A stretch of DNA of 39,218 bases from Bacteroidales bacterium (GTDB lineage Bacteria; Bacteroidota; Bacteroidia; Bacteroidales; UBA932): assembly GCA_017454335.1 (NCBI GenBank), contig JAFTDE010000022.1, forward strand, positions 1 through 39,218, in the 5' to 3' direction. Made by a program: the position numbers and the translations under genes. Of the stretch, positions 1-39,218 are shown piece by piece (within the stretch, counting starts at the first letter, position 1; each line of letters opens with the position of its first letter). The notes beneath the pieces are model-generated. The model saw nothing but the letters and a program-made list of their open reading frames with translations, searched no databases and was not told where the DNA came from.

Positions 1-1
1 C

Positions 2-1186
2 GACGAGATGTACGTCGGCGTCGGCGCCAGCCGCGTCCGCGACCACTTCGCGCAGGCCAAGGAGAAAGCCCCCTCCATCGTGTTCATAGACGAGATCGAC
101 GCCGTCGGCCGGGCCCGCGGCAAGAACGTCGGCTTCTCCTCCAATGACGAGCGCGAGAACACCCTGAACCAGCTGCTGACCGAAATGGACGGTTTCGGCA
201 GCAACAGCGGCGTCATCGTCCTGGCGGCGACCAACCGCGCCGACATCCTGGACAAGGCCCTCATGCGTGCCGGCCGTTTCGACCGCCAGATCCATGTCAC
301 GCTGCCGGACCTCAATGAGCGCAAGGAAATCTTCCAGGTCCACATGAAGCCGCTCAAGCTCGCCAAGAACTTCGACCTGGACCTGATCGCCAAGAACACC
401 CCGGGTTTCTCCGGCGCCGACATCGCCAACGTCTGCAACGAGGCGGCCCTGACGGCGGCCCGGAAAGGAAAGACTGATATCGACAACCAGGACTTCTCCG
501 ACGCGGTGGACCGCGTGATCGGCGGCATCGAGCGGAAGAAGACCATCATGTCCCCGGAAGAGAAGCGGCTGACCGCCTTCCATGAGGCGGGACACGCGGT
601 GGCCGGCTGGCTGCTGCCCGGCTGCGACCCGGTCCTGAAAGTCTCCATCATTCCGCGCGGACAGGCCCTGGGCATCACCTGGATGCTCCCCGACGAGAAA
701 GTCACGCTGTCCAAGTCCGAGATGATGGACGACATGTGCAGCCTGGTCGCCGGACGCGTTGCGGAGGAACTGGTCAACAACGGCGTGCCGTGCACCGGCG
801 CCCTCAGCGACTTCGAGCGCATGACGAAAATGGCCTATGCCATGGTAACCTATTACGGCATGAGCGAGAAAGTCGGCAACCTGTCCTTCTACGACGCGAC
901 GGGCAGCTATGAATTCACCAAGCCGTACAGCGAGAAGACGGCGGAGTTGATCGACGCCGAGGCCAAGGCCCTGATCGACGAGGTCACGGCCCGTACGCGC
1001 AAGATCCTGACGGAGCATTGGGACGGCCTGACCCGCCTGGCGGAACTCCTGATCGAAAAGGAGGTCATCATGTCCGACGACATCGAAAAGATCTTCGGCC
1101 CCAAGGCCGGCAAACATGGCGAGGAACGGCTCCGCAAGGAAGAAAAACCGGTGGCCGAAGAGAAACAGGACCAGGCCGATGCGTAA
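2..1186 (+). CDS. ftsH: ATP-dependent zinc metalloprotease FtsH (3' part)
   Basis: This is the C-terminal part of the membrane-anchored AAA+ protease that degrades misfolded or regulated membrane and cytosolic proteins. The reading frame is already open at base 2, so the N-terminal membrane segments and the Walker A motif lie before the window. Visible in order are the pore-loop region YVGVGASRVRD, Walker B (IVFIDEID), the second region of homology (ATNRADILDKALMRAGRFDR), and the peptidase zinc motif HEAGH at bases 581-595. The third zinc ligand is probably the Asp in ALSDFE. The tail is charged and poorly conserved, as is usual for FtsH. The stop overlaps cdsA by 8 bases, so the two are probably co-transcribed. 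The assignment is certain; only the 5' end is missing. Confidence 0.97.
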   Translation, partial: DEMYVGVGASRVRDHFAQAKEKAPSIVFIDEIDAVGRARGKNVGFSSNDERENTLNQLLTEMDGFGSNSGVIVLAATNRADILDKALMRAGRFDRQIHVTLPDLNERKEIFQVHMKPLKLAKNFDLDLIAKNTPGFSGADIANVCNEAALTAARKGKTDIDNQDFSDAVDRVIGGIERKKTIMSPEEKRLTAFHEAGHAVAGWLLPGCDPVLKVSIIPRGQALGITWMLPDEKVTLSKSEMMDDMCSLVAGRVAEELVNNGVPCTGALSDFERMTKMAYAMVTYYGMSEKVGNLSFYDATGSYEFTKPYSEKTAELIDAEAKALIDEVTARTRKILTEHWDGLTRLAELLIEKEVIMSDDIEKIFGPKAGKHGEERLRKEEKPVAEEKQDQADA

Positions 1187-2012
1187 CCTGCTGATCCGTA
1201 CCCTGGCTGGCGCCGTCTATGTCGCATGCATCGTCGTCGCCCTGATGTGGTGTCCGCCCCTGCTGCTGGCACTCTCGGTCTTCGCCCTGTTCATGTGCCT
1301 GCGTGAACTGTTCAACATGGCACTCGGGCCGTCCGGATTCGAGGCCCAGCGCACGCTGGCCATCCTCACGGCTGTTTCCCTGCTGGTCCTGGTCTGGTGC
1401 CATTGCGCCTACGGCATCCGTCTGGAATACGTTTTCCTGGGGCTGCTGCCCCTGCTGGGCCTGTGGATTACCCAGATCTTCAGCCCGAAGCGTTTCGAAC
1501 TGGAGAAACTCTCGCTGATCGCCTGCAGCCTGCTGTATGTCACGCTCCCGTTCCTGCTGATGCCGCGGATGGTCTATCCGACGGTCAGCTTCGACGGGCG
1601 GATGCTGCTGTCCGTCTTCATCCTGGTCTGGATGACCGACATCGGGGCCTATGCCCTGGGGACGCTGCTGGGCCAGAAGCCGGACTCCCGGAAGCTGGCG
1701 CCGGAGATTTCCCCGAAGAAATCCTGGTGGGGCGTCGTCGGGGGTGTCCTCTGCGGACTGATCGCCGCCATCGTGCTGTACTTCACCGGTCTGTTCCGCC
1801 TGACGCCGGGCCACTGCATCGCACTGGCGGTGCTGGTCAGTTTCTGCAGCATCCTGGGAGACCTGTTCGAATCGTTGTGGAAACGTCATTTCGGCGTCAA
1901 GGACAGCGGAAACCTGATCCCGGGCCACGGCGGCATGCTGGATCGGCTGGACAGCATTTTGTTTGCACAAATGGCAGCTTTTCTGTATCTTGCAGTGTTC
2001 AATCTGCTGTAA
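1179..2012 (+). CDS. cdsA: Phosphatidate cytidylyltransferase CdsA
   Basis: This integral membrane enzyme makes CDP-diacylglycerol from CTP and phosphatidate, the precursor of all phospholipids. The 277-residue product has a run of hydrophobic helices. Near the C terminus it carries the full family signature: SLWKRHFGVKDSGN, then LIPGHGGMLDRLD. I chose the ATG at 1179 because the longer in-frame start at 1116 would lie wholly inside ftsH, and MRNLLIRTLAG matches a typical CdsA N terminus. It overlaps ftsH by 8 bases and ends one base before psd, so ftsH-cdsA-psd looks like one transcription unit that couples membrane protein quality control with phospholipid synthesis. Confidence 0.95.
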   Translation: MRNLLIRTLAGAVYVACIVVALMWCPPLLLALSVFALFMCLRELFNMALGPSGFEAQRTLAILTAVSLLVLVWCHCAYGIRLEYVFLGLLPLLGLWITQIFSPKRFELEKLSLIACSLLYVTLPFLLMPRMVYPTVSFDGRMLLSVFILVWMTDIGAYALGTLLGQKPDSRKLAPEISPKKSWWGVVGGVLCGLIAAIVLYFTGLFRLTPGHCIALAVLVSFCSILGDLFESLWKRHFGVKDSGNLIPGHGGMLDRLDSILFAQMAAFLYLAVFNLL

Positions 2013-2013
2013 C

Positions 2014-2667
2014 ATGAAAATCGACAGGAACTCATACGGAACAGTTCTCCTGGTGTACCTGGTGTGCGCCGTCCTCATCTGCCTGCTCTTCCTCTTCGTC
2101 AAGGTCAAATGGCTGGACTGGATCCTGACCGCGGGCCTGCTGTGGGTGAGCGGCTGGCAGACCTCGTTCCACATGGTTCCGAAGCGGACGACCCCGGCCG
2201 GGGACGGACTGGTCACCGCCGTGTCCGACGGCAAGATCGTCATCATCGAAAAGAATTACGAGTCCGAATTCCTCAAGCAGGAATGCATCCAGGTATCCAT
2301 CTACATGGATTTCTGGGATTTCCACGCGAACTTCTGGCCCGTCGGCGGCGAAATCGACTATACCTGCTACCACGAGGGCAAGCACCTGCTGGCCTTCAAG
2401 CCCAAGGCTTCGCTGGAGAATGAACACGCCTGCACCAGCATCCGCACCCCGGAAGGCAAGTCGGTCTTCTTCAAGCAGATCGCCGGCGGCTGGGCACGGC
2501 GCATCGTCTGCTACTCGAAACCCGGCATGGAAGTCCGGCGCGGCGAACAGTGCGGCATCATCAAATTCGGTTCCCGCATCGACATTTTCCTGCCGTTGGA
2601 CACCGAGATCCGCGTCAAGCTGGGCGATGAAGTGCGCGCCTGCGAAACCATCATCGCGCAGCTATGA
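2014..2667 (+). CDS. psd: Phosphatidylserine decarboxylase proenzyme
   Basis: It converts phosphatidylserine to phosphatidylethanolamine. The proenzyme cleaves itself to create a pyruvoyl cofactor. The 217-residue length and the sequence GIIKFGSRIDIFLP match the short family seen in Bacteroidota and archaea, in which the Gly-Ser bond (G186-S187) is the cleavage site and the Ser becomes the pyruvoyl group. Two hydrophobic segments lie near the N terminus (about residues 7-45). I chose the ATG at 2014, directly after the cdsA stop, over the longer frame from 1963, which would run inside cdsA. The gene overlaps the next one by ATGA. With cdsA upstream it forms a phosphatidylethanolamine-synthesis pair; a phosphatidylserine synthase is not in the window. 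Confidence 0.94.
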   Translation: MKIDRNSYGTVLLVYLVCAVLICLLFLFVKVKWLDWILTAGLLWVSGWQTSFHMVPKRTTPAGDGLVTAVSDGKIVIIEKNYESEFLKQECIQVSIYMDFWDFHANFWPVGGEIDYTCYHEGKHLLAFKPKASLENEHACTSIRTPEGKSVFFKQIAGGWARRIVCYSKPGMEVRRGEQCGIIKFGSRIDIFLPLDTEIRVKLGDEVRACETIIAQL

Positions 2668-3188
2668 AAGAAGACGACAAACTGCACTGGTATGTCGCCT
2701 ACACGCGTGCGCATCAGGAAAGGAAGGTGGGCGAATACCTGAAGAGCTGCGGCGTCGAATTCTACATCGCCATCCAGAAAGAGAAGCACAAATGGTCTGA
2801 CCGCTACAAGATCGTGGACAGGCTGGTCATCCCGCGTGTCGTCTTCATCCACACGACTGCCGCCAACCGGCTGATGCCGCTGCAGCGCTATCCCGGCCTG
2901 TTCCGCTACCTCACGACCCAGGGGCCCTATACGCCTGCCGTCGTCCGGGACAGGGAGATGGAGCTCTTCCGGATGATGGTGGACCGGTCGGTCACGCCGG
3001 TGGAACTGACCGAAGCCCCGCTCCGGCCCGGCATGAAGATCCGCGTGAAGAGCGGTCCGCTCGCGGGACTGGAGGCGGAACTGATCGAACTGAATTCCCG
3101 TCACAAGGCCATCGTACGCCTGGGAACCCTGGGCGCCGCCTCCGCCGAAATCGCGACCGAAGACATCGAACCCATCAAAACCGACTGA
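2664..3188 (+). CDS. NusG-family (UpxY/RfaH-like) transcription antitermination factor
   Basis: The 174-residue protein has an N-terminal NGN domain (about residues 8-110, opening WYVAYTRAHQERKVGEYL) and a C-terminal KOW segment (about 124-170, with RPGMKIRVKSGPLAGLEAEL). This is the layout of NusG paralogues such as RfaH and Bacteroides UpxY, which bind RNA polymerase and let it pass pauses or terminators in specific operons. Known UpxY proteins sit at the head of capsule loci. This one overlaps the psd stop by 4 bases and is followed 3 bases later by a nitroreductase-like gene, so it travels with phospholipid genes. It is probably not the housekeeping NusG, which normally sits between secE and rplK. 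The target operon is unknown. Confidence 0.85.
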   Translation: MKEDDKLHWYVAYTRAHQERKVGEYLKSCGVEFYIAIQKEKHKWSDRYKIVDRLVIPRVVFIHTTAANRLMPLQRYPGLFRYLTTQGPYTPAVVRDREMELFRMMVDRSVTPVELTEAPLRPGMKIRVKSGPLAGLEAELIELNSRHKAIVRLGTLGAASAEIATEDIEPIKTD

Positions 3189-3191
3189 ACC

Positions 3192-3851
3192 ATGGCTGAC
3201 AATTTCCTCGAAAAACGCTACCAGGAAGTGTTCGGGCAGAACGGGCCCGCCCGGAAAGGGCCGTCCCGCCCCACGCTGGACACCCTGCTGCACGCCAACC
3301 GCAGCACCCGCGGCTTCGACAAATCCTACAAGGTCCACCGCCGCCAGCTGGAAGCGATCGTGGCCGTGAATCCGCTGCTGGCCTCTTCCGTCAACATGCA
3401 GATGCTGCGTTTCCGCATCGTCACCCCCGACGAAACTGAGGCGGTACGCATCCTGCAGGCCCATACCCGCATGGGCAGGGGACTGCCCGAACTGCATCTG
3501 CCTTTCCCGGGGACGGAGCCCGAAGCCTTCATCGTCGTATGCACGACCGTTCCGGAGAATGCCAGCGTGTACATCGACCTGGGCATTTCCCTGCAGAGCA
3601 TGATGCTGAAAGCCGTGGAACTGGGCCTGAACGGGCTGATCATCCGCAATTTCGATCCCGCCGACGTCAAGCAGGGCCTCGGCCTGCCGCTGGATCCCGT
3701 GGCCGTCATCGCCCTGGGCCGTTCGGCCGAAAAAATCGAACTGGTACCCCTTCCGACCGGGCAGGAGCATCCGGTCTCCGAACTGAAATACTACCGGGAA
3801 AACGGCGTGCATTACGTTCCCAAACTGCAACTTCCGGATTTGCTGATCTAG
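3192..3851 (+). CDS. Nitroreductase-family flavoprotein
   Basis: The 219-residue protein resembles FMN-dependent nitroreductases. It has an N-terminal LLHANRSTRGFD segment, which corresponds to the phosphate-binding RRSxRxF motif of the family. A mid-protein helix (DLGISLQSMMLKAVELGLNGLII) matches the conserved dimer-interface helix. The C terminus has GVHYVPK, common in Bacteroidota members. Such enzymes reduce nitro groups, quinones or enones with NAD(P)H; the natural substrate cannot be told from sequence. It starts 3 bases after the NusG-like gene and looks like the last gene of the ftsH-cdsA-psd unit. A separate promoter for tgt follows it. Confidence 0.85.
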   Translation: MADNFLEKRYQEVFGQNGPARKGPSRPTLDTLLHANRSTRGFDKSYKVHRRQLEAIVAVNPLLASSVNMQMLRFRIVTPDETEAVRILQAHTRMGRGLPELHLPFPGTEPEAFIVVCTTVPENASVYIDLGISLQSMMLKAVELGLNGLIIRNFDPADVKQGLGLPLDPVAVIALGRSAEKIELVPLPTGQEHPVSELKYYRENGVHYVPKLQLPDLLI

Positions 3852-3867
3852 TCTCGGGCTTTTTGCT

Positions 3868-3875
3868 TATCTTTG
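3868..3875 (+). promoter_or_regulatory. Candidate -7 box for tgt
   Basis: TATCTTTG matches the Bacteroidota -7 consensus TAnnTTTG exactly and lies 14 bases before the tgt start codon. The nearest TTTG upstream (3839-3842) gives a 25-base spacer, longer than the usual 19-21, so the -33 element is weak or absent. It implies a very short leader. Confidence 0.5.
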
Positions 3876-3889
3876 TATAAACGGAAGCC

Positions 3890-5020
3890 ATGCAATTCGA
3901 ACTGCAGCATACGGACAAAGCGTCGCTCGCACGTGCCGGCCGGATCACCACGGATCACGGCGTGATCGAGACGCCGATCTTCATGCCCGTCGGAACCGTC
4001 GGATCGGTCAAGGGCGTGTATCACCGGGACCTGCGCGACGACATCCGGGCCCAGATCATCCTGGGGAACACCTACCACCTGTACCTCCGTCCCGGCCTGG
4101 ACACCCTGCGCGCGGCCGGAGGCCTGCACCGCTTCGAATCCTGGGACGGCCCTATCCTGACGGACAGCGGCGGATTCCAGGTGTTTTCGCTGGCTCCGAT
4201 CCGCAAACTGACGGAGGAGGGCTGCCGCTTCCAGAGCCACATCGACGGATCCCGGCATCTGTTCACACCCGAGAACAACGTGGACACGCAGCGCATCATC
4301 GGCGCCGACATCATCATGGCCCTGGACGAATGCTGTCCCGGCGACGCCGACCACGCCTATGCGCGCAAATCGCTGAACCTGACCAAGAGCTGGCTGGACC
4401 GCTTCGCCCGGCGCTTCCGCGATACCGAGCCGCTGTACGGTTACAGCCAGACCTTCTTCCCGATCGTACAGGGCTGCATCTATCCGGACCTGAGGCGAGA
4501 AGCCGTGGACCATGCTGTCCAGACGGGTGCGGACGGATACGCCATCGGCGGGCTGGCCGTCGGCGAGCCGACGGAGAAGATGTACGAGATGCTGGAACTC
4601 GTATGCCCGCTGCTGCCCGCGGACCGGCCGCGCTACCTGATGGGCGTCGGCACCCCGGCGAACATCCTGGAGGGCATCGCCCGCGGAATCGACATGTTCG
4701 ACTGCGTGATGCCGACCCGCAACGGACGCAACGGCATGCTGTTCACCTGGAACGGCATCATGAACATGCGCAACGCCAAATGGGCGGAGGATTTCTCCGA
4801 ACTGGATCCGGACGGATGCTCGTTCGTGGATCACCGCTATTCCCGGGCCTACCTGCACCACCTGTTCGTCGCCGGCGAAATGTTCGCCGCCATGCTGGCT
4901 TCCGAGCACAACCTGGCCTTCTACCTGGACCTGGTCCGGCAGGCGCGCATCCACATCATCGCAGGCGATTTCAGCGCCTGGAAAGAAGAAGTCCTACCCC
5001 GCATAACGGCAAGAATCTGA
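3890..5020 (+). CDS. tgt: Queuine/preQ1 tRNA-ribosyltransferase Tgt
   Basis: It swaps guanine 34 of GUN-anticodon tRNAs for a queuosine precursor. The 376-residue length is normal for bacterial Tgt. The proton-accepting Asp is D92 in TDSGGFQVFSL and the nucleophile is D271 in FDCVMPTRNGRNG. The usual zinc motif CxCxxC...H is not intact. At the matching positions, by my alignment to the E. coli motif, I read G309, S311 and D314, with only the downstream His (H340, in EHNL) kept and one off-register Cys at 310. The flanking NMRNAKWAEDF and YSRAYLHHLF blocks are well conserved, so this is not a frameshift. I recall similar replacements in other Bacteroidota Tgt proteins but cannot verify it. It is followed 4 bases later by an LptF/G permease, a common Bacteroidota pairing. 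Confidence 0.95.
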   Translation: MQFELQHTDKASLARAGRITTDHGVIETPIFMPVGTVGSVKGVYHRDLRDDIRAQIILGNTYHLYLRPGLDTLRAAGGLHRFESWDGPILTDSGGFQVFSLAPIRKLTEEGCRFQSHIDGSRHLFTPENNVDTQRIIGADIIMALDECCPGDADHAYARKSLNLTKSWLDRFARRFRDTEPLYGYSQTFFPIVQGCIYPDLRREAVDHAVQTGADGYAIGGLAVGEPTEKMYEMLELVCPLLPADRPRYLMGVGTPANILEGIARGIDMFDCVMPTRNGRNGMLFTWNGIMNMRNAKWAEDFSELDPDGCSFVDHRYSRAYLHHLFVAGEMFAAMLASEHNLAFYLDLVRQARIHIIAGDFSAWKEEVLPRITARI

Positions 5021-5024
5021 CGAT

Positions 5025-6116
5025 ATGGACCTGAGGCTGAAAAAACTGGACTGGTACATCATCAAGAAGTTCATGGCGACCTTCTTCGTGTCCATGCTGC
5101 TGATCATCGGCCTGGTGATCATCTTCGACGTGTCCGAGAAGATCGACGACTTCATCTCGCACAACGCATCGCTCCACGACATCGTATTCTATTACTATGT
5201 CAACTTCGTGCCGTACTTCATCAACATGTTCAGCCCGCTGTTCATCTTCATCACGGTCATCTTCTTCACCTCCCGGATGGCGGCGAACTCGGAGATCATC
5301 GCCATCCTGTCCGGCGGCGTCAGCTACCACCGGATGATGGTGCCGTACCTGTTGTCCGCCCTGTTCGTGGCGCTGCTGTCGCTGGTGCTGAACCTGTATG
5401 TCGTCCCCAAGGCGAACAAGACGCGGCTGGAGTTCGAAGCGGTCTACATCAAGAACGAGAACAGCTACAAACGGAACGACATCCATTACCAGATCGCACC
5501 CGGCAAGTTCGTCTATGTCAAGTCGTTCAGTTCCTGGAACAATACGGCCTACAACATGACCATCGAGACCCTCGAGGGGAACAAGCTGGTCAGCAAGCTC
5601 ACGGCCGAGAACGCCGCCTGGGACAGCGCGACCGATTCCTGGAAGCTGCGCAACTACGTGCTGCGCGAGTACTCCCGGGGCATGAGCGACCGGGTCACGA
5701 CCGGTGCGGCGCTGGACACGGCGCTGGCGCTGACCGTCTCGGATTTCTACCGGAACAACAAGACGGTCCAGACCCTGACCTCGCCGGAGCTCAGCAAGCT
5801 CATCGCCACCCAGAAGATGCGCGGCGACGGCAGCATCATCTACGCACAGATCGAACAGCACAACCGGCTGGTCCTGCCTTTCTCGACCATCATCCTGACC
5901 ATCATGGGCGTCTGCCTGTCGTCCCGGAAGCGCCGGGGCGGCATCGGATGGAGCCTGGTCGCCGGTATCGCGCTGACCTTCACATACATCCTCTTCCTGC
6001 GCTTCAGCCAGATGTTCGTCTTCACAGGGACACTCTCACCGGGCATCGCCCTGTGGCTGCCCAACGTGCTGTACGTCTTCATCACCGCATTCCTGTACAA
6101 ACTTGCACCCAAATAG
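5025..6116 (+). CDS. LptF/LptG-family lipopolysaccharide export permease
   Basis: The 363-residue inner-membrane protein belongs to the YjgP/YjgQ family, whose members pair with the LptB ATPase to extract lipopolysaccharide for transport to the outer membrane. It has three N-terminal membrane helices (about residues 15-35, 50-80, 100-125). Next comes a roughly 150-residue soluble beta-rich periplasmic domain, then three C-terminal helices that start at about residue 280. The opening [14 protein letters not shown] and the [14 protein letters not shown] coupling-helix region are typical. From one gene I cannot tell LptF from LptG; the other partner and LptB are not in the window. It lies 4 bases after tgt and 1 base before dut. 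Confidence 0.92.
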
Positions 6117-6117
6117 C

Positions 6118-6549
6118 ATGAAAGTCAAAGTAGTCAGCCAAGCCGCGGCGCTGCCGCAGTACGAAACGGCCCTGTCCGCCGGCATGGACGTGCGGGCCCG
6201 TCTGGACGAGCCCATTACCCTGGCCCCGCTCTGCCGGGCGCTGATCCCGACCGGGCTGTATGTCCAGATTCCCGAAGGCTATGAAATCCAGGTACGCCCC
6301 CGCAGCGGTCTGGCGGCGAAATACGGAATCACCGTGCTGAATGCGCCCGGGACGATCGACGCGGACTACCGCGGCGAGATCAAGGTCATCCTGGTGAACC
6401 TCTCGAACGACGCGTTCCTGATCGAGAACGGCGAGCGCATCGCCCAGCTGGTCCTGGCCCGCCATGAGAAGATCGAATGGGAAGAAGTGGACGCGCTGGA
6501 CCCCACGGAACGGGGTGCCGGCGGATTTGGAAGCACAGGCAAGAAATGA
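6118..6549 (+). CDS. dut: Deoxyuridine 5'-triphosphate nucleotidohydrolase (dUTPase)
   Basis: It hydrolyses dUTP to dUMP, keeping uracil out of DNA and feeding thymidylate synthesis. The 143-residue trimeric-type dUTPase shows its motifs in order: SAGMDVRA (motif 1), [10 protein letters not shown] (motif 2), [13 protein letters not shown] (motif 3 with the catalytic Asp), RIAQLVL (motif 4) and [10 protein letters not shown] (motif 5, the phosphate-gripping arm). I chose the ATG at 6118, directly after the permease stop, rather than 6103, which lies inside that gene. It overlaps murF by ATGA, so tgt-lptF/G-dut-murF is a tightly packed operon. Confidence 0.95.
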
Positions 6550-7850
6550 AAGACCTCTACACCCTTTACCGGGACTGTCAGTACAAAGTGACTACGGACA
6601 GCCGCAGCATCGCCGGCGGTGAATTGTTCTTCGCGCTCCGCGGCGAGAATTTCGACGGAAACGATTACGCCCTGCGCGCCCTCGAAGCGGGTGCCGCCTG
6701 GGCGGTTGTCAACGAGGACGCCGTCTTGCCGGAGGACCCGCGCCTGATCCGCGTGGCGGATCCTTTCCTGGCGCTGCAGCAACTGGCCATCCGCCACCGC
6801 AACAGCGTCGGCGGGGAGCGGCGCCTGCCCGTCATCGGCCTGACCGGCACGAACGGCAAGACCACGACCAAGGAACTGATCGCCGCGGTGCTGGCCCGCA
6901 AATACCGCGTCACGGCCACCCAGGGCAACCTGAACAACGACATCGGCGTGCCGCTCAGCCTGCTGCGCATCACGCCCGACACCCAGATCGCCGTCATCGA
7001 AATGGGCGCCAGCCACCCGGACGACATCGCCAAACTGGTGCAGGTCAGCCAGCCGGACTTCGGGCTGATCACCAACGTCGGCAAGGCCCACCTGCTGGGA
7101 TTCGGCAGTTTCGAGGGCGTCAAGGCGGCCAAGGGCGAACTGTACAGGTATCTCGGGCAGCATGCGGGATCGCTGATCTTCCTGAACGCCGACGACGAAG
7201 ACCTCAAGGGGATGGCTTCCGGCCTGCCTTGCCATTTCTGGGAATACGGGTTCTGTGCCCAGAACGCCCGCATCCTCCCGACCGAGGGGGCCGAGCCCTT
7301 CCTGCGCATGCAGATCGGCGAACGGGTCCTGCAGACCCGGCTGGTGGGCAGCTACAATGCCCCGAACGTGCTGGCCGCCCTGGCCGTCGGCGCCTATTTC
7401 GGCGTGCCCGAGGCGGATGCATTCGGGGCGGTGGCCTCCTACACCCCCGCGAACAAACGCTCGCAGCTGACGCGCACCGCCCGCAATACCGTCATCGTGG
7501 ATGCCTACAACGCCAATCCGACCAGCATGGCGGCGGCGCTGGACAATTTCTCCTACATCGCCGCGCCGGACAAGGTTGCGCTGCTGGGGGACATGCGGGA
7601 ACTCGGGGAGGACTCGGTGCAGGAACACGTCAGGATCCTGCAGCGCGCCGCCGGGCTGGGCCTGCGGCTGTATCTGGTCGGAGAGGAATTCCGCAAGGCG
7701 CAGGCCGCACTGGGTCTGGACGTCGAAGGGGTTTTCGCGGATTCCGACGCGCTGTGCGCGCAGCTGACGGCCCATCCGCTCCGGGATGCCGTCATCCTGC
7801 TCAAGGGTTCACGGGGAATCCAGATGGAAAAGGTCCTGCCGGCCCTATAG
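6546..7850 (+). CDS. murF: UDP-N-acetylmuramoyl-tripeptide--D-alanyl-D-alanine ligase
   Basis: It adds the D-Ala-D-Ala dipeptide to the UDP-MurNAc tripeptide, the last cytoplasmic step of muropeptide assembly. The 434-residue protein has the Mur ligase P-loop [12 protein letters not shown] (Lys at about residue 105) and the central-domain motifs [23 protein letters not shown] and [12 protein letters not shown]. The C-terminal domain contains [10 protein letters not shown], typical of MurF. The N-terminal UDP-binding domain begins at residue 1 ([17 protein letters not shown]). The start at 6546 overlaps the dut stop by 4 bases; an upstream in-frame start at 6477 would lie inside dut. It converges on the PAP2 gene, with the two stop codons directly abutting. 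Confidence 0.96.
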
Positions 7851-8420
7851 ATTCAGTTTCCGCACGAGGAGGCGGCAGCCCCAGGCAAACAGCAAGGCGA
7901 AGAGCATGCCCACCAGCACGTCGCCCAGGTAGTGCTTGCTGACGAAGATGCGGCTGACCCCCACCAGGAAGGCCCAGAGGAAAATCCACACGCCATAGGC
8001 ACGGTAATTCCGGCTCTCATCCATCCGGAAACACTGGTAGGTCATGACGGCGAAGGCCATCGACAGGGAAGCGTGCCCCGAGAAGAATCCATAGAAACCG
8101 CCGCGGCCTTCCAGGCAATGCAGCCCGTTGTCCAGCATATACTCGTCCCAGCAGGGACGCAGCCGGGCCACGGACATCTTGACCAGGTTGGCCGTCTGGT
8201 CCAGGGCGGTGATCAGGAGGATGGTGCAGAGCACGACGGCCAGGGCTTTCTTCCAGCCCAGCCGCACGAACAGCATCACGATGACGGCCAGGTACATCAC
8301 GATCCAGATTTCCCGGTTCGAGAAGATCTGCCAGATGAAATCGGAAACGGGGGAGTGCAGGCTGTTGATCGCCAGGGTGGCGTCCTGGTCCATGCGTTCC
8401 AGGAGGCCGAACATGTTCAT
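7845..8420 (-). CDS. PAP2-family membrane phosphatase
   Basis: The 191-residue integral membrane protein has the three PAP2 acid-phosphatase motifs in order: KMSVARLRP (KX6RP), SGHAS (PSGH type), and [12 protein letters not shown] (SRX5HX3D). Such enzymes remove phosphate from lipids such as phosphatidate, undecaprenyl diphosphate or lipid A. The substrate cannot be told here, although an undecaprenyl-diphosphate or lipid A role would suit the envelope genes nearby. I chose the start at 8420 because its ATG overlaps the obg stop as ATGA; longer in-frame starts lie inside obg. Its stop abuts that of the convergent murF. Confidence 0.88.
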
Positions 8421-9409
8421 CGCTGCAGCGCCTTCCATAATTTTTCCTTGAGTTTGTCCAGCCCGTATCCGGTGCTGGAAGAGATGAATACGTGCGGGAT
8501 GCGCTTGGGCAGCGTCTTTTCGATTTCCTGTTCGATCTCTTCGTCGATCAGGTCGCATTTCGTGACGGCGAGGACACGCTTCTTGACCAGCAGTTCGGGA
8601 TTGTACTGCTTGAGTTCCGCCAGCAGGGTCTTGTAGGCGGCAGCGATGTCGTCTTCCTCCACGCTGACCATGAACAGCAGCACGGAGTTCCGTTCGATGT
8701 GGCGCAGGAAGCGGATGCCGATGCCGCGCCCCTCGTGCGCGCCCTCGATCAGGCCCGGGATGTCCGCCATCACGAAGGAACGGTCGTCATAGTAGCGGAC
8801 GATGCCCAGATTGGGCTCGAGGGTCGTGAAGGCATAGTCGGCGATCTTGGGTTTGGCCGACGTAACCGTGGCCAGCAGGGTGGATTTGCCGGCGTTCGGG
8901 AATCCGACCAGGCCGACATCGGCCAGGAGCTTCAGTTCCAGCACGAACCAGCCTTCCTCGCCGTCTTCGCCGGGCTGGGCATAGCGCGGCGTCTGGTTGG
9001 TGGGGGACTTGAAGTTGTTGTTTCCCAGGCCGCCCCGGCCGCCCCGGCAGAGGATTTTCTCATCCCCGGCGTCCACCAGCTCCATCAGGACTTCTTCCGT
9101 TTCCGCGTCCTTGACGACGGTTCCGCAGGGGACATCCAGGTAGATGTCCGTCCCGTTGCGGCCCTTGCGCAGGTCGCCGCCGCCCGGGTCGCCGTTCTCG
9201 GCGCGGACATTCTTGCGGTATTTGAGGTGGATCAGCGTCCAGAACTGGGGATTGGCGCGCAGGATGATGTGGCCGCCCCGGCCGCCGTCTCCGCCGTCCG
9301 GTCCGCCCTTGGGAACATACTTCGCCCGGTGGAGGTGCGTAGATCCGGCCCCGCCGTGCCCGGAGGCGCAGAAGATCTTGACGTAGTCTATGAAGTTCGA
9401 TTCAGCCAT
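8417..9409 (-). CDS. obg: GTPase Obg (ObgE/CgtA)
   Basis: This essential GTPase acts in late 50S ribosome assembly and the stringent response. The 330-residue protein has the glycine-rich N-terminal Obg domain (about 1-158, with repeats such as [13 protein letters not shown]) and a GTPase domain. The GTPase motifs are GFPNAGKST (G1), DIPGLIEGA (G3), TKCD (G4) and SSSTGYG (G5). The C-terminal OCT domain found in some Firmicutes is absent, so the protein ends just after the G domain. It overlaps PAP2 by 4 bases. In many Bacteroidota obg directly follows adk; here nhaC lies between them. Confidence 0.96.
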
Positions 9410-9425
9410 GACAGCTTCTTTTCCG

Positions 9426-9433
9426 CAAAGGTA
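9426..9433 (-). promoter_or_regulatory. Candidate -7 box for obg
   Basis: On the minus strand the bases read TACCTTTG, an exact match to TAnnTTTG, between the nhaC stop and the obg start. No convincing TTG was seen at -33, which would fall near the nhaC 3' end. If active, it lets obg-PAP2 be transcribed independently of hpt-adk-nhaC. Confidence 0.4.
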
Positions 9434-9444
9434 GCGATTCTTTT

Positions 9445-10893
9445 TTATCCTTCCGCACGGTCTGACTTATGGATGATCCTGTATCCCAGGGCAGCGATGA
9501 GCATGCTCATCAGCGGGGAAATCCAGTTGAAGAAGCAGAAGGGGAGATAGGTCAGCGTAGGGACATGGAGGATGGTGGACTGGGTCATGCCGCAGCTGCT
9601 CCACGGGAAGAGCGGGGAAGTCACCGTGGCGGAATCCTCGACACTGCGGCTGAGCAGCCGGCGCTCGTATCCCTGCCGGTCATAGGACTCCCCGAAGATG
9701 TCCGAAGTCAGGATGATGGACAGATACTGGTCGGAGACAAGGCCGTTGAAAGCCGTACCGGTCAGCACCGTCGCGCTGACCAGGCCGAAACGCCGGCGCG
9801 CCAGGGGCAGGATGATCCGGGAGATCTGGCCGAGCATGCCACTGGCCCGCATGCAGCCGCCGAAGCACATGCCGCAGATGATCAGGAAGATGGTATTCAG
9901 CATCCCCAGCATGCCGCGCGTGGCGACCAGCTTGTCCACCTCCGGATTCCCCGTGGACAGGCTGACGGAATTGTAGATGGATTCCACGCTGCCGGCGAAA
10001 AAGATCCGCGCCCGCGATCCCTGCGTCACTTTCTCTCCGATCCCCGCCACCAGATCCGGCTGGAAGACCAGGGCGAACACGATGGCCAGCAGGGTGGAGA
10101 GGGCCAGCACCATCAGGGCCGGCTGTTTCTTGGCGATCAGCACGGTCGTAACGACCGGAACGACCAGCAGCCAGGGCGTCAGTCGGAAGGTCCCGGACAG
10201 GGCCTGGGAATACCGGGCGATCTGGTCGGCCGGAGCGGCGTCGTGCGACAGGCCCAGGATGGTGAAGATGACCAGCGCGATCGTGATCGAAGGCACGGTC
10301 GTGATGACCATGTACCGGATATGCGAGAACAGGGGGACCCGGTTGACGGAAGAAGCCATCACCGTCGTGTCCGACAGGGGCGAGATCTTGTCCCCGAAAT
10401 AGGCGCCGGAAATGATGGCGCCGGCGATCAGTCCGTCGGAGAAGCCCTCGGCCCGGCCGATGCCCATCAGGGCCACGCCGATGGTGGCGATGGTCGTCCA
10501 GGAACTGCCCACCATCAGGGAAACCAGGGCGCAGATCACGCAGGCGGACACCAGGAACACCTTCGGCGAGATGATTTTCAGGCCGTAATAAATGAAAGTC
10601 GGCACGATGCCGCTGACCGTCCAGGCACCGGACAGGGCGCCGATCAGCAGCAGGATCAAGATGGCGCTGGTGACATTGCCGACGTTGGTCCGGATGGCCT
10701 CCTCGAAGTCCTTCCATGGCGTCTTGTACAGCCACATCGCCAGGGCGACGCACACGCCCGAAGACACCAGCAGGGACACCTGGGAGGCGCCCAGGATGGC
10801 ATCGCTGCCGAATACGCTGATATCCATCGCCAGCATGCCCACCAGGACGATGATGGGGATCAGGGCGACGGCGATGCGGCGGATATCCTTCAA
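9445..10893 (-). CDS. nhaC: NhaC-family Na+/H+ antiporter
   Basis: The 482-residue polytopic membrane protein has about 11-12 hydrophobic segments and the family hallmark [16 protein letters not shown] in the middle. It also has the [18 protein letters not shown] motif typical of NhaC. It would exchange cytoplasmic Na+ for external H+, contributing to sodium and pH homeostasis. Some family members move other substrates (malate/lactate MleN, tyrosine), so the coupling is inferred. It begins 7 bases after the adk stop and is probably co-transcribed with hpt-adk. Its place between adk and obg is unusual. It fits the sodium theme set by the ATPase and decarboxylase operons further along. Confidence 0.88.
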
Positions 10894-10900
10894 AACAGGG

Positions 10901-11482
10901 TCAGGCCTGGATGCCTTCGACCATCTTGAGGACGCGGGCGCGGTTTTCCTCGATGTTTCCGGGATAACCGGCGACCTCGTGATACTTGCCGGCTTCTTTG
11001 TAGTACGCGATCAGCGGTTCGGTCTGGGCGTGGTAGGTGTTGATCCGGTTGGTGATGGTCGCTTCGGAGGCGTCATCCGCACGGCCTTCGATCGCAGCCC
11101 GGTGCGCGATGCGCTCGCGGATCAGATCGTCCGGAATCATGATGGAAATGACAGCCGTCACCGCCTCGCCGCGCTTGCCGAGGATCTTGTCCAGGTCGCG
11201 GGCCTGGCCCAGCGTACGGGGGAAACCGTCCAGCAAGAAACCGTCGTAACCCTTGATGGTGTCGAAAGCGGATTCGATCATCCCTTCCACGACTTCGTCC
11301 GGGACCAGGGAACCGGCGGCGATCAGGGCCTGAGCCTGCTTGCCCAGTTCGGTTCCGGCCGCAATCTCGGCCCGGAGCAGCTCGCCGGTGGAGATATGCT
11401 TGAGGTTATACTTCTCGGAAATCGCACCCGCGTGCGTGCCTTTGCCGGCTCCAGGAGGGCCGAAGAGGATGTAGTACTTCAT
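10901..11482 (-). CDS. adk: Adenylate kinase
   Basis: It interconverts ATP + AMP and 2 ADP in the cytosol. The 193-residue protein has the P-loop FGPPGAGKGT at the N terminus, the AMP-binding segment STGELLRAEIA and the signature DGFPRTLGQARDLD. The LID is short: the region after IRERIAHR has neither the long insertion nor the zinc cysteines of the long form. The start is 5 bases after the hpt stop and nhaC follows within 7 bases, so hpt-adk-nhaC is a likely operon covering purine salvage and nucleotide balance. Confidence 0.96.
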   Translation of the reverse strand: MKYYILFGPPGAGKGTHAGAISEKYNLKHISTGELLRAEIAAGTELGKQAQALIAAGSLVPDEVVEGMIESAFDTIKGYDGFLLDGFPRTLGQARDLDKILGKRGEAVTAVISIMIPDDLIRERIAHRAAIEGRADDASEATITNRINTYHAQTEPLIAYYKEAGKYHEVAGYPGNIEENRARVLKMVEGIQA

Positions 11483-11487
11483 GGCAA

Positions 11488-12030
11488 CTATTTGTCTAAT
11501 ACGTAAATATCGGGGAGATTGCGGCCCAGCTCGTCATAGTCGAGACCGAAACCGACGATGAAATCATTGGGGATGGACATGCCGACGTAATCGATCTTGT
11601 CTTCCATCTTGTACACGTCGGGCTTGAAAAGCATCGTGCAGATCCGGACCTCGCTGGCACCTTTCGACATCAGCAGTTCCTTCAGCGCGACGATGGTGTT
11701 GCCCGTATCGACGACATCCTCGAAGATGATGACCCGCTTGCCTTCCACCGAACCGGTCAGGCCCATCATGTTCAGCACGGTGCCGGTGGACTTGGTGCCC
11801 ACATAGGAGGACATCTTGACGGAGACCAGCTGGGCGGGGAAGGAGAGGCGCTTCATCATCTCGCCGGTGAACATCACGGCGCCGTTCAGCACGCACAGGA
11901 AGACGGGAATGTCCTCCGCCCCGGCGAAGTCCTGGTTGATCTTGGCTGCGACCGCTTCGATGGCCGCTTCGATCTGGCTGTTCGGGATGGACAGCCGGAA
12001 AGTCTTGTCGTGTAAAGTGATCTTGTCCAT
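11488..12030 (-). CDS. hpt: Hypoxanthine phosphoribosyltransferase
   Basis: It salvages hypoxanthine or guanine with PRPP to give IMP or GMP. The 180-residue protein has the PRPP-binding motif VIIFEDVVDTGNT, the flexible-loop region VSVKMSSYVGTKSTG, and the C-terminal base-binding segment DYVGMSIPNDFIVGFGLDY with the expected Phe-Ile-Val-Gly sequence. It is the first gene of hpt-adk-nhaC. Upstream is an AT-rich 114-base gap shared with a divergent gene. In it I see only imperfect -7 boxes, for example TAATTTCG on the minus strand, so no promoter is called. Confidence 0.94.
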   Translation of the reverse strand: MDKITLHDKTFRLSIPNSQIEAAIEAVAAKINQDFAGAEDIPVFLCVLNGAVMFTGEMMKRLSFPAQLVSVKMSSYVGTKSTGTVLNMMGLTGSVEGKRVIIFEDVVDTGNTIVALKELLMSKGASEVRICTMLFKPDVYKMEDKIDYVGMSIPNDFIVGFGLDYDELGRNLPDIYVLDK

Positions 12031-12144
12031 AGTTCTGCAATGAATTACGAAATTAATAAAAATTGACGGAAAAAGCGAAAAAACAATTTCTTACTTGAGC
12101 GCTTTCTTATCTTTTTTTCCGTTTGCTTTGCCGATCTTGGCCGC

Positions 12145-13743
12145 ATGATTGCGTGTCTGATATTCCTGCAAGTCCTCCTGGGAGGAGACTTCATCCCGCA
12201 GATGCTGGTCCTGACCGGAGCGGCGGAGATGGAAGAATTGTCCGAAGAAACCCTGGAGCGTTTCGAGGCGCTGCATGCGCATCCGATCAACATCAATGCC
12301 GCCCCGCACAGCCGGCTGCTGGGCTGCGGCCTGTTTTCGGCCTACCAGACGGCATCGCTGCTGGATTACCGGGAGAGGACCGGGGAAATCCGCTCGCTGA
12401 CGGAACTCGCGCTGGTGGACGGATTCAACGAAACGCTCGTACAGGCCCTCGCGCCCTTCATCAGCCTCGATGCCGTCGGTGCGCCGGGCCAGGGGGCGCC
12501 CCGGAACTGGTACCAGAGCTTCACGCTGCGCGGAAGCGTCCGCGCCCAGGCCGGTCAGCCGCCTGCCTGGACCGGGAAGGGGAACTGGCACGGGGAATGG
12601 AAAGACCGGGCGGAACTCTCCGTATCCACCGCCGGATCGTGGAGCGCCGCCTGGCACGGCCGGCACCTGGACCTGATCGCCGGGGACTACAACGCCCGCT
12701 TCGGGCAGGGACTGGCCCTCTGGAGCGGATTCACCTTGAGCGGTTTCAGCGGTTCAGGCAGTTTTTCCCGCAACCCGACCGGCGTCCGGGCGTCGGCCGC
12801 CCATTCGCGCGCAAACCGCTTTCGCGGGGCCGCAGCGCGCTTTGAAACCCTGCACTGGACAGGAACCGCATTCGCGTCCGAATCGGGCCTTGCGGGGCTG
12901 AATTCGGCCTGGACGGGCCGGCTGCTGTCGGCTTCGGTGACGTTCGTCCACGAAAGGGAGTGGAATGTCCTCTCCGCCGATGCGAAGTACTGCCTGGGCG
13001 GGGTGACGCTGTCCGGGGAAGCTGCCTGGGAGCCGGGGACGCAGCGGCCGGCCGCCCTGGCCGCGGTCCAGTGGAGCCCGGCGTACGGGAGCACGCTGTC
13101 CCTGCTGGGACGCTGGTATCCGGCCTGTTACAGTGGCCGCTACGCCGCGGCGCCGCGCTCGTCCACCCGGACTACGGACGAGGCGGGCGTCAGCCTCGGA
13201 GCCGGATACGGTTGGGCCGAACTGACCGCGGATGCCGCCTGGCATCCGGAGAAGCGGACGCGGCACTTCAAGGCCGTCGTCAGGCTGGCCCCGGAAATCA
13301 GCCTGGGAGGGGAGCGGAACCTGCAGGGGGTGCTGCGCTGGAGCGGACGGTGGCGTCCGGAAGAGAAATATCCGCAGCGGCACGACCTGCGGCTGGATCT
13401 TACGGCGACCCGGGGCCCTTGGGTCCTGACGGTGCGCGGGAACCTGGTGTGGAGCCGCGGGCTGGCCGCGCTGGTCTATGCCGAAGCCGGATACAAAGAT
13501 GCGCAGCGCGCCGTCTGGCTGCGGGGCACCCTGTTCCGGGCCGATTACTGGGAGGACCGGATCTATGTGTACGAAAGGGATGCGCCGGGGGATTTCAACG
13601 TACCGGCCTGCTACGGCAGGGGATATGGACTGTCCCTGAATGCGAACTGGCGCCCGTTCTACCTGCGGATCGCAGCGACGCGCTATCCCGGTTCGGACAA
13701 GCCGGACCGGCTGGAAGTCAAACTCGCTCTGGTCTGGCGATGA
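12145..13743 (+). CDS. Secreted helix-hairpin-helix protein with predicted outer-membrane beta-barrel
   Basis: The 532-residue product starts with a hydrophobic stretch (MIACLIFLQVLLGG), likely a signal peptide. A ComEA-like helix-hairpin-helix region follows at about residues 30-115 (PININAAPHSRLLGCGLF, LLDYRERTGEI, SLTELALVDGF). The remaining 400 residues are rich in alternating polar and aromatic or hydrophobic residues with Gly-Asp/Asn turns, and the protein ends LALVWR. This is the pattern of an outer-membrane barrel. The segment DYNARFGQGLALWSGF recalls a Bacteroidota family annotated only as HhH-domain proteins. The function is unknown. HhH domains bind DNA, so a surface DNA-handling role is possible but unproven. 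Its 3' end overlaps the convergent lipid kinase by 26 bases. Confidence 0.72.
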   Translation: MIACLIFLQVLLGGDFIPQMLVLTGAAEMEELSEETLERFEALHAHPININAAPHSRLLGCGLFSAYQTASLLDYRERTGEIRSLTELALVDGFNETLVQALAPFISLDAVGAPGQGAPRNWYQSFTLRGSVRAQAGQPPAWTGKGNWHGEWKDRAELSVSTAGSWSAAWHGRHLDLIAGDYNARFGQGLALWSGFTLSGFSGSGSFSRNPTGVRASAAHSRANRFRGAAARFETLHWTGTAFASESGLAGLNSAWTGRLLSASVTFVHEREWNVLSADAKYCLGGVTLSGEAAWEPGTQRPAALAAVQWSPAYGSTLSLLGRWYPACYSGRYAAAPRSSTRTTDEAGVSLGAGYGWAELTADAAWHPEKRTRHFKAVVRLAPEISLGGERNLQGVLRWSGRWRPEEKYPQRHDLRLDLTATRGPWVLTVRGNLVWSRGLAALVYAEAGYKDAQRAVWLRGTLFRADYWEDRIYVYERDAPGDFNVPACYGRGYGLSLNANWRPFYLRIAATRYPGSDKPDRLEVKLALVWR

Positions 13744-14674
13744 CGTTGATCTGGCGCCCGGTCATGACCAGCCGGACCGGCAGGCGGGCTTCGATCTCGC
13801 CGTCCACCTCCAGCAGTTCGGCCGAATCCTTGTCCAGCGGAGCCAGGCTGACTTCACGGCACTGGACATAGAGCAGTCCTTCGACTTTGTGGAGATCGCC
13901 GGAGAACAGGCGGGGAAGGCTCTTGACGATGGTCCGGAGCGGAAGTTTCGGCACGACCATCACGTCCAGCAGGCCGTCGTCCATGCGGGCCAGCGGCACC
14001 TGGCGCATGCCACCGCCGCTGTACTGTCCGTTCCCGAAGGCCACCGAGTAGCAGGGACCCTGGAAGAGTTCCCGCCCGTCCGTGCTGATCAGCACCTGGA
14101 AGGGGCGCGCATGGAAAATGGTGTGGCGGAGCGCATTGAGGTAGATCATCCGGCTGCGGTGCCCGGCTTCCTTCAGGCGGTTCACCCGTTCGCAGACGCG
14201 GGAATCGAATCCGACGCCGCCGATGTTGGCCATGTAGCAGACGCATCCGCCTTCGCTCTCGATGCGGACCACGTCCTCCCGCACAAAGGATCCGGAGGAG
14301 ATCAGGTCGATGACGGCGTCGATGTCGTTCGGCACGCCCAGGGACTTGATCCAGTCGTTGCCGGAACCGATGGGCGCGACGCCCAGGTAGAAATCTTCCG
14401 GATCGCCGCCGGCTTCGCGGCACCAGTGCAGCACGCCGTTGAAGACCTCGTGCAGGGTGCCGTCGCCGCCCACGGCCAGGATGCGGCGGTAGCCCTGGCG
14501 GGCGGCGGCGCTGGCCAGGGAGGTTGCGTGGGATTTGTGGTTGGTCAGGATGGCTTGATAGTCAATGCCGAGCGCATCCAGCTTGTGCTGTGCCTCAGAC
14601 CACAGGGACATGGTTTTACCGGATCCGGAGTACGGATTCACGATGACATACCAGGTATTATTGCTCGGAGTCAT
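13718..14674 (-). CDS. Diacylglycerol/sphingosine kinase-family lipid kinase
   Basis: The 318-residue protein belongs to the DagK_cat family. It has the N-terminal nucleotide-binding segment YVIVNPYSGSGKT, the catalytic-loop signature GGDGT at residues 69-73, and APIGSGNDWIKSLG. The C-terminal lipid-binding domain includes FGNGQYSGGGM and the metal-binding region DGLLDVMVV. It phosphorylates diacylglycerol or a related lipid. Bacteroidota also make sphingolipids, so a sphingoid base is an alternative substrate. I chose the start at 14674 (MTPSNNTWYV); the frame is open further upstream, but that part runs through parA. It is divergent from parA with a 55-base gap. Confidence 0.9.
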   Translation of the reverse strand: MTPSNNTWYVIVNPYSGSGKTMSLWSEAQHKLDALGIDYQAILTNHKSHATSLASAAARQGYRRILAVGGDGTLHEVFNGVLHWCREAGGDPEDFYLGVAPIGSGNDWIKSLGVPNDIDAVIDLISSGSFVREDVVRIESEGGCVCYMANIGGVGFDSRVCERVNRLKEAGHRSRMIYLNALRHTIFHARPFQVLISTDGRELFQGPCYSVAFGNGQYSGGGMRQVPLARMDDGLLDVMVVPKLPLRTIVKSLPRLFSGDLHKVEGLLYVQCREVSLAPLDKDSAELLEVDGEIEARLPVRLVMTGRQINVIARPERV

Positions 14675-14706
14675 TGCGCAAATGTACGGATTTTTTAGTA
14701 GATTTG
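14674..14706 (+). promoter_or_regulatory. Candidate promoter of parA
   Basis: TTG (14674-14676), a 22-base spacer and TAGATTTG (14699-14706) fit the Bacteroidota promoter form. The expected transcript would start near 14713, leaving a leader of about 17 bases before the parA ATG at 14730. Confidence 0.55.
14679..14686 (-). promoter_or_regulatory. Candidate -7 box for the lipid kinase
   Basis: The minus strand reads TACATTTG, an exact TAnnTTTG, only 4 bases before the lipid kinase ATG at 14674. If used, transcription would begin at or next to the start codon, giving a nearly leaderless mRNA. No good -33 TTG was found. It lies within the spacer of the parA promoter on the other strand. Confidence 0.38.
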
Positions 14707-14729
14707 CATTTATTGGTTCAAGAATAAAA

Positions 14730-15506
14730 ATGGGTAAGATAATCGCGATAGCCAACCAAAAAGGCGGAGTAGGGAAGACCACGACAGCCATCAACCTGGC
14801 AGCCTCGCTGGCCGTACTGGAGAAGAAAGTCCTCATCATCGATGCGGACCCGCAAGCCAACACGACTTCGGGCCTGAATTTCTCGCCGGACAACGACGAG
14901 CACCGCACCCTGTATGAGGTGATGATCGGCAGCATCGGCATCGGGGACGCCCTGATCCAGACCGAAGTCCCCAACCTGCACATGATCCCTTCGCACATCA
15001 ACCTGGTCGGTGCGGAGATCGAAATGCTGGACGAACCGGAAAGGGAATCCGTCCTGCGCCGCGCGCTGGATCCGGTCCGGGACGATTATGATTTCATCAT
15101 CATCGACTGTTCCCCATCGCTGGGCCTGATCACGGTCAACACCCTGACGGCCGCCGATTCCGTCATCATCCCCGTCCAGCCCGAATTCTTCGCCCTGGAG
15201 GGCCTCGGCAAGCTGCTGCAGACCATCCGGCTGGTCCAGAGCGGGGTCAATCCGCCCCTGACCATCGAGGGATTCGTCGTGACGATGTTCGACGGGCGCA
15301 CGAAGGTGCACGCCCAGGTGGTCGGCGAACTGCGCGAACATTTCAAGGACCTGGTCTTCCGGACCATCATCCAGCGCAACATCCGCCTGAGCGAGGCCCC
15401 CTCGCACGGCAAACCGATCATCCTGTACGACATCTCCTGCAACGGATCGGCGAATTATCTGAACCTGGCCAAGGAACTGCTCGAGCGCAACGGCTTGGGC
15501 GTATAA
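14730..15506 (+). CDS. parA: Chromosome partition ATPase ParA (Soj)
   Basis: This Walker-type ATPase drives segregation of ParB-parS complexes. The 258-residue protein has the deviant Walker A motif KGGVGKTT at residues 11-18, the switch region DADPQANTT, Walker B IIIDCSPSLG, and the late motif RNIRLSEAPSHGKPI typical of chromosomal Soj/ParA. It lacks an N-terminal DNA-binding extension, as expected of the chromosomal type. I chose the start at 14730, 17 bases after the predicted transcription start; the longer frame from 14565 runs through the divergent kinase gene. It is followed 12 bases later by parB. Confidence 0.95.
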   Translation: MGKIIAIANQKGGVGKTTTAINLAASLAVLEKKVLIIDADPQANTTSGLNFSPDNDEHRTLYEVMIGSIGIGDALIQTEVPNLHMIPSHINLVGAEIEMLDEPERESVLRRALDPVRDDYDFIIIDCSPSLGLITVNTLTAADSVIIPVQPEFFALEGLGKLLQTIRLVQSGVNPPLTIEGFVVTMFDGRTKVHAQVVGELREHFKDLVFRTIIQRNIRLSEAPSHGKPIILYDISCNGSANYLNLAKELLERNGLGV

Positions 15507-15518
15507 AAGCGGAAAGAC

Positions 15519-16454
15519 ATGAGCAGCAAGGAACCTAGAGGATTGGGAAAAGGGCTGAGCGCCCTGCTGGGCGATGCGCCCGACGTGGACCAGCTCCGCA
15601 AACCGGTCGGATACGTCAACAAGGAAATCATCGGGACCCGGTCCCGCCAGAACAGTTCGGACATCTTCCGGATTCCGGCGGACATGATCGTTCCCAATCC
15701 CTTCCAGCCCCGTTTCACCTTTGACGAGGAAGCGCTGGAAGAGTTGGCCGCATCCATCCGCACCCTGGGCCTGATCCAGCCCATCACCGTCCGCAAGATC
15801 GCCGGCGGCCGCTACCAGATCATCAGCGGCGAACGGCGTTTCCGCGCCTGCCGGATGGCCGGCATGCCGATGATCCCGGCCTATGTCCGGGACGCGGACG
15901 ATGTCGCCATGCTGGAAATGGCCATCGTCGAGAACATCCAGCGCGAAGACCTCGACCCGATCGAGGAGGCGATGAGTTTCCAGCGCCTGATCGACGAATG
16001 CTCGCTGACCCAGGAGCAGATGGCCGAACGCCTCGCCAAGAAACGTTCCACCGTCACGAATGCGCTGCGGCTGCTGAAACTGCCCGTCAAGGTCCAGCAC
16101 GACCTCAAGGAAGGCCTGATCACGGTCGGCCATGCCAAGGTCCTGCTGGGACTGGAGGATCATCGCCTGCAGGAACGGCTCTGCGACATGATCATCCAGG
16201 AAGACCTGTCCGTCCGCCAGCTGGAACAGCAGATCCGCCTGGCCCAGGAGGGGAACACTCCCGCACGGAAAAGCGCTACCGGCGAACTGCCCGCTGAATA
16301 CACGCAGCTGGGCGAAAAGCTCGGTTCCTTTTTCCAGCGGGGCGTCAGCCTGCGTCGCAGCGCCGGCGGCAAGGGATCGATGACGGTGCGGTTCGAGTCC
16401 GACGACGAAGTACGGGCTTTCCTCGAAGCCCTGGACAGCATACCCTGCAGATGA
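15519..16454 (+). CDS. parB: Chromosome partition protein ParB (Spo0J)
   Basis: This CTP-dependent clamp loads at parS and spreads along DNA. The 311-residue protein begins with RGLGKGLSALLG, the ParA-interacting peptide. The CTP-binding boxes are visible as NPFQPR, GERRFRA and ENIQRED (about residues 60-145). A helix-turn-helix region follows (LTQEQMAERLAKKRSTVTNALRLLKLP), then a C-terminal dimerisation region ending RFESDDEVRAFLEAL. It overlaps the DUF5683 gene by 4 bases. I looked for parS (TGTTTCACGTGAAACA type) in the window and saw none. Confidence 0.95.
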   Translation: MSSKEPRGLGKGLSALLGDAPDVDQLRKPVGYVNKEIIGTRSRQNSSDIFRIPADMIVPNPFQPRFTFDEEALEELAASIRTLGLIQPITVRKIAGGRYQIISGERRFRACRMAGMPMIPAYVRDADDVAMLEMAIVENIQREDLDPIEEAMSFQRLIDECSLTQEQMAERLAKKRSTVTNALRLLKLPVKVQHDLKEGLITVGHAKVLLGLEDHRLQERLCDMIIQEDLSVRQLEQQIRLAQEGNTPARKSATGELPAEYTQLGEKLGSFFQRGVSLRRSAGGKGSMTVRFESDDEVRAFLEALDSIPCR

Positions 16455-17383
16455 TCCGGCCGCGGCACATATTCCTTTTGGTGCTGCTGGTGCTGGGCTT
16501 CCAGTTCCCGCTGGCCGCGCAGTTCCGGACCGAGGCGTTCTCCCAGAGCTACAACGACGACACGCCCCAGCCCGGCGATACGGCCGACGTGCTGTTCTCC
16601 TTCAAGGAGTATTTCGGGGGGCTGGCCCACAAGAACGATCTGAAAATCGGCACGCTGGCGGCCGGATCCGCCATTTTCGTCGGCGGCTGCCAGATCTACA
16701 ACAAACAGTACTGGAAACTGCCCATCATCTACGGCGGCATCGCGGCAGGCATCTACGGGGGCATCCATTTCAACAAGCAGTACCAGCAATCCCTGAGCGT
16801 CGAAGGGGGGACGCCGGACACGCGCGCCCAGTCGCTCAGTGCGCTGTGCTACATCGGTGCGGGCCTCAGTTACTGGGGCGCCATGATGGACGGCGTGGTC
16901 TCTTACAGGCCGAACGTTTTCCCCCAGCCGGGCCGGGCGACGCTGTATTCACTGCTGGTGCCGGGACTGGGGCAGGCCTACAACGGTGAATTCTGGAAAG
17001 TACCGATCTACATCGGCGGCATCGTCGGATCCGTCCACTACTACCTGGTGAACAAGTCCAATTACGAGCGCTACCGCCGCATCTACATCGAAGCGAACGA
17101 TCCGGACATCCCGTACACCGGGCCGATTCCGGCCCAGACCGCCCTGTACTACCGGGACGTTTTCCGGCGTTACCGGGACTATTCGGTCCTGGCCATCGCC
17201 GCATTCTACCTGCTTCAGGTCATCGATGCGAACGTCTTCAGCTACATGCACGATTTCGAGATGAGCGACGATCTGTCCCTGCGGGTCAGCCCGGCCCTCA
17301 TCGTTCCCGAGACCCAATATGCCCTGCAATATGCCCCGGCCGTGCCGAACGCCTTCGGGCTGCGCGTAGGCCTCAATTTCTGA
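16451..17383 (+). CDS. DUF5683-domain membrane protein
   Basis: The 310-residue protein has a signal peptide (hydrophobic to about residue 20, ending PLAAQ). It carries the Bacteroidota DUF5683 core with PGLGQAYNGEFWKVPIYIGG. The motif occurs twice: GCQIYNKQYWKLPIIYGG at about residues 79-96 and GLGQAYNGEFWKVPIYIGG at about 175-193, which suggests internal duplication. Several hydrophobic segments follow each copy. The function is unknown. It starts inside the parB stop (ATGA) and precedes mltD by 3 bases, in the conserved order parA-parB-DUF5683-mltD, so an envelope or division role is plausible. Confidence 0.85.
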   Translation: MIRPRHIFLLVLLVLGFQFPLAAQFRTEAFSQSYNDDTPQPGDTADVLFSFKEYFGGLAHKNDLKIGTLAAGSAIFVGGCQIYNKQYWKLPIIYGGIAAGIYGGIHFNKQYQQSLSVEGGTPDTRAQSLSALCYIGAGLSYWGAMMDGVVSYRPNVFPQPGRATLYSLLVPGLGQAYNGEFWKVPIYIGGIVGSVHYYLVNKSNYERYRRIYIEANDPDIPYTGPIPAQTALYYRDVFRRYRDYSVLAIAAFYLLQVIDANVFSYMHDFEMSDDLSLRVSPALIVPETQYALQYAPAVPNAFGLRVGLNF

Positions 17384-17386
17384 CAC

Positions 17387-19015
17387 ATGAAGAGAATCCT
17401 GCTGACCGCCCTGCTCACGCTCTCCTGCCTGTCCCTGCCTGCCCAGAGTATCTTCCAGGCCCCCGGCCGGGTGCGCAGCCTGACCGAGGAGAACCAGCAG
17501 CTGCGCTCGCAGGTCGACTCGCTCCTCGCCCTGGTGGACAGCCTCCGCCAGGAGCGTCTGGAAGAGGAGATCGCCTTCCTGGAGGGCAACAGCGACTATG
17601 AGGACGAGGAAGGCATCGAATACACGGCGGAACTGACGGACAGCCTGCTGGGCGTGTGGTACGAGACCCGCCGCATCTCGGACTACGTCGAAGGCGAGAT
17701 CTACGACATGGATTCCGTGACCTTCACTTCCAAACTCTCGGACGAGGAACTGATCGCGCGGATCGAAGCGATGCATTCCTACATCACCGTTCCCTTCAAC
17801 GAGACGGTCAAGAACTACATCGTCATGTACTCCGAGAAGATGAAAGAGCGGATGGGACGCATCCTGGGGCGCAGCAGCTACTACATGCCCATCTTCGAGG
17901 AAGTGTTCAGCCGCTACGGGCTGCCCCTGGAACTCAAGTACATGGCCGTCATCGAGTCGATGCTGGACCCCGTGGCCACCTCACGCGCCGGCGCCCGCGG
18001 CATGTGGCAGTTCATGTACACGACGGCCAAGGTGTACGGGTTGAAGATCAATTCCTTCGTGGACGAGCGCCTGGACGTGGAGAAGGCCGTCGACGCCGCC
18101 GCCCGCTTCCTGCGGGACAGCTACGAGGTGTTCGGGGACTGGAACCTGGCCATCAGCGCCTACAACTGCGGTGCGGGCAATGTCAACAAGGCCATCCGGC
18201 GCAGCGGCGGGAAACGCGATTTCTGGTCGATCTACCCGTACCTGCCCCGCGAGACGCGCGGATACGTGCCGGCTTTCGTGGGCGCCATGTACGCCATGTA
18301 TTACTACAAGGATTACGGCATCGTGCCGAGCGACTTCCCGGTCCCGGCCGTCGACACCTTCGAGATCGACCGGAACCTGCATTTCAAGCAGATCACCGGC
18401 CTGGTCGGCATCCCGATGGAAGAGCTGAAGGAACTGAATCCGCAGTACCTGCACGACATCATCCCGGGCAGCGAAGGGACCTGCATCCTCAAGGTACCGT
18501 ACAACTGGACCAATGCGCTCCTGGACGTGCCGATGGATTCGCTGTACGCCTACATGGCCGATTCGCTGATCAGCCCGCAGGTCATCAAGAACATCCAGGT
18601 CAGCAGCAATGAGACCCGCACCGCCTACAAGGTCAAGAACGGGGATTACCTGGGCCGCATCGCCACCCGCTACCACGTCACCGTGGCCCAGCTGAAAAGC
18701 TGGAACAACCTGCGCAGCAACAACATCCGCGTCGGGCAGATCCTGTACATCTACCACAACGGAACCGTTCCGGCGGCCTCGTCCGCCAGTTCTTCCGCCT
18801 CTTCCGCGGCTCCGGCGGCATCCGCGCCCGCCACGGCCACGAACCCGGACGATTATGCCGGATACCAGTTCTACACCGTCCAGGCGGGCGATACCTTCTA
18901 CAGCATCGCAAAAAACTATCCCGGCATCAGTGCCCAGAACATCATGGACTACAACAACATGTCCAGTTCCAAGCTCCAGCCGGGAATGAAAATAAAGATC
19001 CCTGTTCTTAAATAG
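17387..19015 (+). CDS. mltD: Lytic transglycosylase with two LysM domains (MltD-like)
   Basis: It cleaves peptidoglycan glycan strands to give 1,6-anhydro ends. The 542-residue protein has a signal peptide (MKRILLTALLTLSCLSLPAQ), a short coiled-coil (about residues 30-70), and a family 23 lysozyme-like domain. The catalytic Glu is E190 in AVIESMLDP, followed by SRAGARGMWQFM and the AYNCGAGNV motif. Two LysM peptidoglycan-binding domains lie at about 412-456 and 495-540, separated by an Ala/Ser-rich linker. No lipobox was seen, so it is probably periplasmic rather than a lipoprotein. In other Bacteroidota a relA/spoT gene often follows this string; here the ATPase operon converges instead. Confidence 0.93.
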   Translation: MKRILLTALLTLSCLSLPAQSIFQAPGRVRSLTEENQQLRSQVDSLLALVDSLRQERLEEEIAFLEGNSDYEDEEGIEYTAELTDSLLGVWYETRRISDYVEGEIYDMDSVTFTSKLSDEELIARIEAMHSYITVPFNETVKNYIVMYSEKMKERMGRILGRSSYYMPIFEEVFSRYGLPLELKYMAVIESMLDPVATSRAGARGMWQFMYTTAKVYGLKINSFVDERLDVEKAVDAAARFLRDSYEVFGDWNLAISAYNCGAGNVNKAIRRSGGKRDFWSIYPYLPRETRGYVPAFVGAMYAMYYYKDYGIVPSDFPVPAVDTFEIDRNLHFKQITGLVGIPMEELKELNPQYLHDIIPGSEGTCILKVPYNWTNALLDVPMDSLYAYMADSLISPQVIKNIQVSSNETRTAYKVKNGDYLGRIATRYHVTVAQLKSWNNLRSNNIRVGQILYIYHNGTVPAASSASSSASSAAPAASAPATATNPDDYAGYQFYTVQAGDTFYSIAKNYPGISAQNIMDYNNMSSSKLQPGMKIKIPVLK

Positions 19016-19027
19016 GGCGGGACGGCC

Positions 19028-19030
<3 letters not shown>
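19013..19030. terminator. Short hairpin spanning the mltD and ATPase K stop codons
   Basis: TAGGGC (19013-19018) and GCCCTA (19025-19030) form a 6-bp stem that contains both convergent stop codons. There is no T-tract, so if it terminates transcription it would be weak. Confidence 0.3.
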
Positions 19031-19462
<432 letters not shown>

Positions 19463-19473
19463 TTATTTTGTCA

Positions 19474-21267
19474 TTATTTCTTGAGTGGATTGTATTTCAG
19501 TCCGCGTCCCTCATAGCCGCTGTTCTTGAAGAACTCGACGAAGTTCAGACGCAAGGGGTGTACGAAGGCGCCCAGGCAGGACATCAGCAGGTTCAGCAGG
19601 TGGCCGACGATCAGGATCAGAACGAAGAAAAACCACTGCCAGCTCGGGTTCGGGCCCAGCACCATGTTGCCGAGCCGGTTGAACGCCGCACCCAGCAGGC
19701 CGCCGGCCAGTCCGAGGGCGTACAGACGGATGTAGCTGAGCACATCGCCCAGGATGCCCGTCACCATCTGGTAGCTGTCCCAGAGTCCGGCTCCGATGTT
19801 CAGCAGGGGATTGCGGCCGGGCTTGTTGAAGATGAAAATGCCCAGTCCGGACAAAACCGCCAGGCCGATGACCATCCATTTGATCACCGTCGCCGGCAGG
19901 AACTTCAGCATCGCGACCGCCGCGATCAGCACGCCGCCGACGATCAGCATCGTCCAGCCCAGGGTCGAAAGCGAATTCCTGAACCCGAAACGGCGTATGC
20001 AGTACACGGTCTTGAATATCATCGCCAGGCAGATGTGCAGCACACCGACCAGGAGGGCCAGCACCATCTGGGCGTCATAGCCCGCGATCTGGCCGGAGAT
20101 CATGTAGTTCTTCAACCCCTGCGGGACCCAGGCCGCCTGACGCAGGTCGATTCCGAAGAAGGTCCCCATCAGGATGCCGACGAAGAAAGTCGCGACGCCC
20201 AGTACGGAAATCAGCGGTCCGATATTCTCGAACATCTTGATTTTCAGCCACTTCTTATGGATGGCGATACCGACCAGGATCAGCACGATGCCGTATCCGC
20301 CGTCGCCCATGCACATCGCGAAGAACAGCAGGAAGAAAATGGACAGCAGCGGTGTCGGGTCGAATTCGTCGTACACAGGCATGCCGTACATGCCGGTGAT
20401 GCCCTCGAACAGGCGGGAGAACCAGTTGTTCTTCAACTTGATCGGGGGATTGTCCTCCTTCGTGGCGTCCGCCGACTGCCAGTACACGTCCATCTGATCG
20501 AACGCCGCCTCCAGGCGTTCCCTGTCACGGGCGGGGGCAAAGCCTTCGAACACGCAGAGGGTGTTCTCGGCAGCGGGAACCGCCGCGACACCGGCCAGAT
20601 GCAGGTCCAGGCGGGCGCAGAGATCGGCTTTCATCCGTTCCAGTTCCGGCACGCGCTCCTTTGCGCCGGCCAGGCGGCGGAGCGTCTTCTGCAGATGCTG
20701 CTCTTTGTCCGCGAGTTCCGCTTCCAGCTTGGCCACATCGGCTTCGGGCATGGGAATCCGGCCCGGAAGGGGATCTTCACCCGCTACGACGAACCAGGTT
20801 CCCTCCTTGTTCTGGTCCACCACGGAAAGGGCGTATTCCTCGCTCCATTCGGGACGGAACTGCTTGGCGGACAATTTGTGGAAATGGACCGGGACGCCGG
20901 CTTCGGTCAGCTTGCCGAGCATTTCCGTATCGAACGAGCCCCAGACACGCAGGGTCTCTATCTCCTGCTGCAGCTGATGGATCTCCGTCCTGTCATCCGA
21001 ATAGCGCATGATCATGCCACCCGCCAGGCGCACGATGTCGCCGTCTATGTGCTCGACTTCGGTTCCCGCGGGAACCTCGGCTTTCTGCAGTCCCTGGATC
21101 AGGCCGTTGATCAGTTCGATGTCACCGACGATCTTGCGGGAAGCCTCGTCCATGGGCTTGGAGCTGCGGGTGATGTCCACGAGCCCCAGTTCCTGGATGC
21201 TTTCCAGCACGGCATCCTGCTGGTTACTGAGCAGGATGAAGGAGTACTTGGTCATTTTCTCGATCAT
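19474..21267 (-). CDS. atpI: V/A-type ATPase subunit I (stator a-subunit)
   Basis: This large stator subunit forms the ion half-channels next to the K ring. The 597-residue protein has a soluble, partly coiled-coil N-terminal half (to about residue 310, for example ADVAKLEAELADKEQHLQKTL) that clamps the peripheral stalks. The membrane half has about eight helices. The conserved Arg facing the rotor carboxylate is R514 in SYIRLYALGLAGG. The start overlaps the subunit D stop as ATGA. Length and layout are normal for the family. Confidence 0.94.
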   Translation of the reverse strand: MIEKMTKYSFILLSNQQDAVLESIQELGLVDITRSSKPMDEASRKIVGDIELINGLIQGLQKAEVPAGTEVEHIDGDIVRLAGGMIMRYSDDRTEIHQLQQEIETLRVWGSFDTEMLGKLTEAGVPVHFHKLSAKQFRPEWSEEYALSVVDQNKEGTWFVVAGEDPLPGRIPMPEADVAKLEAELADKEQHLQKTLRRLAGAKERVPELERMKADLCARLDLHLAGVAAVPAAENTLCVFEGFAPARDRERLEAAFDQMDVYWQSADATKEDNPPIKLKNNWFSRLFEGITGMYGMPVYDEFDPTPLLSIFFLLFFAMCMGDGGYGIVLILVGIAIHKKWLKIKMFENIGPLISVLGVATFFVGILMGTFFGIDLRQAAWVPQGLKNYMISGQIAGYDAQMVLALLVGVLHICLAMIFKTVYCIRRFGFRNSLSTLGWTMLIVGGVLIAAVAMLKFLPATVIKWMVIGLAVLSGLGIFIFNKPGRNPLLNIGAGLWDSYQMVTGILGDVLSYIRLYALGLAGGLLGAAFNRLGNMVLGPNPSWQWFFFVLILIVGHLLNLLMSCLGAFVHPLRLNFVEFFKNSGYEGRGLKYNPLKK

Positions 21268-21875
21268 CGCGCAGCCTCCTCTTCTTCTTCCGCCTCGTGG
21301 CGGGTTTTCACAATCTTGGACGAGGCCTTGCTGAGGTTCTCCTCGTCCTCCATATAACGCTTGATCTTGCGGATCGCCTCCTGGTACCCGGGAATCTGGA
21401 CCTTTTCGTAGAGGTTCACCTTCTGGGTCGTCTTCTTGCGGTTGAATTCCAGGATGCGCCGCTTCTCTTCACTGATTTCCGAGGCGATGCCCAGCCGGGT
21501 GAGTTCCTTGAGGATGTTCACCCCGTCGGCATACCAGGCCGGCTTGACAAAGGCGTTGAAGGGCTGCAGCTCGTAGTGGATGTCGAAAAGCTGCGGCGTC
21601 TTGACACCGGCGACCTTGACCTCGTGGCAGTCCACGTCCGTGATGCGGATCAGCCCCGGTTCGAACTCGTTCCACAGGGCAGCCAGGTAGTCGTAATTCC
21701 GGAGCCCCTCTTCGAGTTGTTCCATCAGGCTGGCTGCCTCGGCCTTGGCGGCATTGACGCTGACACGCAGGGCCGACTCCTTGTTCTTCAGGGTAGGGAG
21801 GGCATTCTGGCGCATCTTCAGCTGTTTGCCGAGGTTCGTCAGGGACGTCTTGTTGTATTGGAACTTGACAGCCAT
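21264..21875 (-). CDS. atpD: V/A-type ATPase subunit D (central stalk)
   Basis: This central rotor shaft links the A3B3 head to the membrane ring. The 203-residue protein is almost entirely helical. The N-terminal segment FQYNKTSLTNLGKQLKMRQNALPTLKNKE is typical of subunit D, and the C-terminal half forms the returning coiled-coil (EEKRRILEFNRKKTTQKVNLYEKVQIP). It overlaps subunit I by 4 bases and starts 5 bases after the B stop. The name D here follows V/A-ATPase nomenclature and is not the F-type delta. Confidence 0.93.
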   Translation of the reverse strand: MAVKFQYNKTSLTNLGKQLKMRQNALPTLKNKESALRVSVNAAKAEAASLMEQLEEGLRNYDYLAALWNEFEPGLIRITDVDCHEVKVAGVKTPQLFDIHYELQPFNAFVKPAWYADGVNILKELTRLGIASEISEEKRRILEFNRKKTTQKVNLYEKVQIPGYQEAIRKIKRYMEDEENLSKASSKIVKTRHEAEEEEEAAR

Positions 21876-21880
21876 TGTCT

Positions 21881-23200
21881 TTACTTGACCCAGTATTTGT
21901 CAATCAAAGCCTGCTTGATACCGGTTTCAGCCGGCGAGAAGTATTTGGCGAACAGCTGCCAGACCGTGTTCAGCATCTCCTCGATGGAGATGTTGACATC
22001 GATGCTGAGGATGCGCGTCGCATACTCCTTGGCGTAATCCAGGCAGCGCAGGTCGTAGTCGGACAGGTCGAAACCGTTCTCCAGCTTGGTCTTGGCGTTC
22101 TGCGCGTCGGCGTACAGACGTACGCTGGCGTTCATCAGCTGGGAGTGGTCCTCGCGCGTCTTCTTGCCCTGGACCAGCTGTTTGAGTCGGGACAGCGAAC
22201 GGAACGGGTCGATGATGACCTTGCCGGAATCGGGATCCGCACGCAGGAACAGCTGTCCCTCGGTGATGTAACCCGTGTTGTCCGGGATGGCGTGGGTGAT
22301 GTCGCCGTCATTGAGCGTCGTCACCGCGATGATGGTGATGGAACCGCCGGCAGGCAGCTGCACCGCCTTCTCGTAGATCTTCGCCAGGTCGGAATACAGC
22401 GATCCCGGCATCGAATCCTTGGACGGAATCTGGTCCATGCGGTTGGAAACGATGCTGAGCGCATCCGCGTACAGGGTCATGTCGGTCAGCAGGACCAACA
22501 CCTTCTCGTTCTTGTCCACGGCGAAATACTCCGCTGCAGCCAGGGTCATATCCGGGATCAGCAGGCGCTCCACGGGGGGATCCTCCGTCGTATTGATGAA
22601 GCAGACGATGCGGTCCAGCGCACCCGCGGATTCGAACTGGTGGCGGAAATACAGGTAGTCGTCATTGCTCAGACCCATGCCGCCCAGGATGATCTTGTCC
22701 ACGTCGGCGCGCAGGGCGACATCGGCCATGACCTCGTTGTAGGGCTGGTCCGGATCGGCGAAGAACGGAATCTTCTGGCCGGAGACGAGCGTATTGTTCA
22801 GGTCGATGCCGGCGATACCCGTCGGGATCAGTTCGGACGGCTGGCGCCGCTTGTACGGGTTGACGGAAGGACCGCCCACCTCGCGCTCCTCACCCTCCAC
22901 CTCGGGGCCGCCGTCGATCGGATGGCCATAGGCGTTGAAGAAGCGCCCGGACAGCTGTTCGCTGACCTTCAGGGTCGGGGGAGCGCCCAGGAACTGCACC
23001 TCGGCGTCCGTGGGGATGCCCTCCGTGCCGGAAAACACCTGCAGCGTCACCAGGTCACCCTTGGTCTTGACGACCTGGGCCAGGCGGCCGTCCACGACGG
23101 CAAGTTCGTCATTGGACACACCCGAAGCCTGGAGCGAAACCGTCGCCTTGGTGATGGCGTGCAGCCGGGTGTAGATTTTCTGATATGCCTTATTTGCCAT
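21881..23200 (-). CDS. atpB: V/A-type ATPase subunit B (non-catalytic)
   Basis: This non-catalytic head subunit alternates with A. The 439-residue protein has the beta-barrel N-terminal domain and a nucleotide-binding-fold core without a true P-loop; its place is taken by a degenerate LVSGQKIPFF. Family features include NTTEDPPVERLLIPDMTLAAAEYFAV, LVLLTDMTLYADALS and the arginine-containing SLSRLKQLV region. The start overlaps the subunit A stop by 11 bases, which suggests translational coupling that balances A and B. Confidence 0.95.
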   Translation of the reverse strand: MANKAYQKIYTRLHAITKATVSLQASGVSNDELAVVDGRLAQVVKTKGDLVTLQVFSGTEGIPTDAEVQFLGAPPTLKVSEQLSGRFFNAYGHPIDGGPEVEGEEREVGGPSVNPYKRRQPSELIPTGIAGIDLNNTLVSGQKIPFFADPDQPYNEVMADVALRADVDKIILGGMGLSNDDYLYFRHQFESAGALDRIVCFINTTEDPPVERLLIPDMTLAAAEYFAVDKNEKVLVLLTDMTLYADALSIVSNRMDQIPSKDSMPGSLYSDLAKIYEKAVQLPAGGSITIIAVTTLNDGDITHAIPDNTGYITEGQLFLRADPDSGKVIIDPFRSLSRLKQLVQGKKTREDHSQLMNASVRLYADAQNAKTKLENGFDLSDYDLRCLDYAKEYATRILSIDVNISIEEMLNTVWQLFAKYFSPAETGIKQALIDKYWVK

Positions 23201-24944
23201 ATTCCTGCAGAAGTTTGTTTAATTCGTCTTGGTACATCTTGTAGTTCTTGCTGTGGAACTCGGAATAGTTCATCTGCCGGACCACATTGATCATTTCCTT
23301 GAAAACGCTGCGGCACTGCTCGTAGTTCTCGAACTCGAAATCGTGCGCGCAGACGCCCAGCAGCAGGTCCAGCATCTCGCACTGGCGCTCGATCGGGCAG
23401 AGGCTGTCGATCGCATCGAAGGCGTCCTGCTGCAGGAAACCGAAGTCCAGCAGCTCGGACTTCCAGAAAGCCTCGTGGTAGCTCATCGGAACGCCGTCGT
23501 CGCCGAGGATGTTGATCTGGTCGCTCATTTCGCGGCCGCGGCGGATCAGCATCTTCGCCCCGACGACCTTCTCCACCCAGCCCGGTTCCACCTTCTCGTC
23601 GAGGAAGGAGGCGATTTCGGGATACTCGAGGTACTTGGAATAGGAATCGATCGGGTTGACGGCCGGATAGCGTTTCTGGTCAGCCCGGTTCTGTTCCAGG
23701 GCGTAGAAACAGCGGGCCGCCTTCTTGGTGGATTCCGTAACCGGTTCCTTGAGGTTGCCGCCGGCAGGGGAGACCGTACCGATGAAGGTGATGGCACCGG
23801 TCTGGCCGTTGTTCAGCACGACCATGCCGGCCCGTGCATAGAAGTTCGAAATGATGGAGGAAAGGTCCACCGGGAACGCGTCGGCGCCCGGCAGCTCTTC
23901 CATACGGTTACTCATCTCGCGCAGCGCCTGGGCCCAGCGGGACGTGGAGTCCGCCAGCAGCAGGCAGCGCAGGCCCATCGCACGGTAGTACTCGCAGATC
24001 GTCATCGCCGTGTACACGGAGGCCTCGCGAGCCGCCACAGGCATGTTGGAGGTATTGCAGATGATGGTCGTACGGTCCATCAGCTTGCGTCCCGTGTGCG
24101 GATCGACCAGTTCCGGGAACTCGGTGAAGATCTCGACGACCTCGTTGGCGCGTTCACCGCAGGCGGCCATCACGATGACATCCGCCTCGCCCTGCTTGGC
24201 GATGGCGTGCTGGAGCACCGTCTTGCCGCAGCCGAACGGACCGGGAATGAATCCGGTACCGCCCTCCGCAATCGGGTTGAAGGTATCGATCACGCGCACG
24301 CCCGTCTCCATGATGCGGGAAGGACGCGGTTTCTCCCGGTAGCAGCGCACCGCCACCTTGACCGGCCAGCGCTGCGTCATGGTCACGTCGAAGCGTTCGC
24401 CCGCCTCGTCACGCAGCTGCGCGATCACATGATCCACGTTGTAGGAACCGGCCGCTTCGATCTTCTCGACCTTGTATGTCCCCTTGAAGCTGAAAGGAAC
24501 CATGATTTTGTGGGGGAGCCAGCCCTCATGCACCTCACCGAGCCAGTCGGCGGCACGCACTTCGTCCCCGACCTGCGCGATGGGCGTGAAGTCCCAGAGG
24601 ATTTCGCGGTTGATCGGGTCGGTGTACTCGCCCTTCTTGAGGAAAACGTCGGACATCGTCGTCAAGTCGTTCTGCAGACCGTCATAGACGCTGCTGAGCA
24701 TGCCCGGACCGAGCGTCACTTCCAGCATCCGGCCGAGGAATTCGACCGGATCGCCGTTGCGCAGACCGCGGGTACTCTCGAAAACCTGCACGGATGCCTG
24801 TTGGCCGTTCACCTTGATGACCTCGGCCAGCAGGCGGACGCCCTTGACGTCGATGTAGCACAGCTCGTTCTCCGAGACCGGGCCGTCCACCAGAACCGTG
24901 ACAAGGTTGGAAACGATGCCTGTAACCTTACCTGTAGTATTCAT
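23190..24944 (-). CDS. atpA: V/A-type ATPase catalytic subunit A
   Basis: This is the catalytic head subunit. The 584-residue protein has the N-terminal barrel, the A-specific non-homologous insertion (about residues 110-200), the P-loop GPFGCGKTVLQ with Cys at residue 239, the catalytic GERANE segment, LLLADSTSRWAQALRE, and a helical C-terminal domain. The P-loop Cys resembles eukaryotic V-ATPase A subunits, where this residue takes part in redox control; many bacterial homologues have Ala or Ser there. The start lies 5 bases after the DUF2764 stop. Whether it mainly hydrolyses or makes ATP cannot be read from sequence. Confidence 0.96.
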   Translation of the reverse strand: MNTTGKVTGIVSNLVTVLVDGPVSENELCYIDVKGVRLLAEVIKVNGQQASVQVFESTRGLRNGDPVEFLGRMLEVTLGPGMLSSVYDGLQNDLTTMSDVFLKKGEYTDPINREILWDFTPIAQVGDEVRAADWLGEVHEGWLPHKIMVPFSFKGTYKVEKIEAAGSYNVDHVIAQLRDEAGERFDVTMTQRWPVKVAVRCYREKPRPSRIMETGVRVIDTFNPIAEGGTGFIPGPFGCGKTVLQHAIAKQGEADVIVMAACGERANEVVEIFTEFPELVDPHTGRKLMDRTTIICNTSNMPVAAREASVYTAMTICEYYRAMGLRCLLLADSTSRWAQALREMSNRMEELPGADAFPVDLSSIISNFYARAGMVVLNNGQTGAITFIGTVSPAGGNLKEPVTESTKKAARCFYALEQNRADQKRYPAVNPIDSYSKYLEYPEIASFLDEKVEPGWVEKVVGAKMLIRRGREMSDQINILGDDGVPMSYHEAFWKSELLDFGFLQQDAFDAIDSLCPIERQCEMLDLLLGVCAHDFEFENYEQCRSVFKEMINVVRQMNYSEFHSKNYKMYQDELNKLLQEYGK

Positions 24945-24949
24945 ATTCT

Positions 24950-25525
24950 TTATCTTGTATTTCTGATTTCATCCACGAGTTTGCGGAACAGCTCGCGTCC
25001 CTTCTCCGGATCGAGCCGCAGCCAGCGGTCGACGATCTTCAGCCTCGCGACGAAGCCGAGGATCACGTCGATGTCGAAAATATCCAGTTCCGTGATCTGT
25101 ACGATCTTGTCCCACATCGCGTCGTCCAGCCCCTTTTCACGGGCCAGCAGGTCCGTGAGGGACAGCACGGATTCGATGGCGCCCGCCTCCATGAATTCAC
25201 CGGCCTCCAGATCGATCACATCCTGGCCTTCCGGCCGGCCCAGCGCCCGGTTCAGGTAGGCGACCTTGGCGTTGCGGACATGCAGGTCGAAGGAGAAGAA
25301 TTCCCGGATGAAACGGTTCCGGTGGGCCAGAACACGCTCGTAGAACGCCGGCGTCAGGTTTTTGGCCTCGTACCCGCTCAGCAGCAGGTCCAGCAACTCC
25401 ACGTCGGATCCTTCCAGACGCTCCCGGATCTCATGCAGGACGGGATGGACATGCAGACCCTGATTCTTTTCAGGATCCTGGTCCAGGTCAGGCAGACACG
25501 CGATGATGTACTCGTAATTGCGCAT
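24950..25525 (-). CDS. DUF2764 protein of the V/A-ATPase operon (subunit C-like)
   Basis: The 191-residue helical protein (opening MRNYEYIIACLPDL) matches the DUF2764 family found in ATPase operons of Bacteroidota, Chlamydiae and spirochaetes at this position, between E and A. No separate subunit C, the socket between central stalk and ring, is encoded nearby, so DUF2764 may fill that role. This is a hypothesis based on gene order and helical content. It starts 9 bases after subunit E and ends 5 bases before A. Confidence 0.85.
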   Translation of the reverse strand: MRNYEYIIACLPDLDQDPEKNQGLHVHPVLHEIRERLEGSDVELLDLLLSGYEAKNLTPAFYERVLAHRNRFIREFFSFDLHVRNAKVAYLNRALGRPEGQDVIDLEAGEFMEAGAIESVLSLTDLLAREKGLDDAMWDKIVQITELDIFDIDVILGFVARLKIVDRWLRLDPEKGRELFRKLVDEIRNTR

Positions 25526-25534
25526 ACGCGGGAA

Positions 25535-26143
25535 CTACTTCTCGAAAAGGAGTTTTCGGGTCACGGGCCGCAGATAGGCCGCAATCAGGTCCTGGAAGCT
25601 CTCATCCGTCATGCTGATGAAGTAGGATCCGTCCTTGGGGCCGATCGTGAATCCGCCGGCGATCTTCTTGGAGAAGGATGCCTGGACGCCTTTGCCCAGG
25701 GCGGCGCCCAGTTCCTTGGTGACCCAGGGTTCCAGCTGCGCGCGCAGGGCGTCGGGGAGGATCAGCTGCAGATCGGCGGGTTCCTCGGCCGAGAAATGGC
25801 GGCAGACTTCCAGCATGATTGTCTTAAGGAAATCCGGATCGGCCGCGGCGGCCTTGATTTTATCTGCGGAAACCTGCGTCACGACCAGATCCTCGATATC
25901 CTTGCGGGTGGCCTGCAGCGCCTGCGCCGAAGCCATCCGGATGTCGGATACGGCCTTGGACTTGAGATCCTCGGCCTGACGGCGGGCCGAACCGACGATT
26001 TCATCCGCCTGTGCCTGCGCGGCTTTCACGATCTCGGACGCTTCCTGGCGGGCCTTGGCAAGCAGCTGCTCGCCCTCTTCACGACCCTTGGACAAACCCT
26101 CGTTATAAAGCTTTTGGGTGAGTTCCTGTAGTTTGTCGGACAT
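25535..26143 (-). CDS. atpE: V/A-type ATPase subunit E (peripheral stalk)
   Basis: This peripheral stalk subunit ties the head to subunit I. The 202-residue protein has a long N-terminal helix rich in Ala, Glu and Lys (LSKGREEGEQLLAKARQEASEIVKAA...), as expected for the right-handed coiled-coil stalk, and a globular C-terminal domain. A partner G/H subunit is not visible in the operon. It is the promoter-proximal gene, with its ATG about 35 bases downstream of the predicted transcription start. Confidence 0.92.
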   Translation of the reverse strand: MSDKLQELTQKLYNEGLSKGREEGEQLLAKARQEASEIVKAAQAQADEIVGSARRQAEDLKSKAVSDIRMASAQALQATRKDIEDLVVTQVSADKIKAAAADPDFLKTIMLEVCRHFSAEEPADLQLILPDALRAQLEPWVTKELGAALGKGVQASFSKKIAGGFTIGPKDGSYFISMTDESFQDLIAAYLRPVTRKLLFEK

Positions 26144-26167
26144 AGTAAGATATGGTTAATAGGTGTT

Positions 26168-26225
26168 TTAGTATGTAATCATACAAATCTAATAAATTAG
26201 TATGTAATCATACAAATCTAATAAA
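26168..26225. repeat. Perfect tandem duplication, 2 x 29 bp
   Basis: Bases 26168-26196 and 26197-26225 are identical. Each copy holds the inverted repeat GTATGTAATCATAC (26171-26184 and 26200-26213; 5-bp arms, 4-base loop) followed by CAAATCTA, which on the minus strand is the -7 box TAGATTTG. The repeat lies between the decarboxylase terminator and the ATPase operon. Confidence 0.95.
26184..26216 (-). promoter_or_regulatory. Promoter of the V/A-ATPase operon, built from the tandem repeat
   Basis: On the minus strand the proximal repeat gives the -7 box TAGATTTG (26184-26191). The distal repeat supplies TTTG (26213-26216) exactly 21 bases upstream, so the pair reads TTTG-N21-TAGATTTG, a full match to the Bacteroides consensus. 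The predicted start is near 26178, within a 14-base inverted repeat that could be an operator. The distal copy has its own -7 box at 26213-26220 but no good -33. Confidence 0.65.
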
Positions 26226-26252
26226 AAAAACGCAACTGTCGAACAGCCGCGT
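26223..26252 (-). terminator. Rho-independent terminator after oadB
   Basis: Read on the minus strand, ACGCGGCTG and CAGTTGCGT pair over 9 bp (two G-U pairs) around a 5-base loop, followed by eight T. It ends the decarboxylase operon 30 bases after the oadB stop and just before the ATPase promoter. On the plus strand the G-U pairs become A-C mismatches, so it works best in the minus direction. Confidence 0.82.
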
Positions 26253-26283
26253 CTTTTTTTTGCAGGTTCCGGAGGCCCGGAAA

Positions 26284-27444
26284 CTATCCCAGGAAGCCCA
26301 GCAGGATACCGGCCGCAACGGCGGAACCGATGACGCCGGCCACGTTCGGAGCCATCGCATGCATCAGCAAATGGTTCTCCGGATCGCATTCCATACCGAC
26401 GGTCTCGGACACGCGGGCGCTATCCGGTACGGCGGAAACGCCGGCGTTGCCGATCAGCGGGTTGACCTTGTGTCCCTCGGGGCTGAGGGCGTTCATCAGC
26501 TTGGCGAACAGCACGCCGCAGGTCGTCGCGATGACGAAGGACAGCAGGCCCAGGCCGAAGATCTTGATGGAACGCGCGGAGAGGAACACGTCAGCCTGCG
26601 TCGAGGCACCGACGGTCAGACCGATCAGGGTCGTGACGACGTCGATGAGCGGGCCGCTGGCCGTGCTGGCCAGGCGCTTGGTCACGCCGGACTCCTTCAG
26701 CAGGTTGCCGAAGAACAGCATGCCCAGCAGCGGCAGACCGGACGGAACGATGAACGCGGTGCAGAGGAAACCGATGATCGGGAAGATGATCTTTTCCTGC
26801 TGGCTGACGGCACGCGGCTTCGCCATGCGGATCAGACGCTCTTTCTTGGTCGTCAGCAGCAGCATGATCGGTTTCTGGATGACCGGCACGAGGGCCATGT
26901 ATGAGTATGCAGACACCGCGATCGCGCCCATCAGTTCCGGCGCCAGTTTCGAACTCAGGAAGATGGCCGTCGGACCGTCGGCACCGCCGATGATACCGAT
27001 GGCTCCCGCCTCGTTCGGCAGGAAGCCGAAGACGAGGGACAGCAGGTAGGCACCGAAAATACCCATCTGGGCGGCTGCGCCGATCAGCATCAGCCGGGGC
27101 TGGGAAATCAGCGCCGAGAAGTCCGTCATGGCACCGATGCCCAGGAAGATCAGCGGCGGGTACCAGCCGTTCCGAACACCGTGGTAGAGGATGTTCAGCA
27201 CAGAGCCTTCCTCATAGATGCCGACCTTCAGGCCCAATCCCGTTTCAGGGCTGAAGAACAGGGGGATGTTGCCGATGATCATACCGAATCCGATCGGGAC
27301 CAGCAGCAGCGGTTCCCAATGCTTGACGATACCCAGCGTAATGAAGATCAGTCCGATGACGATCATCACCAGGTGCTGCCAGGTACAGTTCGCAAAGCCT
27401 GTGAACGCCCAGAATTGTTGAAGACTGTTGATTATGTTCTCCAT
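26284..27444 (-). CDS. oadB: Sodium-pumping decarboxylase beta subunit (OadB/MmdB/GcdB family)
   Basis: This membrane subunit decarboxylates carboxybiotin and exports Na+. The 386-residue polytopic protein has the family's essential Asp as D156 in GGADGPTAIF and the second conserved region GNAGVSAVPDSARVS, which contributes Na+-binding and catalytic residues. Hydrophobic helices fill the rest. By its neighbours it most likely serves a methylmalonyl-CoA decarboxylase, the Na+ pump of the succinate-to-propionate route, rather than oxaloacetate decarboxylase. It starts 9 bases after the biotin carrier stop and ends 32 bases before a strong terminator. Confidence 0.93.
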   Translation of the reverse strand: MENIINSLQQFWAFTGFANCTWQHLVMIVIGLIFITLGIVKHWEPLLLVPIGFGMIIGNIPLFFSPETGLGLKVGIYEEGSVLNILYHGVRNGWYPPLIFLGIGAMTDFSALISQPRLMLIGAAAQMGIFGAYLLSLVFGFLPNEAGAIGIIGGADGPTAIFLSSKLAPELMGAIAVSAYSYMALVPVIQKPIMLLLTTKKERLIRMAKPRAVSQQEKIIFPIIGFLCTAFIVPSGLPLLGMLFFGNLLKESGVTKRLASTASGPLIDVVTTLIGLTVGASTQADVFLSARSIKIFGLGLLSFVIATTCGVLFAKLMNALSPEGHKVNPLIGNAGVSAVPDSARVSETVGMECDPENHLLMHAMAPNVAGVIGSAVAAGILLGFLG

Positions 27445-27453
27445 CCTGCGTGC

Positions 27454-27879
27454 TTATGAAATCATTGCGATCTTGGCGCCTTCCAGGATGGAATCGCCGC
27501 GCTTGACGAACAGGCCGGTGACCTTGCCGTCCACCGGGGACTGGATCTCGTTCTCCATCTTCATCGCCTCGAGGACAGCCAGTTTCTGGCCACGCTTGAC
27601 CGTATCACCTTCCTTGACGCAGACGTCCACGATGACGCCCGGCAGGGGAGAGTTGACGGCACGTCCCTCACCGCCGGCGGCGGGAGCGGAAGCCGGAGCC
27701 GGAGCGGCCGCTGCAGCGGGTGCAGGGGCGGCGGCAGGGGCGGGAGCCGCTGCGGGGGCGTTCTCGAGTTCGACGGCATACTGGACACCGTTCACGGTGA
27801 CATCAGCATTCTTGCCTTCTATACCATTGACGGAAACCTGATATTCCTTTCCGTTGATCTTGAATTTGTATTCGCTCAT
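27454..27879 (-). CDS. Biotin carboxyl carrier subunit of the decarboxylase
   Basis: The 141-residue protein carries the biotin that shuttles CO2 between the carboxyltransferase and the beta subunit. The biotinylation motif EAMKM places the biotinyl Lys at K107. A flexible linker made almost only of Ala and Pro lies between about residues 40 and 70, as is usual for these carriers. The N-terminal region (KFKINGKEYQVSVNG) resembles other Bacteroidota carriers. I chose the start at 27879 because its ATG overlaps the oadG stop; an upstream in-frame ATG at 27921 lies inside oadG. Confidence 0.93.
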   Translation of the reverse strand: MSEYKFKINGKEYQVSVNGIEGKNADVTVNGVQYAVELENAPAAAPAPAAAPAPAAAAAPAPASAPAAGGEGRAVNSPLPGVIVDVCVKEGDTVKRGQKLAVLEAMKMENEIQSPVDGKVTGLFVKRGDSILEGAKIAMIS

Positions 27880-28280
27880 TGTTTTGGTGTTTTTCTGAAA
27901 TTCTGTCCTTTCTGTGCCCACCGTGCCTCGGCGCGGCGGATGGTGAGGAATCCGGGCTCGGCATCATGGATGCCGCCGGAAAGATAGAGGTGCAGGGCCA
28001 GGGCGATCGCCACCTCGGCTTCGCTGCCGCGCTCGGCGTCCAGGGCCAGGGCGATGGCTGCCGCCACCTCGGGGGTGACGCTCCCGCCCTTGGCTGCCTT
28101 GGGCTTGCGCTCGCGCTTGTACTTGCCTGTGAATATGTTGCCCGAAAGGGTATAGATGCCGAAGAGGATGGCAAGTGCCAGGAAAACGGTCGTTACGGCG
28201 ATCAGCGTCAGCGTCCAGCCGTGCGGGTCCGTTTCCATCACCCTCTTCGCCCCTTCGGTCATCTGCAGGAGAGTCATCAT
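27876..28280 (-). CDS. oadG: OadG-family gamma subunit of the decarboxylase
   Basis: The small subunit assembles the complex by joining the membrane beta subunit to the carboxyltransferase. The 134-residue protein has one membrane helix (about residues 22-45), a Lys/Arg-rich stretch, a segment with two similar runs (EVAAAIALALDAE and EVAIALALHLYLS), and a C-terminal GFLTIRRAEARW. The C-terminal pattern resembles Bacteroidota OadG proteins. It overlaps its neighbours by 4 bases on each side, so it is translationally coupled to both. Confidence 0.82.
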   Translation of the reverse strand: MMTLLQMTEGAKRVMETDPHGWTLTLIAVTTVFLALAILFGIYTLSGNIFTGKYKRERKPKAAKGGSVTPEVAAAIALALDAERGSEAEVAIALALHLYLSGGIHDAEPGFLTIRRAEARWAQKGQNFRKTPKQ

Positions 28281-29812
28281 AGCGGCAGATTATCGTGCTT
28301 TTTGGCGGGAATGTCCTGCCGTTTGCCATCCAGGGTCTCCAGGGCGCGGATCACGCGGAAACGGGTGTTGCGCGGCTCGATGACATCCTCGATGTATCCC
28401 TTCTGTGCAGCCTGGTAGGGGTTGCAGAACAGGTCGTTGTATTCCTTGATCTTCTCCTCGCGCACCTCGGGGCTCTCCTTGGCGTACAGCACGTCGACAG
28501 CGCCCTCGGCACCCATCACGGCGATGTTCGCGGTCGGCCAGGCGTAGTTGATGTCGCCGCGGAGCTGCTTGCAGCTCATCACGATGTGCGCACCGCCGTA
28601 GCTCTTGCGCAGCGTGACCGTCACCTTGGGCACGGTCGCCTCGCCGTAAGCATACAGCAGCTTCGCGCCGTTGGTGATGATGGCGCCGTACTCCTGCTGC
28701 GTTCCGCAGAGGAAGCCCGGCACGTCCACCAGCGTGACCAGCGGAATGTTGAAGGCGTCGCAGAAGCGCACGAAGCGGGCCGCCTTGCGGCTGGCGTTGA
28801 TGTCCAGCACGCCGGCCAGCACGTTGGGCTGGTTGGCGACGACACCGACGCTGCGTCCGTTCATGTGGGCGAAACCGACGATGATGTTGCGTGCGAAGTC
28901 CTTGTGAACCTCGAAGAAGTCGCCGTCATCCACGATGCTGCGGATCACGCCGTACATGTCGTATGCCTTGTTGGGGTTGTCGGGAATGATTTCGTTCAGC
29001 AAGTCGTCCACGCGGCCCACCGGATCGGTGGTCGGCCGCAGGGGAGCGGTCTCCATGTTGTTCTGCGGAAGGAAGCTCAGCAGGCGCTTGATCGTATCGA
29101 CGCCTTCCTGCTCGCTGTCCGCGGCAAAATGGGCGACACCGCTCTTGGAGGCGTGCACGGAGGCTCCGCCCAGCTCTTCCTGGTTCACTTCCTCGCCGGT
29201 GACCTGCTTGACGACGGCAGGACCCGTCAGGAACATGTACGAGGTGTTGCGGACCATCACGGTGAAATCCGTCAGGGCGGGGGAATACACCGCACCGCCG
29301 GCGCAGGGGCCGAAAATGCCGCTGATCTGCGGAATCACGCCCGAGGACAGGATGTTACGCTCGAAAATGTCGCCATACCCGGCCAGGGCGTCGATCCCTT
29401 CCTGGATGCGCGCGCCGCCGGAGTCGTTGAGACCGATGAACGGGACGCCGTTGCGGGCGGCCATATCCATCACCTTGCAGATTTTTTCAGACATGGTTTT
29501 GCTGAGCGAACCGCCGCTGACGGTGAAGTCCTGGGCGAAAAGATACACTTCCCGTCCGTCGATCGTACCGTGACCGGTCACGACGCCGTCCCCGTCCGGG
29601 TGACTGGCGTCCATGCCGAAATTGACACAGCGGTGCTGGACAAACATGTCGAATTCTTCGAAACTGCCGGGGTCGAGGAGGAGTTCAATCCGCTCGCGGG
29701 CAGTCAACTTACCCTTGGAGTGCTGGGCCTCGATACGCTTTTCTCCGCCGCCAAGACGGGCTGAAGCACGGCGCTCCACCAACTCCTTTACCTTCTCTGT
29801 CTGTATACTCAT
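28277..29812 (-). CDS. mmdA: Methylmalonyl-CoA decarboxylase / propionyl-CoA carboxylase carboxyltransferase subunit
   Basis: It transfers the carboxyl group of (S)-methylmalonyl-CoA to biotin, releasing propionyl-CoA. The 511-residue protein has both crotonase-like halves of the carboxyltransferase family. The motifs include DFTVSGGSLSKTMSEKI, NDSGGARIQEGID, GPCAGGAVYSPAL, NQPNVLAGVLDINAS and VDVPGFLCGTQQEYGAI. The association with oadG, a biotin carrier and oadB points to a Na+ pump rather than an ATP-dependent carboxylase; no biotin carboxylase gene is present. The methylmalonyl-CoA epimerase and mutase of the pathway are not in the window. Confidence 0.93.
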   Translation of the reverse strand: MSIQTEKVKELVERRASARLGGGEKRIEAQHSKGKLTARERIELLLDPGSFEEFDMFVQHRCVNFGMDASHPDGDGVVTGHGTIDGREVYLFAQDFTVSGGSLSKTMSEKICKVMDMAARNGVPFIGLNDSGGARIQEGIDALAGYGDIFERNILSSGVIPQISGIFGPCAGGAVYSPALTDFTVMVRNTSYMFLTGPAVVKQVTGEEVNQEELGGASVHASKSGVAHFAADSEQEGVDTIKRLLSFLPQNNMETAPLRPTTDPVGRVDDLLNEIIPDNPNKAYDMYGVIRSIVDDGDFFEVHKDFARNIIVGFAHMNGRSVGVVANQPNVLAGVLDINASRKAARFVRFCDAFNIPLVTLVDVPGFLCGTQQEYGAIITNGAKLLYAYGEATVPKVTVTLRKSYGGAHIVMSCKQLRGDINYAWPTANIAVMGAEGAVDVLYAKESPEVREEKIKEYNDLFCNPYQAAQKGYIEDVIEPRNTRFRVIRALETLDGKRQDIPAKKHDNLPL

Positions 29813-29845
29813 ATGATTTTTGTGAGCCTCTATTGCTCTAACCTA

Positions 29846-29875
29846 CAAAGATAGTAATAAATTTCAAATGCTCAA
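29846..29875 (-). promoter_or_regulatory. Promoter of the mmdA operon
   Basis: On the minus strand TTG (29873-29875), a 19-base spacer and TATCTTTG (29846-29853) match the Bacteroidota form. The TTG overlaps the stop codon of the upstream DUF4301 gene. The start is expected near 29840, giving a leader of about 28 bases. No terminator separates the two genes, so some read-through is likely. Confidence 0.65.
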
Positions 29876-31350
29876 GCCTGATGGGCGGGACGAAGCAGAT
29901 CCAACACGACTTTGACCGGATTGAAGGTCTCGACGGGCACTTCCACGAACAGGGTGTTCCAGTCGCTCATCGAACCGTTCCACAATCCGGGCAGTTCCAG
30001 CGCTTTGAGTTCGCGTCCCTGGAAACTCTTGGAGGAGATCAGGCCGGTCTCTTCGTCGACATAGTCCAGCAGGTCGAACTTGCTGCCGTCGTGGCGGCGC
30101 AGGCAGCAGACCAGGTCCACCGGATTGAAGTGCGTGGCGGCCTTCAGCGCCGCAACGGCCCCGGGATCGCCGGGATTGATCTGGGCCCCTTCGAGGATCT
30201 GCAGGGAGGTGGCGCCGTCCTTGTCACGGATGATGAAGGGACCGCCGCCGGGCTCGCCCTCATTCTTGACCATGCCGCAGACGCGGATGGGACGGTCCAG
30301 TTTGGCACGCAGCGCCTCGGCGCGGTCGCGGCTGTCCTTGGCCGGCGGCATTTCGATGCACAGCTCATCGCGCAGGAAGGCCTCGATTTCGTTGCACAGT
30401 TCCTGGCACTCCGGCGTGGCGAAAGGATCGTCCTGAACCTGGTTGTAGACGGGGACGTAGGAGAGGTTGGCCATCTCCTTGCGCACCTGCGTCAGCTGGT
30501 CCAGGGCGAAGATGTATCCGTGGATGCGGTCGCGCAGCTCGAGGGCGCGGCCCATCAGGACCTTTTTCCAGCGGTATGTAACGGGCTGCATGCGCTCCAC
30601 GCAGACGTTGTCGATGTTCTTGATGGACACGAGTTCGGCGTCCAGCGCGTTCAGGTTGTGGATCAGGGCGCCGTGGCCGGCCGGGCGGAAGAGCATCTGC
30701 CCCTCGTCCGTCAGGAAGGGCTTGTTGTCCTTGTCCACCGCCACCGTATCCGTGGACTTGTCCTGATAGGTGAAACGGATGTTGTAATGGACGCCATAGC
30801 GCTTCTCATATTCGTCCTTCACCTCGGAAAGGGCCGCTTCGAACAGCGGACGGTGCTCCGGGGAGATGGTGAAAACCAGGTTGACGCCGCCGTCGGGGTC
30901 GCGCATGTACGCCTGGCCTTCGACCAGGTGCTCGGCGAAAGCCGTACGCGCCTCCTGCGGGTAGCGGTGGAACTTCAGTACGCCCTTGGGCTTGCTGCCG
31001 TATCCCAGGCCGCTGTCCAGCAGCAGTTCCTCGGCCACGTTGCCGCCCTCCTTGAACACCGCCGGATCCCAGAATGCGAATTTGCGGATGTTTTCGGCGA
31101 GTTTGCGGACCGCGTCGTTGGGCTCTTTCATGCCGGCGAAGATGTCCTTGAACATACGGGAAGCCGCCCCGGAAGCGGGAACGAACTTGCAGCGGCCCTT
31201 CACTCCGGCGCTGTCGGCATAGGCCTCGGCCTTTGCGATCCCTTCCTCCGAGAGGACTTCTATCCCGTGGCCGGGCGTGGCCGGCGCGACAATCTCGAGC
31301 CAGGGAAAGCCTGTCTCAAAGCGTTTGATTTGCTGTTGAATCTTGTCCAT
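29872..31350 (-). CDS. DUF4301 protein, possible nucleotidyltransferase-like enzyme
   Basis: The 492-residue cytosolic protein matches the Bacteroidota family DUF4301. It has no signal or membrane segment. Near the N terminus it contains KFVPASGAASRMFK, which resembles the nucleotide-binding loop of sugar-phosphate nucleotidyltransferases (GxGxRM type). Later blocks such as GVLKFHRYP, MLFRPAGHGALIHNL and VCGMVKNEGEPGGGPF are conserved-looking. A sugar or nucleotide pyrophosphorylase-like fold is a guess from that loop; the substrate is unknown. It is the last gene of recF-DUF721-pdxB-DUF4301, starting 7 bases after pdxB. Confidence 0.8.
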   Translation of the reverse strand: MDKIQQQIKRFETGFPWLEIVAPATPGHGIEVLSEEGIAKAEAYADSAGVKGRCKFVPASGAASRMFKDIFAGMKEPNDAVRKLAENIRKFAFWDPAVFKEGGNVAEELLLDSGLGYGSKPKGVLKFHRYPQEARTAFAEHLVEGQAYMRDPDGGVNLVFTISPEHRPLFEAALSEVKDEYEKRYGVHYNIRFTYQDKSTDTVAVDKDNKPFLTDEGQMLFRPAGHGALIHNLNALDAELVSIKNIDNVCVERMQPVTYRWKKVLMGRALELRDRIHGYIFALDQLTQVRKEMANLSYVPVYNQVQDDPFATPECQELCNEIEAFLRDELCIEMPPAKDSRDRAEALRAKLDRPIRVCGMVKNEGEPGGGPFIIRDKDGATSLQILEGAQINPGDPGAVAALKAATHFNPVDLVCCLRRHDGSKFDLLDYVDEETGLISSKSFQGRELKALELPGLWNGSMSDWNTLFVEVPVETFNPVKVVLDLLRPAHQA

Positions 31351-31357
31351 ACTATTA

Positions 31358-32392
31358 CTATTCTATAAAAAATTCGCGTCTGTAGCGGTATTTGACCCGC
31401 AGCTCGTTGAAACTGTCCGGATTCATCCGGAACATGAAATCGTCCGTGAAAATCGGATAATTGTACTGGAACACCGAGGCGATCTCGCCCTGGGACTTGC
31501 CGCGCAGGTCCAGCCGGACGGCGTCCCGGACGGCCACGTCACCCACGGGGAAGAAGTCGTAGAGTTCGCTCAGGCCGTAGAACCGGGCCACGGAACGTAC
31601 CGCCGAGCGGGTCGCCAGCAACTTGCCCTGATACGAGTACCCGGACACGTGGGGCGTCGCGATGTCCGCCACCTCCATCAGCTCGCGGTTGATATCCGGC
31701 TCGTTGCACCAGGCGTCGATGACCACCGGACCCAGTTTCGGAGCCGCATCGATCAGCGCCGCCTCGTCCACCAGTTCGCCCTTGGCCGTGTTGATGAAGA
31801 AGGCGCCGGGCTTCATCTTCGCAAAGAAATCCGCATCCGCCATGCCCCGCGTCGCGTCGTTGACGGGCAGGTGCATGGTCACGATGTCCGACTGGGCCAG
31901 CAGGCTGTCCAGGTCGCAGAAGTCCTCGGGACCTTCGGTGCGTGCGCGCCAGGGATCGTAGCGCAGGACCTTGAAGCCCAGCATCCGCGCGCTCTGCTCA
32001 ACCCGCCCGCCGACATTGCCCACGCCGAGGATGCCGAACACCGCGCCCGTCAGGGAAATGCTCTTGCGCGAGGCGGCTCCGTACAGGGCGGAGAAGACGT
32101 AGTTCATCACGGCGCCGCTGACCGTTCCGGAAGCGTTCTGGACATGGATTCCGTGCCGGGTGCAATAATCCATGTCGATGTTGTTCACGCCGATCGTCGT
32201 CGTCGCGATCATCTTGACGCGGCTGCCCCGGAGCATCCGGGCGTCGCAGCGGGTCCGGGTCCGGATCACCAGCGCATCGGCGTCCCGGATGTCCGCACGG
32301 GTGATGTCCTCGCCGTCGATGTACGAAACGTCGGCGTAGGGTTCAAACACGCCCTTGATGAAGGGGATGGCGTTGTCGATGACGAATTTCAT
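31358..32392 (-). CDS. pdxB: Erythronate-4-phosphate dehydrogenase PdxB
   Basis: It oxidises 4-phosphoerythronate in the DXP-dependent pyridoxal-phosphate pathway. The 344-residue protein is a D-2-hydroxyacid dehydrogenase of the PdxB type: the N terminus has VIDNAIPFIKGVFEPYADV, the NAD loop is GILGVGNVGGRV, and it has the extra C-terminal dimerisation domain. The general acid His (TPHVSGYS) and the paired Glu (NEPDIN) are present. At the position of the catalytic Arg (usually N-x-x-R-G) the sequence reads NTAKGELVD, with Lys at residue 204 (codon AAG). It overlaps the DUF721 stop by 4 bases. Confidence 0.9.
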   Translation of the reverse strand: MKFVIDNAIPFIKGVFEPYADVSYIDGEDITRADIRDADALVIRTRTRCDARMLRGSRVKMIATTTIGVNNIDMDYCTRHGIHVQNASGTVSGAVMNYVFSALYGAASRKSISLTGAVFGILGVGNVGGRVEQSARMLGFKVLRYDPWRARTEGPEDFCDLDSLLAQSDIVTMHLPVNDATRGMADADFFAKMKPGAFFINTAKGELVDEAALIDAAPKLGPVVIDAWCNEPDINRELMEVADIATPHVSGYSYQGKLLATRSAVRSVARFYGLSELYDFFPVGDVAVRDAVRLDLRGKSQGEIASVFQYNYPIFTDDFMFRMNPDSFNELRVKYRYRREFFIE

Positions 32393-32721
32393 TTGAGAAT
32401 CAGTTCTTTGACGGGATCTGACCAGGGGCCGTCGCTGATGAACAACTCGTCCTGGCGCAGCCGTGCGTTCAGTTTGGCCAGGAGGATGTCCTTCTGGAAG
32501 TACAGCTGGCTCCGCACGACGGAACTGCTGACGGTCACCGTCAGCCTTCCGTCACGGAAGAAACGGCGGGTCGTGTACGGACCGGCGCCGGAGACGTCGT
32601 TCCAGACGGCAAAAATCCGCTGGGTATTCAGGGGAGCGCGCATCCGCGAGGCCTGGATAAACTGCTTCAGGGCTTCGGAGAGGGGAATGGCCTCTTTGCG
32701 GGATACACGGTTCTTATCCAT
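32389..32721 (-). CDS. DUF721 (DciA-like) protein
   Basis: The 110-residue protein matches the DUF721/DciA family, some of whose members load the replicative helicase DnaB in bacteria that lack DnaC/DnaI. Visible features are LSEALKQFIQASRM, the VWNDVSGAGPYTTRRFFRDGRLTVTV core and SQLYFQKDILLAKLNARL. I chose the start at 32721, which overlaps the recF stop by 8 bases; a longer start at 32793 lies inside recF. The link with recF fits a role in replication, but helicase loading by Bacteroidota members is inferred only. Confidence 0.8.
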   Translation of the reverse strand: MDKNRVSRKEAIPLSEALKQFIQASRMRAPLNTQRIFAVWNDVSGAGPYTTRRFFRDGRLTVTVSSSVVRSQLYFQKDILLAKLNARLRQDELFISDGPWSDPVKELILK

Positions 32722-33817
32722 CGATCTGGGTGAATGTCCCGCCGCTGGTCTCGAAATAAGCGCGGTCGGAAGTGATCCGGTCCACCAGGGCACTGATGCG
32801 CGTCTTGTTCGAATCGGTCAGGAAGATCTGGCCGAAATCGTTCCCGGCGACCATCTGCAGCAGGTTGGTGATGCGGTTGATATCCAATTTGTCGAACAAG
32901 TCGTCCAGCAGCAGCATCGGCGGGAATCCGTACTTGTTCTTCATGATTTCATACTGGGCGAATTTCAGCGCGACCAGGAAGGACTTCTGCTGGCCCTGGG
33001 ACCCGCAGCGGCGGATCGCCTCGCCGTCCATCCGGAACAGGAAATCGTCCCGGTGGACACCCGCCGTCGTATATCCGAGGGCGCGGTCCTTGTCCCGTAC
33101 CGCCCGCAGCAACAGCGAGAGCGGGCCTTTGCCGAGTTCGGAACGGTAGGCGATGTCCACCTGCTCGCTTCCGCCGGAAATCCCGGCGTAAAAAGCGGCG
33201 ACGGAGGGCACCAGCTTCCGGACGAATTCCTCCCGCTTGGCGTACAGCACGGCGGCTAATGCGTCCATCCGCTCGTCCAGCGTGTCCAGCAGCGTCCCGT
33301 CCGCAGCGCCGTCCTTCAGATAGCGGTTCCGCTGGGCCAGCAGGCGGTTGTACTGCTGGGCCGCCACCAGGTATTCCCGGTCCATCTGGGACAGCACGGC
33401 ATTGACGAAATGCCGGCGCTCTTCGCCGGAATCGCTGACCAGCGAAGTGTCGGCGGGGGAGACCATGACGACCGGCAGCACGCCCAGGTGCTCGGAAATG
33501 CGCGTGTAGGGCGCGTCGTCCCGTTTCATCTGCTTCTCCTTCCCGTCCCCGCAGTGCAGGGTGAAGCGCGACAGGGTGCCGTTTTCCATCCGGTACGTCC
33601 CCGCAAGGGAAAAACCGGCCGTGCCGTAGCGGTAGTTGAAACGGTCGGAGGAGACGATGGCGCTCTTGGTCATCGACAGATAATAGATGGCGTCCAGCAG
33701 GTTGGTCTTGCCGCTTCCGTTGTTGCCGCTGATGCAGTTCAGGTTGGGGGAGAACTCCAGTTCCTGGAGCTCGATGTTACGGAAATCCTGAATGATCAGT
33801 TTGGTCAGTACCGGCAT
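32714..33817 (-). CDS. recF: DNA replication and repair protein RecF
   Basis: This SMC-like ATPase loads RecA at gaps with RecO and RecR. The 367-residue protein has Walker A GNNGSGKT at residues 31-38, the signature region CGSQGQQKSFLVALKFAQ and Walker B MLLLDDLFDKLD. I chose the start at 33817 (MPVLTKLIIQDFRNIELQ), which places the typical N-terminal LxxFRN motif at the beginning; the ATG 24 bases upstream is less likely because it overlaps the -7 box. It is the first gene of a four-gene unit and is not next to dnaA/dnaN/gyrB as in many other bacteria. Confidence 0.95.
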   Translation of the reverse strand: MPVLTKLIIQDFRNIELQELEFSPNLNCISGNNGSGKTNLLDAIYYLSMTKSAIVSSDRFNYRYGTAGFSLAGTYRMENGTLSRFTLHCGDGKEKQMKRDDAPYTRISEHLGVLPVVMVSPADTSLVSDSGEERRHFVNAVLSQMDREYLVAAQQYNRLLAQRNRYLKDGAADGTLLDTLDERMDALAAVLYAKREEFVRKLVPSVAAFYAGISGGSEQVDIAYRSELGKGPLSLLLRAVRDKDRALGYTTAGVHRDDFLFRMDGEAIRRCGSQGQQKSFLVALKFAQYEIMKNKYGFPPMLLLDDLFDKLDINRITNLLQMVAGNDFGQIFLTDSNKTRISALVDRITSDRAYFETSGGTFTQIDG

Positions 33818-33838
33818 GGTTCGTGTTTGTGGCGACTT

Positions 33839-33846
33839 CAAATATA
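33839..33846 (-). promoter_or_regulatory. Candidate -7 box for recF
   Basis: The minus strand reads TATATTTG, an exact TAnnTTTG, 21 bases before the recF ATG. No TTG was seen at the expected -33 distance. It faces away from the TPR gene promoter about 50 bases to the right. Confidence 0.42.
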
Positions 33847-33893
33847 GGCAAAATCTGCGAGGAAAACGAGAAAACGAAGATTATTTTGACCTG

Positions 33894-33924
33894 TTGGAAT
33901 TATACGTAAAAACTATTAAATTTG
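33894..33924 (+). promoter_or_regulatory. Promoter of the TPR gene and yebC
   Basis: TTG (33894-33896), a 20-base spacer and TAAATTTG (33917-33924) are a clean match to the Bacteroidota promoter form. The start near 33931 leaves a leader of about 29 AT-rich bases before the ATG at 33960. Confidence 0.65.
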
Positions 33925-33959
33925 CAGGCTAATTTTTGAAAATCAAACAAAACACTGAT

Positions 33960-34640
33960 ATGGCAAACGCAAAGAAAAAGGACATCGAAGAGATCCGCAA
34001 AGAGAACGCAGAAGCGACCGTGTCCTCCGCTGAAAAATTCTACAACGAAAACAAGAAACTCATCTGGGGCGTCGTCTGCGCCGTGATCGTGATCGGCCTG
34101 GGCATCCTCGGATACCAGAAATTCATCTACCAGCCCAAATGCGCCGAAGCGATGCAGCAGTGCTATCCCGCCGAGATCAACTTCCAGAAAGGCGAATATG
34201 AACTGGCCCTGAACGGGGACGGCAACACCCTCGGATTCGCCCAGATCATCAGCGACTACGGCACCAAGGCCGGCAAGGCCGTGTACCTGTACGCCGGTGT
34301 GTGCGAACTCCAGCTGGGCAACTACGAGAGCGCCCTGGGCTATCTCAAGAAGTACAACGGCAAGGATTCCATCATGAAGGCCCGTGCCATCGGCTGCCAG
34401 GGAGACGCCTACGTCGGTCTGGAGGACTACAACCAGGGCATCGCCTGCTTCGAGAAAGCCGCTGCCGCCGCTGACAACGTCTTCGCCGCCACCTACCTCT
34501 TCAAGGCCGGCCAGGTCTATGAGAAGATCGGCGACAACGACTCCGCCCTGCGCTGCTACCGCGAGATCAAGGACCGCTATCCGCAGAGCCTCGAGAACTA
34601 CAACATCGACAGCTATATCGCAAGAATCGAAGCACTTTAA
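33960..34640 (+). CDS. Membrane-anchored tetratricopeptide-repeat protein
   Basis: The 226-residue protein has a charged N-terminal stretch rich in Lys and Glu, one membrane helix (about residues 34-52, LIWGVVCAVIVIGLGILGY), and a periplasmic region with TPR-like helices. Repeats are recognisable in AVYLYAGVCELQLGNYESALGYLKKY, AIGCQGDAYVGLEDYNQGIACFEKA and LFKAGQVYEKIGDNDSALRCYREI. The architecture resembles YfgM/BamD-like scaffolds; the exact role is unknown. I chose the start at 33960 because an upstream in-frame ATG at 33936 is only about 5 bases from the predicted transcription start. yebC follows 3 bases after the stop. Confidence 0.85.
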   Translation: MANAKKKDIEEIRKENAEATVSSAEKFYNENKKLIWGVVCAVIVIGLGILGYQKFIYQPKCAEAMQQCYPAEINFQKGEYELALNGDGNTLGFAQIISDYGTKAGKAVYLYAGVCELQLGNYESALGYLKKYNGKDSIMKARAIGCQGDAYVGLEDYNQGIACFEKAAAAADNVFAATYLFKAGQVYEKIGDNDSALRCYREIKDRYPQSLENYNIDSYIARIEAL

Positions 34641-34643
34641 TTT

Positions 34644-35396
34644 ATGGGAAGAGCATTTGAGTTCCGCAAGGAGCGGAAAATGAAGCGCTGGGGCCACATG
34701 GCCCGCACCTTCACGAAACTGGGCAAGGAAATCACGATCGCCGTCAAGCAGGGCGGTCCCGACGTGACCGGCAACCCGCGCCTTCGCGCCCTGATGGCCG
34801 AGGCCCGCAGCGAGCAGATGCCCAAGGAGAACATCGAGCGCGCCATCAAGAAGGCCACCGAGAGCAAGCAGGGTGACTTCAAGGAGGTCGTGTACGAGGG
34901 CTACGGCCCGTTCGGCATCGCCTATCTCGTCGAGACGGCGACCGACAACACCACCCGCACCGTCGCCAATGTCCGCAGCTACTTCAACAAGTGCGGCGGC
35001 ACCCTGGGCACCAGCGGCAGCGTCGCTTTCATGTTCGACCACAAATGCGTCTTCCGCATCAAGGAGACCGACGGGATGGACCTGGAGGAACTCGAGCTCG
35101 AACTCATCGACTACGGTGTGGACGAGGTCTTCGAGGAGATCGAGGTGGACAAGGACGACAACGAGACCAAGGTCGTCGTCATCTACGGCGACTATGCTTC
35201 CTACGGCCAGATCCAGAAGTACATCGAGGACAACGGATTCGAACTGGTCTCCGGTGGATTCGAGCGCATTCCGACGACCGAGCTCAAGGAGGTCACGCCC
35301 GAGCAGCGCGCCACCCTCGAGAAGCTCACCGGCATGCTGGAGGACGACGAGGACGTCACCAACGTCTACACGACCCTCAAGCCGGAAGAGGAATAA
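34644..35396 (+). CDS. yebC: YebC/TACO1-family protein
   Basis: The 250-residue protein is a member of the YebC/PmpR/TACO1 family. It was long annotated as a transcription regulator and is now linked in several bacteria to translation of proline-rich or otherwise stalling stretches. It opens MGRAFEFRKERKMKRWGHMA, a variant of the usual AGHSKW start, and has the core segments GGPDVTGNPRLR, MPKENIERAIKKA, YEGYGPFGIAYLVE and LGTSGSVAFMFD. The C-terminal domain is acidic. It shares the promoter of the TPR gene and ends at a strong bidirectional terminator. Confidence 0.93.
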   Translation: MGRAFEFRKERKMKRWGHMARTFTKLGKEITIAVKQGGPDVTGNPRLRALMAEARSEQMPKENIERAIKKATESKQGDFKEVVYEGYGPFGIAYLVETATDNTTRTVANVRSYFNKCGGTLGTSGSVAFMFDHKCVFRIKETDGMDLEELELELIDYGVDEVFEEIEVDKDDNETKVVVIYGDYASYGQIQKYIEDNGFELVSGGFERIPTTELKEVTPEQRATLEKLTGMLEDDEDVTNVYTTLKPEEE

Positions 35397-35411
35397 AGCT
35401 GTTCCCGAAAC

Positions 35412-35451
35412 GAAAAAAAAAGAACCGACGGTATCCCGCCGGTTCTTTTTT
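35412..35451. terminator. Bidirectional terminator between yebC and ohrR
   Basis: AAGAACCG (35420-35427) pairs with CGGTTCTT (35440-35447), and an inner CGG/CCG continues the stem. An A-run on the left and a T-run on the right give U-tracts in both directions, ending yebC on the plus strand and ohrR on the minus strand. Confidence 0.87.
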
Positions 35452-35468
35452 ATGTCCGCTCCGTCCGC

Positions 35469-35915
35469 TTACCGGGTCGGCCGGGACAGCTTTTCAATGA
35501 TGCCGTCCAGCATCCCGTACAGGCCGGGAACCGTTTCCGGGGTCACCGAATCGCACAGCACGGCATGGCCGACGGTCTCCGGGACGGCTGCCAGCTGGTC
35601 CTGCAGACGGCTTCCCTTGTCCGTGAGCGAAACGATCATCTGGCGCGCATCCTTCTTGCCGGGGGTGCGCGTCAGGATGCCCTCCGCCTCCATGCGTTTC
35701 AGCAGGGGAGTGACCGTATTCGTCTCCAGCATCAGCCGCCTGGCGATGTCGTTCACCGGCTGCGCGTCCTTTTCCCAGAGCACCAGCAGCACCAGGTACT
35801 GCGGATAGGTGAGGCCGTACTCCGACAACAGCGGATGGTAGGCCTGGGTTATCAGACGCGAAGCGGTGTACAGCCTGAAACAGAGCTGGTTGTCCAGTTT
35901 GAAACGTCCGTCCAT
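35469..35915 (-). CDS. ohrR: OhrR-type MarR-family peroxide-sensing repressor
   Basis: The 148-residue winged-helix protein keeps the organic-peroxide sensor of OhrR. The reactive Cys is C12 in NQLCFRLY, and Tyr residues at 16, 26 and 37 match B. subtilis OhrR Y19, Y29 and Y40 with a constant offset of 3. The DNA-binding helices lie around VNDIARRLMLETNTVTPLLKRMEAEGIL and the wing at RTPGKKDARQ. It has no second C-terminal resolving Cys at the Xanthomonas position (C130 here is in a different context), so it probably belongs to the one-Cys class. It follows gpx with a 1-base overlap, so it likely controls its own operon. Confidence 0.87.
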   Translation of the reverse strand: MDGRFKLDNQLCFRLYTASRLITQAYHPLLSEYGLTYPQYLVLLVLWEKDAQPVNDIARRLMLETNTVTPLLKRMEAEGILTRTPGKKDARQMIVSLTDKGSRLQDQLAAVPETVGHAVLCDSVTPETVPGLYGMLDGIIEKLSRPTR

Positions 35916-36457
35916 TACAGCATCGCTTCAATGTCCGCCTCGAAAGATTCAGGCTCGGCCGTCGGGGCGAAACGCTTGACGACGGTGCCGTCCCGGTTGA
36001 CGAGGAACTTCGTGAAGTTCCACAGGATGTCGCTGTCCTTCTCGACGCTCTTGCTGATACCCTTCAGCAGTTTCTGCGTCGCCTTGGCCTTGAGTCCCTT
36101 GTACTCCTCGGTGGGGGCGGCGGACTTCAGGTAGGTGAAAACGGGATCCTCGGCGGCTCCGTTCACGTCGATCTTCTTCATCAGCTGGAAGGTGACGCCA
36201 TGGTTCAGGCGGCAGAACTCGGCGATTTCGGCATCGGAACCGGGCTCCTGGTGGGCGAACTGGTCGCAGGGGAATCCGAGGATGACCAGACCGCGGTCCT
36301 TGTAGCGCTGGTACAGGGCCTCCAGGCCATCGTACTGGGGGGTGAAGCCGCATTTGGACGCGGTGTTGACAATCAGGAGCACTTTGCCTTCGAACTGCGC
36401 GAGGTCCATCTCGACGCCCTTGTTCGTGAGGGCTTTGAAATCATAAATCTTTGCCAT
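35915..36457 (-). CDS. gpx: Glutathione peroxidase-family thiol peroxidase
   Basis: It reduces hydrogen or lipid peroxides; bacterial members usually take electrons from thioredoxin. The 180-residue protein has the peroxidatic Cys as C36 in NTASKCGFTPQY (codon TGC, so not selenocysteine), the GFPCDQFAHQEPG motif with a second Cys at 64, and ILWNFTKFLV with the Trp-Asn pair of the catalytic site. The usual Asn in CNQF is Asp (residue 65). It is the first gene of gpx-ohrR and lies behind a promoter flanked by two palindromes, which implies induction by peroxides. Confidence 0.93.
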   Translation of the reverse strand: MAKIYDFKALTNKGVEMDLAQFEGKVLLIVNTASKCGFTPQYDGLEALYQRYKDRGLVILGFPCDQFAHQEPGSDAEIAEFCRLNHGVTFQLMKKIDVNGAAEDPVFTYLKSAAPTEEYKGLKAKATQKLLKGISKSVEKDSDILWNFTKFLVNRDGTVVKRFAPTAEPESFEADIEAML

Positions 36458-36481
36458 AGTCGTATTGTTTTATCTGTTAAT

Positions 36482-36497
36482 ATATCGTTCGCGATGC
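36482..36497. promoter_or_regulatory. Candidate OhrR operator 1 (imperfect)
   Basis: ATATCGTTCGCGATGC matches operator 2 at 11 of 16 positions, with ATATCG and GCGAT conserved in the same register. It covers the predicted gpx transcription start (about 36490) and touches the -7 box. Confidence 0.5.
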
Positions 36498-36526
36498 AAA
36501 TATAAGACTTTATTTTTATATCGCAA
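36497..36526 (-). promoter_or_regulatory. Promoter of gpx-ohrR
   Basis: On the minus strand TTG (36524-36526), a 19-base spacer and TATATTTG (36497-36504) match the Bacteroidota form exactly. The TTG sits in the centre of a perfect palindrome and the -7 box abuts a second, weaker one. Confidence 0.7.
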
Positions 36527-36533
36527 GCGATAT
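36518..36533. promoter_or_regulatory. Candidate OhrR operator 2 (perfect palindrome)
   Basis: ATATCGCAAGCGATAT is a perfect inverted repeat with 7-base arms around AA. It covers the -33 element of gpx. A MarR dimer bound here would block sigma contact. Its centre is 36 bases from that of operator 1. Confidence 0.65.
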
Positions 36534-36594
36534 TTATATTATTTTGAGGAAAATGTTTATCTTCGACATCGTTTAACAAACATTCGTACGACTT

Positions 36595-36756
36595 ATGAAA
36601 AAATACGTATGCAACATCTGCGGATACGAGTATGATCCGGCCGCCGGTGATCCCGACAACGGAATCGCCCCCGGCACCGCTTTCGAAGATCTCCCCGCCG
36701 ACTGGGTCTGCCCCCTGTGCGGCGTCGGCAAAGACGATTTCTCCCCGGCAGAGTAA
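36595..36756 (+). CDS. Rubredoxin
   Basis: The 53-residue iron protein has the two knuckles CNICG (C6, C9) and CPLCG (C39, C42), the expected [14 protein letters not shown] segment and ADWVCP. It carries single electrons, in anaerobes typically to rubrerythrin, superoxide reductase or flavodiiron proteins that detoxify oxygen species. It is divergent from gpx across a 137-base gap that holds the two candidate OhrR operators, so peroxide-linked control is possible. A near-consensus -7 box TATCTTCG lies at 36558-36565, without a clear -33. It is complete despite its small size. Confidence 0.93.
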
Positions 36757-36771
36757 AGCGCTGTCCTGAAT

Positions 36772-36805
36772 GAAAGAGGCTGGCCCTGATGGGTCAGCCT
36801 CTTTC
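36772..36805. terminator. Long hairpin between rubredoxin and cysK
   Basis: A 15-bp stem (36772-36786 with 36791-36805; one G-U pair on the plus strand) encloses the loop TGAT. The following sequence is only moderately T-rich. It lies between convergent genes and probably ends both transcripts, more strongly on the plus strand. Confidence 0.7.
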
Positions 36806-36815
36806 CATTTCATCG

Positions 36816-37733
36816 TTATTTTCCGAAAAGCGGCGTGGACAGGTAGCGTTCGCCGGTGTCCGGCAGAAGCGCGACAATGAGTTTGCCGATGTATTCCGGA
36901 TTCTTCGCCAGGGCGTAGGCGGCGCTGAAAGCCGCACCGGAGGAGATGCCGACCAGCAGGCCCAGCCGTTCTGCGAGCAGGCGGGCGCCGGCGAAGGCAT
37001 CGTCGTCCGTAACGGGAATCACCTCATCCACATATTCCGCCAGGTAGGTTTTCGGCACGAATCCGGCGCCGATACCCTGGATTTTGTGCTTGCCGGGAAC
37101 GCCGGTGGTGATCACGGCCGAGGAGGCAGGTTCCACGCCGACGATCCGGACGGAGGGCTTGCGGGCTTTCAGGCCCTTTCCGGTGCCGCTGACCGTGCCT
37201 CCGGTGCCGATTCCGGCGACGAACACGTCGACCTGGCCGTCGGTGTCCTGCCAGACTTCCCGGGCGGTAGTCCGCTCATGGGCGGCCGGGTTGGCGGGGT
37301 TGGTAAACTGGCCGAGGATGACGGCTCCGGGGGTCTGGCTGCAGATTTCCTCCGCCTTGGCGATGGCGCCCTTCATGCCTTCCGCACCCGGTGTCAGCAC
37401 GAGGGTCGCCCCGTACGCGCTCAAGAGGTTGCGGCGCTCGACGCTCATCGTGTCGGGCATGGTGAGAATGGTTTTGTATCCTTTGGCGCGGGCCACCCAG
37501 GCCAGTCCGATGCCGGTGTTGCCGCTGGTAGGTTCCACGATGGTCGCGCCGGGCCGGAGGGTGCCGGACTGTTCGGCGTCCTCGATCATCGCCAGGGCGA
37601 TGCGGTCCTTGACGCTGCCTCCCGGATTGCTGCGTTCGAGTTTGAGCGCGATGCGCGCCTGCTGGCCTTCCAGGCCGCTGACCTCCAGGAGCGGGGTGTT
37701 CCCGATCAGGTCAGTAAGATGGTGGTATATCAT
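36816..37733 (-). CDS. cysK: Cysteine synthase (O-acetylserine sulfhydrylase)
   Basis: This PLP enzyme makes cysteine from O-acetylserine and sulfide. The 305-residue protein has the PLP Lys as K42 in NPGGSVKDRIA, the substrate loop EPTSGNTGIGLAW, the phosphate-binding loop GIGTGGTVSGTGKG, and GISSGAAFSAA. No regulatory CBS domain is attached, so it is not a cystathionine synthase of the long form. It lies downstream of metY on the same strand, but a 136-base gap with a large hairpin separates them, so separate transcription is likely. Confidence 0.95.
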   Translation of the reverse strand: MIYHHLTDLIGNTPLLEVSGLEGQQARIALKLERSNPGGSVKDRIALAMIEDAEQSGTLRPGATIVEPTSGNTGIGLAWVARAKGYKTILTMPDTMSVERRNLLSAYGATLVLTPGAEGMKGAIAKAEEICSQTPGAVILGQFTNPANPAAHERTTAREVWQDTDGQVDVFVAGIGTGGTVSGTGKGLKARKPSVRIVGVEPASSAVITTGVPGKHKIQGIGAGFVPKTYLAEYVDEVIPVTDDDAFAGARLLAERLGLLVGISSGAAFSAAYALAKNPEYIGKLIVALLPDTGERYLSTPLFGK

Positions 37734-37769
37734 AACTCGGTAAATTTAATCATTTTTTTCATTTTGCCC

Positions 37770-37868
37770 TGCTCCGCCGGCGGCAACATTGCCCCGGGCG
37801 CGCTTTCCGCAGCGGAGCGAGGACGAATCTCCGCGCGCCCGGGGCAAGCTGCCGCCAGGCGACGGAGG
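37770..37868. repeat. GC-rich intergenic inverted repeat between metY and cysK
   Basis: Perfect 15-base arms, TTGCCCCGGGCGCGC (37789-37803) and its complement (37833-37847), are flanked by a second pair, GGCGGCA (37779-37785) and TGCCGCC (37850-37856). Outside these a looser match (CTCCG with CGGAG) extends the structure. The 29-base centre holds a small palindrome, TCCGCAGCGGA (37806-37816). There is no adjacent T-tract in the minus direction until about 37763. It may be a transcription or RNA-stability element or one copy of a dispersed repeat. Confidence 0.75.
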
Positions 37869-37869
37869 C

Positions 37870-39150
37870 TCAGTTGAACGCCTGCTCCAGGTCGGCGAGG
37901 ATGTCGTCGATGTGCTCGACACCGATCGAGAGGCGGATGGTGGTCGGGGTGATGCGCTGCTCTGCGAGTTCCTCGGGGCTGAGCTGTGAGTGCGTGGTGG
38001 TGTAGGGGTGGATGACCAGGCTCTTGACATCCGCCACGTTCGCCAGCAGCGAGAAGATCTTCAGCGAGTCGATGAATTTCCAGGCGTCTTCCTGCGTGCC
38101 CTTGATCTCGAAGGTAAAGATCGATCCGGCTCCGTCCGGGAAATAGCGCTGGTAGAGCGCGTGGTCGGGGTGGTCGGGCAGCGCGGGATGGTTGACTTTC
38201 GCCACCTTGGGGTGCCGGGACAGGTACTCGACCACCTTCAGGGCGTTCTCGGTATGGCGTTCGATGCGCAGCGGAAGGGACTCGACGCCCTGCAGGAGGA
38301 TCCAGGCGTTGAAGGGACTGATGGCGGCGCCGGTGTCACGCAGCAGGACGGCACGGATGCGGGTCACGAAGGCGGCCGGTCCGGCCACGTCGGCGAATAT
38401 GGCTCCGTGGTAGCTGGGATCGGGCTTGGCCAGGGTGGGGTATTTGTCAGCGTTCGCTTTCCAGTCGAATTTGCCTCCGTCCACGATCACGCCGCCCAGC
38501 GAGCTGCCGTGACCGCCGATGAACTTGGTCGCGGAGTGGACGACGATGTCCGCGCCGTGGTCCAGCGGTCTGGCGACGATGGGCGCAAAGGTATTGTCCA
38601 CGATGAAGACAATGTTGTGCCGGTGTGCCACGGCGGCGATGCCGTCGAAGTCGGCGACGTCGGAATTGGGGTTGCCGAAGGTTTCGGCATAGATGACCTT
38701 GGTGTTGGGGCGGATGGCGGCTTCCAGCGCTTCGAGGTCATTGAGGTGGACGATGCTGTTCGTGATTCCGCGCGTGGCGAGGGTGTGGGTGATCAGGTTG
38801 AACGATCCGCCGTACAGGTTGTCGGCGGCGATCAGGTGGTCTCCCACCTGGAGGACATTCTGCAGGGCGTAGGAGACGGCCGAGGCTCCGGATGCGACCG
38901 CCAGGCCCGCTACGCCTCCTTCCAGGGCGGCGACGCGCTCTTCGAAGACGGACTGGGTGGAGTTGGTCAGGCGGCCGTAGATGTTGCCGGGATCGCGCAG
39001 GGCGAAACGGTCGGCGGCGTGCTGGGAATTGCGGAATACGTACGAGGTCGTCTGGTAGATGGGGACGGCGCGGGAATCGGAGGTCGGGTCGGGGGTCTCC
39101 TGGCCTACATGGATGGCCAGCGTTTCAACGTGGTAGTTCTTGGTGCTCAT
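37870..39150 (-). CDS. metY: O-acetylhomoserine sulfhydrylase (MetY-type aminocarboxypropyltransferase)
   Basis: This PLP enzyme makes homocysteine (or methionine, with methanethiol) from O-acetylhomoserine and sulfide. The 426-residue length fits MetY, which is longer than cystathionine gamma-synthase. The PLP Lys is K209 in VHSATKFIGGHG. Other features are YGRLTNSTQSVFEERVAALEGG, AETFGNPNSDVADF, VDNTFAPIVARPLDHGADI and the C-terminal TPTTIRLSIGVEHIDDILADLEQAF. With cysK next door it gives a direct-sulfhydrylation route for both sulfur amino acids. Only 68 bases lie upstream in the window, too little to judge a riboswitch. Confidence 0.93.
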   Translation of the reverse strand: MSTKNYHVETLAIHVGQETPDPTSDSRAVPIYQTTSYVFRNSQHAADRFALRDPGNIYGRLTNSTQSVFEERVAALEGGVAGLAVASGASAVSYALQNVLQVGDHLIAADNLYGGSFNLITHTLATRGITNSIVHLNDLEALEAAIRPNTKVIYAETFGNPNSDVADFDGIAAVAHRHNIVFIVDNTFAPIVARPLDHGADIVVHSATKFIGGHGSSLGGVIVDGGKFDWKANADKYPTLAKPDPSYHGAIFADVAGPAAFVTRIRAVLLRDTGAAISPFNAWILLQGVESLPLRIERHTENALKVVEYLSRHPKVAKVNHPALPDHPDHALYQRYFPDGAGSIFTFEIKGTQEDAWKFIDSLKIFSLLANVADVKSLVIHPYTTTHSQLSPEELAEQRITPTTIRLSIGVEHIDDILADLEQAFN

Positions 39151-39218
39151 ATCTCTTGTTTTTTAATTGTTTCCTTTTTGGGGCCGGCTGCGGTCCGTTC
39201 CGCCCGTGCTTTCCGCAG
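39151..39218. other. Partial upstream region of metY with a fragment shared with the 37.8-kb repeat
   Basis: The AT-rich metY leader (39151-39177) is followed by GC-rich sequence whose last 11 bases, GCTTTCCGCAG, also occur inside the inverted repeat at 37802-37812. The window ends inside this segment, so whether a second copy of the repeat lies here cannot be decided. Confidence 0.4.

Follow-up and report, generated by a model that had tools for sequence, protein, structure and literature searches.

Two predicted OhrR operators at the promoter of a gpx-ohrR operon in a Bacteroidales bacterium and its relatives

Repressors of the OhrR family are defined by a reactive cysteine that is accompanied by a tyrosine triad. 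In Bacillus subtilis OhrR the recognition helix is the DSGT segment and the operator is a box of the AATT type. Xanthomonas campestris OhrR has second-cysteine chemistry, with Cys127 as the resolving cysteine, and both its target and its operator are other than those described here. The classical OhrR-ohr system combines an AATT operator with a linked ohr gene, and neither is present in the module that we found in a 39,218-base stretch of DNA (the whole of which is referred to here as the window), contig C6 of a 2.16 Mb Bacteroidales assembly that is 78.8% complete. A glutathione peroxidase gene (gpx) as the target of an OhrR-family repressor is known already and has a precedent in Pseudomonas aeruginosa. 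There OspR (PMC4999210), a repressor of this family that is sensitive to organic hydroperoxides, governs a glutathione peroxidase gene; its footprint, from +12 to -56, spans the promoter and holds more than one candidate box, and its operator is of the AATT-N-AATT class, with AATTCAA-N-TTGAATT as the proposed form. Our module resembles OspR-gpx in that an OhrR-like repressor is linked to gpx, here in all 29 congeneric loci examined (L005-L033), and differs in that it has two separate ATATCGY-N2-RCGATAT palindromes about 36 bp apart rather than an operator of the AATT class and in that ferritin joins the operon in relatives of the window genome. The module would thus work in the manner of OspR-gpx, and we class it as a separate system.

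B. subtilis OhrR (1z91/1z9c; PMC3737563, PMC4027180), the regulator of ohrA, shares with the window protein the family, the sensor cysteine, the tyrosine triad and the winged helix, and the release of the repressor by organic peroxide is predicted here as well. The differences lie in the recognition helix, DSGT in B. subtilis versus ETNT in the window, and in the target, ohrA and not gpx. In PMC4027180, Asp67 is among the DNA-binding positions and Ser68 is likened to a residue thought to contact a base; the residue that differs in the window OhrR is the next one. Among the papers listed from one open-licence library, no title or opening of an abstract described an OhrR operator, or an OhrR-gpx or OhrR-ferritin operon, in Bacteroidota. 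To the extent that this literature shows, four features are new: an operator built on the ATCG word, its occurrence as a phased pair, ferritin as a partner, and the association between helix and operator.

The features of the window are collected in Table 1. The two genes gpx and ohrR form an operon, in which the gpx stop and the ohrR start overlap as TAATG.

Table 1. Positions of genes, promoter elements and predicted operators in the window
Feature	Position	Strand	Basis and remarks
gpx, glutathione-peroxidase-family thiol peroxidase (Cys type)	35915..36457	minus	PF00255, E 5.1e-44
ohrR, MarR/OhrR-family repressor	35469..35915	minus	PF01047 and PF22381 above cut-off
predicted operator site 1	36518-36533	palindrome, plus-strand ATATCGCAAGCGATAT	ATATCGC-N2-GCGATAT over the -33 element; conserved pair
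predicted operator site 2	36482-36497	minus	GCATCGCGAACGATAT; overlaps the -7 box by one base (its last); spans the expected start
-33 element TTG	36526-36524	minus	sequence; consensus scan match TTGCGA
-7 element TATATTTG, TAnnTTTG type	36504-36497	minus	TA..TTTG columns 1.9-2.0 bits in 87 distinct relatives
rubredoxin	36595..36756	plus	PF00301, E 5.2e-26; divergent, local neighbour, module conservation absent

The product of the downstream gene is OhrR-like, and its family is clear from sequence. The top PDB sequence matches carry the OhrR name (E 1.8e-32 and 1.4e-31), and the nearest solved structures by sequence are 2pfb and 2pex, which we take to be X. campestris OhrR. The first-pass annotation had called this an OhrR-type repressor with the sensor cysteine and three tyrosines, and indeed we found Cys12, Tyr16, Tyr26 and Tyr37, along with a second cysteine, Cys121, and the recognition helix ETNT (64-67). 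The window protein aligns with B. subtilis OhrR (1z91) without gaps at a shift of 3 residues, which places the four residues at 1z91 positions 15, 19, 29 and 40, those of the B. subtilis sensor Cys15 and tyrosine triad, and ETNT at 67-70. The NCBIfam OhrR equivalog model gives 123.9 bits, below its cut-off of 200. The MarR model scores the window OhrR at 56.6 bits in its own genome, where one other place reaches 26.8 bits (barely above cut-off) and one lies beneath it. Across the 110 Asn/Ser-type loci of the genus and named relatives (defined below), the sensor cysteine and all three tyrosines are kept in 108. The second-cysteine chemistry of the X. campestris protein is possible in the window OhrR too; Cys121 aligns to chain position 131 of the X. 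campestris structure, whereas Cys127 is the resolving cysteine there. Since a cysteine lies within residues 106-135 in 110/110 of these loci and in 27/53 of the Asn-type order and phylum loci, a two-cysteine switch is possible for the window OhrR and is not general.

Promoters of Bacteroidota follow a -33/-7 consensus of TTTG, a spacer of about 19-21 bp and TAnnTTTG. Upstream of gpx we found TTG-N19-TATATTTG, which we take to fit this consensus; a consensus scan chose the same place, and TA..TTTG is conserved. The gap between gpx and the rubredoxin gene measures 137 bases. Site 1 consists of seven perfect pairs around a 2-base centre and reads ATATCGCTTGCGATAT on the gpx-coding strand, with the TTG enclosed. 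It is unique in the window at up to 3 mismatches on both strands, while shuffles expect 0.16 matches. The commonest form of site 2 in relatives is GCATCGTGAACGATAT, with a perfect ATCGT-N2-ACGAT core, and the element common to both sites is ATCG-N4-CGAT, or in its better form ATATCGY-N2-RCGATAT. The sequence thus agrees with the earlier description of a perfect palindrome that encloses the TTG of the gpx promoter, of a related site with 11 of 16 matches on the -7 box and the expected (predicted) start, and of a centre-to-centre distance of 36 bases.

We next considered how widely the pair is conserved. The closest named relatives by OhrR are Bacteroidales assemblies, mainly from ruminant stomachs (best 80 of 138), and the genus sample comprises 61 genomes, 29 with the Asn/Ser-type ohrR of the window and 32 without it (in two of the sample, G032 and G038, the sole ohrR is a distant Gly-type). 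Together these overlapping sets, in which for example L010 and L130 look alike, give 110 Asn/Ser-type ohrR loci. Both sites are present in 103 of them, a single site in 5 and none in 2, one of which is masked upstream (L085) and the other cut by a contig end (L115). The centre distance among the 103 pairs is 36 bp in 97, 35 in 3 and 37 in 3, a spacing that may be partly forced by the promoter. Across 87 distinct sequences with the 36-bp spacing, both sites and TA..TTTG show high information, which drops outside them; the conservation of the ATCG/CGAT columns is partly by construction because loci were chosen by the ATCG/CGAT pattern. The inner Y/R pair of the palindrome showed no significant covariation in the same set and was not counted as evidence. 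First-order Markov resamples of 81 order and phylum upstream regions (20 each) produced a pair 33-38 bp apart at a rate of 0.0000 and one strict site at a rate of 0.011; the pairs in 103 of these 110 loci, and in 31 of the 53 Asn-type order and phylum loci described below, go beyond chance. An exact site 1 precedes the ohrR operon in 26 of the 29 congeneric genomes with the same ohrR type, the other three having one mismatch (G010, G056) or two (G023), and was found in none of the 32 congeneric genomes without it. If the site were lost along with the entire operon, such co-occurrence would be expected whichever regulator reads the site.

The first-pass annotation had proposed a scan of the genome for the palindrome near other peroxidase genes, which returned one further intergenic match. 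Searching for ATATCG-N4-CGATAT with one mismatch allowed (weaker sites escape such a search), we found 7 places in the own genome, 5 of them in reading frames and only the window site and C48:63347 intergenic. The latter (C48:63347-63362; L035 2048-2063) is the near-identical site ACATCGCTTGCGATAT. It lies in a gap flanked by a gene for a sodium:dicarboxylate symporter (divergent) and one for an APH-like kinase, with a second Gpx gene next. In several relatives a second gpx stands directly behind ohrR. One reading, which rests on one genome, is that gpx2 may have been relocated while keeping OhrR control; the arrangement of site, kinase gene and gpx2 was not found in the congeneric loci L245 and L249-L252. 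The one-mismatch strays outside the operon, 12 in relatives and 5 in the own genome, a set without one further match (G042:C38), each fall within an open frame of 80 codons or more; three of these frames (L074, L078, L084) have just 90-106 codons and may not be genes.

The gene that follows the pair varies: it is gpx, a gene with a ferritin domain (PF00210) or ohrR itself. Leaving L122 out of this assignment, ferritin (scored by its C-terminal motif) comes first in 34 loci, and ohrR in L138 of the named set and in L177, L178, L181, L183 and L186-L188 at order level. L167 is a ferritin-ohrR operon that lacks gpx, and L112 has ferritin-ohrR with gpx behind. Across this changing make-up, the predicted sites follow ohrR and not gpx. 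A ferritin search of the 61 genus genomes gave 10 full-length matches of at least 50% identity, in ohrR operons, as well as a ferritin remnant in two pieces in the ohrR operon of G044, a match cut by a contig end in G047, where ohrR was not found, and distant ferritins (27-28%) elsewhere in G008 and G048. Ferritin remnants were also seen between operator and gpx in L023 and in L032/L212/L215. These remnants suggest that ferritin has been lost from ferritin-gpx-ohrR operons.

Partners also differ between OhrR types. Counting genes anywhere in the fetched locus, Asn types have gpx in 43/53 and ohr in 4/53, while Gly types have ohr in 22/28 and gpx in 1/28. The earlier claim that gpx takes the place of the usual ohr holds up in that no member of the OsmC/Ohr family was found in the own genome (78.8% complete) and in that gpx adjoins ohrR in each of the 29 congeneric loci. 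A few Asn-type loci do contain ohr. L217, from another class of the same phylum, carries an ATCG pair directly 5' of an Ohr gene, which scores 167.6 bits with TIGR03561 (cut-off 88.85) and is followed downstream, in the same orientation, by an Asn-type ohrR. In L289 a single site lies about 200 bp 5' of ohr, L199 has a pair with gpx and ohr both in the locus, and L292 has ohr and two degenerate one-mismatch sites that were seen by eye and scored as none. Such loci connect the ATCG word with OhrR in a way that does not depend on gpx. Our best reading is an OhrR branch with an altered operator, whose target would be gpx, and sometimes ferritin, mostly in place of ohr.

We then compared the operator word with the recognition helix over a wider range. 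Of 393 order genomes, 53 gave an OhrR match, as did 28 of 395 genomes from the phylum (own genome counted in both). The residue at the third place of the recognition-helix block divided the loci outside the own genome into 53 Asn, 28 Gly and 1 unclear (L242, left out of these counts), with longer-flank versions in place of the short ones for L179, L192, L194, L200, L216, L088 and L089. The helix start is mostly [E/D/N]TNT on the Asn branch and D[S/T/N]GT in the Gly type. We found ATCG sites in 47/53 Asn-type loci (31 with the pair and 16 with one strict site), the 6 site-less ones being L180 and L302 (with only 147 and 600 bp of upstream sequence), L292, L299, L300 and L301. ATCG sites were found in none of the 28 Gly-type loci, nor in the genus Gly types L086 and L087. 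When gapped palindromes were counted free of any preset motif, the same division emerged, with TATCG-N4-CGATA at the top for Asn types (34/53; maxima of five shuffles 5-7) and AATTG-N4-CAATT for Gly types (11/30; shuffle maxima 3-5). An AATTT-N4 word in 12/53 Asn types exceeded its shuffled maximum and was taken as base composition.

Site type is therefore associated with the recognition helix of the predicted regulator (Fisher's p 3e-16, kinship ignored). On an OhrR tree of 91 rows, from which L091 (a broken ohrR-gpx fusion) and L242 (helix not clear) were dropped, the helix residue changes twice and the site trait needs nine changes. The tree comes from a quick search with the helix columns included, and 38/88 inner branches have less than 80% support. 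It offers two independent contrasts only, which go in the expected direction in 1.8/2 on average and have no statistical power. We consider it an even chance that these loci represent a distinct Bacteroidota OhrR branch, in which substitution within the recognition helix, at its first turn (Asn for Gly at B. subtilis position 69, with neighbours), moved the operator from AATTG/CAATT to ATCG/CGAT, and in which two promoter-straddling operators tie organic-peroxide sensing in anaerobes to Gpx and, for many of the relatives, to iron storage by ferritin as well. A second OhrR, of the Gly type, was seen beside gpx in the congeneric loci L086 and L087, with the word CAATTCGATTG 5' of gpx, and adjoining gpx in the order locus L293.

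Taken together, it is very probable that the gpx-ohrR promoter is under two OhrR operators that form an autoregulated organic-peroxide switch. The first-pass annotation had suggested such a switch, and the comparison supports it. Because the sites track ohrR, the exact site is absent where that ohrR is absent, site type goes with the helix and L217 keeps the pair before ohr, the support for OhrR binding and control of its own operon appears close to the limit of what comparison can give. Beyond sequence, conservation, co-occurrence with ohrR and the helix association, we infer binding, repression, oxidation and release from OhrR biology and the anatomy of the sites. The reduced OhrR dimer would bind both palindromes, one covering -33 and the other -7 and the start, and would thereby exclude RNA polymerase. 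An organic (lipid) hydroperoxide would oxidise Cys12, which might then form a disulfide with Cys121 from the other subunit; the oxidised repressor would release the DNA, Gpx would destroy the peroxide, and OhrR made from the same message would reset the switch. Repressors of the Asn branch would read ATATCGY-N2-RCGATAT rather than the AATT-type OhrR box, and the same predicted operator pair also heads ferritin genes in relatives and ohr in one distant relative.

The promoter itself offers another explanation for one of the sites. Single-site loci exist (5/110 and 16/53), L027 has lost site 2 and L179/L303 are without site 1, so one site alone might be the true OhrR site while the other mimics it through the constraints of the promoter (TTG at -33, TTTGCA at -7). 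We regard this as improbable, given that both sites hold ATCG..CGAT letters beyond the promoter elements and that several site 1 variants without TTG keep the palindrome (for example ATATCGTACACGATAT in L178/L181 and ATATCGTTCACGATAT in L167). It is also conceivable that the ATCG palindromes are read by a different protein, for instance a factor with a general role in peroxide, iron or redox control, and that ohrR is a passenger gene. Factors of the OxyR/PerR/Fur type typically control ferritin and Gpx, and the ferritin relative in G047 (L211) keeps an ATATCG half-site upstream by eye; its contig ends in the gene and ohrR could follow, and we set this uninformative case aside. Against a different regulator stand the lack of the exact site in 32/32 congeneric genomes without this ohrR type, the position of the 12 strays from relatives in open frames (the three short ones included), sites that head ohr and an ohrR without gpx, and the tracking of the recognition helix. 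Such a regulator is very improbable in our view.

The divergent rubredoxin gene, which starts 61 bases past site 1, raises the question of whether the OhrR switch acts both ways, with the gap serving also as a peroxide-controlled rubredoxin promoter. On the plus strand, positions 36515-36542 resemble a promoter weakly and overlap site 1, and by eye this strand has no good TAnnTTTG. We found no rubredoxin gene within 1.5 kb flanks of the 28 further congeneric loci (L006-L033) and one in only 2/80 named loci, where the flanks reached at most 4 kb. Rubredoxin is thereby ruled out as a conserved partner, the earlier suggestion that the shared gap serves it finds no conservation, and local two-way control is doubtful.

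If the OhrR switch operates as proposed, this rumen-type bacterium appears to keep the gene of a peroxide-destroying enzyme shut by means of two copies of a palindromic switch. The same two-site arrangement recurs in many related gut bacteria, with a word unlike that of known repressors of the family, and provides a predicted operator for an OhrR branch present in 49 of 393 sampled order genomes (53 OhrR matches minus four Gly-type). The Asn and Gly types would represent a natural specificity switch within one repressor family that can be addressed by single substitutions. Our data also suggest that lipid-peroxide defence and iron storage in these anaerobes can share one sensor, with Gpx replacing Ohr.

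Several loci carry further variations. In L279, L280, L282, L285, L297 and L298, a third, degenerate ACGAT-like element closely follows site 2 (by eye). In G063 (L091, 2327-2827), the N-terminal region of ohrR continues, out of frame, into the remains of gpx, forming the broken ohrR-gpx fusion, and ATATCGTAAACGATAA lies just 5' of it. Some operon copies of gpx (L010, L018, L023, L024) have 203-205 codons. The extra N-terminus of the L018 copy resembles a signal peptide, which suggests that Gpx may be exported.
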